The notes under the pieces were generated by a model. The model was not told the origin of the DNA, ran no database searches, and worked only from the letters and a program-made list of their open reading frames with translations. The position numbers and the translations under genes were made by a program. Shown piece by piece: positions 1 to 64,000 of a stretch of 64,000 nucleotides of DNA (its first letter is position 1; each line of letters begins with the position of its first letter). The stretch is from Ferrimonas kyonanensis DSM 18153 (GTDB lineage: Bacteria > Pseudomonadota > Gammaproteobacteria > Enterobacterales > Shewanellaceae), in the NCBI RefSeq assembly GCF_000425405.1, contig NZ_AUDJ01000011.1, forward strand, positions 1 through 64,000. Reading direction: 5' to 3'.

Positions 1-10
1 TGGGTGATGA

Positions 11-88
11 GATGGACGCCCCTAAATTCGGCGTCAAATGCGCCAAACTGAGATTTGTACAAATCAGTTCACATTAGGAGCGTCCATC
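11..88. repeat. inverted repeat in the transposase leader
   Basis: gatggacgcccctaa at 11-25 and ttaggagcgtccatc at 74-88 are complementary at 14 of 15 positions and flank the short leader before the transposase start. The right arm overlaps the ribosome binding site (aggag, 76-80), so a transcript starting outside the element would fold over the start site. That the hairpin limits transposase translation is inference. Confidence 0.6.
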
Positions 89-1111
89 ATGAAAGCTAAC
101 ACAATCACCATCGATCTGGCTAAAAATGTGTTTCAATTGCTTGGTGTCGATAGCTCGGGCAATAAGCTGTTCTCCAAGCGATTGAATAGAGCAAAAATGA
201 TTGAATTCATGAGGCTGCAACCTGCTGCGTTTGTTGTCATTGAGGCTTGTTTTTCATCTCATTATTGGGGGCGTTTGTTTAATGAGATGGGGCACCAAAC
301 AGCCATTATTCCAGCTCAGCACGTTAAACCTTTCGTTCGTGGCAACAAGAATGATAAGAACGACTGCCTCGCGATCTACGAAGCCAGTCGGCGTCCAAAC
401 ATTCGGTTTGTGCCTATCAAATCAGAAGCGCAGCAAGAAGTGCTGGCACTGCACCGCATGCGGGAGCGCTTTATCGGTTGCCGAACCCAGTGTATCAATC
501 AAACTCGCTCCATCCTGTCTGAATTTGGCGTCACTATTCCCCAAAGCCACGCTCAATTTAAGATAGCGCTGGTTGATTACATGGGCGACAACACCATCCG
601 GCCCTCAGTGCGCCTATTGCTGAACACGGTCTACGATGAGCTGGAACAACTCAACCAACACTTAGCACTTATCGATAGCCTCATTCGCCAATACAACCAA
701 CAAAGCCCGGCAGCCAAACTCATGCAGAGCCTTCCAGGTGTTGGCCCAATCATTGCCTCAGCATTCTCTGCTGCTATCGATAAAGGTCAGGCCTTTCAGA
801 ACGCCAAAGAGCTTCCGGTTTGGTTGGGCCTAACCCCTAAACAGCATGCTTCGGGTGAGACAAACCAACTTGGGTCGATAACCAAGAGAGGCGATAGATA
901 CCTGAGAAAACAGCTTATTCACGGTGCGAGAACGGTGGTGTCACATGCTCACAAGAAGAACGATGACTTTAGTCGTTGGATTAACCGACTCGTCGAGCGA
1001 CGGGGCAAAAACAAAGCGGTTGTAGCAACGGCGCATCGGCTTGCTCGCCTGATGTGGATTCTGTTAGCCAAAGGGGAGGCCTATCAACCTCAGTACACGG
1101 CTTCAGCTTGA
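89..1111 (+). CDS. IS110/IS1111 family transposase (DEDD recombinase)
   Basis: This 340-residue recombinase moves the element through a circular intermediate without classical target duplication. The N-terminal RuvC-like domain shows the acidic set D9 (TITIDLAKN), E52 (VVIEACF) and D89/D92 (KNDKND). The C-terminal Transposase_20 domain has LPGVGPIIAS followed by the HASGETNQLGSITKRGD stretch, which holds the conserved serine of the family. ATG at 89 is preferred over the upstream in-frame codon because aggag lies eight bases before it and MKANTITIDLAKN is the usual type of N-terminus. Length is normal and the frame is intact, so the gene may be active. In this family the protein works with a bridge RNA; the candidate RNA lies directly downstream. 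Confidence 0.95.
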   Translation: MKANTITIDLAKNVFQLLGVDSSGNKLFSKRLNRAKMIEFMRLQPAAFVVIEACFSSHYWGRLFNEMGHQTAIIPAQHVKPFVRGNKNDKNDCLAIYEASRRPNIRFVPIKSEAQQEVLALHRMRERFIGCRTQCINQTRSILSEFGVTIPQSHAQFKIALVDYMGDNTIRPSVRLLLNTVYDELEQLNQHLALIDSLIRQYNQQSPAAKLMQSLPGVGPIIASAFSAAIDKGQAFQNAKELPVWLGLTPKQHASGETNQLGSITKRGDRYLRKQLIHGARTVVSHAHKKNDDFSRWINRLVERRGKNKAVVATAHRLARLMWILLAKGEAYQPQYTASA

Positions 1112-1400
1112 AGACGGTGGCGTACCAGTCATCGCCACCAGGGTAGCTCGGACAAGACAAGGGTCAACGAGCCCGGTTGGGTGTTTAGAGCCTCTGGTGG
1201 CCACTACCTGCTAACTTGGCGAAGATGAACAACGGTATACCCGGCCTACACTAAACCCGCTTGGGACATGGCTTTAAAAGCCGCATGGGTGAAACCAGTT
1301 TAGGGTGTGTTGGCTCGGAACTCATTTGGGGCGCTGCAAGGCAGTTAAGCCCGGATATATGTCAGAGTAGCGCAGTAAACTACTACAAAATCGACCAAAT
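1112..1400 (+). ncRNA. candidate bridge RNA of the IS1111-type element
   Basis: Two similar stem-internal-loop units are visible. The first has outer stems 1135-1141/1194-1200 and 1146-1149/1188-1191 and a cap hairpin 1161-1164/1171-1174. Its 5' loop strand holds aagaca (1154-1159), complementary to TGTCTT of the target; its 3' strand holds tgggtgt (1178-1184), identical to the target's left side. The second has outer pairs 1313-1316/1365-1368 and cap stems 1329-1332/1349-1352 and 1334-1337/1341-1344. Its 5' strand holds ctcat (1321-1325), complementary to the left end atgag (7-11); its 3' strand holds atatatg (1355-1361), identical to the right end (1491-1497). This matches the target-binding and donor-binding loops known for IS110 bridge RNAs. 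Transcript limits are guesses. Confidence 0.75.
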
Positions 1401-1497
1401 CATCGCATTGCGAGTCGGTAGGAGGTTAGAGCAAAGTACCGAGATTTACATCTTGGGGGCATTGCCTACGTTGACATCGCTGGGGCGCCCATATATG

Positions 1498-1705
1498 TCT
1501 TTATAAGGGATTCGACAAAACACACCGAATACGACGTCGACCTGACAGAACCAACCAATTTCCCCTCTTCGGAACTGATGCCTATCAATTCTGGTAAACG
1601 CTTTTAACCTGGGTGTCTTTATAAGGGATTGATAAGGGGTTGGGTGTCTGAATATGAGAGTCGTAAATAGGGGCTGGTAGTCTGGGTGTCTTGATATGAG
1701 GGATT
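1498..1705. repeat. short interspersed repeats around TGGGTGTCTT, target of the IS
   Basis: Copies start at 1610 (tgggtgtctttataaggg), 1641 (tgggtgtctgaatatgag) and 1683 (tgggtgtcttgatatgag); a further copy is split by the insertion sequence (1-6 plus 1498-1512). Common to them is TGGGTGTCT, then a short AT stretch, then a G-rich stretch. They lie between the element and the HAD phosphatase gene. They could be REP-like intergenic repeats, which are frequent IS110-family targets, but no paired palindrome was seen. Confidence 0.7.
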
Positions 1706-1769
1706 TGTCAGTGACAGGGGTGGGGTTGTGGCATAATGCCGGCCTTCGCTCACTTTTGCTGTACGCCAA

Positions 1770-2420
1770 ATGACATATCACGCTGCCATTTTCGACATGG
1801 ACGGCCTACTGCTGGACACCGAACGCCTGTGCATGCGCATCTTTCAACAGGCCTGTGACACCCAACAACTGCCGTTCCACCAAGACGTCTACCTGTCTAT
1901 CATTGGCCGCAACGCCGCGGGCATTGAACGCATCTTTCGACAGGCGTATGGCGAGGATCTCGACCGATTGCATGAAGAGTGGCGCTGCCGCTACCACGCC
2001 GTGGTGGAGCATCAGCCGATTCCGGTAAAACCCGGCGTGATTGACCTGCTGGAGTGGTTGCAATCCAATGGCATCGCTATGGCGGTCGCCACCTCGACGG
2101 CCAGAGAGGTAGCCAGAAAAAAACTGACGCTGGCAGGGCTAGACCGCTACTTTGACAGCCTGGCCACTGGGTGTGAAGTCAGCCAGGGCAAACCGGATCC
2201 GGAGATTTATCGGCTGGCCGCCAGCCGGCTCAATGTTGCCCCGACAGAGTGTCTGGCCTTTGAGGACTCCAACAATGGCGTCCACTCCGCCGTGGCGGCC
2301 GACATGATCACCTACCAGATCCCGGATCTCGTGGCCCCCAGCGATGAGGTACTGGCGTACGGCCACACCGTCCTGCCATCGATGGTTCAGGTACTCGATG
2401 ATTTGAAACGGCGTCAGTAA
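1770..2420 (+). CDS. HAD-superfamily phosphatase, beta-phosphoglucomutase-like
   Basis: This is a 216-residue soluble hydrolase of the HAD superfamily, subclass with a helical cap between motifs I and II. Motif I is FDMDGLLLDTE with nucleophile D9 and acid D11; motif II is the threonine/serine in VATSTA; motif III the lysine in GKPDPEIY; motif IV the acidic pair in FEDSNNGVHSA. Such proteins dephosphorylate sugar phosphates or nucleotides (the YcjU, YniC and GS1 type), and the substrate cannot be read from sequence. ATG at 1770 gives the usual N-terminus directly before motif I. It stands alone, convergent with the patatin gene, and the upstream region carries the repeats targeted by the insertion sequence. 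Confidence 0.9.
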   Translation: MTYHAAIFDMDGLLLDTERLCMRIFQQACDTQQLPFHQDVYLSIIGRNAAGIERIFRQAYGEDLDRLHEEWRCRYHAVVEHQPIPVKPGVIDLLEWLQSNGIAMAVATSTAREVARKKLTLAGLDRYFDSLATGCEVSQGKPDPEIYRLAASRLNVAPTECLAFEDSNNGVHSAVAADMITYQIPDLVAPSDEVLAYGHTVLPSMVQVLDDLKRRQ

Positions 2421-2528
2421 CTGCAGCACTGGCTGCGCCCATTGGGCCATTGCGGCTCACTCTCCAACGTAGCCAACCGCTGGCCAGTTCTGAGGCACGC
2501 CGAGTTAAGCGCTCGCCTCCCTGATGCG

Positions 2529-3461
2529 TTACGAGAAGCGCTGCACTTCGGCTTCGATCTGGTGCTGTATCCTCAGCACCGCTTCTTCACCGGCGGCAAT
2601 CGCCTCACCCGCCCGCTGAAATTCCATGGTGTTGATGTCGCCCACTCTGGGCATCACCAGGGCTTCCGGCGGATCCCCCATTAACCGTGCCCGCTTATGC
2701 CGCTGCTCGAGAATCTCCATCGACTGGTGCATTACCGCCAGCATGTTCGGCTGAGCGGTCGCGGCATTAGAGAAGCGGTCGGCAAACTCATTCACCAACT
2801 CCTTACCACTGGCCAGCAGGTCCATAAAACCGGTCGCCGACTCCTCAGGTTGTGGCTGCACCTGGCTGGCAACCTTGGTCAGGCGCACCGGCTCGGCCAC
2901 CGCCTGGCGGGCATCGCCGTGCAGGTCCACCGCAATCACCAGCTCCGCCCCCATGGCACGACAAGCCGATACCGGCACCGGGTTCACCACCGCCCCATCC
3001 ACTAACCAGCGCTCGCCAATCTGTTTAGGTTCCATCAGGCCGGGGATGGAACAGCTGGCACGGACAATGTCAGACAGCGAGCCACTGTCCAACCACACCT
3101 CTTGCCCGGTGTACAGATCCGTGGCCACCGCCACATAGGGTTTGTTCAGCTGATCGATGTCGATAATTCCCAGTGCATCACTGGCGGCTTTGAAGATCTT
3201 ATCTCCGGACACCAATCCGCCCCGGCGCCATGACAGGTCCAACAGCCCCACCACATCCCAGCTGGAAAACCCCCGTACCCACTGCTCCAGTTCATCCAGC
3301 TTGCCCGCCGCATACGCTGCGCCCACAAACGCCCCAATAGAGCAACCGGCAACATGAGTAGGAATGATGCCGATGCGATTCAACCCTCTCAGCACGCCAA
3401 TGTGCGCCCAACCTTTGGCAGCACCGCTGCCCAGAGCCACTCCAATTTTCACATTCGCCAT
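2529..3461 (-). CDS. patatin-like phospholipase, RssA type
   Basis: This 310-residue protein belongs to the bacterial patatin family, serine hydrolases with a Ser-Asp dyad that release fatty acids from lipids. The oxyanion glycine-rich motif GSGAAKGWAHIGVL is at residues 11-24, the nucleophile is S41 in GCSIGA, and the aspartate is in LVDGAVVNPVPV near residue 157. There is no signal peptide, so it is probably cytoplasmic or membrane-associated. The length matches RssA/YchK proteins. ATG at 3461 follows a cgggagatc ribosome binding site. It lies downstream of the two LuxR genes on the same strand but is separated from them by 127 bases, so cotranscription is uncertain. Confidence 0.88.
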   Translation of the reverse strand: MANVKIGVALGSGAAKGWAHIGVLRGLNRIGIIPTHVAGCSIGAFVGAAYAAGKLDELEQWVRGFSSWDVVGLLDLSWRRGGLVSGDKIFKAASDALGIIDIDQLNKPYVAVATDLYTGQEVWLDSGSLSDIVRASCSIPGLMEPKQIGERWLVDGAVVNPVPVSACRAMGAELVIAVDLHGDARQAVAEPVRLTKVASQVQPQPEESATGFMDLLASGKELVNEFADRFSNAATAQPNMLAVMHQSMEILEQRHKRARLMGDPPEALVMPRVGDINTMEFQRAGEAIAAGEEAVLRIQHQIEAEVQRFS

Positions 3462-3588
3462 AGGATCTCCCGATTACGACCAACGTCCCGAAATCGGCGG
3501 CGGTCGCGAATAGAATCGCATTACTGCTTGATATACAAAGAATACAGTCAGGGTTGAAAAGGAACAAGGAAGTTGCCGTGTCGGGACG

Positions 3589-4752
3589 TTACCGGGCAGG
3601 GATCAAATCCGGGTGACCGGCCAGGGTCAGCAGGGGGTCGTGCAAGCGCGCAATCAACTGCTGCTGGCTGTGAACATTGAATTTTCTCAACAGAGACTGA
3701 ATGTGAGTCCGCACCGTGGTTTCCGCCACAAAGCACTCATTGGCTATGGACCGGGCATCCAGCCCCCTGGCGACGTATTGCGCCACATCCAACTCCCGGG
3801 CCGACAACCCCATCTGCCGTTGCATCAGACTCAGGCTCAGGTGCTCAGCCTGGTGGTGGCTTCTTAACAGCAGCACCGCATTGAGGCTGGCATCCTCGAA
3901 GCTGTGGCTACTGACACACCAGGGGCGCACCAAGGCTTCCAGTGGCGAAGTACGGCTGCCCAGCATCAAGGGAGACAGTTGCGGCACGCTGTGCTCATCG
4001 ACAATGTTGCAGGCACGATACAAGGCCTGCTGCAGCGCCTGTTGCTGATTGTGGTCACTGAGCACCAGACGGCCACCGCTGATCTTGCCGCCGCCATTGG
4101 CCAGCAACAGGGTTTCGGCCTCGGCGTTAAAGGAGCGCACCCGGCCAGTGGCATCACACACCACCGCCCCCACCTTCATCTCATCGAGATGACGAAATGG
4201 GCCGGCACGACACTGCAGGTGGTAACGGCTCAACTCATCCAGTTGCAGCGTCTGAGTCAGGTGCGGCATCAACAGATCAAGTCGACGAACAAAATCGGTA
4301 TTGAATGGCGCCTTATCGGCTCCGCGGAAAAACGACAGCCGAAACACCTTATCACTGCCCGGCAAGCTGGCGTAGCCGCCGCACAGATGCAAGATACCGT
4401 GATCGGCATTGAAATCGTTATAGATTTCCGAATTCAGGTAGTTGTCGAAATCCACCACTTCCTGAATGGCGTAGAAGCGCCCCTCTTTCAATTCCCGGTT
4501 GACCATCAACGCTTCGGCCACCATGTCTTTATCGTGGTAGTAGTGGTTGTAATCGGCAATGCCTTCGAAGCCTACGTCGGCCAGACTGTCTGCCGCCAGC
4601 GTCTGCTTATCCACCAGCGTCACCCAACCGGCATCGGAACCGGCGTCCTGAAGAAAAGTCTCCAGCCAATACTGCCAATGCCCCCCGTGCACCACCCCTT
4701 GATAGAGGTTGATAATCAGGTCATTAACCTGATTGTCAGACAGCCTTGGCAT
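3589..4752 (-). CDS. LuxR-family transcriptional regulator A
   Basis: This 387-residue regulator ends in a LuxR/GerE helix-turn-helix: LSARELDVAQYVARGLDARSIANECFVAETTVRTHIQSLLRKF, given here in two parts as LSARELDVAQYVARGLDARS and the following recognition segment TTVRTHIQSLL. The roughly 300 residues before it show no receiver domain; a PAS-like segment around AVVCDATGRVRSFNAEAE is visible. ATG at 4752 is chosen because the upstream extension is only the shadow of the neighbouring gene. The start lies 17 bases inside the end of regulator B, which suggests translational coupling. Ligand and targets are unknown. The pair is divergent from the SulP transporter. Confidence 0.85.
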   Translation of the reverse strand: MPRLSDNQVNDLIINLYQGVVHGGHWQYWLETFLQDAGSDAGWVTLVDKQTLAADSLADVGFEGIADYNHYYHDKDMVAEALMVNRELKEGRFYAIQEVVDFDNYLNSEIYNDFNADHGILHLCGGYASLPGSDKVFRLSFFRGADKAPFNTDFVRRLDLLMPHLTQTLQLDELSRYHLQCRAGPFRHLDEMKVGAVVCDATGRVRSFNAEAETLLLANGGGKISGGRLVLSDHNQQQALQQALYRACNIVDEHSVPQLSPLMLGSRTSPLEALVRPWCVSSHSFEDASLNAVLLLRSHHQAEHLSLSLMQRQMGLSARELDVAQYVARGLDARSIANECFVAETTVRTHIQSLLRKFNVHSQQQLIARLHDPLLTLAGHPDLIPAR

Positions 4753-5764
4753 CGCTCTCCTCCCCGCTGTCTTTGTAGCGCCGCAGCGATGGGTACAGGC
4801 CGCTCCATTCCAAACCATTGAGGCCGCAATGCATCTTCACCATCAGGTGATTAAGGCTGCGACTGTCGGTTTTTTGAAGGATCTTTCTGATGTGACTGCG
4901 AACGGTGCTTTCACCGATGTAGAGACTCTCGGCAATCTGCTGCGCCAGCAAACCGTTAGCCAGCAGCACCGCCACAGCGGCCTCTTTTTTGGAAAGGTCG
5001 TACAATTTCTGAAAATAGTCCGCGGAAAAAGCCCGGCTTTGCCCCTGCACCCGAATCAGCATCAGGTGCGATCCCGGCGGGTCGAAGAATGGCCGTACCA
5101 AGACCTGATAACTGCGACCCCACAGCATCCTCGGTACCCAACAGGATTGATGGCTTTCCATTACACTGGTCAGGGCCGTCATCAGCGGCGACGGCAGCAT
5201 TGCCACAGAGTGGGCAGACTGACACCGAAGCAGTTCGGCCCCTAAGGGGTTACTGGCCAGCAGTTGACCACCATGGTCACACAGCAGTGCTGCGGTATGA
5301 TCCGCCGAGAGCAGAAACTGTTCCGGTTTGACGCTGGCGTGCAGCACACTGCCCCATTGCACCAGATGGGGCCGTAACAGGTCCATGGCGGGATGCTGCC
5401 ACAACATCGACTGTTCATCGGAACCCAGGCACAACCACAACCCGTAGGGGGTGTCCTGGCGGGCAAACCAGCCAAATCGTTGCTGCACCCGATCGTGGTC
5501 ACGCTCAGACATCAGCGCGGCCTTGAAGGCATTCAGATTATCCCGAGCATGGCCATCATCGTGGTCACAACTGATAACCACGTCGCGGCCATCGGCAACC
5601 CCCACCACCGCCAATTGCACGGCGTCGGCTTGCAATAGTGCCTGCAACTGCCTAATCCAGGCCAACCAGGGCTGTTCCTCGGTGCCCGCAACGTACAGCC
5701 GCTGTATCAGTGGATTGACAGATTCAATCACCACAATGATGCCTCCTTGACTCCCCTTTAACAT
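4736..5764 (-). CDS. LuxR-family transcriptional regulator B
   Basis: This 342-residue protein has the same build as its neighbour: a sensory part of about 260 residues without recognisable receiver motifs and a C-terminal LuxR helix-turn-helix (LSKKEAAVAVLLANG, then IGESTVRSHIRKILQKT). A PAS-like stretch AALLCDHGGQLLASNPLGAE parallels the corresponding stretch in regulator A, so the two are probably an old tandem duplication (inference). ATG at 5764 is preferred; the longer version would need a TTG at 5788. It is the first gene of a two-gene operon whose reading frames overlap by 17 bases. The promoter should lie in the AT-rich region shared with the divergent SulP gene. Confidence 0.83.
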   Translation of the reverse strand: MLKGSQGGIIVVIESVNPLIQRLYVAGTEEQPWLAWIRQLQALLQADAVQLAVVGVADGRDVVISCDHDDGHARDNLNAFKAALMSERDHDRVQQRFGWFARQDTPYGLWLCLGSDEQSMLWQHPAMDLLRPHLVQWGSVLHASVKPEQFLLSADHTAALLCDHGGQLLASNPLGAELLRCQSAHSVAMLPSPLMTALTSVMESHQSCWVPRMLWGRSYQVLVRPFFDPPGSHLMLIRVQGQSRAFSADYFQKLYDLSKKEAAVAVLLANGLLAQQIAESLYIGESTVRSHIRKILQKTDSRSLNHLMVKMHCGLNGLEWSGLYPSLRRYKDSGEESDAKAV

Positions 5765-6109
5765 GTTCGCAAACACCTGAAAAATCAACCGTTGCCGTCA
5801 AAAAAGTGTCACCAGGAATATTTCATCAATAAAGATAACGTTAATCCTCAGATTTAATGCCGAAACAGATATATCCACCAATAACCAATATTTCCCATAT
5901 TTTTCATAGGGATAATTACACAATCAAACCAATTATTATCCCAAAAGAAAGCGAATATTCTCGAGCAAACTTTGACATATAAAGCTTCATATTCCATACC
6001 TTCCCAAAAGCAACGAAAATGTAATTATTTTTGACTATCCTAGTCAATAATGTCAGACTGCGCGGCTTTTTAGTGTCCCATCAACCAACATACAGTGGTG
6101 AAATAAGCA
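5765..6109. other. AT-rich divergent promoter region between luxR-type genes and sulP
   Basis: These 345 bases are much richer in A and T than the flanking genes and contain no convincing reading frame. They must hold the promoters of the regulator pair (minus) and the SulP gene (plus). I could not single out a reliable operator or -35/-10 pair. Confidence 0.5.
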
Positions 6110-7669
6110 ATGTTTGAGCTTAGAAGTAATCCAGACGCATCGGCTCGGGCCGATATTCTGTCGGGATTAACCGTTGCCCTCGCGCTGGTGCCAGAGGCCG
6201 TTGCCTTTGCATTCGTCGCAGGAGTCGAACCCAAAGTCGGCCTCTACGCCGCCTTTATGGTCGGCCTGATCACCGCCCTCATCGGCGGCCGCCCAGGCAT
6301 GATCTCCGGCGCTACCGGCGCCCTGGCTGTGGTCATGGTCAGCTTGGTCGCAGAGCACGGCGTTCAGTACCTGTTCGCGACAGTGGTGTTGATGGGACTG
6401 ATTCAGATTGGCGCTGGTGCCTTTAAGCTGGGTAAATTCATTCGCCTGGTGCCCCATCCTGTTATGCTTGGTTTTGTGAATGGCCTGGCAATTGTGATCT
6501 TTATGGCACAATTGGGCCAGTTTAAGGTGGCCAATGCCGCCGGCGAAATGGTGTGGATGCAAGGCGAGCAACTGTACATCATGCTCGGTCTGATTGCCCT
6601 GACCATGGCCATCATCCGCTTCCTGCCCAAGCTGACCACCGCCGTGCCCTCCTCGCTGGCCGCCATCGCCACGGTGACGGCTCTGGTGCACTTTGTCGGC
6701 ATTGAAACCGGTACCGTCGTGGACTTCCTGCGCAACATGACCGGCGATGCCAATGCCAGCCTGTCTGGCACGCTGCCGGAGTTTGCCATCCCCATGGTGC
6801 CTTTCACCCTGGAAACTCTGTACATCATTCTGCCCTATGCCTTTATTCTGGCCGCCATCGGTCTGATTGAGTCGCTGCTGACCCTGACCCTGGTGGATGA
6901 ACTGACCCAGACCCGTGGTCAGGGAAATCGTGAGTGTGTCGGTCAAGGGGTTGCCAACATCGTCACCGGTTTCTTCGGCGGCATGGGTGGCTGCGCCATG
7001 ATTGGCCAGAGCATGATCAACATCAACTCCGGCGGCCGCTCGCGCCTGTCCGGTGTCACCGCCGCCCTGGCCCTGCTGGCCTTCATACTGTTTGCCAGCA
7101 GCCTTATCGAGATGGTGCCGCTGGCCGCCCTGGTGGGCGTGATGTTTATCGTGGTTCTGGGCACCTTTGAGTGGTCCAGTTTCCGCATCATGCGCAAAGT
7201 CCCCAAGTCCGATGCCTTTGTGATTGTGCTGGTGTCTGCGGTAACCGTGGCCACCGATCTGGCCATCGCGGTACTGGTGGGTGTGATCGTTTCGGCGCTG
7301 CGCTTTGCCTGGGAACACGCCACCCATATGGTCATCAGCAGTAAGGAAGATAAATTCGGCCGCAAGGTTTACCAGATCAATGGCCCGCTGTTTTTCGCCT
7401 CGACCTCCAGCTTTCTGGAGCAGTTCGATGCCAACAATGACCCTCAGGAGGTGATTGTGGACTTTGGCGAATCCCGAGTGTGCGATCACTCGGCACTGGA
7501 AGCCATCGATACTCTGGCAGAGCGCTACTTGAAACAGGGCAAGCACCTGCATCTGCGCCACCTGTCCGACGAATGCCGCAAACTGCTGCAAAAAGCCGGT
7601 AACCTGGTCGAAGTGAATGTCATCGAAGATCCCACCTACAAAGTGGCGGTCGACGAACTGGGAGGCTAA
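6110..7669 (+). CDS. SulP-family anion transporter with STAS domain
   Basis: This 519-residue inner-membrane protein belongs to the SulP/SLC26 family, which moves sulfate, bicarbonate, dicarboxylates or other anions, often with Na+ or H+. The N-terminus carries the family signature [20 protein letters not shown], followed by [21 protein letters not shown] and about ten more hydrophobic segments up to residue 400. The C-terminal STAS domain starts near residue 420 ([12 protein letters not shown]) and includes [19 protein letters not shown]. The substrate is not evident; short versions like this are often annotated as sulfate or bicarbonate transporters. ATG at 6110 gives the short cytoplasmic lead typical of the family. 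It is divergent from two LuxR regulators, which may control it. Confidence 0.92.
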
Positions 7670-7980
7670 CGCCTCGCTGCTTCACCACAACGCCGTGGCC
7701 CTGCCGCGGCGTTGTCGTTTTCGGACCCCAACCGCCTTAGCCACACCAGGCTCTTCCCCTTGTCATGCCCCCCGCCTATGGGAATCATCGCCTTCAGCGA
7801 TCTGTGCCAAATAAATACAACAACGCCGTGGTCCTGCCACGGCGTTGTTGTCTTTGGCCCGTAACGCCGCATCCATTGCGGTAAACAGGCTAGCAACTGC
7901 TAGTCACGATGAAGAATCATCCGAGTGCAACGACAGTCCCCTGGAGACAGTAACGCCCCCAATCGGGGGCGTTGTCTTCG
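7670..7980. terminator. three GC-rich hairpins between sulP and the repeat lipoprotein gene
   Basis: Hairpin 1 (7687-7715) pairs acaacgccgtgg with ccgcggcgttgt and is followed by cgtttt, a fair terminator for sulP. Hairpin 2 (7817-7851) is a perfect 15-base-pair stem with loop tcctg and nearly repeats hairpin 1. Hairpin 3 (7952-7973) pairs aacgccccc with gggggcgtt and probably ends the minus-strand gene. No reading frame of note lies between them. Confidence 0.7.
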
Positions 7981-10935
7981 CTAGGGAATGACGATATCCA
8001 CGTCCAGCAACCACCAGACCCTGGCCTGAATCTCGCTGCTGTCAACCACGCCTCCCGGCTGGTATGGACGAGCATAGTGCACCAGCATCAGCGGCGTTTT
8101 CGATACAAAATGACCCGACGGCAAGCTGGCGTTAAAGGGATCAGCATCGTTGAATGTCACCGTCACCTGAGACGAACAACTGTTTACCAAAGTTGAGGCC
8201 AGTGGCAACGCCAACTGAGATCCATCCTGACACACCGACGTTTTTTGCAACCTCAACGTCAAATTCAGACAAGCCGTAGGACGATCTTTCAGACACACCG
8301 CGGCGGCCTGCAAGCTGTAGCCTCCGTGAAGATTGTCGTCATCCCCTGAGGTGGTACCATGACGACCCAGCTGAAAAACTGAGAAGTAGCTGGCTTCTTT
8401 GGCTGCCACCTGTGCAGGCGAGTCAATCACCAGCGAGGTTCCGTCAAAACTCAGCGTGCTCTCCTCTCCGCTTCCCGCCTCATAGTTTTTGAAATACACC
8501 GGGACAATTCGGGAGGCCGGCTGATAATTGCGACCGCCATCATCGGTCACCAGGACGTTTATCGGTGTGCTTTGAGGGTATCGATGAACAACCAGGGTGC
8601 CATCTTCTCTCAGGTCATAATCCGATGTTGTATAGTCTGCCACGAGTCGATAATGCAGGCTGCCCTTTGGATCGACCACCGCAATCGGCGGCAGGAGCAT
8701 GCCGGGTACAAACGCTTGAGCGATGGGGGCCTCAATTTCCAGAGAATCCGGGTAAGAGGCTTTATTCACCCGCAGTGTATACTCCAGGCTGGTGTCTTCG
8801 AAGTTGCGGCTGGTTTCTGTCACCACAAACTTTGCCTCACCGGCATTGTTGACGGTCATTTGGCCACTGTCGTAGTCCAGATCCACCACCTGTTGATTGA
8901 AGTCCACCGGCAGGAACTGCAGCTTGCCATCCTCGGCTTGCCCAGTTACCGTCGGCGCCAGCACGGTTTTACCATCCTCAAAACGCGCTTCGAGCAAGGT
9001 CTGCTCCAGCGACAACGTGGTGTTCTGCGGCGCCTTATCAATGGTCACCCGCATCATGACACCCCGGGCTCCATGGCCGGCATCGCCAGAATCAGTAATG
9101 CCGATGACGGTCGTTCCCGCATTGCGAATGATCAGGCGACGTTTGTCCAGATCGATCTCTACCACGTCTTCGGGCTGAGCACTGTCATAGCGGTAGCTCA
9201 ATCTCCCCAGCACACCGGATATCGGAATCGACAACTGCTTGCCTTCAACATAACCGGCCGATACGTTCCCCACTTTCAAAGTGCCATCGGCATAGGAAAC
9301 GTCCACATGAAACTGGGTACTGCTGCTCAGGTAGAAATCATCGCCACTGTCAGTCACCGTCACCAGACTGCTGCCAGCCGCAACCAGAGTCAGGCTGCCA
9401 TCACCGTTTTGACGCAACACATCACCGTTTTCAACGCTGAAGCTGAGCTGGCCGCGGTTGCCTCGAACCACAGGCGTTAACTGCACATCGTCGGCAAACT
9501 GCAACAACAGGTCATCAGCCACCAAAGCCTCATTCACCATCTTGTCGATGGTAATCTCGACGGTGGCACTCTGAGGCTGATAGAGACCATCACCGTCATC
9601 ATTCACCCACAAGATGGTGGTGCCGGGCTTCAATACCTGAATCTGACCGTCGTCAGACACCGTCACCACATCCTGAGGCTGACCTTCGACAAGGCCAAAA
9701 CTCAACTGACCGTTGGCACCAATCACAGGCACAGCGAACTGGGCATTAACCCCATACGTCCGACGCACCGCTTCGGTGGTCAATCCGGAGCTTGGTAGCT
9801 GGTTAACGTTGATGGTTGCCGTCACTTCGGCGGGCAGGTGGTCGCGATCGCCGGCATCGGTGATCACCACCTCTGTGTCTCCAATACCGTCAAAGCCAAA
9901 TAGCCCCTGAGCCGCATCGATCAGATGCACGACACTGTTGTCGTCCTGGTTCAGGGCATAGGTCAATGCCCCCTTGGCACCAGAAGCCACTAGGGTAAAC
10001 GATTGATCGAAGCCGTAATCCAACGTCAGGTCCTCTACCGAAAACGCGCTATTGGCGACCTTCTCAATCACGACCCTAAAACGTTGAACCGATACCGGCG
10101 TGATCCCGTCGGTGGCAAATTGAGTAACCTCCACCTCCGTTGCCCCGGCATGCAGAATATCCATATCGCCACTGTCTCGATTGACTCGAATAACATCCGC
10201 CGCCGCCCCCGCCGCAATCTCGAACCTGTGGTGAGCCTGAAGCGGCCCCACATAAGCGGGTTTTAACTTACCTCCGCTGACAAAGGGCTTTGGCGACAGA
10301 TCAGTAAAGCGAGCGACCGACTCATCCGTTGCCCGAACCTGAACTGAAATCTTGGCCTCGGCTGGCTGATAATTGCGATTGCCCGCGTCCCGAACCGTGA
10401 TCTGAGTGGTTCCCACACCCAGCACTCGAATTAAACCAGAATCGTTGACCTCAACCACACCAGACTCACCCGTCAGTGTGTAACTCAGTGCACCTTTGTT
10501 TCCTTCAGTGACAATGGCATGTTCATCATAAGGCTGATAACCCAACATCAGATCATCCACCAACAGTGGCGGCCGGTTAGCTTTATTAATCACCACATCG
10601 ATGTAGGCGGCCGTTTCTTTATAATGACTGCCCCCACTGTCGCTGACCTTTAGTCGCGTGTGGCCGGCATTAAGAATCCGAACTTCATCACGCAGAGTCA
10701 GCGCAATAACATCTACCGCTTCCCCGTCGGCAAAGCCGACACCCACAACGCCTTTTCCACCGCTTATCTCCAGCGGCAACAATAAGTCAGACTGATAATC
10801 ATGGGTAATGGACGCAACCTTAAGACCTGGGTGCGTTTTTTTTTCAACAACATCGGTTGATGTGGATCCTCCGCCACTGCCGCCCCCACAGGCGCACAAC
10901 AGCAAAGGAAACAGAACTATTAAAAGTCGTTTCAC
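7981..10935 (-). CDS. large lipoprotein with tandem Ig-like repeats
   Basis: This 984-residue protein is predicted to be exported and lipid-anchored: MKRLLIVLFPLLLCACGGGSGGG carries a lipobox with C16, followed by a glycine-serine linker. From about residue 35 to 840 it is built from roughly nine degenerate units of 85-95 residues. Each ends in a motif such as ITVRDAGNRNYQPAEAKISV, VITDAGDRDHLPAEV, VNDDGDGLYQPQSATVEITI or VTDDGGRNYQPASRIVPV, preceded by a segment of the type GxLxYxL. This resembles bacterial Ig-like or cadherin-like stalk repeats. The last 140 residues are different (LSFDGTSLVIDSPAQVAAKE onward), contain four cysteines and may be a head domain. Function is unknown; a surface adhesin or matrix role is inference. 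Confidence 0.8.
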   Translation of the reverse strand: MKRLLIVLFPLLLCACGGGSGGGSTSTDVVEKKTHPGLKVASITHDYQSDLLLPLEISGGKGVVGVGFADGEAVDVIALTLRDEVRILNAGHTRLKVSDSGGSHYKETAAYIDVVINKANRPPLLVDDLMLGYQPYDEHAIVTEGNKGALSYTLTGESGVVEVNDSGLIRVLGVGTTQITVRDAGNRNYQPAEAKISVQVRATDESVARFTDLSPKPFVSGGKLKPAYVGPLQAHHRFEIAAGAAADVIRVNRDSGDMDILHAGATEVEVTQFATDGITPVSVQRFRVVIEKVANSAFSVEDLTLDYGFDQSFTLVASGAKGALTYALNQDDNSVVHLIDAAQGLFGFDGIGDTEVVITDAGDRDHLPAEVTATINVNQLPSSGLTTEAVRRTYGVNAQFAVPVIGANGQLSFGLVEGQPQDVVTVSDDGQIQVLKPGTTILWVNDDGDGLYQPQSATVEITIDKMVNEALVADDLLLQFADDVQLTPVVRGNRGQLSFSVENGDVLRQNGDGSLTLVAAGSSLVTVTDSGDDFYLSSSTQFHVDVSYADGTLKVGNVSAGYVEGKQLSIPISGVLGRLSYRYDSAQPEDVVEIDLDKRRLIIRNAGTTVIGITDSGDAGHGARGVMMRVTIDKAPQNTTLSLEQTLLEARFEDGKTVLAPTVTGQAEDGKLQFLPVDFNQQVVDLDYDSGQMTVNNAGEAKFVVTETSRNFEDTSLEYTLRVNKASYPDSLEIEAPIAQAFVPGMLLPPIAVVDPKGSLHYRLVADYTTSDYDLREDGTLVVHRYPQSTPINVLVTDDGGRNYQPASRIVPVYFKNYEAGSGEESTLSFDGTSLVIDSPAQVAAKEASYFSVFQLGRHGTTSGDDDNLHGGYSLQAAAVCLKDRPTACLNLTLRLQKTSVCQDGSQLALPLASTLVNSCSSQVTVTFNDADPFNASLPSGHFVSKTPLMLVHYARPYQPGGVVDSSEIQARVWWLLDVDIVIP

Positions 10936-11440
10936 TAGCTACTATCCTAATCTTCAATATTTACTCTTCTATTTTCGCTGGCAATATTAATCCTAAAAAT
11001 CAAAAAGACCAATCAAAAATCAACCGAGAAGTAAACAATATCACCCGCTCCACCTTCAGGGTTCTTAGCCATTCAACGAAAAACAAAAAAATCCTTAAAA
11101 ATCATATGCAAATAAAGTTTTCTCAAAAGTTAATTCGTTTAACAATATGAATCCAATGATTAAACAATAAGAAAATATATGACTTAGCAAATATGATGAG
11201 CGAGAATATCGATAAGCGGCAAATTATAGGCTTGTTTAATTATGAATGAATATACCCAATAGTCTGTATATTTATCCTTAATTAATATTAATTAATTTAG
11301 CAGTACATTAATTAAGGCCCTCTCCCCACCTGTCCTGACAGATTTACCCAGACACCCTGAGTTTCGCTACCCTTGTCACCTTTCCCAGCCGAAAATCCTG
11401 ATAGCGTTATCTTCCTGCGCAACATCAGTATGGAGCCCCA
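10936..11440. other. AT-rich divergent intergenic region with palindrome
   Basis: These 505 bases separate the repeat lipoprotein (minus) from rihA (plus) and contain no supported gene. The DNA is strongly AT-rich, unlike the coding regions. A perfect 18-base palindrome, ttaattaatattaattaa, lies at 11278-11295 and a second ttaattaa follows at 11308-11315. The promoters of both genes must be here, but no operator family is recognised. Confidence 0.5.
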
Positions 11441-12376
11441 ATGCGTACCCCGATTATTCTTGATTGTGACCCCGGCCATGACGACGCCATCGCCCTCATT
11501 TTGGCTCTGGCCTGCCCCGAACTCGAGCCTCTGGCAGTGACCACCAGCGCCGGAAACCAAACCCCGGACAAAACCCTGAACAATGCCCTGCGGGTGCTGA
11601 CACTGTTACAGCGAAGTGACATCCCGGTGGCCGGTGGCGCCATTAAGCCATTGGCCCGGGAGCTGATCATCGCCGACAACGTCCACGGTGAATCTGGGCT
11701 CGATGGCCCCAAGCTGCCGGATCCTGGCTTTGCCCCCCAATCCATCAATGCCGTAGAGCTGATGGCGAACAAACTCAGAGCCAGTTCAGTTGCCGTTACT
11801 CTGGTCCCCACCGGCCCACTGACCAACATCGCCCTGCTGCTGGCCAATCACCCGGAGCTGCACAGCAAGATAGAACGCATTGTGCTGATGGGCGGAGCCG
11901 CCGCCATGGGCAACTGGACGCCGGCAGCGGAGTTCAATATCTACGTGGATCCAGAGGCCGCCGACATGGTGTTCAAATCCGGCATCCCCATTACCATGTG
12001 TGGTCTGGATGTGACCCATGAAGCCCAGATTATGGACGAAGACATCGAGCGAATTCGTGCCATCGGCAACCCCATCTCCAACGTGGTGGCGGAACTGCTG
12101 GACTTCTTTATGATCTATCATCGCGATCCCAAGTGGGGCTTTACCGGTGCCCCGCTGCATGATCCCTGCACCATCGCCTGGCTGGTGGCGCCAGAGCTGT
12201 TTGACACGCGAGAGTGCTGGGTCGGGGTAGAGACTCAAGGGGAGCACACTCAGGGGATGACGGTGGTGGACTACTACCATCTCACCGGCAAACCGGCCAA
12301 TACCCTAGTGGCCATAGGCCTGGACCGGCAAGGTTTTGTGGACCTGCTGGCAGAGCGATTGCGCTTCTACGGCTAA
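11441..12376 (+). CDS. rihA: pyrimidine-specific ribonucleoside hydrolase RihA
   Basis: The enzyme hydrolyses ribonucleosides, with cytidine and uridine preferred in the E. coli enzyme, to ribose and base for salvage in the cytoplasm. The calcium-binding signature [17 protein letters not shown] is at residues 8-24, and [31 protein letters not shown] and [13 protein letters not shown] follow in the order of the family. At 311 residues it has the length of E. coli RihA, and the order of motifs matches that protein from end to end. ATG at 11441 gives the standard N-terminus [12 protein letters not shown]. It is a single gene with a divergent upstream neighbour and ends just before a hairpin at 12394. 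Confidence 0.95.
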
Positions 12377-12393
12377 GTCCGTCGCAACAAAAA

Positions 12394-12414
12394 GGCCGGT
12401 CCAAAGGACCGGCC
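12394..12414 (-). terminator. terminator between rihA and chemoreceptor gene
   Basis: ggccggtcc and ggaccggcc pair over a three-base loop. On the minus strand a run of five T follows, so it serves the chemoreceptor gene best; it may also stop rihA transcripts. Confidence 0.8.
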
Positions 12415-12438
12415 AATTACAATCTCACACTCCCTCAA

Positions 12439-14088
12439 TCAACTGACACGAAAGCGCTGGGTCAACTCGGTCAGGCCGTGGGCCAGCTTAGCCAACTCCT
12501 GACACGCACTGGCCGTCTGCTGCGTCCCCGCCAGTACCTCAGCCGCCGTATCGTGAATATTGACAATATTGCGATTCAGCTCGGCGGTCACACTGGACTG
12601 CTCCTCGGTAGCACTGGCAATGTGTGCCGACATATCCCCAATTTGGCCCATAGCCGCATTGATGGCACCAATCACCTCACCGGTGCGGTTGGTCTCCAAC
12701 ACGCTTTTCGCCATGGTATTGCGACTCTGCTCCATCACCCGCTCGGCATCGGACGCGCGCTGCTGGGTGCTGTCGATGATCTCGTGAATCTGGGTAGTCG
12801 AGTCTTGAGTCCGGCTCGCCAGGGTGCGAACCTCGTCGGCCACCACCGCAAATCCCCGTCCCTGCTCACCGGCCCGGGCCGCTTCAATGGCGGCGTTCAA
12901 TGCCAGCAGATTGGTCTGATCGGCGATCTCCCGAATCACCGACAGCACCACCGCAATCCGGGAGCTGTCGGCCACCAATTGACGAATCACCTCGCTGGCC
13001 TCGGTCAGTTCCTGAGACGCCGCCTGAATGCTGGCCTGGCCCGACTGGGCCACCTGCTCGCCCTCATTGGCCGAGATTCGAGCCTGGTTGGCGGTGTCGG
13101 CCGCTTCCGAGGTATTGCCGGAGATCTCACCGATGGACGACTGCATCTGATTCATGGCGGTCGCCACCATATCAACATCGGTACGCTGGCGCTCCATGCC
13201 AGTGGCCGCATCCTGAGAGATGGCGCTGACCTCCTCGACGGCGGTCGCCAACTGGGTCGCGGCCGTACTCAGTTCAATCACCAGGCTGTTCAACTGACGC
13301 TGCATCTGCAGGCCGTCACTGGCCAGTTCCGCAAACTCGCGGGCGTGGAAACCGTCGTCGCTGATGCTGGAGGTCAGATCACCGGCGGCAATCCGGCGCA
13401 AAAAGTCCCCCATGGCGCTCAGGGGAACCATGATGCTGCGCAGTAGCAAGAACGCCGAAAACAGCAGCAGAGCAATGAAACAGGCGGACACCACCAGACT
13501 GTACTGCGACAACTCACTCAGAGCGGTCACCGTGGTGCCTTTGGCCTGCTCCACCCGGCTGGCGGACAACTGCTTTAACTGATCCAGCGTTTGCTGAACC
13601 TGCATGTACACCTCCCAGCTTTGCCGGGACGACAGGTAGCGGGCGGCACCCTGGGTGTCGCCGGCAGCATCCAATGTTAAAAACTGATCGTGGATGAGAC
13701 TGTACTGAGCAATGTCGCGCTGCAGCTGCTGCAGCAACGTCTGCTCCTGCCCGTGACTCTCTGCCAGGGCTTTGGCTAATACTCGCTGTTGATCCTGACG
13801 AAGATCCTCCAGATAGCTAAGGGCGGTATCCGGCATCGGAGCACCGATGTCCCGCCGCAAGATGTACCCCAGCTCTTCGCGCCGCAGGCCGTCGAAGCCA
13901 ACGCTGATCTGACTCAGATCGGACTGGTTCAAAAAGCCCTGCTCAAGTTGGCCGACGGCGTCGCCAACCCGTGAGGAACTCAGGTAAATGGTTCCAACCA
14001 CAACCAAAAACAGGGAAAACAAGCCAAGAAATACCCCGGCCAGCAATGCACGGATGGAGGGTGGTTGAAGTAATCGTGTCAATATCAT
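12439..14088 (-). CDS. methyl-accepting chemotaxis protein
   Basis: This 549-residue transmembrane chemoreceptor would signal to CheA/CheW in polar arrays. Transmembrane segment 1 is at about 14-36 ([20 protein letters not shown]), a periplasmic four-helix-bundle-like sensor follows to about 185, and segment 2 is [25 protein letters not shown] region comes next ([20 protein letters not shown]), then the signalling domain with the conserved tip [20 protein letters not shown]. The ligand is unknown. ATG at 14088 follows a gagag binding site. The gene is monocistronic and preceded by about 360 noncoding bases containing a small hairpin (14111-14125) in the leader. No CheW-binding pentapeptide for methyltransferase was noticed at the C-terminus. 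Confidence 0.95.
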
Positions 14089-14447
14089 GGATGCAGCTCT
14101 CTTTTAAATTGGCAACAAAGTTGCCGGGCAGTCGATGCATCCTGACCCTTGGCCTCAGTGAGGCCGATATAGTTATAGTGGTGTTGTTATACGCTGAATA
14201 GCGACGAAAGACCTTGATCTATTAACCGATTCCTATTTCGGCGCGGCAATTTCTCGATCCGGCTCGCACTATTTTGCTCAGCCAACCGACCCGAAGATGA
14301 TCAAACTTCTGTCCCAGTTCGGCCAAACCTGATGATGCGGGTGGCAACCGGCAAGACGCCGATAGCAGACCCTCTGGTGCTGTCATAGAGACAGCCAACG
14401 CCGAAAAAAGAAAAACGGGGCGAACAGGCTTTCGCCCCAGGGAAGAG
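14089..14447. other. intergenic region upstream of chemoreceptor gene
   Basis: No gene is supported here. The part next to the chemoreceptor gene has a ggcaac/gttgcc hairpin (14111-14125) on the minus-strand leader. The far end holds the terminator of the next minus-strand gene. Confidence 0.5.
14402..14438 (-). terminator. terminator of small membrane protein gene
   Basis: ggggcgaa (14417-14424) pairs with ttcgcccc (14431-14438); on the minus strand the stem is followed by a T-rich stretch (tttttctttttt). Confidence 0.85.
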
Positions 14448-14771
14448 TTAGCGGGCTTTCACGCCGGCGGAGAGCAGTACCGACACCAGCGCACAGGCGG
14501 CAATGCCCATCAACCCCCAGCCAACGTTGTCACCGATATCCATAACGTACTTGCCGGCCAGCAGCAGGGTCGCGACGGAAAACACCACCGCCAGGGCTTT
14601 CTGTCTGGCCCAGATAGCAATCGCAAACAACACGGGTAGTCCCAACAACCCGTAGGCGATTCCGCCCCAATGCTCTCCCGTTTGATAGAAACCAGCAAAA
14701 CTGTTGAACGGCTGATAAAAGAAAAACGCACTGGCCAGCGCCAAGATTACGGCAACGATTTTTTTGTTCAC
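14448..14771 (-). CDS. small inner-membrane protein, unknown function
   Basis: This predicted protein of 107 residues is mostly hydrophobic, with about three or four membrane segments (IVAVILALASAFFFYQ, GIAYGLLGLPVLFAIAIWA, LAVVFSVATLLLAGKYV and GLMGIAACALVSVLLSAGV). I do not recognise the family. The start is uncertain: GTG at 14771 gives MNKKIVAV and has gggag eleven bases before it, while ATG at 14792 would add seven residues. It stands alone with its own terminator. Confidence 0.65.
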   Translation of the reverse strand: MNKKIVAVILALASAFFFYQPFNSFAGFYQTGEHWGGIAYGLLGLPVLFAIAIWARQKALAVVFSVATLLLAGKYVMDIGDNVGWGLMGIAACALVSVLLSAGVKAR

Positions 14772-14895
14772 GGCGTGTACAACTCCCAATGACATACAAA
14801 ATTGCCTTGCATCATAGAGTGTTAGATTTATAAGAACCACCGTTCAAGCCGCTAAAATACCCCCTAGTCACAAAACTGGGTGCTCGCCTTCAACC

Positions 14896-15513
14896 TCAGT
14901 GATTGGCACCATGGCTCTGGCACACCACCGCCTCAGCCTGGTAGCCCCAGGTCAACCTGACCTCCCCCTGATGTTCCCACAGGCTTTCATTGCGACCACG
15001 ATAACGCACCCCGCTGCCACTGGGCTGGCGAGTCATCAGCGACCGCTGTCCGTTGTAGTCGGCCACGAGCGTCGGCTCCGAGGTGGCATAGTGCCTGATC
15101 CGTAACGTCTGCGACGGTGTCGTCTGGCACCGAAAGCTGAGCCAGGGGCCTGCTTCAACCAGTTCGTACTCCGCCTGCAGGGTGACAATGCGCTGCCGAT
15201 AGCTGTCCGCCATGCAGCGATCGGGATCGGCGCTTTTCCAACAGTCATTGCGCCCCTTAATCCAACCCCGCTGCTCCGCTACCAGCATCGAACCAGGCTG
15301 ACTCTCTGCCACAGTACGCGCCTGGCGATACACTCGGCTCAATTGCCGATCCAAAGCCGCCAACGACTCCGACCGGCAGATGCGCGACTCCATGCTCCCG
15401 CTTTCCACCTGCTGGCAGTCAAAGGCCGGGCCGCTGGGTGACCCCGGCTCGGCGCTGCAACCGGCTAAAACCGACAACACAGATAACACCATTGGAATGC
15501 CCCTGTTTCTCAC
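14896..15513 (-). CDS. lipoprotein with LprI-like and MliC-like lysozyme-inhibitor domains
   Basis: The 205-residue product starts at GTG 15513, six bases after gaggag, and has a lipoprotein signal ending in VLAGC (C19). Residues about 31-110 match the DUF1311/LprI pattern: FDCQQVESGSMESRICRSES, then LDRQLSRVYRQA and QRGWIKGRNDCW with paired cysteines. Residues about 125-205 match MliC (C-type lysozyme inhibitor): LSFRCQTTPSQTLRIRH, the loop PSGSGVRYRGRNESLWEHQG, and a closing cysteine in AVVCQ. In MliC the SGxxY loop enters the lysozyme active site. The protein should therefore protect the peptidoglycan from lysozyme at the periplasmic face of the outer membrane. The longer upstream frame has no credible start. 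Confidence 0.82.
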   Translation of the reverse strand: MRNRGIPMVLSVLSVLAGCSAEPGSPSGPAFDCQQVESGSMESRICRSESLAALDRQLSRVYRQARTVAESQPGSMLVAEQRGWIKGRNDCWKSADPDRCMADSYRQRIVTLQAEYELVEAGPWLSFRCQTTPSQTLRIRHYATSEPTLVADYNGQRSLMTRQPSGSGVRYRGRNESLWEHQGEVRLTWGYQAEAVVCQSHGANH

Positions 15514-15684
15514 ACTTCTCTCCTCACGACAATACCCGCTGCCGGTTACCGCCCCGCAGTGGCAAGCTACCCGGTTAAGCAAAAGTTCAGGCAAGAATCT
15601 ACCAACTGACCTAGGATAGGTTAAAGGAAAACATAAGTGCATGAACTAGCGATATTAAATTTATGAAAATCTAAGGGAGTGACC

Positions 15685-16299
15685 ATGAAAGCCGTGACAT
15701 TGATGACGCTAAGTGTGCTCTGCTGTGCCCCGGCATCGGCACAGTGGTTTGTGGCCCCATTTGGCGGCTACAGTTTCGGTGCCAGTGACTTTGATCTGAC
15801 CAACACCGAAGAAGAACAAGACAGCGGTAATCTGAGCATCGAAGAGTCGAGCCACTTTGGCTTCATGACAGGCACCATGGTCGACGACACCGGCAGCGTC
15901 TACCTCTACTACAGCCATCAGGACACCGACCTTCGCAGCGGTGGCGCATTCACGCCACAACTGAGAGAAACGCTCAGCGTCGACTATCTGCACCTGGGGG
16001 GGACTCGCTACTACCCGCAGGCTCAGTTCAACCCCTACATCAGCGCCAGCATCGGCCTGACACAACTGCGCCCCGGCGGCGACCTGTCCAATGAAACCAA
16101 GTTCTCAATGGGGCTGGGCACCGGCCTGGAGTATCAGATCAGTTCGCGGCTGTCATTTTTCGCCGAGATTCGCGGCTTCGCGACCTTTACCGACTCCGAA
16201 GGAGGAATCCTGTGCGACGGCGAGCGCTGCGTCTGGAAAATCAAATCCGACATGTTCTGGCAGGGGCAGACCAACCTGGGACTGAGGCTGAAATTCTAA
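15685..16299 (+). CDS. outer-membrane beta-barrel protein (OmpA/OmpW-like fold)
   Basis: The 204-residue product has a clear signal peptide, MKAVTLMTLSVLCCAPASA, cleaved before QWFVAPFGGYSFG. Alternating strands such as TGSVYLYYSHQD, LHLGGTRYYPQAQFNPYISA, FSMGLGTGLEYQIS and a terminal LGLRLKF with final phenylalanine are typical of eight-stranded outer-membrane barrels. A cysteine pair (ILCDGERCVW) may form a loop disulfide. ATG 15685 is used because aagggag precedes it at five bases. Function unknown; it is monocistronic and divergent from the lysozyme-inhibitor gene. Confidence 0.8.
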   Translation: MKAVTLMTLSVLCCAPASAQWFVAPFGGYSFGASDFDLTNTEEEQDSGNLSIEESSHFGFMTGTMVDDTGSVYLYYSHQDTDLRSGGAFTPQLRETLSVDYLHLGGTRYYPQAQFNPYISASIGLTQLRPGGDLSNETKFSMGLGTGLEYQISSRLSFFAEIRGFATFTDSEGGILCDGERCVWKIKSDMFWQGQTNLGLRLKF

Positions 16300-16408
16300 A
16301 GCGGCGCCAGCACTGCTGACCACTGCCGCTCCAGCACCGCCAACGCCGACTCAAGCCCACGGCAGGCCGAGCCGCTGCAATGGGGGGCACCGCCCAGCCA
16401 CAGCGAGA

Positions 16409-16897
16409 TCAGTGGGCGTGGCCCTCAGAGTCACCTTCCAACGCCTTCAGCCGCGCGTCCTCCTGGGCGATCATCTGCTGCAATTCGGCGATGTTCTGCT
16501 GCACTTTCGCCGCCCCCAATTTGGCCCCTTGAGCGGTCAATTGCGGCATCAGGGCAATGCTCTTACGGCCGGTGGGGGTCTGGTAAAAAGCATTCAGGTC
16601 TTGCAACTCCTGTGCCGTAAAGGCTTCCGAGTACATATCCACCAACAGCGGTTTCAGACTGGTGTAACTCATGTGTTTATGCAGAAACTGGCTCATTACC
16701 TGCTGGTAAGGCGCCATGGCCGGGTTTTGTTGTACTTGCAGAGTCAGCATCTGGTCGATGGACTGCTCCAGTACCTGCGCCATGCCCATGGAATCCAGCA
16801 GTCGCTCTGCCTCTCCCCGGGGATCGCCTGCCGCCCGAACCACCATGGTGGTCATCATCATCATTATCACTACGGCCACTCGCCAAATGGGTTTCAA
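16409..16897 (-). CDS. periplasmic DUF2059-family protein
   Basis: The 162-residue protein starts at TTG 16897, chosen because a perfect caggaggtg binding site (16901-16909) lies five bases upstream. A signal peptide follows (WRVAVVIMMMMTTMVVRAAG). The mature part is helical and matches DUF2059: MLTLQVQQNPAM, then MYSEAFTAQELQDLNAFYQT and PTGRKSIALMPQLTAQG. The C-terminus is charged and histidine-containing. The function of the family is unknown. The gene lies 73 bases downstream of the start-proximal lipoprotein cluster and is convergent with the barrel gene. Confidence 0.82.
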   Translation of the reverse strand: MKPIWRVAVVIMMMMTTMVVRAAGDPRGEAERLLDSMGMAQVLEQSIDQMLTLQVQQNPAMAPYQQVMSQFLHKHMSYTSLKPLLVDMYSEAFTAQELQDLNAFYQTPTGRKSIALMPQLTAQGAKLGAAKVQQNIAELQQMIAQEDARLKALEGDSEGHAH

Positions 16898-16970
16898 GGG
16901 CACCTCCTGCACACACTGTGTCGATAACATCATGCTCATCGCTCAAAGGCAATGGCACTCCATTGATAAG

Positions 16971-17516
16971 TCAGTCATTGAACCAGAACATGGCCGCCAA
17001 TGTTGCGCCCTTCAACACAAACTTTGGCGGCAACTCGCCATCGGGGCCGGGCCAATCATAATCAAACAGATAACGAATGTGGCCGCTGCCAGGCGCCGGA
17101 CAGATCACCCGGCCGGACAACGCCTCCATCCCAGCCACGCACAGTTCGGTTCCATCCGGGTACACCCATTCAAAACCATCGCCAATTCGATGATCCAGGT
17201 AGGAGGCAATCTGAGACTGACGATTCTCAAGGCTGTATAAGCCTTTATCGTCAAAATGAAAAATCAGTTCCTGCTGCTGCAGATTGACCACCCGCAGTTG
17301 CCGATGGCGCCCAGCCTCAGACAGCGGCCATTCCTCGAATACCTGCGACTCTGGGAACCGGCGCTGCACCTGGGTCCGCGTTGGCGCACTCAGCTCAAGC
17401 CCGGTAAGGCCCTCTTCGGTTAGGCGCAATTCCGACCCGGCGCAGGCCGCCAGAGCGGCGACGCTGATGCCCGCCAGCAGACAGCGTCCACGCTTGGTGC
17501 CATTACCCTTGCTCAT
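16971..17516 (-). CDS. YfeY-like lipoprotein (DUF1131)
   Basis: This 181-residue protein has a lipoprotein signal ending in LAACAGS (C25). The mature part resembles the DUF1131 family, known in E. coli as the sigma-E-regulated lipoprotein YfeY: LTEEGLTGLELSAPTRTQVQ near the start, then YLDHRIGDGFEWVYPDG and a conserved end CPAPGSGHIRYLFDYDWPGP. Two cysteines in the second half (ELCVAG and VICPAP) could form a disulfide. The function is unknown. It lies in a minus-strand run with the DUF2059 gene and the phytase-like gene, but gaps of 30-75 bases leave operon structure open. Confidence 0.75.
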   Translation of the reverse strand: MSKGNGTKRGRCLLAGISVAALAACAGSELRLTEEGLTGLELSAPTRTQVQRRFPESQVFEEWPLSEAGRHRQLRVVNLQQQELIFHFDDKGLYSLENRQSQIASYLDHRIGDGFEWVYPDGTELCVAGMEALSGRVICPAPGSGHIRYLFDYDWPGPDGELPPKFVLKGATLAAMFWFND

Positions 17517-17546
17517 GCTTCTCTCCCATGGCCACAGTGTGGCGCC

Positions 17547-18479
17547 TCACCACTGCAGGGCATCGAAGTCCGTCGATGGCGGCAGCAATGGCCGCCATAC
17601 CCCGGGGTAATGCTCATCCTCAGTGGCGAAGCTCATGACGCTGCCGGCCACCCCCGCAGCCGGCCCGGAGAGTGCCTCCACCTTAAAGCCGTCGATAATC
17701 CAGCCCATGCCCCGCTTCTGAACTGGTCGCAACAGTGGTCCGGCCGGGGCCGAATTCAACTGTGCCACCGAGTAGATCAGCGATCGAAATGGACCGGCGT
17801 CGCCGCCGTCATCGGTGGCCGAAGCCCACAGAGTACCGTCAGCATCCAGATACAGATCGGAGATCGCCCGGCGTCCCGGGCGCTGCGGCCCCGGAGCCGT
17901 CACCCGCATCAATGGCGCATCCAGCCAGTTCAGGCGGCCACTCTGAGGCTCAAACTCCCCCAGACGCACTACCCCTTCGGGGTAGTGGCGGCTGCCGCCA
18001 CGCTCGGCAATGATCACCTTAAAGCCGCGATCCGATGCCAGACACACCATGCCTTCAACATTATCCCCCTCGATCCCGGGCTTACTGTCCACCCGTCTGG
18101 GCAACGGGTACACCGCCATCACCCGGGCCCGATCCCCCTCAAGGTGTACGTGGAAGACTCGGCCAAACCGTCCCTGCCAGGTACCGGACTCCGCCAGTAA
18201 AAACTCGCCATCCCGTCCCGGCAGGGCGCACAGCGACTCCAGGTCACTGGCCTGGCCATCGGGACTGTGCCAGTCATCGATACGCACCGGCCGATACTCG
18301 TAACCGGACGAGGGGGTCAACCGCACAATCCCCAGCCGCTCCCCCGCCGCATCACTTTTGCGGTCCAGCACCACCACAAAGGCGCGGCCATCCAACGGCG
18401 CCATGCCGCTGAATCCCGGCACCGACGCCCACACCGGCTGTGACAAGCATGCCACAGCCACCATCCACCAACGCCACAT
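17547..18479 (-). CDS. exported beta-propeller-like protein (phytase-like esterase domain)
   Basis: The 310-residue product starts at ATG 18479 and has a signal peptide (MWRWWMVAVACLSQPVWA). The mature part reads as a six-bladed propeller: VPGFSGMAPLDGRAFVVVLD, DLESLCALPGRDGEFLLAES, IEGDNVEGMVCLASDRG, ISDLYLDADGTLWASATDDG and FKVEALSGPAAG. These resemble the family called esterase-like activity of phytase. No catalytic assignment is possible from sequence alone; substrate unknown. The gene is separated by 30 bases from the downstream YfeY-like gene and may be cotranscribed with it. Confidence 0.65.
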   Translation of the reverse strand: MWRWWMVAVACLSQPVWASVPGFSGMAPLDGRAFVVVLDRKSDAAGERLGIVRLTPSSGYEYRPVRIDDWHSPDGQASDLESLCALPGRDGEFLLAESGTWQGRFGRVFHVHLEGDRARVMAVYPLPRRVDSKPGIEGDNVEGMVCLASDRGFKVIIAERGGSRHYPEGVVRLGEFEPQSGRLNWLDAPLMRVTAPGPQRPGRRAISDLYLDADGTLWASATDDGGDAGPFRSLIYSVAQLNSAPAGPLLRPVQKRGMGWIIDGFKVEALSGPAAGVAGSVMSFATEDEHYPGVWRPLLPPSTDFDALQW

Positions 18480-18509
18480 AGAGAGTTTCCGATTTACTGA
18501 CAACAAAGT

Positions 18510-18529
18510 GCCCGGACCTCAGTCCGGGC
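18510..18529 (-). terminator. terminator of cation transporter gene
   Basis: gcccggac and gtccgggc pair over the loop ctca just downstream of the cation diffusion facilitator gene; only a weak T run follows (ctttgttg). Confidence 0.65.
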
Positions 18530-18549
18530 CAGTTAGAGACAGGGGACCA

Positions 18550-19440
18550 TCATATCCATTCCGGGTCATGGGTAAAGCTGACATTCACCCAATAGCCGGG
18601 CTGAATCTTCGACGCCACGTCAGCGACGCGATAACGGACTTCGTCCATCTGCCTCACCGTCATCGTTCGATGAGCCATCAACAGATTCAGCTCCACGGTC
18701 ACGTTCCGGCCGACACTGACGGTACGCAGTTTAAACTGGGCGTCCAACTCGGCGGCAATGGCTTCAGCCTCCCGCCGCAGCGGCGCCAACTGCTTATCGC
18801 CCACCCGAAACTGCAACACCTCTTTGAACGCCGACACCAGGCTTTTCAATGGCAGCAGAATAAACAGGCTCGAGGCCACTACCAGCATCAGTGGATCCGC
18901 GTAGGGCACCAACCAACTGTACGCGCTTCCCTGCAGTAGAAAAGCCACCGAAAACCCCACCAGGACACCGATACTGAGCAATGAATCTCCCAGCCATTGG
19001 TTGCGCTCTGCCTGCAGCAATCCGGATGAAAGGCGCCGATTGCGTCGCTCGATCACCAGGGTTACGACCACGCAGCCCACCGAACTTATCAAGGCATACA
19101 GCATCGCCGAAGAGGGGGACACATCGCGGCCACCGGCCATCAGATCGGCCAGGGCTTCAAAGGCTGAAAAGGCACACATGCCAATGAGAGTCAGTGACTT
19201 GAACACCACCAACAGGGGTTCAAAATGGGCTTTACCAAAGGGAAATCGTTCGTCTTCATCCGCCTGCTGTATCTGCTGTAATACCAGCAGAGACAACAGG
19301 CTCAGGCCCATGCTGATGAGCGAGTAGACTCCATCGAAGAGGATCATTGCGGATGAGGTTAGGAGCCCCCACCCGACCCCGAACAGGGCAAAAGCAAAGG
19401 TCACTGCTACCGATAATTGAAGGAGTCTCTGTTCATTCAT
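18550..19440 (-). CDS. cation diffusion facilitator family transporter
   Basis: This 296-residue inner-membrane protein belongs to the CDF family, which exports divalent metal ions such as Zn2+, Fe2+ or Mn2+ in exchange for protons. Six hydrophobic segments occupy residues about 8-200, with FGKAHFEPLLVVF as the family landmark after segment 2 and a cytoplasmic domain from about 205 to the end. The metal-site positions differ from FieF: segment 2 reads ILFDGVYSLISM and segment 5 WLGDSLLSIG, so the usual second acid of DxxxD is replaced by serine in both. The ion is therefore uncertain. Start ATG 19440. The gene has its own terminator and is not linked to a metal regulator here. Confidence 0.85.
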   Translation of the reverse strand: MNEQRLLQLSVAVTFAFALFGVGWGLLTSSAMILFDGVYSLISMGLSLLSLLVLQQIQQADEDERFPFGKAHFEPLLVVFKSLTLIGMCAFSAFEALADLMAGGRDVSPSSAMLYALISSVGCVVVTLVIERRNRRLSSGLLQAERNQWLGDSLLSIGVLVGFSVAFLLQGSAYSWLVPYADPLMLVVASSLFILLPLKSLVSAFKEVLQFRVGDKQLAPLRREAEAIAAELDAQFKLRTVSVGRNVTVELNLLMAHRTMTVRQMDEVRYRVADVASKIQPGYWVNVSFTHDPEWI

Positions 19441-19630
19441 AAAACCTGCTTAGTTGAGGGTGTTATCCATTCGTAGCAGGAGTCGGGGTTAGCCCGAAGC
19501 CCACTCGCACATGAGTTAAGTTCATGTAACTATTAAATTTTACCACAATTTACGAACAAAAACTGACCCTGGAGATCGGCGCCAACCGTTATGCTGCAAT
19601 AACCCGCCGCCGTTCCACTGCCCCAACCAC

Positions 19631-19654
19631 AAAAAAGCCGCGCAAAGGCGCGGC
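19631..19654 (-). terminator. terminator of RRM protein gene
   Basis: gccgcgc and gcgcggc pair over aaag; the minus-strand stem is followed by six T. It is a strong intrinsic terminator. Confidence 0.9.
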
Positions 19655-19676
19655 TGCATGACACGTCATAACGACC

Positions 19677-19913
19677 TTAATCGGCCTGACGAATCTTAAT
19701 CGGTTTACGCTCGATCAGTTTGCCATTGAGGGTAAACATCGCCTTGCGGGCCTTGTCGTAGCTCGGCATATCAACAAAACCAAAGCCCTTGGACTCGCCG
19801 CTGTGCTCATCCATGACCAGCGTACAGTCGCTGACATCACCAAAACGCTCAAACAAGGCTTTCAGCTCAGCCTCGGTCAGGGTGCGGGCAAGATTTCGTA
19901 CCAAAAGTTTCAT
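19677..19913 (-). CDS. small RRM RNA-binding protein
   Basis: The 78-residue protein is a single RNA recognition motif. RNP-2 is KLLVRNLA at the N-terminus and RNP-1 is KGFGFVDM near residue 43, with the expected beta-alpha-beta spacing (LTEAELKALFERFGDVSDC, then YDKARKAMFTLNGKLI). Proteins of this type in gammaproteobacteria and cyanobacteria bind single-stranded RNA and are often cold-induced; which RNAs this one binds is unknown. It is monocistronic, with a strong terminator directly after the stop codon. Confidence 0.92.
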   Translation of the reverse strand: MKLLVRNLARTLTEAELKALFERFGDVSDCTLVMDEHSGESKGFGFVDMPSYDKARKAMFTLNGKLIERKPIKIRQAD

Positions 19914-20003
19914 AGTAGGCCGTCGTTATACAAGAAGGGAAAACACAATAAGCCGGCCATTATCCCAGATGCCCCAGCCCAAACCAAGCACTGCGTTTGT
20001 TGA

Positions 20004-20348
20004 TCACGGTGCCTGCTGAGCCACCTGCATCTTAAGCCAGTGCCTCTGCTGGCAGCGATTGTAAAACTGTTTGCCCAGTGGCCGAATCGCCAACCCCGCA
20101 GTTTCGGTGACCCGATAACTGATCCAGCACTCCGGACAAGAGTCCATTGCCGCCTCCGATTCCGGAATCAGGTCCTGCTCTTCGAGGTGCACCAGCTCGA
20201 CACCGTTGTCAAACCAGTAGCGGTACTCGGTTTCGCACACCTGCAAATCCTGCTCCTGATGCCAGCGCTGCTGTTGCTGCTGCCTGACCAACTTCACTAC
20301 GGAAGGGCACTGACCAATGGCCAGGATGTAACTGCTTAATTGCTCCAT
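20004..20348 (-). CDS. hypothetical protein, possibly metal-binding
   Basis: The 114-residue product starts at ATG 20348 (gggag seven bases before). It has no signal peptide or membrane segment. It contains a glutamine run (RQQQQQRW), several aromatic residues, and cysteines in MDSCPECWISYRV, a CPxC pair that could bind metal. I do not recognise the family. It stands between the RRM gene and the valine/isoleucine operon and is separated from both. Confidence 0.6.
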   Translation of the reverse strand: MEQLSSYILAIGQCPSVVKLVRQQQQQRWHQEQDLQVCETEYRYWFDNGVELVHLEEQDLIPESEAAMDSCPECWISYRVTETAGLAIRPLGKQFYNRCQQRHWLKMQVAQQAP

Positions 20349-20465
20349 CGACACTCCCATGGACACTGAGTTTCCGCTCGAGCGGGAACGGTACGGCGCC
20401 TCAGTGTAGGGCCACTGAGGCCAAATACAACCCACAACCAGTAGGGTTAAGTCATTGACTCAAAA

Positions 20466-20494
20466 TAAAAACGCCACGAGTTACCCCGTGGCGT
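20466..20494 (-). terminator. terminator of the valine/isoleucine degradation operon
   Basis: acgccacg (20471-20478) pairs with cgtggcgt (20487-20494); on the minus strand five T follow. It lies 25 bases after the last gene of the operon. Confidence 0.85.
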
Positions 20495-20518
20495 CATTCT
20501 GGATCCACCCAAGCTGAA

Positions 20519-21280
20519 CTAGAGGCGGATGCCGCCGTCGACCTCGATGCAGCGACCGGAGAAGTAGTCATTGGCAATGATGAATTCGATGGCCTGAGCA
20601 ATCTCATCCGGCTGCCCCAGACGCCCCACCGGCACCGCCTGCTCCAACCGGGCCAGCGCCTCGGGCTTCATGGCATCGGTCATCTCGGTTTTGATCACTC
20701 CCGGTGCCACCACTCCGGTGCGAATGCCGTAGCGAGCCAGCTCCCGAGCCCAGCCTACGGCCATGGTGGCCACCGCCGCTTTCGAGGCGGAGTAGTTGGT
20801 CTGGCCGATATTACCGGCTTTGGCCAGCGATGAGATGTTGATGATCACCCCCCGACTGCCGGTTTCCACCATCACCGCGGCGGCTTCCCGACCGCACAGG
20901 AAGGTACCGGTGAGGTTGACGTCAATCACCTTCTGAAACTGTGCCAGGCTCATCTTGGCGCTGACGATCCCCTCTTTGGCTTTCAGCAACATGCCGTCCG
21001 CCAGCACGCCGGCATTGTTGACCAGCACATCCAGCGCCGCATGATCGCGCTTGATGGCGGCAAACACCGCTTCCACTTCCGCTTCATCGGTAATGTTGAC
21101 CTGATAGCCACTGGCATCAATGCCCTCGGACGCCAGCGCCTGGCAGGCCTGGTCCAGAGTCTCGGCCTGAATGTCCAGCAGCGCCAGACGGGCGCCCTGA
21201 CGGCCAAGGCGCTGTGCCATGGCCAACCCCAGTCCTCGGGCTCCGCCGGTAATGGCCACCACCTTGTTGTTGAGTTCCAT
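20519..21280 (-). CDS. short-chain dehydrogenase, probable 2-methyl-3-hydroxybutyryl-CoA dehydrogenase
   Basis: The 253-residue enzyme is a classical SDR: cofactor motif TGGARGLG at residues 11-18, NNAGVL, serine in INISSLAKAG and the catalytic YSASK. It is FabG-like, but its place as last gene of a valine/isoleucine operon, next to mmsB, suggests that it oxidises 2-methyl-3-hydroxybutyryl-CoA to 2-methylacetoacetyl-CoA in isoleucine degradation. In Shewanella the gene in this position is called ivdG, as I recall. The start ATG 21280 lies two bases after the stop codon of mmsB, so the genes are translationally linked. A role in fatty-acid synthesis is less likely from context. Confidence 0.85.
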   Translation of the reverse strand: MELNNKVVAITGGARGLGLAMAQRLGRQGARLALLDIQAETLDQACQALASEGIDASGYQVNITDEAEVEAVFAAIKRDHAALDVLVNNAGVLADGMLLKAKEGIVSAKMSLAQFQKVIDVNLTGTFLCGREAAAVMVETGSRGVIINISSLAKAGNIGQTNYSASKAAVATMAVGWARELARYGIRTGVVAPGVIKTEMTDAMKPEALARLEQAVPVGRLGQPDEIAQAIEFIIANDYFSGRCIEVDGGIRL

Positions 21281-21282
21281 CT

Positions 21283-22185
21283 CTACCCCTTGTTCGTGTT
21301 CTGCTGTTCAAATTGCTCAAAAATGCTGGAAAAATCCCGCCGACCATTGCCTTTGGCCGCATGCAGACGGAACAGGCTGGTGGCCAGCGATCCCATCGGC
21401 GTCGCGCTGCCGCTGTCGGTGGCGGTGTGGGCCGCCAGCCCCAGATCCTTGCACATCAGGTCCACCATAAACCCACCCTGATAGCCGTTGCTGGAGGGCA
21501 CACTGTCCATCACGCCCGGGCAGGGGTTGTATTTCTCCAGGGTCCAGTTGCCGCCGGAGCTGACCTTGATGATCTGCGACAACACCTTGGGATCCAGGCC
21601 ATTTTGAATCCCCAGTTGCAGCGCTTCCGAGGTACCGGCCATCAGCACCGCCAGCAGCATGTTGTTGCAGATCTTGGCCACCTGACCGGCACCGGCGGCG
21701 CCGGCATGAAAGATGTTGGCGCCCATGGAGGCCAGAATCGGCTGCGCCTGAGCAAAACCATCATCACTGCCGCCGCAGATAAAGGTCAGGGTGCCGGCGG
21801 CCGCGCCGGCGGTGCCTCCGGATACCGGGGCATCGACAAACTTCAGCCCCTTATTCTGGGCCGCCTGCGCCACCACTCGGGCACTTTCGGCATCGATGGT
21901 GGAGCTGTCGATCAACAAGGTGCCCTGCGCCACGGTCTCTACCAGGCCCGACTCTCCGAGATACAGGCCGCGAACGTGCTGGCCCGCCGGCAGCATGGTG
22001 ATCACCACCTCGGCACCGGCGGCGGCGCCACAGCTGGAGGGACAGGGAATCGCTCCCTGCTCGGCAATGGCGTGTACGGCGTCGTGATTAAGGTCAAACA
22101 CCCGCACGGTGTGGCCGGCCTTGACCAGGTTCAGGGCCATGGGCCCCCCCATGTTACCCAGGCCGATAAAAGCGATGGTCGCCAT
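21283..22185 (-). CDS. mmsB: 3-hydroxyisobutyrate dehydrogenase
   Basis: MmsB oxidises 3-hydroxyisobutyrate to methylmalonate semialdehyde with NAD+ in valine degradation. The 300-residue protein begins with the Rossmann motif IAFIGLGNMGGPMALNLVKAG, has the substrate-binding DAPVSGGTAGAAAGTLTF near residue 118, and the catalytic lysine in VAKICNNMLLA near residue 170. Length and motif order are those of the family. It lies two bases downstream of the 3-hydroxyisobutyryl-CoA hydrolase gene, which supplies its substrate, and immediately upstream of the SDR gene. Confidence 0.94.
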   Translation of the reverse strand: MATIAFIGLGNMGGPMALNLVKAGHTVRVFDLNHDAVHAIAEQGAIPCPSSCGAAAGAEVVITMLPAGQHVRGLYLGESGLVETVAQGTLLIDSSTIDAESARVVAQAAQNKGLKFVDAPVSGGTAGAAAGTLTFICGGSDDGFAQAQPILASMGANIFHAGAAGAGQVAKICNNMLLAVLMAGTSEALQLGIQNGLDPKVLSQIIKVSSGGNWTLEKYNPCPGVMDSVPSSNGYQGGFMVDLMCKDLGLAAHTATDSGSATPMGSLATSLFRLHAAKGNGRRDFSSIFEQFEQQNTNKG

Positions 22186-22187
22186 AA

Positions 22188-23303
22188 CTACTCCTTGTTC
22201 CAGTTCTGTAATGGGTGATCACGCCAGGGTGGGGTCACCATGGCGTCGATGTGGGCCGCCGGCACCTCGTCGACCGAGGCAAAACGCCACTTTGGCTGGC
22301 GATCCTTGTCGATCAACAGGGCTCGAACCCCCTCGACAAAATCCCCCAGCTCGGCGCAGCGTACGGCCATCACCAGCTCTTTTTCAAACACCTGCTCCAG
22401 GCTCAAGTTCTGCCCCTGCTGCAGCTGGTGCCACAGCAGATGCATGGTGATGGGGCTGCCCATCGCCAGGGTGGCCGCAGCCCGGGACAGCCACTTCTGG
22501 TCACTGTCCAGCCGACTCATACGGGTCACCACTTCGGCCACCTCGTCACCGGCCATCAGGGCATCAATATCGGCCTGATTGGCCTGCAGTACACTGTCCG
22601 GTAACTGCGGCAAATCCTCGTCCTGGTACCGCTGCAGCAGCCCGTCCAGAACCTGATGGGCTTCGGCGCCAGACCAATCCAGCTGGCACAGATCGCTCAG
22701 CAGCCGCCCACGGCGTTGGCTGGCCACCCCGTAATCCGCCAACCCCACATAACGGGCATCGGCGCCATTCATCTGATAGCCGCTCAGGCCGAGGAAGCGT
22801 CCACACTGTCCCGGCATGCGATTCAAAAACCAGGTGCCACCCACATCGGGAAACAAACCGATGCTGATCTCGGGCATGGCGATACGGGAGGTTTCGGTGA
22901 CCACCCGGTGACTGGCGCCCGCCATCAACCCCAGGCCGCCGCCCATGACGATGCCACTGCCCCAGAGCACGATGGGCTTAGGATAGACATGGATCAGATG
23001 GTCGAGTCGGTACTCGGCGGTAAAAAATTGCTCGACCTCCTCGACCCGCTCGCCGGGGTGAGCCACACAGGCGTCGTACATGGCCCGAATGTCACCGCCG
23101 GCACAAAACGCCTTATCGCCGGCCCCGTCGAGCAGCACACATTGAATGTCATCCCGACTCTGCCAGGCCAGCAACTGCCGGTACAGACGTTCAACCATGG
23201 GCAGAGACAGGGCGTTGAGTGAGCGCTCACTATTGAGGGTCAGCTGACCGATACGGGCACCATCGCGGCCCTGATGTTCTTGAACATGAACCAACTCAGT
23301 CAT
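22188..23303 (-). CDS. 3-hydroxyisobutyryl-CoA hydrolase
   Basis: The 371-residue protein belongs to the crotonase superfamily, subgroup HIBCH, which releases 3-hydroxyisobutyrate from its CoA ester in valine degradation. Features are LDGAGDKAFCAGGDIRAMYD near residue 60, the oxyanion segment GSGIVMGGGLGLMAGASHRV near 120, and MPEISIGLFPDVGGTWFL, all characteristic of the hydrolase rather than hydratases, as is the length above 350. ATG at 23303 overlaps the stop codon of the upstream hydratase gene (TGATG), and ggaag lies eight bases before it. The order in the operon follows the order of reactions. Confidence 0.9.
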   Translation of the reverse strand: MTELVHVQEHQGRDGARIGQLTLNSERSLNALSLPMVERLYRQLLAWQSRDDIQCVLLDGAGDKAFCAGGDIRAMYDACVAHPGERVEEVEQFFTAEYRLDHLIHVYPKPIVLWGSGIVMGGGLGLMAGASHRVVTETSRIAMPEISIGLFPDVGGTWFLNRMPGQCGRFLGLSGYQMNGADARYVGLADYGVASQRRGRLLSDLCQLDWSGAEAHQVLDGLLQRYQDEDLPQLPDSVLQANQADIDALMAGDEVAEVVTRMSRLDSDQKWLSRAAATLAMGSPITMHLLWHQLQQGQNLSLEQVFEKELVMAVRCAELGDFVEGVRALLIDKDRQPKWRFASVDEVPAAHIDAMVTPPWRDHPLQNWNKE

Positions 23304-24076
23304 CAGCGATTCTTCCATTGTGGGGCGCGCTTCTCCAGGAAGGCGTTGACGCCCTCTCCCTGATCTTCGCTATCGAACAGATCCAGGAATCGCTCCCGTT
23401 CATTCACCAGCGCCTGCTGACGAGGCATGCTGCGGCCCGCCTGAACCAGGGTTTTGCAGGCCGCCACGGCGACCGGACTCTGCCTGGCCACCTTTTGCGC
23501 CAGGGTCAGGGTCGCCTCCAGGGCGCCGCCGCGATCCACCACCTGTTCAACCAGACCGATGGCCAGGGCGTGATCCGCCTTGAGACGCTCACCACACAAG
23601 ATCATCCGCTTGGCCCAGCCCTCGCCCACCAGCGCAGTCAGGTTCTGGGTGCCTCCGGCACAAGGCAACAGCCCCACGGTGGCTTCCGGCAACGCCAGTT
23701 GCGCCTGAGATTCCGCCACCCGCAGATCGCAGGCCAATGCCACCTCCAGGCCACCGCCCATGGCATAGCCATTGATGGCGGCGATAGACACGCCTCGAAA
23801 CGCCGACAGCGCTTCAAAGGCTCGGCCAAAGGCGCGGGCCATATTGGCCGCCACCGCCTTGTCACCGTCGGCAAACAGTTTCAAATCGGCGCCGGCGGAG
23901 AAGAACTTGTCGCCCTCTCCGGTCAAAACCAAGGCGTACACCGAGGAATCTGCATTCAATTCCGCCACCAATTGCTCCAGCTCGCCCAGGCTTTGCAGCG
24001 TCCAGGTGTTGGCCGGCGGGTTGTTGATGGTCACCAGGGCGATGTGGTCCCGACGCTCAAGTGTCAAAAATTCCAT
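23303..24076 (-). CDS. enoyl-CoA hydratase
   Basis: The 257-residue crotonase-family enzyme should hydrate methacrylyl-CoA and tiglyl-CoA in valine and isoleucine degradation. The oxyanion-hole segments are DKFFSAGADLKLFADGD near residue 60 and INGYAMGGGLEVALACDLRV near 105, and LPEATVGLLPCAGGTQNL places the second catalytic glutamate region. Both operon neighbours act directly before and after it (acyl-CoA dehydrogenase and HIBYL-CoA hydrolase). Start ATG 24076 lies 12 bases after the stop of the dehydrogenase. Confidence 0.9.
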   Translation of the reverse strand: MEFLTLERRDHIALVTINNPPANTWTLQSLGELEQLVAELNADSSVYALVLTGEGDKFFSAGADLKLFADGDKAVAANMARAFGRAFEALSAFRGVSIAAINGYAMGGGLEVALACDLRVAESQAQLALPEATVGLLPCAGGTQNLTALVGEGWAKRMILCGERLKADHALAIGLVEQVVDRGGALEATLTLAQKVARQSPVAVAACKTLVQAGRSMPRQQALVNERERFLDLFDSEDQGEGVNAFLEKRAPQWKNR

Positions 24077-24088
24077 TTACTCTCTCCG

Positions 24089-25246
24089 TTACACGATGGC
24101 GCTGGCGTTGTCGTCCAGCAGGCGCCGGGCGATGATCAACCGCATGATCTCGTTGGTGCCTTCCAGAATCTGATGGACCCGCACATCACGAACGTGGCGC
24201 TCCAGCGGGTACTCCTGAATGTAGCCGTAGCCGCCATGGATCTGCAGCGCCTCGTTACACACCATGAAACCAACGTCGGTGGCGAAGCGCTTGGCCATGG
24301 CGCAATAGGCCGTTGCCTCGGGGTCGCCGTTGTCCAGCTTGAACGCCGCCAGACGCACCAACTGCCGTGCCGCCACCAGTTCGGTGGCCATGTCCGCCAG
24401 CTTAAATTGCAGCCCCTGAAACGCCGCCAGCGGCTTGCCGAACTGCTTACGCTCGGCCATGTACTGCTGCGCCCGCTCCAGTGCCGCCTGGGCAGTACCC
24501 AGTGAGCAGGCGGCGATGTTGATGCGACCGCCATCGAGCCCCTTCATGGCGAAGGTGAACCCCTGGCCTTCGTCACCCAACAGGTTAGCCACCGGCACCC
24601 GCACGTTATCGAAGGTCACCAGCCGGGTCGGCTGAGCGTTCCAGCCCATCTTCTCTTCGGCCTTGCCGTAGATAATGCCGTCCAGATCCGCAGGCACCGC
24701 GATGGCACTGATCCCCTTGGGGCCGTCGCCGCCGGTGCGACACATCACCACCAACAGTTCGGTGGCTCCGGCACCGGAGATGAACATCTTGGCGCCATTA
24801 AGTACGTAATGGTCGCCGTCCCGCTCCGCCTTGGTGGTGAGGCTGGCAGCGTCGCTGCCACTGCCCGGCTCGGTCAGGCAGTAGGAGGCCAGTTTCTGCC
24901 CGGTAGTCAGCGCCTCGCACCACTGGGTTTTGAACGCCTCGGTGCCCCAGGTTGCCACCATCCAGGTGGCCATATTGTGGATGGTCATCATGGCGGTGGT
25001 GGCGGTGCAGCCCTTGGACAGCGCTTCGAAAATCAACGCACTGTCGAGTCTGGACAACCCCATGCCACCGGCCTCTTCCGGCGAATACAGGCTACAGAAG
25101 CCCAGCTCACCGGCCTGTTGAATTACCGCTTTGGGAAAGTGGTGGTCCTTGTCCCACTGACCGGCATTGGGCGCCAGTTCCGCCTCGGCAAACTGCTCCG
25201 CCACCTCGATGAAGGCCTGCTGATCCTGAGTCAGATTAAAATCCAT
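24089..25246 (-). CDS. acyl-CoA dehydrogenase, probably isobutyryl-/2-methylbutyryl-CoA
   Basis: The 385-residue flavoprotein oxidises branched short-chain acyl-CoA to the enoyl-CoA and passes electrons to ETF. FAD and substrate segments are CLTEPGSGSDAASL near 133, MFISGAGATELLVV and GRINIAACSLGTAQAALERA near 245. The catalytic glutamate is in the usual position, HQILEGTNEIMRLI near 365. This differs from LiuA in the same window, where the glutamate sits in LDYERVVL. The context with mmsA and mmsB points to isobutyryl-CoA and 2-methylbutyryl-CoA. ATG at 25246; ten bases separate it from mmsA. Confidence 0.9.
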   Translation of the reverse strand: MDFNLTQDQQAFIEVAEQFAEAELAPNAGQWDKDHHFPKAVIQQAGELGFCSLYSPEEAGGMGLSRLDSALIFEALSKGCTATTAMMTIHNMATWMVATWGTEAFKTQWCEALTTGQKLASYCLTEPGSGSDAASLTTKAERDGDHYVLNGAKMFISGAGATELLVVMCRTGGDGPKGISAIAVPADLDGIIYGKAEEKMGWNAQPTRLVTFDNVRVPVANLLGDEGQGFTFAMKGLDGGRINIAACSLGTAQAALERAQQYMAERKQFGKPLAAFQGLQFKLADMATELVAARQLVRLAAFKLDNGDPEATAYCAMAKRFATDVGFMVCNEALQIHGGYGYIQEYPLERHVRDVRVHQILEGTNEIMRLIIARRLLDDNASAIV

Positions 25247-25256
25247 AATTGCCTCC

Positions 25257-26750
25257 TTATTTCAGGGCGATGGTCAGGTTCTGACCTTCGACAATGCCGG
25301 ACTCGGGCCAACGGGCGGTGACGGTCTTGGTTTCGGTGTAGAAGCGCACCGCCTGCTTGCCGTAAGCATGCAGGTCACCATAGAAGCTGTTTTTCCAGCC
25401 GGTAAAGGAGAAAAACGGCAGCGGTACCGGAATCGGCACATTGATGCCGACCTGGCCCACTTCAATCTCGTGCTGGTACTTACGGGCAGCGGCGCCGGAG
25501 TTGGTAAAGATGGAGGTGCCGTTACCAAAGGGGTTGTTGTTGACCAGTTCGATGGCCTCGGCCAGGGTATCGACGTTGCTGGTGCACAGCACCGGCCCGA
25601 AGATCTCCTCGTTGTAGATGCGCATCTGTGGCGTCACGTCGCTGAACAGCGTTGGCCCCACCCAGTTGCCGGACTCGTGACCGGGCACGGTAAACTCGGA
25701 GCCATCCAGCAGACAGGTGGCCCCCTCCTCCTTGCCGGACTGAATCAGTTCCAATACCCGCGCCTTGGCACCTGGGTTGATCAGCGGCCCGTAGCCTGCC
25801 TCCTCGTCGTCCCACAAGCCGGGGCGAACCTTGGCCAGCGCCTGTTGCAGTTCAGGGATCCACTGCTTGGACTCGCCGACAAATACCGCCACCGAAATCG
25901 CCATACAGCGTTGACCGGCGGCGCCCACGGAGGACCCCACCAACTGATTGATGACGGTATCCTTATCGGCGTCGGGCATCACCACCATGTGGTTCTTGGC
26001 ACCGGCAAACGCCTGGACTCGTTTCAGGTTGGCGGTACCGGTTTTGTAGATGTATTGCCCCACGGGCACCGAACCGACGAAGGAGATGGTCTTGATGTCC
26101 GGGTGGGTCAGAATCTGATCCACCACCTCTTTGGCCCCATGGACCACATTCAGCAGCCCCTTGGGCGCCCCGGCCTGCTCAAACAACTCTGCCAGCAGCA
26201 TCGGCGTCATCGGGTCCTGTTCAGAGGGCTTGAGGACAAAGCCGTTGCCGCAAGCGATGGCCATCGGGAACATCCACAGCGGAATCATGGCCGGGAAGTT
26301 AAACGGCGTGATACCGGCACAGACACCCAGCGGCTGAATGTAGCTGTAGGTATCGATGCCTCGAGCCACGTTTTCCACCGTTTCCCCCATCATCATGCTG
26401 GCGATGTTGGCCGCCTGCTCCACCACCTCGATGCCACGCCAGACGTCCCCCTTGGCATCGGCAAACGTCTTACCGGTCTCTTTGGCCAACACGGTGGCGA
26501 TGCGGTCGTGGTTCTCTTTTAACAGGTGCTGATAGCGCAGCATTAAGCGGGCCCGCTCCGAGACTGGCGTTTCCCGCCACTGCAGCTGGGCGGCCTTGGC
26601 GCTGGCCACCGCCTGGTTGACCTCCGCTTCGGTGGCACAGTTAAGTTGGGCGATGGTTCCGTTATCGGCGGGGTTGGTGATCTCGATGATGCGGTCGCCG
26701 CTGCCATTCAGGCATTCGCCGCCAATTAAGTGCTGTACTTGTGTGGTCAT
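25257..26750 (-). CDS. mmsA: CoA-acylating methylmalonate-semialdehyde dehydrogenase
   Basis: MmsA converts methylmalonate semialdehyde, CoA and NAD+ to propionyl-CoA and CO2, the last step of valine degradation. The 497-residue aldehyde dehydrogenase has [17 protein letters not shown] near 146, the glycine motif [13 protein letters not shown] near 226, and the catalytic cysteine in [11 protein letters not shown] near 284. The family-typical end [20 protein letters not shown] is present. Length is normal. ATG 26750 follows a 99-base gap from the thiolase gene, the largest in the operon. Confidence 0.95.
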
Positions 26751-26849
26751 TGTTGCTTCTCCCGTTAGCTATGTCGCCACCTGCCGCCTGTGCCTTAACG
26801 GCGTTCTTATCAGCAGGTGACCAATCCTTGGTTGTAAGAGGTGCCGTTG

Positions 26850-28037
26850 TTAATCGGCCAATTCGATGGCCACCGCGGTCGCTTCTCCGCCGCCGATGCA
26901 CAGGGACGCCACCCCCTTGCGCAGCCCCCGGGCCTTAAGGGCATGCACCAGAGTCACCAGCAATCGAGTTCCGGAGCAACCGATGGGGTGTCCCAGGGCA
27001 CAGGCACCTCCGTTGACATTGACCTTGGCGGCATCCAAATTCAGTTCCGAGATCGCCAGCATGGTCACCATGGCAAAGGCCTCATTGATCTCATACAGAT
27101 CCACCTCATCCCGCTGCCAGCCGGTTTTTTCCAGCAGCCCACTCATGGCGCCAACCGGGGCAATGGTAAACTCCTCAGGTGCCTGAGAGTGGGTATGGTG
27201 ACCGGCAATGCGCGCCAGCACCGGCAAGCCGTTAGCCCGGGCGTAACCGGCGCTGGTCAGCACCACCGCGGCGGCGCCGTCGGAGATGGAGCTGGCATTG
27301 GCGGCAGTAATGGTGCCCTGTTTGGCAAAGGCGGGACGCAGGGCGGGAATCTTGTCAGGGCGAGCATTGCCCGGCTGCTCATCCACAGTCACGGTCACGT
27401 CGCCCTTGCGGGTAGTCAGGGTCAGCGGAGTGATCTCAGCCTCAAAGGCTCCGGCTTCGATGGCGGTGTTGGCCCGGCGCAGACTTTCCAACGCGTAGGC
27501 ATCCATCTGCTCCCGGGTTAGCCCGTAGTCATTGGCCGTGGTCTGGGCAAACACCCCCATGGCCTTGCCGGTATAGGCGTCCTCCAGGCCATCGAGAAAC
27601 ATATGGTCCATCACCTGACCATGGCCCATGCGCATGCCGCCGCGGGCTTTTTCCAGCAGATAGGGCGCACGGGTCATGCTTTCCATGCCGCCGGCCACCA
27701 CCACCTCGGCACTGCCGGCCTTAATCAGATCATGGCCAAGCATCACGGTTTTCATGCCGGAACCACACACCTTGTTGACCGTCGTGGCACCGGTAGATTG
27801 CGGCAGACCGGCTTTCAGGCTGGCCTGACGGGCCGGGGCCTGCCCCAGGCCCGCGGGCAACACACACCCCATCAGCACCTCATCCACCTGCTCGGCAGCC
27901 AGCCCGGCCTGCTTGACGACCGCAGCAATGGCAGCGGCACCCAGCTCCGGCGCCGCGACGCCACTCAGGCCCCCCTGAAAACCACCCATGGCGGTGCGAC
28001 TGGCGGCCGCTATCACAATCTCGTGATCCTTGATCAT
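26850..28037 (-). CDS. thiolase (acetyl-CoA/2-methylacetoacetyl-CoA acyltransferase)
   Basis: The 395-residue thiolase is the first gene of the valine/isoleucine operon. The acyl-enzyme cysteine is in NKVCGSGMKTVMLG near residue 88, the histidine in GGACALGHPIGCSGTR near 350, and the proton-shuttle cysteine in ASLCIGGGEA near 380. In this context it should cleave 2-methylacetoacetyl-CoA to propionyl-CoA and acetyl-CoA, and could also handle acetoacetyl-CoA made by AacS. The start is ATG 28037, with aggag six bases before it, rather than TTG 28043. The promoter region contains a probable LiuR operator. Confidence 0.92.
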   Translation of the reverse strand: MIKDHEIVIAAASRTAMGGFQGGLSGVAAPELGAAAIAAVVKQAGLAAEQVDEVLMGCVLPAGLGQAPARQASLKAGLPQSTGATTVNKVCGSGMKTVMLGHDLIKAGSAEVVVAGGMESMTRAPYLLEKARGGMRMGHGQVMDHMFLDGLEDAYTGKAMGVFAQTTANDYGLTREQMDAYALESLRRANTAIEAGAFEAEITPLTLTTRKGDVTVTVDEQPGNARPDKIPALRPAFAKQGTITAANASSISDGAAAVVLTSAGYARANGLPVLARIAGHHTHSQAPEEFTIAPVGAMSGLLEKTGWQRDEVDLYEINEAFAMVTMLAISELNLDAAKVNVNGGACALGHPIGCSGTRLLVTLVHALKARGLRKGVASLCIGGGEATAVAIELAD

Positions 28038-28085
28038 TTCCAACTCCTTGTATTCCGATTAGGGCTAGGTTACTTGATATCTGAC

Positions 28086-28103
28086 GTTTACGGCAACGTA
28101 AAC
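28086..28103 (-). promoter_or_regulatory. probable LiuR operator of the valine/isoleucine operon
   Basis: GTTTACG-N4-CGTAAAC is an almost perfect 18-base palindrome with half-sites TTTAC and GTAAA six bases apart. The same architecture occurs at 53024-53041 before liuR. On the minus strand TTTACG could act as -35 with TATCAA 17 bases further as -10. MerR-family LiuR sites of this form are known from comparative studies in gammaproteobacteria; assignment here is inference. Confidence 0.72.
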
Positions 28104-28202
28104 TTTGGTTTAATAACGCCGAAAGTTTCACCACGCTGTAAGCCCACGCTGACGCAATCTCCACTATTCTTTATTCACCAGTTACAAACAGATGGGATTT
28201 CA

Positions 28203-29702
28203 ATGGATAACGGACAGATGATGATCAGTTGGTTCAGCCGCCTGCTCGAATTGAGTGCGGCCCTGCTGATCTTCCTGCTGGGGCTGGGATTGCTGGTGGT
28301 GATCTACCTGTACATCAAGGACGTCACCCAGACCCAACAGGCGATTCGCCGCAACTACCCGGTGATCGGCCGGTTCCGTTACTGGTTCGAGCACATGGGC
28401 GAGTTCTTTCGCCAGTATTTCTTTGCCCTGGACCGGGATGAAATGCCGTTTAACCGGGCTCAACGAAGCTGGGTCTACCGGGCCGCCAAGAACGTTGACA
28501 GCACCATCGCCTTTGGCTCCACCCGCCCGTTAAATCAACCCGGCGACATCATCTTCCTCAACTGTCTGTTTCCGACTCTGAAAGAGGATGCGGTACCGCC
28601 CACCCCGGTTACCATCGGCGAAGGGGTGGCCCGCATTCCCTATACCACCAGCAGCTTTTTCAACGTCTCTGGTATGAGCTTCGGTGCCCTGAGTGTGCCG
28701 GCGGTACGGGCGCTGTCCATCGGCGCCAGGGAGGCCGGTATCTGGATGAATACCGGTGAGGGCGGGCTGTCTCCCTACCACCTGGAGGGCGGCTGCGACG
28801 TGGTCTTTCAGATAGGCACCGCCAAATACGGCGTCCGTGACGCCGACGGCAACCTCAGTGATGACAAGTTACGGGAGGTGGCCCGCCATGAGCAGGTGCG
28901 TATGTTTGAGATCAAGATGAGCCAGGGCGCCAAACCGGGCAAAGGGGGAATTTTACCCGCCGGCAAGGTCACCGCCGAGATCGCCAAAATCCGTGGCATT
29001 CCAGAGGGGGAAGATTCCATCAGCCCCAATGGCCACCCGGAGATACGCAGCGTCGACGATCTGCTGACGATGATCGCTCGAGTGCGCGACGTCACCGGCA
29101 AACCCTGTGGCTTTAAATCGGTGATCGGCCACACCGCCTGGCTGGAAGATCTGATGAGCGCCATCAAAACCCGAGGGCCGGACTCGGCGCCGGATTTCAT
29201 CACCGTGGATTCCGCCGATGGCGGCACCGGTGCCGCCCCGCAGTCGCTGATGGACTTCATGGGCCTGCCGCTCAAACGCAGCCTGCCGCTGGTGGTGGAC
29301 ACCCTGGAGCGCCACGGCTTGAAATCGCGCATCAAGGTGATCGCTTCCGGCAAGTTGGTCAACCCATCCGACGTGGCCTGGGCCTTGTGTGTTGGCGCCG
29401 ATTTTATCAACTCGGCGCGGGGATTTATGTTCTCTCTGGGCTGCATTCAGGCGCTGCAATGCAACCGCAACACCTGCCCCACCGGCATCACCACCCACGA
29501 CCCCAAACTGCAAAAAGGGCTGGTGGTGGAAGACAAGGCTATCCGGGTGGCCCATTACGCCACCAACCTGATGCACGAAGTCGGTGTCATCGCGCACTCC
29601 TGTGGCGTACGGGAGCCACGATTGCTGCGCCGGGATCACGCTCAGGTGATCAACGACCACGGTTTACCGGTGTCCCTGCAACAGCACGGCGACAGCCAAT
29701 AA
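28203..29702 (+). CDS. membrane-anchored FMN-binding glutamate synthase-like protein
   Basis: The 499-residue protein matches the FMN and Fe-S synthase domain of glutamate synthase (large-subunit domain 2) but lacks the amidotransferase and the C-terminal beta-helix. An N-terminal hydrophobic anchor is visible (LSAALLIFLLGLGLLVVIYL). The synthase part includes MSFGALSVPAVRALSIGARE, EGGLSPYH, KPGKGGILPAGKV and SADGGTGAAPQSLMDFMGLP. A cysteine cluster CIQALQCNRNTCPTG near residue 420 fits the 3Fe-4S site. The reaction of these stand-alone proteins is not established; an FMN-dependent redox role is inferred. ATG 28203 is chosen as the first codon before the hydrophobic anchor; the frame is open much further upstream across the opposite-strand thiolase, which is a shadow. 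It is monocistronic. Confidence 0.88.
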   Translation: MDNGQMMISWFSRLLELSAALLIFLLGLGLLVVIYLYIKDVTQTQQAIRRNYPVIGRFRYWFEHMGEFFRQYFFALDRDEMPFNRAQRSWVYRAAKNVDSTIAFGSTRPLNQPGDIIFLNCLFPTLKEDAVPPTPVTIGEGVARIPYTTSSFFNVSGMSFGALSVPAVRALSIGAREAGIWMNTGEGGLSPYHLEGGCDVVFQIGTAKYGVRDADGNLSDDKLREVARHEQVRMFEIKMSQGAKPGKGGILPAGKVTAEIAKIRGIPEGEDSISPNGHPEIRSVDDLLTMIARVRDVTGKPCGFKSVIGHTAWLEDLMSAIKTRGPDSAPDFITVDSADGGTGAAPQSLMDFMGLPLKRSLPLVVDTLERHGLKSRIKVIASGKLVNPSDVAWALCVGADFINSARGFMFSLGCIQALQCNRNTCPTGITTHDPKLQKGLVVEDKAIRVAHYATNLMHEVGVIAHSCGVREPRLLRRDHAQVINDHGLPVSLQQHGDSQ

Positions 29703-30291
29703 CGAACCAGACCAGCAGAGTGTCGATGGCCGAGATTTTTAATAGCCACATTGGTCTTTAATTTCCCAGAGAGGGTAACCACAAGAGCAAAACCAATACC
29801 AAACTCGATTTTGTTGTGCCAATCCGTATCCAGGTCAACCGCACAACTTTATCGATATAGGGAATAATCAAAAATAGTGACACTCTATTTTTGTATTAGT
29901 CCGCCACACTATAACAACGCCCGGTTTATAATCTGCCTTACGGCAATTAAACCATCACAAAAATTCTCATCTTGAGCCCAACCTTCATTGCTTTTGCCTC
30001 CATTCGTTACATCGACCACGACAATTCACCGCCAGCGCAGACTAACCGAGCCTTATTTCGCCCCCAATTCAGTGGGTCTCGCTAATTGACAGCTATTTAT
30101 CACGACAATTAACCAAGCGAGTTCGGAATAAATTAGAATTTTGCTGCGAATTATTCTGCTCACAGTGCATTTGTAAAATCTTCTACTACGCTCAATGTTG
30201 TGTCGTATTAACCGACATTTGCGCTCCGATATTGCGGAGCATGCGGATACAACTACACAGATAATAAGTTTCAAGGGATTTGGAGACGAAG
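29703..30291. other. AT-rich intergenic region upstream of TonB-dependent receptor
   Basis: These 589 bases contain no supported gene. A hairpin aaaaatag/ctattttt lies at 29870-29892 with a seven-base loop, which may terminate transcription from the glutamate synthase-like gene. The remainder must contain the promoter of the receptor; no Fur-type operator was recognised. Confidence 0.5.
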
Positions 30292-33108
30292 ATGAAAAAC
30301 AGTTTACTGTCCACCACGATCCGTTTTTCCATGATCGCTGGTGCCACCACCGCCGCCCTCGCGGTACCCGTTGTTTACGCCGAAGAGGAAGTCGAACGCA
30401 TTGAGGTCACCGGTTCGCGAATTAAGCGAACCGATGTCGAGACCCCGGTACCGGTCACCGTCATCAGCCGCTCAGACATGGACGCCATCGGCGCCCTCAA
30501 TGTGGCCGATGTCCTTAACTCCTCACCGGTGGCCATCGCCGGCAGCGACCAGTCCAACTCATCGTTCTCAACCACCACCGTCGGCCTGGCGACCACCGAA
30601 CTACGAAACCTGGGAGCGGAACGAACCCTGGTGCTGGTCAACGGCCGTCGCTTTGTCTCGGGTGTGGATCCGTCCACCGGTTATGCGGTGGATCTGAACT
30701 CGATCCCCACCTCCATCATCGAGCGGATTGAGATTCTCAAGAGCGCCTCGTCCGCCATCTACGGCTCCGACGCCGTCGCCGGGGTGGTCAATATCATTAC
30801 CCGCAGCGAAATTGAAGGGGTAGAGGTCAACGCCCAGTACGGCACCTCAGACGAGAGTGACCGCGATACGGTGGAGCTGAACATCACCGCCGGTGGCAGT
30901 TGGAGCTCGGGTAACGCCTACGTCACCATGGGCTGGGACGACGACGAGGGCCTTAAGGCCAGCGATCGCGGCTTCTCCGCCCAGGATACCGCCATCTATC
31001 TGGATGAAAACGGCAACGAATTTGCCGATGTGCTGTTCTCCTCGTTCCCACCCCAGGGACGGATCACCATTCCCGATGTCGGCAGCTTCAATGCCGATGG
31101 CACCCCCTTCACCGCCGACAGTCGCTTCAACCGGGCCGACTACCGTCAGTTGGTGACTCCCATTGAGCGCCGTTACGCCGCCGCCGGATTGAATCAGGAG
31201 ATCAACGACGACGTACGCTTCTTTGCCGAACTGAACTACAACGGCAGCGAAACCAACGACTCCACCATTGAGCCGACGCCGCTGGATGTGGTCAACGACA
31301 TCTGGCTGCAAGACCGTAACGGCACCGGCGGCATGGACGTTAACTCGCCGCTGATCCCAGAGCTGATGCGTCAGGAACTGATCAACGCCGGCATCACCAA
31401 CCTCAACGAAGTGGCCTTTGTGCGCCGACTGGTTGAATTCGGCGCTCGCTCCACCGACGTCGAACGAGACACCATTCGCATGGCCACCGGCTTCGACTGG
31501 ACCATCAATGACGACTGGGAAGCCGAGTTCTACTACACCTGGGGTAAAACCGACCAATGGCAGGACAACGGCGGTCAGATCAACATCGAACGGGCCGCTC
31601 TGGCACTGGATGTGATCGATGACGGCAGCGGCAACCTGGTGTGTCGCGATGAAACCGCCCGCCTGCAAGGCTGTGTGCCGCTGGACCTGTTCGGTGCCGG
31701 CACCGTCACCCCGGGCGCGGTGGATTACGTCCGCTCCCCGGCTAAAGCCACCGGCGAAGTCACCCAGGAGGTGTTCGGTGCCAGTGTCGCCGGTGAGATG
31801 CCACTGGAACTGCCCGGCGGCCGCATCGGTGCGGTGCTGGGGTATGAATACCGCGATGAGTCCGGTAACTATCAGCCCGGGGATCTGGCCCAAACCGGCT
31901 CCTCCAGTACCAACCTGTCTGAACCCACCGACGGCAGCTTCCACACCAACGACATCTTTGGTGAGCTGCAACTGCCGATTCTCGATGAGTTGATTCTGAA
32001 TCTGGCGGCCCGTTACTCGGATCACTCCATTGTCGGCGGCCAGACCACCTGGAACGCCGGGGTGGAATACTCACCCATCGAATCACTGAAGCTGAGGGCG
32101 TCTGCGGCCACGGCGGTACGAACTCCTAACATCGCCGACCTGTTCGGCGGCCGCGGCCAGACCTTTGCCAGCGTCAGTGACCCCTGCTCCGGCCTGATTT
32201 CGGAAGGCACCTCCGGCAACATTCTCGACAACTGTCTGTCCATCGACGCCATCGCCCAGCGAGTGGCCGATGACGGCGACTTCGTGCTGACCCAGACCGA
32301 GGCTCAGGGTACCGGCGGTTTCGTCGGCGGCAACCCGGACGTGCAGGAGGAAACCGCCGAAACCTTCAGCCTGGGTTTCATCTGGCAGGCCATGGACAAC
32401 CTGTCGTTCACCGTCGATTACTACGACATCTCCATCGATGATGCCATCACCACCACCACCCGAACCACGGTACTGCGCCGCTGTTTTGAGCAGGACCCGT
32501 CTCAGTTTGAAGAGACCTGTGGTGGCAACGCCATCCGTAACGCCGATGGCGCCCTGATTGAGGTCAACTCCGGTACCGCCAACGAAAACCAGATCGACAC
32601 CTCCGGTTTCGATTTTGAACTGAGCTACAACCAGGAGATGTTTGGCGGCGACTTCAGGGCGGCGCTGATCTACAACTACATTCGAGAGTATGTGGAAACC
32701 GGCATCGAGAGTGGCGACAGCATCGATCTGGCTGGAGAAGTACTGAAGCCGGAAAACCGGGCGGTGGCCAACCTCAGCTACGGCTACGACGATTTCGACG
32801 TCAGCTGGCGTATCCGCTTCTGGGATGAGGTGGTGGACTCTGTGGAAGGGGCCAACTTCAACTTCACCGATTTCCAGCCACTGGATGAGTTCAACAACGT
32901 CGGCACCTACGTGATCCACGATCTGAACTTCGGTTACGCCGTCACCGACAGCGTTCAGACCAACCTGGGTATTCGTAACCTGTTCGATAAAGAGCCGCCA
33001 CTGCTGCCTCAGGGTACGGTGCACGGCGGAACCGGTATCAATACCGCATCGGAAGCCTATGACGTCACCGGGCGTTACTTCTACGTTGGCCTTAACATGA
33101 GCTTCTAA
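30292..33108 (+). CDS. TonB-dependent outer-membrane receptor
   Basis: The 938-residue receptor would import a substrate across the outer membrane with energy from TonB-ExbBD. A signal peptide ends near VVYA (residue 30), followed by a probable TonB box region EEEVERIEVTGSRIKR. The plug domain spans about 40-170, with LNVADVLNSSPV, RTLVLVNGRRFVSGVDP and SSAIYGSDAVAGVVNIIT. The barrel ends with the expected aromatic residue (YFYVGLNMSF). The GSRIKRTD type of N-terminus is common in Alteromonadales receptors for carbohydrates or peptides, and no siderophore link is visible. ATG 30292 follows ggag at six bases. A strong terminator follows, separating it from the cytochrome cluster. Confidence 0.93.
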   Translation: MKNSLLSTTIRFSMIAGATTAALAVPVVYAEEEVERIEVTGSRIKRTDVETPVPVTVISRSDMDAIGALNVADVLNSSPVAIAGSDQSNSSFSTTTVGLATTELRNLGAERTLVLVNGRRFVSGVDPSTGYAVDLNSIPTSIIERIEILKSASSAIYGSDAVAGVVNIITRSEIEGVEVNAQYGTSDESDRDTVELNITAGGSWSSGNAYVTMGWDDDEGLKASDRGFSAQDTAIYLDENGNEFADVLFSSFPPQGRITIPDVGSFNADGTPFTADSRFNRADYRQLVTPIERRYAAAGLNQEINDDVRFFAELNYNGSETNDSTIEPTPLDVVNDIWLQDRNGTGGMDVNSPLIPELMRQELINAGITNLNEVAFVRRLVEFGARSTDVERDTIRMATGFDWTINDDWEAEFYYTWGKTDQWQDNGGQINIERAALALDVIDDGSGNLVCRDETARLQGCVPLDLFGAGTVTPGAVDYVRSPAKATGEVTQEVFGASVAGEMPLELPGGRIGAVLGYEYRDESGNYQPGDLAQTGSSSTNLSEPTDGSFHTNDIFGELQLPILDELILNLAARYSDHSIVGGQTTWNAGVEYSPIESLKLRASAATAVRTPNIADLFGGRGQTFASVSDPCSGLISEGTSGNILDNCLSIDAIAQRVADDGDFVLTQTEAQGTGGFVGGNPDVQEETAETFSLGFIWQAMDNLSFTVDYYDISIDDAITTTTRTTVLRRCFEQDPSQFEETCGGNAIRNADGALIEVNSGTANENQIDTSGFDFELSYNQEMFGGDFRAALIYNYIREYVETGIESGDSIDLAGEVLKPENRAVANLSYGYDDFDVSWRIRFWDEVVDSVEGANFNFTDFQPLDEFNNVGTYVIHDLNFGYAVTDSVQTNLGIRNLFDKEPPLLPQGTVHGGTGINTASEAYDVTGRYFYVGLNMSF

Positions 33109-33453
33109 GGCCAGCGACGCTCTCCCTAGACGGCCCCCTCCTGGCACTTTACCGAGGGGGCCTTTTTCATTGTCGGCCGCCGACTTGGGGTGGACCCAAC
33201 CCGGTTCCTGAACCGCAGCTGTCTTGTTCACAATTTCGTAACCCACTTTGAGTCGTTAACCCCATCCGCCAACCCGGTTCTGCCGCCCTGTGCCCCCACC
33301 GGCGTGATCCTGCTCACCCTTTACTCAGTTTCGAGAATCAAGACTTACCCCCTGCCGGTTTTTCTTATACCCCCCACGGTTTTATGCGTTCTGAACAATT
33401 AGATTTTTCTAATACAGTTGTAACTAAAGAAACAACATTGCTCAGAGGTATCT
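33109..33453. other. intergenic region between receptor and cytochrome cluster
   Basis: After the receptor terminator the region holds no supported gene. The last 80 bases before the monoheme cytochrome become AT-rich and presumably contain its promoter; no FNR or CRP site was recognised with confidence. Confidence 0.45.
33132..33167 (+). terminator. terminator of the TonB-dependent receptor gene
   Basis: ggccccctc (33132-33140) pairs with gagggggcc (33154-33162), followed by five T. Strong intrinsic terminator. Confidence 0.92.
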
Positions 33454-33780
33454 ATGAAACACCGTTCATTTCAAGCTCTTACCGCAGTTCTACTGCTGAC
33501 CGTTTCCGCCGGGCTGGCCGCCGCCGACGGGGGGAATCCCAAAAAAGGCAAGCACCTCTATAAGAAACACTGCAAGGCGTGCCACAGCCAGAGCAGCGAA
33601 GGCATGGAGTTAACGCCCATGTCCAAGACCATGTCCCAATGGGACCGTTTCTTTGACCGCAATAAACACAAAGCCAAGCCCGAAGCCTTCGAAGGGCTGT
33701 CCGAACAGGCTCTGAAAGACATTCAGCAATTCCTGTATGACCACGCCGCCGACTCCGATCAACCGGCGACCTGTGGCTAA
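33454..33780 (+). CDS. periplasmic monoheme cytochrome c
   Basis: The 108-residue protein has a signal peptide (MKHRSFQALTAVLLLTVSAGLAAA in two pieces: MKHRSFQALTAVLL and TVSAGLAAA) and one heme-attachment site, CKACH, near residue 40. A distal methionine is available in GMELTPMSKTM. It should carry electrons in the periplasm. The next two genes on the same strand encode an outer-membrane barrel and an octaheme cytochrome with gaps of 37 and 65 bases, so the three form a probable operon. As I recall, Shewanella has a monoheme cytochrome beside the octaheme tetrathionate reductase gene in the same way. The natural partner is therefore the octaheme protein. Confidence 0.92.
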   Translation: MKHRSFQALTAVLLLTVSAGLAAADGGNPKKGKHLYKKHCKACHSQSSEGMELTPMSKTMSQWDRFFDRNKHKAKPEAFEGLSEQALKDIQQFLYDHAADSDQPATCG

Positions 33781-33817
33781 CCAATAAAAACAAAACCCTG
33801 TGTTAAGGAAGATGATG

Positions 33818-35395
33818 ATGAAACCCACACTCGTAGCACTGCTTGTCAGCCAAGCACTTATCCTTCCCCAGGCCCTGGCCTCGGACAGCACCGATCAGAG
33901 CATCGAGCAACTCAAACGCCAACTTCAAGAGGTGACCGAGGAGCTGGAATACCTGTCGGACCGCCTCGACAAACCGGAGTCGCACGCCGCCACCGACCGT
34001 ATCCTGTTTACCGGTGACTTCCGTACCAAGGCCCACACCCTGCACTATCAGGACGTGGTCTGGAGTCCGGGAATGACCATCCAAACCCCGCAAGGGCAGA
34101 TGATGCGGTCCATGTTCGATCAGGGACAGGGCTACACCCCAAGCCCTAAAGACATCGACAACGACGTCTACTACACCACGCGTCTGCGCCTGAATATGAA
34201 AGCCAAGGTGTTCGACAACGTTAACTTTGCCGGCCGCCTGACCATGTTCAAGAACTGGGGCGACTCCACCGGTGTCAACGTGTTCGATTCCTGGAACTCC
34301 TTTACCATGGATGGCACCAGCAGCGGTCACCCCAATGGCGATTACGTCCGGGTGGAGCGAGCCTATTTTGACTGGAAAAACATCAACGACAGCCAGTTCT
34401 ACCTGTCTGTTGGCCGCCGCCCGTCCACCTATGGCTACCCCACCAACTTCCGCGAAAACGAACTGCGTGGCGGCACGCCTTCCGGCCACCTGGTGAACTT
34501 CAATTTCGACGGTGCCACCCTGGGTTACCACACCGAACACCTGACCGGCATCGAAGGTCAGGTCGTGCGCTTCTGCTACGGTCAGGGCTATGAGTCCCAG
34601 TGGGGCAACGGCGAACTGTTTGGCAACACCTCGGTGGACGATGTTCACCTGGGTGGCTTTAACATCGACCTCCTTAACGACGGCACCAACTTCCTGCAGA
34701 TGATCCTGTTTGGTGCCAAGGATGTGGCCGATGGCTTCAAGGGCACCATGGCGATGCCCGACGAGATGCTGGGCCTGTTCCAGCAACAGGGCATGGGCAA
34801 CATCACACCGGTATTGCGCTATCAGCCCAGCACCAACATCGGTGACATCTACCTGGGCGGCCTGACCTTCGTCCGCGACGAAGACAACGGCATTAAGTGG
34901 TTCACCTCCCTGGGCTGGACCCGCACCGACCCCAACGGCAACTTCGGTATGTTCGGCGGCATGAACAGCGACCCGCTGTACCAGATGACCAGCCCGACCG
35001 AGGCCACCCCCGTCGGCGTTACCGACGCCGAAGCCCACGACGGCTACTCCCTGTACGCCGGCGTGCAGATCCCGGTGGGCAGCGGCAAATTTGGCCTGGA
35101 GTACAACTACGGCTCCAAGTACTGGACCCCCTTCACCCAGGCTCAGGATGATCCCATCGGCAGCAAGCTGGCCACCCGGGGTCACGCCTACGAGGGTTAC
35201 TACATCTACGACGTCAATCCGAAGATGTTCATCAAACTGGCGGCGCTGTATTACGACTATGACTACAGCGGTTCCGGCTCACCGGTCGGGGCGCCGCAGA
35301 ACATCGACAGCATTCTCAATGGCACCGCCTTCAGCATGCTGCCGGTGGTGGACACCGCCTACGACGTCAACGCCTCCATCACCGTCAAGTTCTAA
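33818..35395 (+). CDS. DUF3373-type outer-membrane barrel protein
   Basis: The 525-residue product has a signal peptide (MKPTLVALLVSQALILPQALA) and then a coiled-coil-like stretch (TDQSIEQLKRQLQEVTEELE) of the sort found in porins and in DUF3373 proteins. The rest consists of alternating strands: YYTTRLRLNMKAKVFDNVNF, RVERAYFDWKN, YLSVGRRPSTYGYPTNFREN, GLEYNYGSKYWTPFT, ending VNASITVKF with a terminal phenylalanine. It probably forms a pore or scaffold in the outer membrane for the neighbouring cytochromes. The start is one of three adjacent ATG codons at 33812-33818; 33818 is favoured by spacing to aagga. Assignment to DUF3373 is from memory of the family pattern. Confidence 0.78.
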   Translation: MKPTLVALLVSQALILPQALASDSTDQSIEQLKRQLQEVTEELEYLSDRLDKPESHAATDRILFTGDFRTKAHTLHYQDVVWSPGMTIQTPQGQMMRSMFDQGQGYTPSPKDIDNDVYYTTRLRLNMKAKVFDNVNFAGRLTMFKNWGDSTGVNVFDSWNSFTMDGTSSGHPNGDYVRVERAYFDWKNINDSQFYLSVGRRPSTYGYPTNFRENELRGGTPSGHLVNFNFDGATLGYHTEHLTGIEGQVVRFCYGQGYESQWGNGELFGNTSVDDVHLGGFNIDLLNDGTNFLQMILFGAKDVADGFKGTMAMPDEMLGLFQQQGMGNITPVLRYQPSTNIGDIYLGGLTFVRDEDNGIKWFTSLGWTRTDPNGNFGMFGGMNSDPLYQMTSPTEATPVGVTDAEAHDGYSLYAGVQIPVGSGKFGLEYNYGSKYWTPFTQAQDDPIGSKLATRGHAYEGYYIYDVNPKMFIKLAALYYDYDYSGSGSPVGAPQNIDSILNGTAFSMLPVVDTAYDVNASITVKF

Positions 35396-35460
35396 GTTTC
35401 ATCATCTCGGCGGCCCAACCTCAGCACCAGAGGGGGCGGCCGCCTCTGCAGGGAAAAGAT

Positions 35461-36843
35461 ATGCGTACATTACTGTTAACGACTCTGCTAACCGGCCTGA
35501 TGTTGCCGGTTGGCGCACACGCGGAGAACCCCCACAAGGAGTTTATCTCCGGTCCCATCAACAACGGCAGCGACGCCACCGCCCAGTGCATCGAGTGCCA
35601 TGAAGAGCACACCGACGCCTTTATGAAGACCAGTCACTGGACCTGGGCCAAGGAGCAAACCGTCAACGGCAAGACCGTCAAACTGGGCAAGAAAAACGCC
35701 ATCAACAACTACTGCGTCTCCGTCTCCAGCAACGAGCCCCGCTGCACCAAGTGCCACGCCGGCTACGGCTACGAGGACGCCACGTTTGACTTCAGCGACG
35801 CCACCAGGGTGGACTGCCTGGTGTGCCACGACACCACCGGCACCTACCAGAAAGATCTCAGCGGCTATGCCTTCAAAGGGGCTAACCTGCTGAAGATCGC
35901 TCAAAATGTCGGTGCTCCGGTGCGCGACAACTGCGGCAGCTGCCACTTCTACGGTGGCGGTGGCGACGGCGTCAAGCACGGTGACATGGACTCCAGCATG
36001 GCCTACCCGGACAAGGCACTGGATGTGCACATGGACGCCGACGGCATGGATTTCCAGTGCCAGGATTGCCACAAGGGCGAATCCCACACCATCCAGGGTC
36101 AGGCAATGAGTGTCTCCCCCGGCAGCACCGACCACATGGAGTGCAGCAGCTGCCACGACAACACTGTCCACAGCAACGCCAAACTCAACCGCCACACGGA
36201 AAAGGTCGCCTGTCAGACCTGCCACATCCCCGAGTTTGCCAAGGTAGAACCCACCAAGCTGTGGTGGGACTGGTCTGAAGCGGGCCAGGAACGGCAAGAG
36301 GTCAAGAACCAGTGGGGTCGCAAGGACTACATGAAGAAGAAGGGCAGTTTCCAGTGGGGCCAGAAGGTTCAGCCCGAGTACGCCTGGTATAACGGCACCG
36401 CCGAAGCCTACCTGTTTGGTGACAAAATGGATCCAACCAAGATCACCGCCTTGAGCAAGCCTGCGGGCGCTAAGGATGACGGCAAGTCCAAGATCTACCC
36501 GTTCAAGGTGCACCGCGGCAAGCAGTTGTACGATGCCAAACACAAGGTGTTTATTCCCACCAAGGTGTTTGGCAAGGACGGTTACTGGAAAACCTTTGAC
36601 TGGGACAAGTCCGCCACTGCGGGCATGAATACCCACCCGGCCATGCAGGCCAAGGGCCTGACCTACAGCGGTCAGAAAGGGTTTGCCGAGACCGAGATGT
36701 GGTGGCGCATCAACCACATGGTCTCGCCCAAAGAGCAGGCTCTGGGCTGCATGGACTGCCATGGCAAAAAGGGACGACTGGATTGGAAACAGCTGGGGTA
36801 TGACCTCGACCCAATGAAAGCCGCAAACAAGAAAAAGCAGTAA
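35461..36843 (+). CDS. otr: octaheme c-type cytochrome, tetrathionate reductase family
   Basis: The 460-residue periplasmic protein has a signal peptide (LLLTTLLTGLMLPVGAHA) and exactly eight CxxCH sites: CIECH, CTKCH, CLVCH, CGSCH, CQDCH, CSSCH, CQTCH and CMDCH. Seven lie in the first 260 residues and the eighth near residue 437. This arrangement fits octaheme tetrathionate reductase (OTR) of Shewanella, which reduces tetrathionate, nitrite and hydroxylamine in vitro; the physiological substrate is not settled. Long lysine-rich stretches without hemes lie between sites seven and eight. It is the last gene of the cytochrome/barrel operon and is followed by a strong terminator. The symbol is by family, not by demonstrated activity. 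Confidence 0.88.
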   Translation: MRTLLLTTLLTGLMLPVGAHAENPHKEFISGPINNGSDATAQCIECHEEHTDAFMKTSHWTWAKEQTVNGKTVKLGKKNAINNYCVSVSSNEPRCTKCHAGYGYEDATFDFSDATRVDCLVCHDTTGTYQKDLSGYAFKGANLLKIAQNVGAPVRDNCGSCHFYGGGGDGVKHGDMDSSMAYPDKALDVHMDADGMDFQCQDCHKGESHTIQGQAMSVSPGSTDHMECSSCHDNTVHSNAKLNRHTEKVACQTCHIPEFAKVEPTKLWWDWSEAGQERQEVKNQWGRKDYMKKKGSFQWGQKVQPEYAWYNGTAEAYLFGDKMDPTKITALSKPAGAKDDGKSKIYPFKVHRGKQLYDAKHKVFIPTKVFGKDGYWKTFDWDKSATAGMNTHPAMQAKGLTYSGQKGFAETEMWWRINHMVSPKEQALGCMDCHGKKGRLDWKQLGYDLDPMKAANKKKQ

Positions 36844-36865
36844 GACTCCCGAGCAGTGTCACCTT

Positions 36866-36892
36866 GGCCCACCGATATGGTGGGCCTTTTTT
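36866..36892 (+). terminator. terminator of the octaheme cytochrome operon
   Basis: ggcccacc (36866-36873) pairs with ggtgggcc (36879-36886), followed by six T. Confidence 0.93.
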
Positions 36893-36900
36893 GGCGCCGG

Positions 36901-37845
36901 CTAACGCTGAAACCGAAGCCGAAACTCTCTTGGTGCCAGCCCCATTAACCGAATGAACACCTTACGAAACGCCCCGGCATCTTCATAGCCCACCCGGGCG
37001 GCAATCTGCTCCACCGACTCGGTGGTGGACTCCAGCAGATCGCAGGCCTGCTGAATCCTCAGCCGTTGCAGATAGTGCAGCGGCTTCAGGCCGGTGTGTT
37101 TGACAAAACGGCGCAAGAAGGTGCGTTCGGTCAGGCTGGACAGACGCGCCAGTTCAACCACACTGATCCCCTGAGCATACTGAGCCTGCATATGGTGCTG
37201 CACACGGACGATGGCGGCGTCACCATGATCAAGGCGTGGAGAGAAACGTTGATAGTAACGCTGCTCCCGGGCACCGGTATCCACCAGCAACACCTTGCCC
37301 AACTGCCGCATCAGCGCCTCACTGCCAAACCGCGCCACCAGAGCCAAGCCCAGATCCAGCCAAGCCATCAATCCGCCGGCACTGATCACATCACCATCAT
37401 CGATCAGGATCTTATCGACATTCAGCACCACATCCTCAAACCGATCGGCAAACTCCGATGCCAACTGCCAGTGAGTGGTCATTGGACGCCGAGCCAGCAA
37501 GCCGGTCGCGGCCACGATAAAACTGCCGGCACAGGCACAGGCCAGAGTGGCCCCCTGTCGGTGCTGCCTACGTAACCACCGCAGCAACTGAGGATCCGGT
37601 TGCCGGTAAAACTCCCCCTCCAGGCAAGGGGGAACCAGCACCACTTGAAACCCTGACGCCTCAAAGGCGGGCAACTGCTGCAGCGACAACCGCTGCAGCT
37701 CAAAACCATAGGGGTAGTGATGCTGGCGGCACAACCGCTCTGCCAAGCCAAACAGGTCGCAAAACCCCAGTACCGATGACGGCATCGCCTCGGGGTAATC
37801 GATTACGGCGATTCTCACCGGCGTCACGGTTGCCTGTCGGGTCAT
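36901..37845 (-). CDS. AraC-family regulator with DJ-1/PfpI-like domain
   Basis: The 314-residue regulator belongs to the GlxA/FtrA/CdhR group. The N-terminal part (about 10-185) is a class I glutamine amidotransferase-like domain used as a sensor: VRIAVIDYPEAMPSSVLGFC, then VVLVPPCLEGE and LACACAGSFIVAATGLLARR, where the nucleophile-elbow region is recognisable. The C-terminal AraC domain has two helix-turn-helix units, ISVVELARLSSLTERTFLRR and VEQIAARVGYEDAGAFRKVF. Its start codon overlaps the stop of the LysR gene by four bases (ATGA), so both regulators are made from one transcript. The target is unknown. Confidence 0.9.
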   Translation of the reverse strand: MTRQATVTPVRIAVIDYPEAMPSSVLGFCDLFGLAERLCRQHHYPYGFELQRLSLQQLPAFEASGFQVVLVPPCLEGEFYRQPDPQLLRWLRRQHRQGATLACACAGSFIVAATGLLARRPMTTHWQLASEFADRFEDVVLNVDKILIDDGDVISAGGLMAWLDLGLALVARFGSEALMRQLGKVLLVDTGAREQRYYQRFSPRLDHGDAAIVRVQHHMQAQYAQGISVVELARLSSLTERTFLRRFVKHTGLKPLHYLQRLRIQQACDLLESTTESVEQIAARVGYEDAGAFRKVFIRLMGLAPREFRLRFQR

Positions 37846-38729
37846 TGAATAAACGCCTGCTCAATGCTGGACACCAGAGGCCGGAACCAGGGCTGACTCT
37901 GGCTGTCCCAGGACGCCAGCAAGCTGCGATGACACAGATGCTCAAACCCATCCAGTTCAAACGCCATCAAGGCCCCCGAGCGCAGATGGGGTCGTATCAA
38001 GGCACTGGAGATAAAACCGACCCCCTCTCCGGACAACAGGGCATCCACCATCACGTGCAGATCGCCACAGGAGACCTGAAACTTAAAGCTCTCCAGCTCC
38101 ATGCCACGACGGCTGAGGTTGTGCATCAACAGTTCGCGGGAGCAACAGCCGGGCTTGGCGACGTACAGGGGGTAGGCCAACAGTGCATTGAGGCTCTGGT
38201 AATCGATGCTGCTCAATAACGACGGCGCCGCCACAAAGATCACCTTGTCCGGTGGCAGCGGATGGCGCCAGCAGGTGCTGGTGCTGATGGGCTTAATGTG
38301 CTCGGTAATGGCGATGTCATAGCGCCCCTCGTTGAGGGCGGTGACCACCTGGTCGCTGGCCAGGTAGTCAAACTCCACCGAGTGGTGATACTCACGATTG
38401 AACTCACTCAGCGCAATGGGAAAATAACTGGCACCAAAGGCCGGCGTGCAGCACAGACGCAGTGCATCGTTGCCAGAGCACTGCAATCGCGACAGCAACT
38501 GCGCCTCCATCTCCAACACTCGGCGGCCGTGCTCCAGCACCAACTCTCCCATCGCCGTCGGTTGAATCGGCGTCAGTTGCCGATTCAGCAGCGAGGTACC
38601 ACAGCGCTCCTCCAGGTGCTTCAGCCGCTGGGACGCGGCGGAGTGGGACAGGTTCATCGACGCTGCCGCCTTGGAGATACTGCCCAGCTCCACGGTTTGT
38701 ACCAGAGTATGCAGATCCTGAGTTTTCAT
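37842..38729 (-). CDS. LysR-family transcriptional regulator
   Basis: The 295-residue regulator has the N-terminal winged helix MKTQDLHTLVQTVELGSISK and AAASMNLSHSAASQRLKHLE, followed by a substrate-binding domain with a cysteine-rich patch (AKPGCCSRELLM). ATG 38729 is chosen because aagga precedes it and the family starts there; the open frame runs further upstream without a credible start. The stop codon overlaps the start of the AraC-type gene by four bases. The gene is divergent from an NAD(P)H-dependent FMN reductase gene, its likely target by the usual LysR layout (inference). Confidence 0.9.
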   Translation of the reverse strand: MKTQDLHTLVQTVELGSISKAAASMNLSHSAASQRLKHLEERCGTSLLNRQLTPIQPTAMGELVLEHGRRVLEMEAQLLSRLQCSGNDALRLCCTPAFGASYFPIALSEFNREYHHSVEFDYLASDQVVTALNEGRYDIAITEHIKPISTSTCWRHPLPPDKVIFVAAPSLLSSIDYQSLNALLAYPLYVAKPGCCSRELLMHNLSRRGMELESFKFQVSCGDLHVMVDALLSGEGVGFISSALIRPHLRSGALMAFELDGFEHLCHRSLLASWDSQSQPWFRPLVSSIEQAFIQ

Positions 38730-38904
38730 GCTTCTATCCTTGTCCAAAAGGCGATGGCTGCCAGGCCTATTAGCAATAAGATAACAATTAGAATTAGCCA
38801 ATTCTAATATAAACATCGGTTCCGTGACCGGATTCACTGCCCGAATCCTGCCGCCGTACCACTCAGCGGCTACACTGAGTGGATTCCCCTTCAGGAGTGA
38901 TGAT

Positions 38905-39450
38905 ATGGACACCATCAATGTGGTTGCCCTGTGTGGCAGCCTTCGGCAACAATCTTTAAACAAAAAGCTGCTGCACCAGGCCATCGAGTTGGCCCCCAAA
39001 GAGTTGCGCTTCCGCCATGGCGATCTCAGCGACCTGCCGCTGTTCAATGAGGATCGGCAAAACGCCGGTTTTCCCGCCAGTGTCGACCGGCTTCACCAAC
39101 TGCTGATTGGTGCCGACGCCATCCTGATCGTAACCCCGGAGTACAACTACTCCATTCCCGGAGTCCTGAAAAATGCCATCGACTGGCTGTCACGCTATCA
39201 GCCCCATGGTTTTCATAACAAACCCATCGCCATCATGGGCGCCAGTCCGGGACGAATGGGCACCTGTCGCTGCCAGTACCATTTGCGCCAGGTGATGGTG
39301 TTCCTCAATGCCTGGGTACTGAACAAACCGGAGATCATGCTCAGTGAGGCCCATCACGCCTTCGACTCCCAGGGGCGCCTAAAGGATCCCAAACTGGTAG
39401 AGCTGGTGCAGAGCCAGATGCGCAGCCTCAAACAGATGGTTCATACCTGA
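38905..39450 (+). CDS. NAD(P)H-dependent FMN reductase (quinone/chromate reductase type)
   Basis: The 181-residue flavodoxin-like protein belongs to the NADPH-dependent FMN reductase family (ChrR, AzoBR, ArsH-like). The FMN phosphate loop is GSLRQQSLNKKLL at residues 10-22, and the isoalloxazine-contact motif is TPEYNYSIPGVLKNAIDWLS near 75. GASPGRMGTCRCQYHLR contains the family's GxxGG-like loop in altered form. Members reduce quinones, azo dyes or chromate with two-electron transfer. ATG 38905 follows aggag (38893-38897). It is divergent from the LysR-AraC regulator pair. Confidence 0.9.
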   Translation: MDTINVVALCGSLRQQSLNKKLLHQAIELAPKELRFRHGDLSDLPLFNEDRQNAGFPASVDRLHQLLIGADAILIVTPEYNYSIPGVLKNAIDWLSRYQPHGFHNKPIAIMGASPGRMGTCRCQYHLRQVMVFLNAWVLNKPEIMLSEAHHAFDSQGRLKDPKLVELVQSQMRSLKQMVHT

Positions 39451-39455
39451 TCCAC

Positions 39456-39479
39456 AAAAAAAGCGGGGTCGCCCCCGCT
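39456..39479 (-). terminator. terminator of the PAS-chemoreceptor gene
   Basis: agcgggg and ccccgct pair over a four-base loop; on the minus strand seven T follow. It may also stop transcription of the FMN reductase from the other side. Confidence 0.85.
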
Positions 39480-39499
39480 GATTTGCCTCGCAGAGCGGG

Positions 39500-41044
39500 C
39501 TATTGATTAAAACTCAAATGCAACGAGCCGATGACCCCCACCTGCTGTTGCAAGGTCTGGCTGCACGCCTCCACCTGCTCGGTGGTTTCCAGGTTGCCAA
39601 AAGTCAACTCCTGAATCTCCGCCAGGCTGGTGGAGATCTCATTCACCGCCTGGCGCTGCTGCACCGCCGCGGTGGCATTTTGTCCGGCCAGGTTGTTGGC
39701 CAGATCGATGTGGCTGTTGATCTGCTCTATTTCGGCGGCACTGGCATCGGCGGCCTGGGCGCAGCGTTCCGCCAACTGATGATTGTGCTGCATCTTTTCC
39801 ACCCACTGCTTCAGAGTCGAGTGCATCCCGTCGATGTTGTTGGTGATCTGGGTGGTGGCTTGCTGAGTGCGATTGGACAACGCCCGCACCTCATCGGCCA
39901 CCACCGCAAACCCCCGTCCCTGCTCACCCGCCCGGGCCGCTTCAATGGCCGCATTCAGGGCCAGCAGGTTGGTTTGCTCGGCAATGCCATCGATCTCATT
40001 CATGGCGATGGCCACCTTCTCCGCTTCACCGTGCAACACTGAGGCATGGGTTGCCGCCGCTTCTACCTCCCGGGCCAGATCGACGATCTTGTCACGGCTG
40101 TCGAGCATACCGGTCCGAGCCGCCCGACAATACTGCCGCGACTGCTCGGTGCTGGCCGCCGACTCCTCGGCACAGGAAGCGATCTCGGTGACCGAGACGT
40201 TCATCTGCTCCACCGCAGTGGCAATCTGATCCAGGCGGGTATTTTCCTGCTGAACCCCACCTTTGGCCTGTTCACTCATGGCCACCAGGGTATTGGACAT
40301 GGCATCCAGTTGCCCGGCGGCATCACGGGTCCGCCCCAGCACGCCGGTCATTCTGGCTTGGGAGAGCTGCAACTGAAAATCGAGAATGCTGCTGCTGCCG
40401 TGGCCGGAAAACAGATAACGACTGACGCTGTCGTACTCCTGTTTCAGTGCTTCCAACTGCGCCGGCACTCGAAACGCCTCATCAAAGAACAACGCCAGCA
40501 TCGACGCCACCATCAGCAGGCCACACAGTACCACCCAGGGCTGGAACAGCCAGGCGACCCCGACAAATCCCAGAGTCAGAATGACACCGCTGAGCCAGCG
40601 TTTCTGAGCCAGAGTCAGATGGCGGGACAGGGGTTTTCCCGCCGACAGGCGCCGATACAATGCCGTGGCCCGATGCTTGAGATTGGCGCTGGTCGCCCGC
40701 CGCACCGATTGGTACCCCACCACCTGACCATGCTCAAAGATCGGCGTTACAAAGGCATCCACCCAGTAGTAACGGCCATCTTTGGTGCGGTTTTTCACGA
40801 TGCCCCGCCAAGGCTGTTGGGCTTTCAGTTTCTGCCACAATTCGTCGAAGGCCTGCGGTGGCATGTCCGGATGGCGGACCAAATTATGATTGTGGCCGAT
40901 GAGCTCCTGCTCACTGAAACCGCTGATGTCGATAAATGCCGGATTTGCGTAGGTGATGACACCACGCAAATCGGTAGTGGAGACCAACTCCTGTCCCTGA
41001 GGAACCACGACTTCTTCGTTGACGACGGAACGCTCTCGTCTCAT
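39500..41044 (-). CDS. Aer-like methyl-accepting chemotaxis protein with PAS domain
   Basis: The 514-residue receptor resembles Aer, the redox/energy taxis sensor. The N-terminal PAS domain (about 15-120) contains [20 protein letters not shown] and [17 protein letters not shown], with the [19 protein letters not shown] segment typical of FAD-binding Aer PAS. A hydrophobic anchor follows ([20 protein letters not shown] and [17 protein letters not shown]). The C-terminal signalling domain has the tip sequence [23 protein letters not shown] binding is inferred. ATG 41044; single gene. Confidence 0.92.
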
Positions 41045-41124
41045 GTGACCTACATCCTGTAGTTAATTATCCAATGTCTACCCGGATCACATTTTACCCA
41101 TTGCCAAGGGATAGCGCCATCTGT

Positions 41125-41182
41125 TAGGGGCGGAAATCTTTTTCCGCCCCTAGTTTAAAAAACCATATTTATCAGTGGTTTT
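41125..41182 (-). terminator. two hairpins after metA
   Basis: The first (41159-41165/41176-41182) pairs aaaacca with tggtttt, overlaps the metA stop codon and gives a six-T run on the minus strand. The second is a 12-base-pair stem (41125-41136/41141-41152). Together they probably terminate metA transcription before the chemoreceptor gene. Confidence 0.65.
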
Positions 41183-42110
41183 ATTCGGTTTTTTGATGAA
41201 GTGAATTCAGATCGTAGGGGGTTTGCTGATAGACACAATAGTTGAGCCAGTTGCTGATCAACAAGGCGCCATGGGCATGCCAACGGGCGTGGGGCGGCTG
41301 GGTTGGATCATTCTTGGGGTAGTAGTTTTTCGGCACCTGAGGACTGCCACCGGCGGCTCTGTCGCGTCGATACTCATCCTGCAATGTGGTGCGGGTGTAC
41401 TCGGGATGACCGGTGACAAACAGGTTGCGGTTGTCCTCGCTGACAACCAGGTAGGCCCCGGCCTCATCGGATTCTGCCAACACCTGCAACTGGTCGTGGG
41501 CCTTAAGCCGGTCCAGGCTGACCTGGGCGTAACGGGAGTGCGGTACCCAGAATTCGTCGTCGAACCCCCTCAGCAACGGCACATGGCTGTGCACCCGGCG
41601 ATGACGAAAGACCCCGGAGATCTTATCGTCCCGCAGGTACCGTTTAATGCCATACAAGTGATACAGAGCCGCATGAGCCGCCCAGCACAAAAACAACACC
41701 GAGGTTGCCCGCTGTTGCGACCACTGAATGATTTCACAGATCTCATTCCAATAACTGACCTGTTCGAATTCGATGTTGCCCAGCGGCGCCCCGGTGATGA
41801 TCAGGCCATCGTAGTTGTTGTCCCGCACCTCATCGAAATCACGATAAAAATCGTCCATGTGGTCAATGGAGGTGTGCTTGGAAGGCTTGCGGTGAATCCG
41901 CAGCAACTCGACATCCACCTGTAACGGCGAGTTACCCAACAACCGCAACAACTGAGTTTCCGTTTCAATTTTATTGGGCATCAGGTTGAGGATCAGTAGC
42001 TTAAGAGGCCGAATGTCCTGTGATTCGGCCCGCTCATCGGACATGACAAAGATGTTCTCGCTGCGCAAAATTTCCGATGCGGGCAAACGACTGGGTATTC
42101 TGACTGGCAT
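41181..42110 (-). CDS. metA: homoserine O-succinyltransferase
   Basis: MetA transfers succinyl (or acetyl) from CoA to homoserine, the first committed step of methionine synthesis. The 309-residue product has the length of E. coli MetA. The catalytic cysteine lies in [19 protein letters not shown] near residue 142, and the His and Glu of the triad are in [13 protein letters not shown] near 235. ATG 42110 starts [11 protein letters not shown], the standard N-terminus, with ggagagg at five bases. Acyl specificity cannot be settled by eye, though overall similarity favours succinyl. The promoter contains tandem MetJ-type boxes. It is monocistronic. Confidence 0.95.
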
Positions 42111-42135
42111 GGCACCTCTCCTCACTTGATACCCT

Positions 42136-42176
42136 GTTATACCAAGACATCTAGACGGCTACAACTCCAGACAGCC
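42136..42176 (-). promoter_or_regulatory. metA promoter with tandem MetJ-type met boxes
   Basis: Contiguous 8-mers agacatct (42145-42152) and agacggct (42153-42160) each match the met box AGACGTCT at 7 of 8 positions; a weaker agacagcc lies in phase at 42169-42176. On the minus strand TTGTAG (42159-42164) and TATAAC (42136-42141) form a -35/-10 pair with a 17-base spacer, so the boxes lie directly over the promoter. Repression by MetJ with S-adenosylmethionine is inferred from this. Confidence 0.85.
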
Positions 42177-42275
42177 AAAAAATCGACATCCTGCCTTTGA
42201 CGACCCGGGTTAGCCGCAGAAGCCAGGCGCAATAACTGCTATCATTCCGCTACTTAGAATGAAATGAAGGTCGAT

Positions 42276-43001
42276 ATGAGCCAACTCTCCGCCATTATCG
42301 TCGGCGCCAATGCCGGCCTCAGTCAGATGCTGGCCCACAAGCTGGCCAGTGAAGGGGTTCGCCTGGGTCTACTGGCCGCCGATCTCGATGCCCTGGCCCC
42401 GACCCTGGACAAGCTGCCGGACAACACGTTAGCCAGAGAGATTAACATCTTCGACGCCGACGCCAGCCGCGCGGCGCTGCAAAGCCTGTGGCAGCAGTTT
42501 GACGGGGTTCAGCTGGTGATCATCAACACCGCCGCCTCCCACCAGGAGCTGGATCTGCCCTGGGCCGCCGATCGACAGGTACTGGAGGTCAACGTCACCG
42601 GTTTCACCGCCCTGGCCAACGCCGCCTTTGCCGAATTTCGGGAGCAGAAATACGGCCAACTGGCCGCCATTACCTCCATCGCCGGCGAGCGCGGCGGCGC
42701 CAGCAGTGCCTTCCACGCCAGTAAGGCGTTTCAACAAAACTACCTGCAGGGACTGAGACTGCATGCCCAGCGACTGAAACTGCCGATCACCATCAGCGAC
42801 CTGCGGCTGGGGTTCATGGAAAAGATGCAGGCTCGGGGCAGCAAGGCCTGGGGCTCAAACCTCAACACCATGGCCACCCAGATCCTCAAAGATCTGAAAC
42901 GAGCCCGCCACACCAGCTACGTCACTCGCCGCTGGCGACTGATCGCCTGGCTGGGTCGTTGGTTGCCTGAGTTCATCTACAACAAGCGCAAATACAAGTA
43001 A
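42276..43001 (+). CDS. short-chain dehydrogenase-like protein with altered active site
   Basis: The 241-residue protein has the SDR fold but an altered cofactor loop: LSAIIVGANAGLSQMLAHKL instead of TGxxxGxG. The structural NTAA segment and the serine (AAITSIAGERGG) are present, but the catalytic tyrosine of YxxxK is replaced by phenylalanine (AFHASKAF), with lysine kept. It is thus either catalytically weak or a non-enzymatic relative. ATG 42276 is chosen because aagg lies five bases before. It is divergent from metA across the MetJ-type operator and has no operon partner. Confidence 0.8.
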   Translation: MSQLSAIIVGANAGLSQMLAHKLASEGVRLGLLAADLDALAPTLDKLPDNTLAREINIFDADASRAALQSLWQQFDGVQLVIINTAASHQELDLPWAADRQVLEVNVTGFTALANAAFAEFREQKYGQLAAITSIAGERGGASSAFHASKAFQQNYLQGLRLHAQRLKLPITISDLRLGFMEKMQARGSKAWGSNLNTMATQILKDLKRARHTSYVTRRWRLIAWLGRWLPEFIYNKRKYK

Positions 43002-43011
43002 TCTCAGGGCC

Positions 43012-43039
43012 AAAAAAAACGCCGGCATACGCCGGCGTT
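43012..43039 (-). terminator. terminator of ompW
   Basis: aacgccggc (43018-43026) pairs with gccggcgtt (43031-43039); on the minus strand eight T follow. It also separates the convergent SDR gene. Confidence 0.92.
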
Positions 43040-43059
43040 GTTCATTGCTCGAATGGCAA

Positions 43060-43686
43060 TCAGAACTTGTAACCCACAGACACCATGTACACCCAGGGAT
43101 CGATGTCGGTTTTGATCTTCACATCATCCCCGGCCAGCTTGAATTCCACGTCGGTCTGAATGTCGATGTACCAGATGGAGGCATTCACCAGCCAGTTGCT
43201 GTTGATTTCATAATCGATGCCCACCTGACCCGCCAGGCCCCAGGAATCCGATGCTTCCAAATCGGTCAGGGCGCCGCCCAGATCGTTGGTAAACTCCTCA
43301 TCCCAGAAATAGGTGTAGTTGATACCGGCACCCACATAAGGACGCAAGTTGCCACTGCCGAAGTAGTACTGGGCCATGACCGTCGGCGGCAGATGGGTGA
43401 CTTCGGCAATTTTACCGACCTTTTCCAGACCCACATCGTGCTTAAACGGGCTGGCTGCCAGCACCTCAATGGCCCAGGCGTCGGTCAGCATGTAGGTAAA
43501 GTTCAGACCCAGTTGGTTGTCTTCATCCACAGTAAAGGAACCTTGACCGGCCACATCCGGGGAGGATTCATCGGGATTCACCTGAGCCCAGCCGGCGCGG
43601 ACAATAAAATCACCGGCTTCGCGGGCGGCAAAGGCTGGGGCAGACAGGGAAGCCAGAACCAGGGCGGCTACGAGGGTTTGTTTCAT
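43060..43686 (-). CDS. ompW: outer-membrane protein OmpW
   Basis: The 208-residue protein is an eight-stranded barrel that in other bacteria passes small hydrophobic compounds and responds to anaerobiosis and stress. The signal peptide (MKQTLVAALVLASLSAPAFA) is followed by the family start AREAGDFIVRAGWAQVNP. The conserved HLPPTVMAQYYFG, LRPYVGAGINYTYFWDEEF and DSWGLAGQVGIDYEINSNWL are present, and the end DPWVYMVSVGYKF has the terminal phenylalanine. Two adjacent ATG codons (43686 and 43689) are possible starts. The gene has its own terminator and an AT-rich upstream region. Confidence 0.94.
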   Translation of the reverse strand: MKQTLVAALVLASLSAPAFAAREAGDFIVRAGWAQVNPDESSPDVAGQGSFTVDEDNQLGLNFTYMLTDAWAIEVLAASPFKHDVGLEKVGKIAEVTHLPPTVMAQYYFGSGNLRPYVGAGINYTYFWDEEFTNDLGGALTDLEASDSWGLAGQVGIDYEINSNWLVNASIWYIDIQTDVEFKLAGDDVKIKTDIDPWVYMVSVGYKF

Positions 43687-43866
43687 CATTATTCTCACTC
43701 CATGAAAACTCGGAAACCAAATTCATGCGGTTTCCCAACAAGTTGCGAAGGAATGTAACAACTAAGAGGTATTGATTTTTTGATCTAAAACAGGCTTTGA
43801 TTTGCTAATTGCGCCCTAGCAGCTTTTTTTGATCGTGAAAAGTGACCAGGCTCACTTTCGAACAAC

Positions 43867-43890
43867 AAAAAAGGCACCGAAAGGTGCCTT
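43867..43890 (-). terminator. terminator of YbaY-like lipoprotein gene
   Basis: aaggcacc and ggtgcctt pair over gaaa; on the minus strand the stem is followed by a run of six T. Confidence 0.88.
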
Positions 43891-43933
43891 GGCGCAAAAT
43901 TTGCGAGTCTCAAGAATCTGCCTCGAACCGCGA

Positions 43934-44332
43934 TCAGCGCAGCACCTCCATGGTCACCGTAGCCACCTCTTCGCCATTGGTGATCACCGGGTAGCGCTGA
44001 TAGGTCTGCAGTACCAACTTGTCTTTAATTTTTAACATCGCCACCACCACGTAGTCGGCATCATCATCGATGCTCTCCTTAGGCAGCTGAAATTTGAACA
44101 ACGCCGGCAGCTTGGCGACACTGAAGCGTTTTTGTGCCAGGATACTCCCCGGTACCTTGGCATCAATAATGGCCACGGTAATCACCGCCTCCTGAGGCAG
44201 GGTGGTCACCCCGTTGGCACCGGCCAGACCTGCCACACTCACCATATCCTGATGCTCAAGCTCAGGTCCGCTCACGGTAACGCAGCCGGTCAACACCAAC
44301 AGTAGCACCGCAGTCAGCAAGGATTTATACAT
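43934..44332 (-). CDS. YbaY/YscW-family lipoprotein
   Basis: The 132-residue protein has a lipoprotein signal ending in VLTGC (C17). The mature part fits the YscW/YbaY domain: LPQEAVITVAIIDAKVPGSI, LAQKRFSVAKLPALFKFQLP, then YVVVAMLKIKDKLVLQTYQR and YPVITNG. In E. coli YbaY is an outer-membrane lipoprotein with no settled role, while YscW is a secretin pilotin. No secretion genes are nearby, so a YbaY-like role is more likely. It stands alone between ompW and the symporter gene. Confidence 0.8.
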   Translation of the reverse strand: MYKSLLTAVLLLVLTGCVTVSGPELEHQDMVSVAGLAGANGVTTLPQEAVITVAIIDAKVPGSILAQKRFSVAKLPALFKFQLPKESIDDDADYVVVAMLKIKDKLVLQTYQRYPVITNGEEVATVTMEVLR

Positions 44333-44409
44333 AAAAAAAGCTCCAGTTATCTGGAGCCTTTATACCAAATCTGCGCTGCGGCGAACAGTCGCCGCAGCGC
44401 TCGGCCCCT

Positions 44410-45771
44410 CTAGCCGGGCTGTTGAACACCGGTCACAGGCTGACGGGCGGCGAAGTAAGCCAGGGTGTCAGCCACCACCTCTTTACGCAGCAACAGCAGC
44501 GCAATCAGGTTCGGTACCGCCATCAAACCATTCACCACATCCGCCAGCAGCCAGATCATGTCCAGTTGCAGCAGGCCACCCACGGCCACCAGCGCCACAA
44601 AGCACCAGCGGTAAGGCAAGCGGGCGCGTTCGCCCCACAGGAACAGCACGGCCCGCTCGCCGTAGTAGTTCCAGCCCAGGATGGTGGTAAAAGCGAAAAA
44701 CAACAGCGCCAGGGTAATCACCTGCTGGCCCACTGTCGCCGACAGGCCGGAGGTAAAGGCCGACGACGTCATGGCCGCTCCGGCCAGCTCCCCCTGCCAG
44801 GCGCCGGTCACGATCAGCGCCAGGCCGGTGAGGGTACAGATGACAATGGTATCGAAAAACGTCCCCGTCATGGACACCAGGCCCTGCTCTACCGGCGAGT
44901 TGGTGCGGGCCGCTGCCGCTGCCATCGGCGCGCTGCCGAGGCCGGATTCATTGGAAAACACCCCGCGGGCAATACCGAACTGAATCGCCATCATCACCGT
45001 GGCACCGGCGAAGCCGCCGCCGGCCGCCTGAGGGGTAAAGGCCGCTTCCACCACCAATGCCGCCGCCGCCGGCACCGCCGCCCAGTTCAGTCCCAGCAGC
45101 ATCACGCAGGCGATCACGTAAAACACCGCCATGGAAGGCACCAGCGCAGTAGCCACCTTGGCAATGCGCTTAACGCCGCCAAGGGTTACCAGGGCCACCA
45201 GGATCGCCAGCGCCGCCATGGAGAACCAGTCGGGAATGCTAAAGGCGATGCGGGCGCCGTCGACGATGGCATTGACCTGCGGAAAGGTACCGATGCCGAA
45301 AAACGCCACTCCAAGGGTAAAGAAGGCAAACAGCTTCGCCAACCAGGCTTTGCCGGTACCATGGAGGATGTAATACATGGGTCCGCCCACCTGCTGTCCG
45401 CGCTCATCCTGACGACGGTACTTCACCGCCAGCATGCATTCGGCGTACTTGGTGGCCATGCCGGCAAACCCGGCCATCCACATCCAGAACAGGGCGCCCG
45501 GGCCCCCAAGCTTGATGGCGGTGGCCACGCCGACGATGTTACCGGTGCCGATGGTGGCCGCCAGGGCGGTGCACAGGGCCGAGAAACTGCTGATGTCGCC
45601 TTGGGCCTGATTCGGCCTCAGCATCAGTGAGATCGCCAGTGGCAGTTTTCGCACCTGCATCAGGCGTAACTGGTAGGTAAAGTAGCAGCCGGTGCCCACC
45701 AGCAGGATCAGCAACGGCGGTCCCCATACCCAACTGCTTAGGGTGGACAGTGCGTGTTCGATTGTGTTCAT
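44410..45771 (-). CDS. Na+/alanine-glycine symporter (AgcS family)
   Basis: The 453-residue inner-membrane protein imports alanine or glycine with Na+. The family signature lies in LCTALAATIGTGNIVGVATA near residue 65 and GGPGALFWMWMAGFAGMATK near 88, followed by GGPMYYILHG and FSNESGLGSAPMAAAAART near 270. About eleven membrane segments can be traced. The tandem glycine riboswitch in the leader indicates glycine as the regulating and probably also transported substrate. ATG 45771. The gene is monocistronic. Confidence 0.95.
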   Translation of the reverse strand: MNTIEHALSTLSSWVWGPPLLILLVGTGCYFTYQLRLMQVRKLPLAISLMLRPNQAQGDISSFSALCTALAATIGTGNIVGVATAIKLGGPGALFWMWMAGFAGMATKYAECMLAVKYRRQDERGQQVGGPMYYILHGTGKAWLAKLFAFFTLGVAFFGIGTFPQVNAIVDGARIAFSIPDWFSMAALAILVALVTLGGVKRIAKVATALVPSMAVFYVIACVMLLGLNWAAVPAAAALVVEAAFTPQAAGGGFAGATVMMAIQFGIARGVFSNESGLGSAPMAAAAARTNSPVEQGLVSMTGTFFDTIVICTLTGLALIVTGAWQGELAGAAMTSSAFTSGLSATVGQQVITLALLFFAFTTILGWNYYGERAVLFLWGERARLPYRWCFVALVAVGGLLQLDMIWLLADVVNGLMAVPNLIALLLLRKEVVADTLAYFAARQPVTGVQQPG

Positions 45772-45871
45772 TGATTGTCTTCCTCAGTGTGACATCTTAA
45801 CTACACAGAGGAGAACCATGCCGGACAGACAGATCCGAGGATCCGTCCTTTTGAAAGGAAAAAAATTGAGC
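45772..45871 (-). promoter_or_regulatory. expression platform between glycine riboswitch and symporter
   Basis: About 100 leader bases follow the second aptamer on the minus strand. They include a seven-T run shortly after the aptamer and a hairpin tccttt/aaagga. Whether this acts as a transcription terminator or hides the ribosome binding site (gaggaag) could not be decided by eye. Confidence 0.5.
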
Positions 45872-46058
45872 AATGTCACCCTGTCCTTTTGCCTGAGCGT
45901 TTGACTCGCCACCGCCCTAGGGGGTGTCGAGCTTGCGCCTTCGGCGTCCAAGTCAATGGATCTCTCCAGAGGCCCGTCCAGTAACAGTCCATATCGGCAG
46001 AAGCCGACGCCTGAAAGATTTACTTCTTCGGCGGACGCAGTGCGTCACTCTCCTATTA
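45872..46058 (-). ncRNA. tandem glycine riboswitch
   Basis: Reading the minus strand, two glycine aptamers follow one another. Aptamer 1 (about 46056-45985) starts with aggagag, has CCGCCGAAGAAGTAA and CTTTCAGGC. Aptamer 2 (about 45975-45876) has CTGGAGAGA, the core GACGCCGAAGGCGCAAGC, and GCTCAGGCAAAAGGACAG. These are the conserved segments of the gcvT-type glycine riboswitch, in the usual double arrangement with a short linker. It stands directly before the AgcS symporter gene, a common position in this order. The direction of control (on or off) cannot be told from sequence alone. Confidence 0.95.
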
Positions 46059-46104
46059 CCTTCATCCGGGTTTCCACCCGCCAAGGTGGAACTGCATACG
46101 TTAG

Positions 46105-46135
46105 CAAAAAGCGCGCCGTTTAGGCGCGCTTTTTT
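46105..46135. terminator. bidirectional terminator at the end of tesB
   Basis: agcgcgcc (46110-46117) pairs with ggcgcgct (46123-46130), with A residues before and T residues after on both strands. It ends tesB transcription and isolates the riboswitch leader. Confidence 0.88.
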
Positions 46136-46154
46136 GGTGATTATTGTCACATAA

Positions 46155-47024
46155 TCAGGATTTTCGGTGCATCTGTCTAAGCAAGCCTTCCTGGGCCGAA
46201 GATGCCACCAACTGCCCCTGCTGATTAAAAATCTGGCCACGAACCAGGCCGCGGGAGTTCATGGCATTGGGGGAATCGACGGCGTACAGCAACCACTGGT
46301 CGAACGCCACTGGACGGTGGAACCACATCGAGTGATCGATGGTCGCCATCTTCAATCCCGGCGTCAGGTAAGACACCCCATGGGGTTGTGCCGCGGTCAC
46401 CAGGAAGTTCAGATCCGACGCGTACGCCAGCAGGTGCTGCTGCAGGGACTGGTTGCTCGGTAACGGACCATTGGCCTTCATCCATACATAGCGCACCGGC
46501 TCACGGGGTTCCGGTTTCAACGGGTTGATGGGGTCCACCAATCGAATCTCGATGGCGGTATTGTTGAGGTAGATGTCCAGTAACTTGTCCGGCACCTTGC
46601 CCCGCATCGCCTCGGCCAACTGGAACTGGTTCGCCAGCCCGTCAGGGCCGGCCACATCCGGCATGGCAGCCTGATGCTCAAATCCGGGTTCGCTGTGGTG
46701 AAAGGAGCCGGTCAGGTGAAAAATCGGCCGGCCGTGCTGAATGGCACTGACCCGGCGAGTACTGATGCTGCCGCCATCTCGCATGTTCTCCACTTCATAG
46801 ATCACCGGCCGCTGCAGATCACCGGCACGCAGAAAGTAGGAGTGAAAAGAGTGCACCTGACGATCGTCGGCCACGGTCTGAGTCGCCGCCGCCAGCGCTT
46901 GACCCAGTACCTGCCCACCAAACAAGTGACCAAATCCCAGATCCTGACTCTGACCCCGAAACAGGCCCTGCTCTAGCTGCTCGAGAGTCATGATCTCCAG
47001 CAGGGTATCCAGTGAATTGGACAT
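46155..47024 (-). CDS. tesB: acyl-CoA thioesterase II
   Basis: TesB hydrolyses medium- and long-chain acyl-CoA to free fatty acid and CoA. The 289-residue protein has the double hot-dog layout: FGHLFGGQVLGQALAAATQT near residue 30 and, in the second half, MATIDHSMWFHRPV with the catalytic aspartate and GLVRGQIFNQQGQLVASSAQ with the catalytic glutamine. Length matches E. coli TesB (286). ATG 47024. It is separated from the following SDR gene by about 90 bases with a hairpin (47063-47082), so it is probably an independent unit. Confidence 0.93.
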   Translation of the reverse strand: MSNSLDTLLEIMTLEQLEQGLFRGQSQDLGFGHLFGGQVLGQALAAATQTVADDRQVHSFHSYFLRAGDLQRPVIYEVENMRDGGSISTRRVSAIQHGRPIFHLTGSFHHSEPGFEHQAAMPDVAGPDGLANQFQLAEAMRGKVPDKLLDIYLNNTAIEIRLVDPINPLKPEPREPVRYVWMKANGPLPSNQSLQQHLLAYASDLNFLVTAAQPHGVSYLTPGLKMATIDHSMWFHRPVAFDQWLLYAVDSPNAMNSRGLVRGQIFNQQGQLVASSAQEGLLRQMHRKS

Positions 47025-47110
47025 TGATGCGTCTCTATTTTACCAATCAGCCGTTCATGGTACCCAAGGCTCACGCCTTGGGCAACGGCGATGCTGAGAC
47101 GATGTCGCGA

Positions 47111-47998
47111 CTACCAGCTGAACAGATTGCGAATCCGATCCCGGAACGACGAGTAGGGGTTCACCACCGATTCGCTCTTCAGCTCATCCCAGGCCAGGCA
47201 CAACTCCTCCGGGCGCTGGTTCTCCGGTCTTAGCTTAATGCCATGGGTCTCAACGGTCTTGGCCAGGGTAAAGTGACCGGCGGCCGCCGTCAGCGTTACC
47301 CCATTGGGGGCTTGCGGAGACAGCAGATACAGCAGTCCGGGTACCACGGCACTGCTTTGCAGGTACTTCAGTTGCTCGGCGTCGTAGAAAGAAGACACCA
47401 TGCGGGTGGCGGCGGAAGCGCATAAGGCGTTGCAGCGAATGCCGTACTCGGTCGTCAGGTGCGACAGGGACAACATAAAGCCGCGATTGGCCATCATACT
47501 GGCGCCAAAGCCTCCCAGCTCGCGGTCGCCGTAGAGGCCCGAGAAGCCGCAGCCCACCACGATGGCCCCCTGGCTTTTGATCAGCTCGTCGGTGGCAGCA
47601 TGAATCAGGTTGACGGTGCCGAAGTGATTCACCTCCATCATCCGCCGGTACTCGTCGAGCTGGCATTGAATCGTTTGCTGAATCAGAATCCCGGCATTGG
47701 CCACCACCGCATTGACCCGGCCAAAGCGCTTGACCGCCGCCTCGACCACCGCCTCCATGGCCTGGTAGTCGGTGACGTCGGCGCAGATCGGCAACGCCTC
47801 GCCATCGAGGCTGTCCACCAGTGCCGCAACCTCCTCCACGTAGCTGGCATCGACGCCACTACCGTCGGCGTCACAGCCGTTGTCCACCAGCACCAGCTTG
47901 GCGCCCCGCTCGGCCAGGGCGATGGCAAACGCCCGTCCCAGGCCTCGACCGGCGCCAGAGAGGATCACCACCTGATCATCAAAACGGATTGAATTCAT
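47111..47998 (-). CDS. short-chain dehydrogenase-like protein lacking catalytic Tyr and Lys
   Basis: The 295-residue protein keeps the SDR cofactor motif (SGAGRGLGRAFAIALAERGA, residues about 14-33), D in LVLVDNG, and VVANAGI, and resembles the dehydrogenase domain of multifunctional peroxisomal proteins. The YxxxK motif, however, reads FGASM in GGFGASMMANRGF: tyrosine is phenylalanine and lysine is methionine. The expected serine position (GCGFSGLYGD) is also unusual. It is therefore probably not a normal dehydrogenase. ATG 47998 is used because the longer frame has no family match at its start. It is divergent from menA. Confidence 0.8.
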   Translation of the reverse strand: MNSIRFDDQVVILSGAGRGLGRAFAIALAERGAKLVLVDNGCDADGSGVDASYVEEVAALVDSLDGEALPICADVTDYQAMEAVVEAAVKRFGRVNAVVANAGILIQQTIQCQLDEYRRMMEVNHFGTVNLIHAATDELIKSQGAIVVGCGFSGLYGDRELGGFGASMMANRGFMLSLSHLTTEYGIRCNALCASAATRMVSSFYDAEQLKYLQSSAVVPGLLYLLSPQAPNGVTLTAAAGHFTLAKTVETHGIKLRPENQRPEELCLAWDELKSESVVNPYSSFRDRIRNLFSW

Positions 47999-48231
47999 AC
48001 ACTTTCCATCCCTGAATTCCATACCAACCCAAGTAACTTCCCCATCGATTTCTATTCGCCAAAGAAAGCACTCTCCATTTGAAAACAATGAGTTAATCCT
48101 AATTTAATTGCCAGTATTAACTCGGCTTCGTTGTCCGATTCTTAACCCGGATCACAACCGAATAGGATGAAAAGTGAAACTCCTCTCTTTCGGGTTACAA
48201 TAAACGCGTCCTAACCACTTCCAGAGAAACA
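47999..48231. other. divergent promoter region between SDR-like gene and menA
   Basis: This AT-rich stretch of 233 bases must contain the two promoters. No known operator was identified. Confidence 0.45.
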
Positions 48232-49113
48232 ATGAACCTACAATATTGGATTCTGGCCATTCGGCCCCGTACCCTGCCGGCAGCCATCGGCCCCCTGCTG
48301 GTGGGCAATGTCCTGGCGGTGTACCACCAGGATTTTTCCTGGCTGGTGGCCATCGCCTCCATGGCCTGCGCGGTGTTGCTGCAGATTGGCGTCAACCTGG
48401 CCAATGACTATTTCGATTTCAAATCCGGTGTCGATACCGACGAACGCCTGGGGCCAACCCGAGTCACCCAGCAAGGGTTGCTGTCGGCCACCTCGGTGCG
48501 CAACGGCATGATCCTGTCACTGACGCTGGCCACCCTCATCGGCCAGTACCTGATCTTTGTCGGCGGCTGGCCTATCGCCGGATTGGCGCTGTTCGCCCTG
48601 GCCGGTGCCCTGTGCTACTCCGGCGGCCCCTACCCGCTGGCCTCCCATGGGCTGGGAGAAATTGCCGCCTACATCTATTTTGGCCTGGTGGCCGTGGTGG
48701 GCAGCTATTTCATTCAGACCGGCACCACCGACTCCAGTGCCTGGCTGCTGGCCAGTGCCGTCGGCCTGCTCAATGCCGCCATCATGCTGGTGAACAACAC
48801 TCGGGATCGCAGCACCGACATTAAAGCCGGCAAACGTACCCTGGCTGTGCGCCTGGGACTGGAGCGGTCGCAGTTGCTGTACCAGATGCTGATTGCCAGC
48901 CCCTACCTGATGGTGACGCTGGGATGGCTGATGGGACTCCTGCCCGGCGCCACCGTGGCCGCCTGCGCCATCTCCATCCCCATGGCCAAGGCCCTGGCGA
49001 CCGAATTCGCTCATACCCAGGGCGCCGCCCTCAACCCGCTGTTGGGGCGCACAGCCAAACTGACGATGTTTTTCAGTGGCCTGGCGTCCGGTGGCTTGCT
49101 GATGGCGCTGTAA
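48232..49113 (+). CDS. menA: 1,4-dihydroxy-2-naphthoate octaprenyltransferase
   Basis: MenA attaches the polyprenyl chain to dihydroxynaphthoate, the membrane step of menaquinone synthesis. The 293-residue UbiA-family protein has the first prenyl-diphosphate/Mg motif NDYFDFKSGVDTDERLGPTR near residue 60 and the second in VNNTRDRSTDIKAGKRTLAV near 187. About eight membrane segments are visible. ATG 48232 starts MNLQYWILAIRPRTLPAAIG, the usual beginning. Menaquinone fits an organism that respires anaerobically with multiheme cytochromes. A strong terminator follows the gene. Confidence 0.95.
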   Translation: MNLQYWILAIRPRTLPAAIGPLLVGNVLAVYHQDFSWLVAIASMACAVLLQIGVNLANDYFDFKSGVDTDERLGPTRVTQQGLLSATSVRNGMILSLTLATLIGQYLIFVGGWPIAGLALFALAGALCYSGGPYPLASHGLGEIAAYIYFGLVAVVGSYFIQTGTTDSSAWLLASAVGLLNAAIMLVNNTRDRSTDIKAGKRTLAVRLGLERSQLLYQMLIASPYLMVTLGWLMGLLPGATVAACAISIPMAKALATEFAHTQGAALNPLLGRTAKLTMFFSGLASGGLLMAL

Positions 49114-49135
49114 GCCTGCGTCACAGAAACACCCA

Positions 49136-49159
49136 AGCGGGCCTCGAGCCCGCTTTTTT
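49136..49159 (+). terminator. terminator of menA
   Basis: agcgggc (49136-49142) pairs with gcccgct (49148-49154), followed by six T. Confidence 0.92.
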
Positions 49160-49239
49160 ATTGCCGAGCCTCAGTGATGAGTGTCACACTCAGGCCAGTT
49201 GCTGATACACTAGAGGGGTCTAAAACCACAAATAAAAAC

Positions 49240-50934
49240 ATGCCGATGGAAGATATTAAACGTCCCCTGTACATCCCCTATGCTGGCCCGGTGCTGCTCG
49301 AAACCTCCCTGCTGAACAAAGGCTCCGCTTTCTCCGAAGAGGAAAGAGTGGCATTCAACCTGGCAGGCCTGTTACCTGAAGCGATTGAAAATATTGAAGA
49401 ACAGGCAGAACGCGCCTACCTTCAGTTTCAAAATTTCAGTAACGACATGGATAAGCACATCTACCTGCGCAACATCCAGGACACCAACGAAACCCTGTTC
49501 TATCGACTGGTGAACAACCACATCACCGAGATGATGCCGATCATCTACACCCCCACGGTTGGTGAGGCCTGTGAACAGTTCTCCAACATCTACCGCCGTG
49601 CCCGCGGCCTGATGGTCAGTTACCCCAACCGTCACCGCATCGATGACATCCTCAACAACGCCACCCGGCATAACGTGCGGGTGATCGTGATCACCGATGG
49701 TGAGCGGATTCTGGGCCTGGGCGACCAGGGCATCGGTGGCATGGGCATTCCCATCGGCAAACTGTCGCTGTACACCTCCTGCGGCGGCATCAGCCCGGCC
49801 TACACCCTGCCCATCGTGCTGGATGTGGGCACCGACAACCCCCAGCGCCTCAACGACCACATGTACATGGGCTGGCGCAACAAGCGTATCTCCGGTGACG
49901 AATACAATGAGTTTGTCGATGACGTGCTCAGTGCCGTGCAACGCCGCTGGCCCAATGCGCTGGTGCAGTTTGAAGATTTTGCCCAGAAAAATGCCATGCC
50001 ACTGCTGGAGCGCTACAAAGACCGGCTGTGCTGCTTTAACGACGACATTCAAGGCACCGCGGCGGTCACCGTCGGCTCGCTGCTGGCCGCCTGCAAAGCC
50101 GCCGGCACCCAACTCAAACAGCAGACCATCGCCTTTTTGGGCGCCGGCTCTGCCGGTTGCGGCATCGCCGAGGCGATCATCGCCCAGATGGTGGCCGAAG
50201 GCCTGGAAGATCACCAGGCTCGAGAGAAGGTGCACATGGTCGATCGCTGGGGTCTGCTGCAGGAAGGGATGCAAAACCTACTGCCGTTCCAGCAAAAACT
50301 GACCCAATGCTTGGACAAGACCCAGTCCTGGAGTGGTGACAACGGCGCCGTGTCGCTGCTGGAGGTGATGGAACACGCCAAACCCACGGTGCTGATCGGC
50401 GTCAGCGGGGCACCGGGCCTGTTCACCGAAGAGGTGATCAAGACCATGCACAAGCACTGTCCCCGCCCCATCGTGTTTCCACTGTCCAACCCCACCAGTC
50501 GGGTGGAAGCGATTCCGGAGGACATCCTGCGCTGGACGCAAGGCCAGGCCCTGGTCGCCACCGGCAGCCCCTTCAACCCGGTAGAGCTGGACGGGGAGGT
50601 CTTCCCCATCGCCCAGTGCAATAACAGCTACATCTTTCCGGGTATCGGCCTGGGCGTGCTGGCCTGCAACGCCGACCGGGTCACCGATGGCATGCTGATG
50701 GCCTCCAGCCGGGCCCTGGCGGAGTGTTCACCTCTGGCCATCGAAGGGGAAGGCGCGCTGTTGCCACCTCTGGAGCAGATTCAGGAGGTCAGCAAACAGA
50801 TCGCCTTTGCCGTGGCCCGGGCCGCCATGACCGACGGCGTCGCCAAGATGATCAAGAACGTCGACCTCAAGGACGCCATCGAGCGACAGTTCTGGCAACC
50901 GGAATACCGCGACTACAAGCGCACCAGTTTCTGA
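49240..50934 (+). CDS. maeA: NAD-dependent malic enzyme
   Basis: MaeA decarboxylates malate to pyruvate with NAD+. The 564-residue protein is colinear with E. coli MaeA (565): [20 protein letters not shown] at the N-terminus, [20 protein letters not shown], the substrate and metal region [20 protein letters not shown] and [15 protein letters not shown], the nucleotide fold [16 protein letters not shown], and [17 protein letters not shown]. Starts at ATG 49240 or 49246 are both possible, and no clear ribosome binding site distinguishes them; the upstream in-frame codons overlap the intergenic region. A bidirectional terminator follows at 50950. Confidence 0.95.
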
Positions 50935-50940
50935 TCAACG

Positions 50941-50976
50941 CAAAACAAGAAGGGGCTCCGAAGAGCCCCTTGTTTT
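50941..50976. terminator. bidirectional terminator between maeA and prpE
   Basis: aaggggctc (50950-50958) pairs with gagcccctt (50963-50971) over cgaa, with A-rich and T-rich flanks on the two sides. It serves the convergent genes maeA and prpE. Confidence 0.88.
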
Positions 50977-50990
50977 AGGCCATCGCCCAC

Positions 50991-52916
50991 TCAGGACAGG
51001 TCCAGCACCGGCTGATGGGCGGTGGTCAGCCCCATCTGCGCCAACGCCTGGCCGATGACATTGAGGCTGTCCGGGTCTTCGATGGTGGCCGGTGGCACCA
51101 CCGCCTCACCGTTGGCCAGCTTACGCATGGTGCCCCGCAGGATCTTACCGGAACGGGTCTTGGGCAACTTTTCCACCACCGCCACCAGTTTAAAGGCCGC
51201 CACCGCCCCTACCTCGGCCCGAACCAACGCCACCAGCTCGGTTTTAATCCGCTCCAGATCGGTGTCCATCCCCTGCTTCAGCACCACCAACCCCAGCGGC
51301 AACTGACCCTTAAGGGTGTCCTTAACGCCAATGACCGCCGCCTCGGCGACCGCCCCGTGCTGCGCCAGCACCTCCTCGAATCGACCGGTAGAAAGCCGGT
51401 GCCCGGCCACGTTGATGATGTCGTCCACCCTGCCCATGACATACAGGTAGCCGTCCTCATCCATATAGCCGGCGTCGCCCGTCAGGTAATAACCCGGGTA
51501 ACGGCTCAAGTAGCCATCCCGGTAACGATCGTCGTTGTTCCACAGGGTCATCAAGGTGCCCGGCGGCAGTGGCAGTTTGATGGTGACCGCGCCACTTTGT
51601 CCCGCGGCCACCGGTTGCCCCAGCTCATCCAGCACCTCCACCTGATAGCCGGGCACTGCCAGTGCCGGCGACCCCGGTTTGATCGGCAGCGGCGCCATCC
51701 CCAAGGGGTTGGCACAGATGGGCCAGCCAGTCTCGGTTTGCCACCAGTGATCCACCACCGGCACCTGCAGCATGTCCGCGGCCCAGGTCAGGGTATCCGG
51801 GTCGCAACGCTCACCGGCCAGGAACAGCGCCTGCAGGCTGCTGATGTCCACCCCCTGCAGCAAACTGGCGGTGGCATCCACCCGCTTGATGGCCCGAATG
51901 GCCGTCGGGGCGGTAAAAAAGGTTTTCACCCGGTACTGCTCGATGATCCGCCAGAAGGCACCGGCGTCCGGCGTCCCCACCGGCTTACCTTCGTACAGCA
52001 ACGTGGTCGCCCGGGCCAACAGCGGCCCATAGACGATGTAGGAGTGGCCCACCACCCAACCCACGTCCGAGGCCGCCCAGAACACATCGCCGGCATCGAT
52101 GTTGTAGATCTGTTTCATCGACCAGGCCAGCGCCACCGCATGGCCGCCGTTATCACGGACCACCCCTTTGGGTCGGCCTGTGGTGCCAGAGGTATAGAGA
52201 ATGTAGAGCGGGTCACTGGCCGCCACCTCGACGCAGGGCACCGGCTGTGCCTGCTGCAACAGTTGCTGCCAGTCCCGGTCGCCCTGGCGCTCCAGATCCG
52301 CCGGACACTGGGGCCGCTGAAACACCACCGCGTACTCCACCCGGTGCTCACACAGATCCAGCGCTTTATCCAAAAGCGGTTTATAGGGAATCACCCCGGA
52401 CGGCTCGATGCCACAAGAAGCCGACAGCACCAGCTTGGGCTTGGCGTCATCGATGCGACTGGCCAGCTCCGGTGGTGCGAACCCACCGAACACCACCGAA
52501 TGCACCGCCCCCAGACGGGCGCAGGCCAGCATGGCATAGGCCGTTTCTGGAATCATCGGCATGTAGATCACCACGCGATCGCCCTTGCCCACCCCCAGAT
52601 TGGCCATGGCTCCGGCCAGGGTGGCCACCCGCTGCTGCAACTGCTGGTAGCTGATCGCCTCTTCGGTGCCCGTGACCGGGCTAACGTACTGAATCGCTAC
52701 CTGCTGACCGTGCCCCGCCTCAACGTGGCGGTCGACGGCGTTGTAGCAGGTATTGAGGCTGGCACCGGGGAACCAGCGATAGAAGGGCGCATCACGATCA
52801 TCCAGCACCTGATCCACCGGTTGCATCCATTCGATTTGAGTGGCGGCGTGACGCCAGAACGCCTGAGGGTTCTGCCACGCCTGCTGCTGCATCTGCTTGA
52901 CCTTATTTAACGGCAT
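50991..52916 (-). CDS. prpE: propionyl-CoA synthetase
   Basis: The 641-residue ligase activates propionate (and less well acetate) with ATP and CoA. It has the ACS-type N-terminus, then SVVFGGFAPPELASRIDDAK and SASCGIEPSGVIPYKPLLDK, characteristic of PrpE/ACSS3 rather than acetyl-CoA synthetase. The adenylation motif is YTSGTTGRPKGVVRDNGGHA near residue 240, and the C-terminal lysine is in KTRSGKILRGTMRK. It is divergent from liuR, and the LiuR-type operator lies between the two, so propionate activation may be co-regulated with branched-chain amino acid use. ATG 52916 follows ggagg. An acetyl-CoA synthetase function cannot be fully excluded. Confidence 0.85.
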   Translation of the reverse strand: MPLNKVKQMQQQAWQNPQAFWRHAATQIEWMQPVDQVLDDRDAPFYRWFPGASLNTCYNAVDRHVEAGHGQQVAIQYVSPVTGTEEAISYQQLQQRVATLAGAMANLGVGKGDRVVIYMPMIPETAYAMLACARLGAVHSVVFGGFAPPELASRIDDAKPKLVLSASCGIEPSGVIPYKPLLDKALDLCEHRVEYAVVFQRPQCPADLERQGDRDWQQLLQQAQPVPCVEVAASDPLYILYTSGTTGRPKGVVRDNGGHAVALAWSMKQIYNIDAGDVFWAASDVGWVVGHSYIVYGPLLARATTLLYEGKPVGTPDAGAFWRIIEQYRVKTFFTAPTAIRAIKRVDATASLLQGVDISSLQALFLAGERCDPDTLTWAADMLQVPVVDHWWQTETGWPICANPLGMAPLPIKPGSPALAVPGYQVEVLDELGQPVAAGQSGAVTIKLPLPPGTLMTLWNNDDRYRDGYLSRYPGYYLTGDAGYMDEDGYLYVMGRVDDIINVAGHRLSTGRFEEVLAQHGAVAEAAVIGVKDTLKGQLPLGLVVLKQGMDTDLERIKTELVALVRAEVGAVAAFKLVAVVEKLPKTRSGKILRGTMRKLANGEAVVPPATIEDPDSLNVIGQALAQMGLTTAHQPVLDLS

Positions 52917-53023
52917 AGGGCCTCCATGGTCGGGATTAACTGGGTCAGGCTTTCAGTTGTAGCAGATGACGGCCGGCGGCCCCATTCGACCATCGGCTAA
53001 CTTCTGACCAGTCGCAACACAAA

Positions 53024-53041
53024 CTTTACCTTTACGTAAAC
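53024..53041. promoter_or_regulatory. probable LiuR operator between prpE and liuR
   Basis: TTTAC (53025-53029) and GTAAA (53036-53040) are six bases apart, as in the operator at 28086-28103; the inner part is itself the palindrome tttacgtaaa. TATAAG at 53046-53051 is a plausible -10 for liuR. The position allows control of both prpE and liuR-liuABCDE-aacS. Confidence 0.75.
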
Positions 53042-53083
53042 TTCCTATAAGGTGACTTTAAGCTAGAAGAGACCGATACCAAG

Positions 53084-53485
53084 ATGACAGAAACTACAGA
53101 CGTGACCTATTCCATCAGCGAGCTGGCTCGTGAATTTGACATCACCACCCGCAGCATTCGTTTCTACGAAGATCAGGGACTGATCAGCCCCCGGCGTCGT
53201 GGCCAGACCCGCATCTACAGCCTGCAGGACAAAGTCCGGCTGAAGCTGATCTTGCGCGGCAAACGTCTGGGTTTCTCCTTGGCGGAAACCGGTCGGTTGT
53301 TCGACCTGTACGACGCCGACAAGAGCAGCGGCACTCAGTTGCATACCATGCTGGAGCTGATCGAAACCAAGAAAGCGGATCTTCAACAACAGATGGACGA
53401 CATTAAGGTGGTGATGATGGAACTCAGCTCCGCCGAACAGCAATGCAAGCAAGCACTGCAAGAGCTCACCGCCGAACTACAATAA
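53084..53485 (+). CDS. liuR: MerR-family regulator of branched-chain amino acid degradation
   Basis: LiuR regulates leucine/isovalerate (and often isoleucine/valine) degradation genes. The 133-residue protein has the MerR winged helix [20 protein letters not shown] and [18 protein letters not shown], followed by a dimerisation helix rich in Q and E ([20 protein letters not shown]). No metal-binding cysteine cluster typical of metal sensors is present; the single late cysteine is in AEQQCKQ. It is the first gene of the liu operon, with a 70-base gap to liuA, and probably acts on the operators at 53024 and 28086. Confidence 0.93.
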
Positions 53486-53555
53486 CAGGCGGGCCCTCTT
53501 TTGTGGCCGGAGTGCCACCAGTCTTGCTGCCCAAAAGGAACCAAGGGGAGAAGAT

Positions 53556-54725
53556 ATGAGCCTTTACCAATCCAGCTTCAATTATGGCTTGGGAGAAACA
53601 CTGGAGATGCTGCGGGATTCGGTCCGGGACTTTGCCCAGGCCGAGATCGCGCCGCTGGCAGCAGACATCGACAGCAACAACAGCTTTCCCAATGAACTGT
53701 GGTCCAAGATGGGCGACATGGGACTGCTGGGGATCACCGTGGCCGAAGAGTATGGCGGCGTCAACATGGGCTACCTGGCCCACGCCATCGCCATGGAGGA
53801 GATCTCCCGGGCCAGCGCCTCGGTGGGCCTCTCTTACGGTGCCCACTCCAACCTGTGCGTGAATCAGATCCATTGTAACGGCAGCCACGAGCAGAAAGCC
53901 AAGTACCTGCCGAAACTGGTCAGCGGTGAGCACATCGGCGCCCTGGCCATGAGCGAACCCAATGCCGGCTCCGACGTGGTGTCCATGAAGCTCAGCGCTC
54001 GCCTCGACGGCGATCACTACATCCTCAATGGCAATAAAATGTGGATCACCAACGGCCCCGACGCCGACACCTACGTGATCTACGCCAAAACCGACACCAG
54101 CGCCGGTGCCAAAGGCATGACCGCCTTCATCGTCGAACGCGGCTTTGCCGGCTTCAGCCAGGCACAAAAACTGGACAAGCTGGGAATGCGCGGCTCCAAC
54201 ACCTGCGAACTGGTGTTCCAGGACACCCCGGTGCCGGTAGAGAACGTTCTCGGGGGCGTCGGCAACGGTGCCAAGGTTCTGATGAGCGGCCTGGATTATG
54301 AACGGGTGGTGCTGGCCGCCGGCCCGCTGGGGATCATGGCCGCCTGCCTGGACCAGGTGGTGCCCTACATCCACCAGCGCGAGCAGTTTGGCCAGGCCAT
54401 CGGCCAGTTTCAGCTGGTGCAGGGCAAAGTCGCCGACATGTACACCCGCAGCAATGCCGCCCGGGCCTACGTCTACAGTGTCGCCCAAGCCTGCGATCGC
54501 GGCGAAACCACCCGCAAAGATGCCGCCGGGGCCATTCTCTACAGTGCCGAGCTGGCCACTCAATTGGCCCTGGACGCCATTCAGTTGCTTGGAGGCAACG
54601 GCTACATCAACGAGTACGCCACCGGGCGCCTGCTGCGGGACGCCAAGCTGTATGAAATCGGTGCCGGCACTTCCGAGATTCGCCGCTTCCTGATCGGCCG
54701 GGAACTGTTTACCGAAACCGCCTAA
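53556..54725 (+). CDS. liuA: isovaleryl-CoA dehydrogenase
   Basis: LiuA oxidises isovaleryl-CoA to 3-methylcrotonyl-CoA with FAD, passing electrons to ETF. In the 389-residue protein the catalytic glutamate lies in [20 protein letters not shown] near residue 250, the position specific to isovaleryl-CoA dehydrogenases, while the usual C-terminal position is changed ([15 protein letters not shown]). FAD/substrate segments [16 protein letters not shown] and [19 protein letters not shown] are present. ATG 53556 follows aaggggag. The next gene, liuB, starts 47 bases later. Confidence 0.95.
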
Positions 54726-54772
54726 CGCACGCTCTGGCGGGGGTCGCCCCGCCCGTTAAAGGACTGACAACC

Positions 54773-56380
54773 GTGACCATACTCCGTTCCAGCATTAACC
54801 GGCAGGAGCCGGGCTTTATGGCCCGGCGCGATGCCATGGCCGACCTGGTGGCCGATCTGACCGCCACACTCGACGCCATCGTTCCCGGCGGCAATGACCG
54901 CGCCCGCAACAAACACCTGGCCCAGGGGAAACTGCTGCCTCGACAACGGGTCGAACTGCTGCTCGATCCTGGCGCCCCGTTCCTGGAGCTCAGCCAGCTG
55001 GCCGCCCACGAGTGCTACGACGACAAGGTGCCCGCCGCCGGCGTGATTGCCGGCATTGGCCGGGTCAGCGGCATCGAATGCATGATCGTCGCCAACGACG
55101 CCACCGTCAAAGGCGGCACTTACTACCCGTTGACGGTAAAAAAACACCTTCGGGCTCAGGAAATTGCCGAAAAATGCCACCTGCCCTGCATCTATCTGGT
55201 GGAATCCGGCGGCGCCTTCCTGCCGCGTCAGGACGAGGTGTTCCCAGACAAGGATCACTTTGGTCGCATCTTTTTCAACCAGGCCAACATGTCTGCCAAG
55301 GGGATTCCCCAGATTGCCGTGGTACTGGGCCTGTGCACCGCCGGTGGCGCCTACATGCCGGCGATGGCGGATGAATCGATCATCGTCAAAGAGCAGGGCA
55401 CCATCTTCCTCGGTGGGCCACCACTGGTGAAAGCGGCCACCGGCGAAGAGGTCAGCGCCGAAGAGTTGGGCGGCGGCGCCGTTCACACCCAGATCTCCGG
55501 GGTGGCCGACCACCTGGCCGATAACGACGAACACGCGCTGCAATTGGCCCGCCAGGCCGTGGCCCGCCTCAACCACCATCGCGCCCAGCCACTGGCCGAC
55601 ACCGACGTTCGCCCCCCCCGCTACCCCGCCGACGACCTGTATGGCATCGTCGGCAGCAACCTCAAACAGCCGTTCGAGGTACGGGAAGTGATCGCCCGGC
55701 TGGTGGACGACTCCGACTTCGACGAATTTAAGGCCGGCTACGGTGCCACTCTGGTGTGCGGCTTTGCCCGCATCTATGGCCAGCCGGTGGGTATCCTGGC
55801 CAACAACGGCATCCTGTTCTCGGAATCGGCCCTTAAAGGCGCCCATTTCATTGAGCTTTGCTGCCAGCGCAACATCCCCTTGCTGTTTCTGCAGAACATC
55901 ACCGGCTTTATGGTGGGCAAGAAGTACGAGCACGAAGGCATCGCCAAGCACGGTGCCAAGCTGGTGACCGCCGTTTCCTGCGCCCGGGTGCCGAAATTCA
56001 CCGTGGTGATCGGCGGCAGTTATGGCGCCGGCAACTACGGCATGTGCGGCCGCGCCTACGACCCCACCATGATGTGGATGTGGCCCAACTCCCGCATTTC
56101 GGTGATGGGGGGCGAGCAGGCCGCCAACGTCCTGGCCCAGGTCAAGACCGACGCCCTGGCCCGCAAAGGCGACAGCTGGAGCGACGATGAACAGCAGGCG
56201 TTCAAGCAGCCCATCGTCGAGCAGTACGAACGCCAGGGCCACCCCTATTACGCCAGCGCCCGCCTGTGGGACGACGGCATCATCGATCCGGCCCAGACCC
56301 GCGACGTGGTCGGCCTGGCCCTGACCGCGGCAATGAATGCGCCCACCGAAGCCACCCGCTTCGGCGTGTTCCGCATGTAA
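54773..56380 (+). CDS. liuB: methylcrotonyl-CoA carboxylase, carboxyltransferase subunit
   Basis: LiuB transfers the carboxyl group from biotin on LiuD to 3-methylcrotonyl-CoA. The 535-residue crotonase-fold protein has [60 protein letters not shown] and [20 protein letters not shown] in the N domain and [38 protein letters not shown] in the C domain, all typical of the beta subunit. The start is GTG 54773 with aaagga before it. It lies in the liu operon, ten bases before liuC. Confidence 0.95.
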
Positions 56381-56390
56381 GGAGAGTGAA

Positions 56391-57173
56391 ATGACCTTTC
56401 AATTCATTACCCTGACCCAGAGCGACGGCGTTGCCCGCCTGACCTTGAACCGGCCGGACAAGCACAACGCCTTCGGTGACGCCATGATTGCCGAGATCAA
56501 TCAGGCCTTGACCGGGTTGACCCGCCAACCGCCGACCCTGCTGGTGCTGGCGGCCAACGGCAAGCACTTCTCTGCCGGTGCCGATTTGGCCTGGATGAAA
56601 AGCCAGGCGGCCATGGACCAGGCCTCCAACCTCAGCGATGCCCGCGAACTGGCCCGTCTGATGCACACCCTGGATCGGTTTCCGGCGCCGACGCTGGCGC
56701 TGGTGGACGGGGCCGCCTTCGGTGGCGCCCTCGGGCTCATCGCCTGTTGTGACATCGCCCTGGCCAGCCCCCGCGCCCGTTTCTGCCTGTCGGAGGTCAA
56801 ACTCGGACTGATCCCTGCGGTGATCAGTCCATTCGTGGCCCGGGCCATCGGCCAGCGCCAGTCGCGGCGCTACATGCTGTCCGCCGAAACCTTTGATGCC
56901 AACACCGCCCATCAGATCGGACTGGTGCATGAGGTGTGCGACGATCTGCACAGCAGCAGCGAGCGCCTGATCACCACCCTGACCGGCAACGGCCCTAAGG
57001 CGATGCAGGCGTGTAAATCGCTGCTGCACACCATAGAGCAGCACCCTTTTGATGACGCGTTGCTGGCACTGACCGCCGACGCCATTGCCCATATCCGAGT
57101 GTCCCCGGAAGGCCAGGAAGGCCTGCAGGCGTTTTTTGATAAGCGCCCGCCCCTCTGGCAAGGAGAATCCTAA
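56391..57173 (+). CDS. liuC: 3-methylglutaconyl-CoA hydratase
   Basis: LiuC hydrates 3-methylglutaconyl-CoA to HMG-CoA in leucine degradation. The 260-residue crotonase-family protein has the oxyanion segments KHFSAGADLAWMKSQAAMDQ near residue 60, as in other LiuC proteins, and VDGAAFGGALGLIACCDIAL near 108, then LSEVKLGLIPAVISPFV. ATG 56391 follows ggagagtga; the longer frame begins inside liuB. Its stop codon overlaps the liuD start by one base (TAATG). Confidence 0.93.
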   Translation: MTFQFITLTQSDGVARLTLNRPDKHNAFGDAMIAEINQALTGLTRQPPTLLVLAANGKHFSAGADLAWMKSQAAMDQASNLSDARELARLMHTLDRFPAPTLALVDGAAFGGALGLIACCDIALASPRARFCLSEVKLGLIPAVISPFVARAIGQRQSRRYMLSAETFDANTAHQIGLVHEVCDDLHSSSERLITTLTGNGPKAMQACKSLLHTIEQHPFDDALLALTADAIAHIRVSPEGQEGLQAFFDKRPPLWQGES

Positions 57174-59128
57174 TGTTAACCAAGGTCCTGATCGCCAACC
57201 GCGGCGAGATCGCCTGTCGCATCATTCGCACCTGTCAGGCTCTGGGCATCCGCACCGTCGCCGTCTACTCCGACGCCGACCGCAACGCTCAGCATGTCAA
57301 CATGGCCGATGAAGCGTTTCTGCTCGGCCCGGCAGCCGCCACCGAGTCCTACCTGCTGGGCGATAAGATCGTCGCCCTCGCCAGCCTGGCGGGCGTGGAT
57401 GGCATTCACCCCGGCTATGGCTTCCTGTCGGAGAACCCGGAATTCGCCCGCGCCTGCGCCGACGCTGGCATCGCCTTTATCGGCCCCAATACCGAAGCCA
57501 TCGAACAGATGGGCTCCAAGAGCGCCGCCAAGGTGATCATGGAGCGGGCCGGCGTGCCGATGCTGCCTGGCTACCATGGTGATGACCAGAGTGACCAGAG
57601 GTTGACCGAAGAGGCAACCAAGATCGGCTACCCGCTGCTGGTCAAGGCCGCCTTTGGCGGCGGCGGCAAGGGGATGCGCATCGTCGAGCATGGGGATCAA
57701 CTGGCCGCCGCTTTGGCCACCGCCCGTCGCGAAGCCCAGAGCGCCTTTGGTAATGACATGCTGTTACTGGAACGTTTCCTGGCAGCGCCGCGACACGTGG
57801 AGGTGCAAGTCTTCGCCGATGCCCATGGACACTGCATTTACTTGTCGGATCGGGACTGTTCCATTCAGCGTCGCCACCAGAAGGTGGTGGAGGAAGCGCC
57901 GGCACCGGGTCTGTCCGACACCCTGCGCCAGCAGATGGGCGAAGCCGCCGTCAAGGCCGCCAAAGCCATCGACTACCTGGGCGCCGGCACCGTGGAGTTC
58001 CTGCTCGATGCTCAGGGTCGCTTCTACTTTATGGAGATGAACACCCGCCTGCAGGTAGAACACCCGGTCACCGAGATGGTGACCGGCCAGGATCTGGTGC
58101 ACTGGCAGCTGTTGGTGGCATCGGGTCAACCGCTGCCGCTGACCCAGCAGCAAGTTGAGATTCGTGGCCACAGCCTCGAGGTTCGACTCTACGCCGAGGA
58201 TCCACAGCGAGAGTTTCTGCCGGCCACGGGCACCCTGACCCGCTTTGAGGTCCCCGCATCGCTGCGGCTGGACAGCGGCGTGGTAGAGGGCGACGAGATC
58301 AGTCCTCATTACGACCCGATGATCGCCAAGCTGATCACCTTTGGCGACACTCGCACCCAGGCGATTCAACAGATGAGTCGCGGCCTGCAGCAAACCCAGC
58401 TGGCCGGAGTCACCAGCAACCTGGCCTTTCTGGGGCGCATCATTAATCACCCACAGTTTCAGGCCGCCGACCTCGATACCCGCTTTATCGACACCCATTA
58501 CGCCCAGTTGACCGGTGCCGATGACTTGCGCCACGTAGCCGCTATCGCCGCAGCGCTGGTGATCAGTCAACCGGGCTGCCAACGCAGCCCATGGCACTCC
58601 GTCGCCGGTTTCCGTCTCAACCAGAGTCCGGTGATGCACCATCACCTCGAGGACGATCACGGCGAGCGCTACCCGCTGCTGGTCAAAGGCCACTGGCCGG
58701 CTCTGACGGTTCAGCTCAACGAGGTGGCGTATCAGGCCGTCATCGGCATCGATGACGATCAGCTGAGCCTGGAGCTGGATGGCCACTTGTGCCACTGGCC
58801 GTTCCAGCGCTGTGGAGAATCCGTGACCCTGTTCCTGCCACAAGGCCCACTGCGGTTTGATGCCGTCAGCCATCAGGGCGGTGACGGCGACGACAGCGGC
58901 GAAGACGCCCTGAAGGCACCGATGAACGGCACCGTGGTCACCCTGCTGTGCGAACTGGAGCAAACCGTCGAAGCCGGTCAGCCGCTGCTGGTGATGGAAG
59001 CGATGAAGATGGAGTACACCATCACCGCCCCCTACGCCGGTCAGGTGCTGGCACTGCCCTATGGACCTGGCCAGCAGGTCAATGACGGCACCGCCCTGGT
59101 AACGCTGGAAGCCTTGGAGGAGTCATGA
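57173..59128 (+). CDS. liuD: methylcrotonyl-CoA carboxylase, biotin-containing subunit
   Basis: LiuD carboxylates its own biotin with ATP and bicarbonate and hands the group to LiuB. In the 651-residue protein the biotin carboxylase domain covers about 1-450 ([74 protein letters not shown]). The C-terminal biotinyl domain has the attachment lysine in [17 protein letters not shown] near residue 613. Length and order are those of MCC alpha subunits. Start ATG 57173 overlaps the liuC stop, and the stop overlaps the liuE start by four bases. Confidence 0.95.
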
Positions 59129-60030
59129 GTCACGCCACCATCGTCGAAGTCGGGCCCCGGGATGGGCTGCAGAATGAAGCCGCAGTCACGCTGGCTCAGC
59201 GCATCGCCCTGGTCGATGCCCTCTCTGGCACCGGCCTGAGTCAGATTGAAGCCGGCAGCTTTGTCTCGCCGAAATGGGTGCCACAGATGGCCGATGCCGA
59301 CCAACTGTTCGCCCGGATTCAGCGGCGTCCGGGCGTTCGTTACAGCGCACTGACCCCCAATATCAAAGGCTTTGACGCGGCGCAGCAGGCAAAGGTCGAC
59401 GGCGTGGCAGTGTTCGGCGCCGCCTCGGAAAGCTTCAGCCAGCGCAACATCAACTGCTCCATCAGCGAATCGTTGCAACGCTTCGAGCCGGTGTTTGCCG
59501 CCGCCCGCCGCGCCGGCCTGCCGGTTCGCGGCTACGTCTCCTGCGTGCTGGGCTGCCCCTATGAGGGCGACATCGACGTCGCCAAGGTGGCCGACGTCGC
59601 CGAATCGCTGTACCGAATGGGCTGCTACGAGATCTCTCTGGGCGACACCATCGGCGTCGGTACCCCGGCCAAGGCCAAAGCCATGTTGGCGGCCGTGACC
59701 GAACGGATACCGGTATCGGCATTGGCGCTGCATTTCCATGACACCTACGGCCAGGCCCTGGCCAATGTGCTCGCCTGTCTGGATCTGGGTGTCACCACCT
59801 TCGACAGCGCCGTGGCCGGACTGGGCGGCTGCCCCTATGCCAAGGGGGCCAGCGGCAACCTGGCCACCGAGGATCTCCTGTATATGCTGCATGGGCTGGG
59901 CATGGATACCGGCGTCAACCTGGACGCCGTCATTGCCGCCGGCACCACGATCTGCCGTCAACTGAACAAGCCGCCCTCCAGTAAGGTCGCCCAGGCCTGG
60001 CTCGCCAACCATAAGGAGCAACCGGCATGA
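59125..60030 (+). CDS. liuE: hydroxymethylglutaryl-CoA lyase
   Basis: LiuE cleaves HMG-CoA to acetyl-CoA and acetoacetate, the last step of leucine degradation proper. The 301-residue TIM-barrel protein has [17 protein letters not shown] near residue 7, [16 protein letters not shown] near 42, [17 protein letters not shown] with the metal-site region, [13 protein letters not shown], and the catalytic cysteine in [19 protein letters not shown] near 234. ATG 59125 overlaps liuD by four bases, and its own end overlaps aacS by four bases, so the three are coupled. Confidence 0.95.
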
Positions 60031-61976
60031 GCACTCACTCCCCAATCTGGCAACCCAGCCAGAGCCGCATCGATGCCAGCCAGATGGAAGCGTTTCGCCA
60101 CTTCGTCAATAACAAGCTGGCGCTGACGCTGAGCGATTACCAGCAGCTGCATCGCTGGAGTACCGACCATCCGGATCAATTCTGGCAAGCAATCTGGCAG
60201 TTCGGCGAGGTGATCGGCACGCCCGGTCAACGGCTGTTGCTAAATGGCGATAAGATGCCTGGTGCTCGCTTCTTCCCGGACGCCCGGCTCAATTTTGCCG
60301 AAAACCTGCTGCGCTATCAGGACGACCGCATCGCCCTGGTGTTTCGCGATGAAGCCGCCAACCGGGTCGCCCTGTCCTATAACGAGCTGTATCACGAAGT
60401 GGCCCGTCTGGCCCACCACCTGCGCCACCTGGGCGTGGTGGCCGGCGACCGGGTGGCCGCCTTTATGCCCAACCGCATCGAAACCGTGGTCACCATGCTG
60501 GCTGCCGCCAGCCTGGGGGCCACGTTCAGCTCCTGTTCGCCGGACTTTGGCTTCAACGGCGTCCTCGACCGCTTCGGCCAGATTCAACCTAAGGTGCTGG
60601 TGGCCGCCAATGGCTACCGTTACAACGGCAAAGTCATCGATTGCAGCGACAAGATCGCCCAGATTGCCGACGCCATCGGTTCGCTGCAGCAGGTCATCGT
60701 GGTACCGGCCTTCGATGCGGTCGCTCAGGTTCAGCATCCACTGGCCATTGGCTGGCATCAGGCCCTGGATAACCCGGCCCGCAGCGTGTCGTTTACGCCA
60801 CTGCCGTTTGACCACCCCCTGTACGTGCTGTACTCCTCAGGCACCACCGGGCAACCCAAGTGCATAGTTCATGGCGCCGGCGGCACCCTGTTGCAGCACC
60901 TGAAGGAGTTGCGGCTGCATACCGATATTCAGCGTCGAGATGTGCTGTTCTATTTCACCACTTGCGGCTGGATGATGTGGAACTGGCTGATCTCCGGCCT
61001 GGCCACCGGTGCCACCCTGGTGCTGTACGACGGCAGTCCGTTTGCCCCAGGCCCGGAAGTGCTGTGGCAGCTGGCCGAACAGGAGGAGGTCTCGGTGTTC
61101 GGCACCAGTGCCAAGTACATCGCCGCCCTGGAAAAGGCCGGTTACCGGCCGGCGGAACACCATCGGCTGACTCAGCTCAAAGGGCTGCTGTCCACCGGTT
61201 CGCCCCTGGCCCACGAAGGCTTTGATTTTGTGTATCGGCACATCCACCCGGATCTGTGTCTGAGCTCCATCTCCGGGGGCACCGACATCGTCTCCTGCTT
61301 TGCCCTGGGCAATCCCATCAAGCCGGTCTACCGTGGCCAGTTGCAGAGTCCCGGGTTGGGAATGAAGGTCGAGGTCTATAACGAGCAAGGCCAGCCGCTG
61401 CAACAGCAAAAAGGGGAGCTGGTGTGCACCACGCCGTTCGTGTCGATGCCCATCGGCTTCTGGGGCGATGACGATGGCAGCAACTACCACCACGCCTATT
61501 TCGACCGTTTCGACAACGTCTGGGCTCACGGCGACTACGCCGAAACCACCGCCGAGGGAGGGTTGATCATCCACGGTCGCAGTGATGCGGTACTCAACCC
61601 GGGAGGGGTGCGGATCGGCACCGCCGAGATCTACCGCCAGGTCGAAAAGGTGGACCAGGTACAGGAAAGCCTGGCCATCGGTCAACAGTGGCAGGATGAC
61701 GTGCGAGTGGTGCTGTTTGTGGTGCTCAAACCCGGCACCAGGTTGACCGATGCATTGCAGCAGCAGATTCGCACCACCATTCGCGCCAACACCACCCCGA
61801 GGCACGTGCCGGCGAAAATCATTCAGGTTCAGGATCTGCCAAAAACCTTGTCCGGAAAGTTAGTGGAGCTGGCAGTGAGAAAAGTGGTCCACGGTCAGGC
61901 GATCACCAACACCGACGCGTTGGCCAACCCTGAATCTCTGCAACAATTTAAGCACCTGCCAGATCTTCAGTGTTAA
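60027..61976 (+). CDS. aacS: acetoacetyl-CoA synthetase
   Basis: This 649-residue acyl-adenylate ligase activates the acetoacetate produced by LiuE so that thiolase can split it to two acetyl-CoA. The N-terminus is of the AACS type ([20 protein letters not shown]), the adenylation motif is [20 protein letters not shown] near residue 270, followed by [20 protein letters not shown], typical of acetoacetate ligases. The C-terminal lysine is in [18 protein letters not shown]. No CoA-transferase genes (atoAD) are in the window, so this enzyme seems to fill that role. It is the last gene of the liu operon and is followed by a hairpin terminator. Confidence 0.94.
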
Positions 61977-62309
61977 CGCAAAGAATCCAGTCACAACTGT
62001 ATTTTTACATATGCGACTGGATTTTTACCCATCTTTTCAGAAGCTTAGACTTTCCGAAAGCGCCAAATTGCTCGAAAAAAGCGAGCAATCCAACCATTGC
62101 TTAAAACACGATATTAATAAAAAAAGCTTATAAAGCTTCTCTTAAATCAAACAGTTAGATCATCAAAGAAAAAGTGTGAACTGCTACCAAACCCCCACTA
62201 TTGCACCTACTCGCTCATGCATGTTAGATTCCGCGGCCAGATGAATGTCTAAAACTTGACTAAGATTTATTAATATAATGAATTTAGTCAGCGTAAGTTG
62301 GAAAGTACT
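61977..62309. other. AT-rich region between liu operon and LysR gene
   Basis: The first part holds the operon terminator; the rest, up to the LysR gene, is AT-rich, contains no supported gene and presumably includes the LysR promoter. Confidence 0.5.
61984..62026 (+). terminator. terminator of the liu operon
   Basis: aatccagtc (61984-61992) pairs with gactggatt (62015-62023) over a 22-base loop and runs into five T. The stop codon of aacS is eight bases upstream. Confidence 0.8.
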
Positions 62310-63239
62310 ATGCCAGTGTTAATGCGTGACTTTGATTCGATTGATATACGACTGCTCATAGTGTTCCGCGCAGTGGTTTTTACCGGTAGCTTAAGCAAAG
62401 CCGCCCGGAAACTGTCCGTAACGCCTAGTGCCGTCAGTCAATCCCTGTCAAAACTAAGTAAATACTTCAGCCACCCACTGTTCACCCGAACCAGCAATGG
62501 ACTGGAACCCACCGATTTCGCGATGGAGCTGTACGGCTACGTTAACTCGGCCCTGGATCTGCTGCAGGACGGCGTTGAAAGCCTGAGCGACTTCGATCCA
62601 GCCAACAGCAAACGTCGCTTTAGAATCTCGGCCAACCACATTCTTGACCTGATCATTCTTCACCCGCTGGCCCGCCACATCGAGTCCTTTAACAGTCAAC
62701 TCAAGGTGTCGGTCAATAACCTGGTGGAAGAGGAATCGAAGATCATCGACAGCCTGCAGATCGACAACAACGACCTGTGCCTAGTGGCGATGAAGATCGA
62801 CATGAAGAGCATCATTCAGGAGAAGGTGCTGGACGAAGAGATGGTGGTTCTGGGCTGCAAATCCAACCCGTTGACCAAAGAGGTCATCGACATGGACACC
62901 TTCCTGGCTCAGCGTCACTGCCGTTACGCCGTCGGCCAGATTGGCTACAAGATGGGCAACGCCATGAACATGGGTTACGTCGACGAACGGGAAGTGTTCC
63001 TGGACACCAACAACCCCTTCAACGCCATGATGATGACTCAGGGCACCGACACCCTGGTGACCATCTCCCGCTGGTTGTGGGAAAAGTACGCCAGCCAATT
63101 CGAACTGGCAGAGATTAAGACCAGCTTCGACATTCCAACGGTGCCGCTGTATCTGACCTATCTGAAGAAGATGGAAGACAGCAAGGCCAATCGCTGGTTG
63201 CGCGACCAGGTCAAACAGACCCTCGCTTCATTGCGATAA
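62310..63239 (+). CDS. LysR-family transcriptional regulator
   Basis: The 309-residue regulator has an N-terminal winged helix (LIVFRAVVFTGSLSKAARKL then SVTPSAVSQSLSKLSKYFSH) and a C-terminal LysR substrate domain. ATG 62310 is preferred over TTG 62298; ggaaag precedes it. The C-terminal half is rich in methionine and aspartate (KIDMKSIIQEKVLDEEMVVL and MGNAMNMGYVDEREVFLDTN). The effector is unknown. No divergent target gene is adjacent; upstream is the liu operon terminator on the same strand and downstream the convergent tdk gene, so targets are probably elsewhere. Confidence 0.88.
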   Translation: MPVLMRDFDSIDIRLLIVFRAVVFTGSLSKAARKLSVTPSAVSQSLSKLSKYFSHPLFTRTSNGLEPTDFAMELYGYVNSALDLLQDGVESLSDFDPANSKRRFRISANHILDLIILHPLARHIESFNSQLKVSVNNLVEEESKIIDSLQIDNNDLCLVAMKIDMKSIIQEKVLDEEMVVLGCKSNPLTKEVIDMDTFLAQRHCRYAVGQIGYKMGNAMNMGYVDEREVFLDTNNPFNAMMMTQGTDTLVTISRWLWEKYASQFELAEIKTSFDIPTVPLYLTYLKKMEDSKANRWLRDQVKQTLASLR

Positions 63240-63302
63240 CACCGAATTGCGGGAATGGATTCCTGCCCCTCTCCCCAGCTTCAACCTTCCCTTTCTGCCA
63301 GG

Positions 63303-63327
63303 CAAAAAAAAGCCGGCACATACCGGC
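63303..63327 (-). terminator. probable terminator downstream of tdk
   Basis: gccgg (63312-63316) pairs with ccggc (63323-63327); on the minus strand eight T follow. The stem is short and lies about 130 bases after tdk. Confidence 0.6.
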
Positions 63328-63459
63328 AAACCCACACTGCGCTAGCAACTTAAAACTGCTTTAAATTTAGCAGCGGTTTACCAGCTTGCAATATTCGGGC
63401 GTATTTTCAGCCGAGAGTGCCCCACCGGTTCGATGCGACACCCCCTGATTCATCGATAC

Positions 63460-64000
63460 TCAGTCCCAGGCCAACTCTCGATAATGGGTCCGGCACATGG
63501 AGACATAACTGTCGTTACCACCGATCTGTACCTGGTCACCGTTGCGCACCGGGTTGCCGGTTTCATCCAGCCGAACCACCATGTTGGCTTTACGGCCACA
63601 GTGACAGATGGTCTTGAGTTCAACCAGTTTATCCGCCCAGGCCAACAGGTATTGGGCACCTTCAAACAGCTCCCCCTGGAAATCGGTGCGTAAGCCGTAA
63701 CAGAGTACGGGAATGTCCATCTTGTCCACCAGGTAGGTCAATTGACGCACCTGACTCTTGGTCAGGAACTGACACTCATCCACCAGCAGACAATTGACCG
63801 CTTGAGCGTCATTCTCCCGCAGGACCATCTGGATCAGATCATCCTCTTTGCGGTAGATAAGGGCATCGGACGACAACCCGATTCGCGACGTCACTTTTCC
63901 CTGACCGTAACGGTCATCCAGGCCCGCGGTCATCACCAGAACCTGCATGCCCCGTTCGCGGTAGTTGTACGCCGATTGCAGCAGAGAGGTGGATTTTCCG
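63460..64000 (-). CDS. tdk: thymidine kinase, 5' end cut by window edge
   Basis: Tdk phosphorylates thymidine with ATP in the salvage pathway. The visible 180 residues begin inside the P-loop: reading back from ATG 63948 the frame continues in phase to the window edge as [17 protein letters not shown], so the true start lies outside. The thymidine/Mg motif is [10 protein letters not shown], followed by [20 protein letters not shown], and the zinc-binding cysteines are in [11 protein letters not shown] and CRTHY. The C-terminus is shorter than that of E. coli Tdk. About 15 N-terminal residues are missing from view. Confidence 0.96.

What the first reader, a model, noticed from the sequence alone, without database searches (positions are those of the whole stretch)
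1112..1400. Bridge RNA of an IS1111-type element can be read by eye, with guides matching its own insertion site and ends
The noncoding end holds two stem-internal-loop units. In the first, the 5' strand aagaca (1154-1159) is complementary to the target TGTCTT and the 3' strand tgggtgt (1178-1184) equals the target's other side. In the second, ctcat (1321-1325) is complementary to the left end atgag (7-11) and atatatg (1355-1361) equals the right end (1491-1497). Both units show the same order of guides and similar stems. Bridge RNAs with a target-binding and a donor-binding loop are known for IS110 elements; that this is one is inferred from the matches.
Basis: partly seen in the sequence, partly recalled or inferred. 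Interest (0 to 1): 0.85.

Follow-up and report, generated by a model that had tools for sequence, protein, structure and literature searches.

The report
Bridge RNA with doubled target loop
A small jumping gene carries the kind of guide RNA that tells such elements where to insert, and in this element and its close relatives the part of the RNA that reads the target site is present twice.

Summary
Window 5-1495 is an IS1111-type insertion sequence whose 3' noncoding region encodes a bridge/seekRNA. Relatives support this: guide and target change together at right-target positions 5 and 6 (41 and 29 of 46 insertions; 46% and 44% with other types' guides; position-5 permutation 0 of 20,000), stems show compensatory changes, and an intact target copy lies about 115 bp downstream. 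That part is a new member of a kind published in 2024.

TBL1 looks like a clade-specific duplicate (one gain plus one loss, or two gains). In three retargeted relatives both loops carry the new sequence. Whether both are used is unproven: TBL2 tracks position 5 only weakly (p 0.01-0.35), though it pairs there in all five insertions that TBL1 mispairs.

The parts
5..1495 (+). IS1111-type insertion sequence: 7-bp left extension TGATGAG (5-11), subterminal inverted repeat 12-22 / 1482-1492 (10 of 11), 3-bp right extension ATA (1493-1495)
   Evidence: flanks and intact target copy
89..1111 (+). DEDD transposase/recombinase, 340 aa
   Evidence: Pfam DEDD_Tnp_IS110 8e-15 and Transposase_20 1.5e-22; translation with GL-P----SG motif (LGLTPKQHASG)
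1131..1203 (+).
   Evidence: A1, 20 relatives, 16 pairs, 92.2% paired, 12 pairs with double changes; fold z -3.79; model R1
1154..1159 (+). TBL1 right-target guide AAGACA, complementary to TGTCTT
   Evidence: position-5/6 tracking
1178..1184 (+). TBL1 left-target guide TGGGTG(T), equal to the left target plus core
   Evidence: retargeted in L122 and L151/L154
1240..1316 (+).
   Evidence: A2, 22 relatives, 13 pairs, 94.0% paired, 9 pairs with double changes; R1 hits it at E 0.002, R2 hits TBL1 at E 9.5e-5
1263..1268 (+). TBL2 right-target guide GGGACA: pairs with TGTCTT by 4 Watson-Crick and 2 G-T pairs
1286..1291 (+). TBL2 left-target guide TGGGTG
1313..1370 (+). DBL: donor-binding loop with guides 1321-1325 (to the left end) and 1355-1361 (equal to the right end plus core)
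   Evidence: A3, 20 relatives, 8 pairs, 100% paired; donor guides track element ends
1470..1495 (+). right end with TTGACA (about 1471-1476); joined to the left end in the circle it would give TTGACA-17-TATGAT
1606..1632 (+). uninterrupted copy of the target in the next repeat copy

Best explanation
The element is an IS1111-type insertion sequence that moves by RNA-guided recombination. Shown here by sequence: its 3' noncoding region encodes a structured RNA with three stem-internal-loop units, TBL1 (1131-1203), TBL2 (about 1240-1316) and DBL (1313-1370). Each carries a first strand complementary to the top strand to the right of a TG core and a second strand equal to the top strand to the left of it. 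DBL reads the joined ends of the element (ATATA-TG-ATGAG); TBL1 and TBL2 both read the target (TGGG-TG-TC plus up to two more bases). Inferred: the element is excised as a circle, the joined ends form a promoter (TTGACA-17-TATGAT) that transcribes the recombinase gene and the RNA, and the recombinase uses DBL and one target loop to pair circle and target and to join them at the TG core. TBL2 is the ancestral target loop; TBL1 arose by duplication in the ancestor of this clade and is now the loop whose right guide best predicts where copies sit. TBL2 probably still serves as a target loop, as an alternative address or a core-proximal reader; that step is the least certain.
For: Protein and ends. 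Empty target next door. Structure: compensatory changes in all three units, covariation 0.622/0.581/0.458 against shuffled 0.275/0.173/0.197 and slid versions of at most 0.179/0.114/0.099. TBL1 guide and target: 46 insertions, 21 guide types, position 5 pairs in 41 (46% with other types' guides; 0 of 20,000 permutations as high), run sum 83 against 39.6 (p 1e-4); one vote per type: position 5 0.933 against 0.567 (0 of 5,000), position 6 0.788 against 0.467 (p 0.0008). Duplication: R2 (from TBL2) finds TBL1 in 23 of 23 loci with a full TBL1 at E<=1 (20 at E<=0.01); R1 (from TBL1) finds TBL2 in 15 of those 23 at E<=1 (9 at E<=0.01) and in 5 of 5 loci that have TBL2 only in this clade (48-52 bits). 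Tree: TBL1 presence needs 2 changes on 48 proteins against 15 for shuffled labels. Both loops carry the new target in L122 (GCC-TG), L151/L154 (GGA-TG) and L069/L071 (right side GCCA for TGGC). Single-loop relatives: own target scores best in 8 of 20 families, mean rank fraction 0.24. Donor guides: own ends strictly best in 16 of 34, mean fraction 0.21. Junction promoter in 12 of 15 with a known left end.
Against: TBL1 positions 7-10 do not track the target (position 7: 10 of 45, below the 41% expected). TBL2 position 5 gives p 0.35 by insertion with wobble, 0.022 Watson-Crick only, 0.010 and 0.025 with one vote per type; position 6 nothing. TBL2 guides mispair with the target in L119/L120 (GGTTG), L121 (GAGTG) and L094 (position 4). 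The GGA case is weak: A at that place also occurs in 4 insertions of types whose guide reads GGG. The window's own single-sequence fold supports TBL1 (z -3.79) but not TBL2 (z -0.30) or DBL (z -1.04), and the fold of the whole stretch (z -1.24) does not form TBL2 as modelled. In 12 of 20 single-loop families some other family's target scored as high as the own one. No transcript or activity data.
Confidence: 0.85

Rival explanations
1. Ordinary two-loop bridge RNA (TBL1 + DBL); TBL2 is kept only as structural scaffold or as a decaying relic of the older target loop.
For: TBL2 right guide tracks the target weakly; its guides mispair in L119/L120, L121, L094.
Against: TBL2 stems keep pairing through many double changes; TBL2 carries the new target sequence in L122, L151/L154 and L069/L071 together with TBL1, while its flanking bases differ from TBL1's, so that copying from TBL1 is not obvious.
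Confidence: 0.35
2. TBL2 is the loop used for excision (it meets the target halves that flank the integrated element, where only core-proximal bases matter), TBL1 the loop used for insertion.
For: Tracking of TBL2 is confined to the core-proximal bases and the left guide; the donor strand reads on past the core into the target's next two bases (TC, and GC in L069 where the target is TGGC); published work shows that target flanks are needed for circle formation (PMC11187229).
Against: The read-through of the donor strand is not general: among compact families some match (L057, L046) and others do not (L028, L035, L043, L114, L031). Relatives with one target loop manage both steps.
Confidence: 0.2
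3. The matches are chance or come from common ancestry of element and target repeat, without guiding.
For: The left target TGGG is the same in 32 of 40 insertions and the right target begins TGTC nearly throughout, so most guide bases cannot be tested by change.
Against: 0 of 20,000 shuffles; permutation tests at positions 5 and 6; retargeted relatives; independent families with quite different targets and matching guides.
Confidence: 0.02

Closest known systems
IS1111-family seekRNA elements (ISEc11, ISKpn4, ISPst6, ISPa11; Siddiquee et al. 2024, PMC11187229)
   Same: Subterminal inverted repeats with 7-bp and 3-bp extensions, recombinase of about 340 aa, 3' noncoding region, top-strand complement before bottom-strand match, junction promoter, natural retargeting among relatives.
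   Different: Two homologous target loops in one noncoding region; the parts of that paper that I read (parts 1-5 of 9 and passages) describe one target-reading RNA of 70-100 nt per element. Its figures were not available.
IS110-group bridge RNA of IS621 (Durrant et al. 2024, PMC11208160; section 12 and passages seen)
   Same: Target loop plus donor loop, core dinucleotide included in each pairing.
   Different: IS621: RNA in the left end, left guide before right guide, one target loop. Here: right end, reversed order, two target loops.
Predicted IS1111 bridge RNAs in the same paper (93.0% of IS1111s; ISPa11, ISCARN28, ISAzs32 drawn)
   Same: Right-end location; donor nucleotides described as lying in a multi-loop, compatible with TBL2 next to DBL.
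   Different: No passage found there speaks of a second target loop; the drawings themselves were not visible to me.

Membership tests
IS1111-type insertion sequence | Recombinase with DEDD and Transposase_20 domains, 330-350 aa, GL-P----S(t)G motif | tested here: met
   motif as given in PMC11187229. The four DEDD residues were not mapped one by one.
IS1111-type insertion sequence | Subterminal inverted repeats of 11-13 bp with 7-bp left and 3-bp right extensions | tested here: met
   10 of 11, 7 and 3 bp
IS1111-type insertion sequence | Long noncoding region downstream of the gene | tested here: met
   1112-1495
IS1111-type insertion sequence | Specific target, one orientation, no target duplication | tested here: met
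   TGGG-TG-TC at the junctions of relatives; intact copy next door in the window
Bridge RNA / seekRNA | Target-matching strands in a conserved structured loop, in IS1111 order | tested here: met
Bridge RNA / seekRNA | Donor-matching strands in a second loop | tested here: met
Bridge RNA / seekRNA | RNA is transcribed, bound by the recombinase and needed for movement | not testable with these tools
   no expression or biochemical data
Bridge RNA / seekRNA | One target loop per RNA, as in the published cases that I could read | tested here: not met
   two homologous target loops. Not counted as a defining feature of the kind; it is the point of difference.
Rfam family | Match to any of 4,227 models | tested here: not met
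   0 matches at E<=1 in window 1-2000

The most novel reading that the evidence does not exclude
A bridge RNA with two independently programmable target addresses: the clade duplicated its target loop, and each insertion is guided by either TBL1 or TBL2. In this reading the five insertions that TBL1 mispairs at position 5 (four of 15 in the GGTCGTGACA type, and L131) were guided by TBL2, which pairs there in all five, over 3 or 4 bases in three of them.
Probability: 0.3. Interest if true: 0.75.

Novelty: new variant of a known kind. Interest (0 to 1): 0.55.

Why it matters
Published bridge RNAs, as far as I could read, pair one target loop with one donor loop. A natural RNA with two homologous target loops shows how such guides may evolve new specificity (duplicate, then diverge or lose one: L095 and L012 carry a deletion that fuses the two loops, L132/L137/L140 have only one), and would suggest that one recombinase RNA can hold two addresses. 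It also gives a ready set of natural variants for asking which loop acts in excision and which in insertion.

Tried and rejected
Rfam gave nothing. The first-look idea that all seven matched right-side bases matter was dropped: identical-RNA copies accept other bases beyond position 5-6. The idea that the donor loop generally reads two bases into the target was tested on compact families and found in some but not others, so it is kept only as part of a rival. A scan of viral contigs found no relative. The two plasmid loci L170 and L171 gave no hit with either RNA model and were not used further. TGGGTGTC as a genome-wide enriched repeat in the host was not borne out (227 against 223 for the reversed control), though TGGGTGTCTT is more frequent (20 against 5) and G312 is enriched (222 against 131). 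Rows dropped before counts: one search used 57 elements after removing duplicates and incomplete ones by a list and three without a right end (L169, L162, L051); one search used 46 of 57, leaving out L071 (duplicate), L106 and L158 (tandem copies of L107), L159 (right junction not found), L112 (no TBL2), L095 and L013 (deletions), L150, L132, L137, L140 (no TBL1); one search also left out L086, whose right flank equals that of L168. Alignments A1, A2, A3 used 20 of 32, 22 of 33 and 20 of 33 fragments found. In one search the loop labels were mine, from the alignment and models; L095 was labelled as having TBL1 although it is fused; of its 27 compact rows six were not scanned with R1 (L029, L032, L041, L070, L109, L114). 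In one search the left end of L127 was misplaced by the script and the row was left in. In one search the row L069 had no left end and an assumed one was used, so I give 12 of 15 instead of the printed 13 of 16.

Full report
What is there. The window starts at a contig edge of a draft genome (40 contigs, 4.93 Mb). Its first 1.5 kb is an insertion sequence at 5-1495: left extension TGATGAG, inverted repeat ATGGACGCCCC / GGGGCGCCCAT (10 of 11), right extension ATA, a 340-aa recombinase gene at 89-1111 with Pfam domains DEDD_Tnp_IS110 and Transposase_20, and a noncoding region 1112-1495. A second piece of the element (its first 445 bases) ends contig C11; the two contig ends overlap, so they may be the same copy. 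The C11 left flank ends in TAACCTGGG, the right flank begins TGTCTTTATAAGGGATT, and the next copy of the same repeat, intact, reads TAACCTGGGTGTCTTTATAAGGGATT. So the insertion is between TGGG and TGTC, with a TG core at both junctions and no duplication.

All strings are at the stated places. Shuffles of 1112-1400 gave the target unit in 44 of 20,000, the donor unit in 1 and both in 0; 0 of 2,490 other stretches of the window held the target unit.

Relatives. A genome scan, order, genus and family searches and look-ups in positive genomes gave elements at 49-67% protein identity in Shewanella, Pseudoalteromonas and other members of the order, several in many copies. The units are TBL1 (A1), TBL2 (A2) and DBL (A3).

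Structure. Counted on fixed consensus structures: TBL1, 20 sequences, 16 pairs, 92.2% of cells paired, 12 pairs with double changes, covariation 0.622 (shuffled mean 0.275, 0 of 500 as high; slid at most 0.179). TBL2, 22 sequences, 13 pairs, 94.0%, 9 pairs, 0.581 (shuffled 0.173, 0 of 500; slid at most 0.114). DBL, 20 sequences (19 distinct), 8 pairs, 100%, 5 pairs, 0.458 (shuffled 0.197, 0 of 500; slid at most 0.099). The structures were derived from these alignments, which favours them over the slid versions. Folding the window's own sequence supports TBL1 (z -3.79) but not TBL2 (-0.30) or DBL (-1.04) beyond shuffles, and the fold of the whole 258 nt (z -1.24) does not form TBL2 as modelled.

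Guide and target. For 46 insertions of 21 guide types (46 of 57 elements; exclusions under Tried and rejected), the TBL1 right guide pairs at position 5 in 41 (46% with the guides of other types), at position 6 in 29 (44%), and shows nothing at positions 7-10; at position 7 it is lower than expected (10 of 45 against 41%). Permuting guides among types gave position-5 counts as high in 0 of 20,000 and run sums as high in 1e-4. With one vote per type (45 insertions, 19 TBL1 types): position 5 0.933 against 0.567, 0 of 5,000; position 6 0.788 against 0.467, p 0.0008. Two large groups share one RNA each: the GGTCGTGACA type has A at position 5 in 11 of 15 insertions and T in 4; the GTGTAGGACA type has C in 6 of 10 and T in 4 (T pairs by wobble there). 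The left target is TGGG in 32 of 40, TGGA in 6, TAGG in 1, AGCC in 1, so the left guide can be tested in few cases.

TBL2 as a second target loop. Four lines. (a) Homology: model R2, built from TBL2, finds TBL1 in 23 of 23 loci that have a full TBL1 at E<=1 (20 at E<=0.01; window 1124-1200, 29.3 bits, E 9.5e-5). Model R1, built from TBL1, finds TBL2 in 15 of these 23 at E<=1 (9 at E<=0.01; window 1237-1313, 23.1 bits, E 0.002), and scores 48-52 bits on the only target loop of L150, L162, L132, L137 and L140 (three of those five were in A2, none in A1). (b) Place: in these five, and in compact relatives at about 40% identity, one target loop lies directly before the donor loop, where TBL2 is; of 24 compact loci scanned R2 hits 9 (6 at E<=0.01) and R1 hits 2, one place each. 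In 20 compact families picked from 42 loci with clear ends, the best loop for the own target beat the targets of the 19 others in 8 of 20, mean rank fraction 0.24 (0.5 by chance). (c) History: on a tree of 48 recombinases TBL1 presence needs two changes, one gain after L150 branched off plus one loss in L132, or two gains; shuffled labels need 15 (rooted at the midpoint). L095 and L012 carry a deletion that joins the first half of TBL1 to the second half of TBL2. (d) Joint retargeting: L122 (left target GCC, both left guides GCC), L151/L154 (left target GGA, both guides GGA) and L069/L071 (right target TGGC, TBL1 GCCA, TBL2 GCCA). The GGA case is weak, because GGA also occurs in 4 insertions of types whose guides read GGG, by G-T pairing.

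Results against a working TBL2. Its right guide at position 5 pairs in 24 of 46 (48% with other types), p 0.35 with wobble and 0.022 without; with one vote per type p 0.010 and 0.025; position 6 gives nothing. Its left guide mispairs with the target in L119/L120 and L121, and its right guide at position 4 in L094. In the five insertions that TBL1 mispairs at position 5 (L148, L147, L142, L139, L131) TBL2 pairs there in all five, over runs of 3, 1, 4, 1 and 3; but four share one RNA, where T is one of only two or three bases that TBL1 cannot pair, so chance is not excluded.

Donor loop and expression. Donor guides follow the element's own ends across families (for example CATCTA with GATCTATG in L038, CATAGA with ATAGATG in L036 and L101, ATGTG with CACAT in L037): own ends strictly best in 16 of 34, mean fraction 0.21. 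Joining right and left ends, as in the circle, gives TTGAC(A/T)-17 or 18-TATGAT in 12 of 15 elements with a known left end (the script's 13 of 16 includes one assumed end). In PMC11187229 such junction promoters are reported for IS1111 elements.

Mechanism. Shown: anatomy, structure by covariation, guide-target and guide-donor correspondence, insertion point. Inferred from the published work on ISEc11 and IS621: circle, junction promoter, recombinase-RNA complex, strand exchange at the TG core. Inferred from the comparison here: TBL1 is a duplicate of TBL2 and now the main reader; TBL2 may be a second address, an excision reader or a scaffold.

Novelty. IS1111 bridge/seekRNAs were described in 2024. 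I read PMC11187229 in parts 1-5 of 9 plus passages, and PMC11208160 in section 12 plus passages; of PMC11208158 I saw only listings and the start of the abstract. None of what I read describes two target loops; the searches were made, in a library without bioRxiv and without figures, so a published drawing may already show it. My judgement: new variant of a known kind.

Noticed in passing
window 1513-1700: The element interrupts a repeat of about 114 bp whose next copy is intact; TGGGTGTCT occurs again at 1610 and 1683. Similar short arrays occur at C3:344393-344508 (53-bp spacing) in the same genome and at about 20-bp spacing in G312.
   Followed up: partly
L005, L006, L007 (own genome C24, C20, C12, contig ends): Another IS1111-type element of the host (left end TGATGTG) sits next to a palindromic repeat (CGCGGGTACCCAG and variants), apparently its target.
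   Followed up: no
L004 (own genome C2:2747-2812): A solitary right-end remnant, 81% like window 1434-1500.
   Followed up: no
G312:C1:984101-988483 (L106, L107, L158): Three copies of the related element in a head-to-tail array, each with the same right flank.
   Followed up: no
L095/L012 and L013: Natural deletions inside the RNA region: one fuses TBL1 and TBL2 into a single loop, the other removes the right guide of TBL1.
   Followed up: partly
L042-L047: More distant IS1111-type relatives with right flank GCCGC(G/A)TTAA and left flank TAAC, which recalls integron attC sites (recalled, not tested).
   Followed up: no
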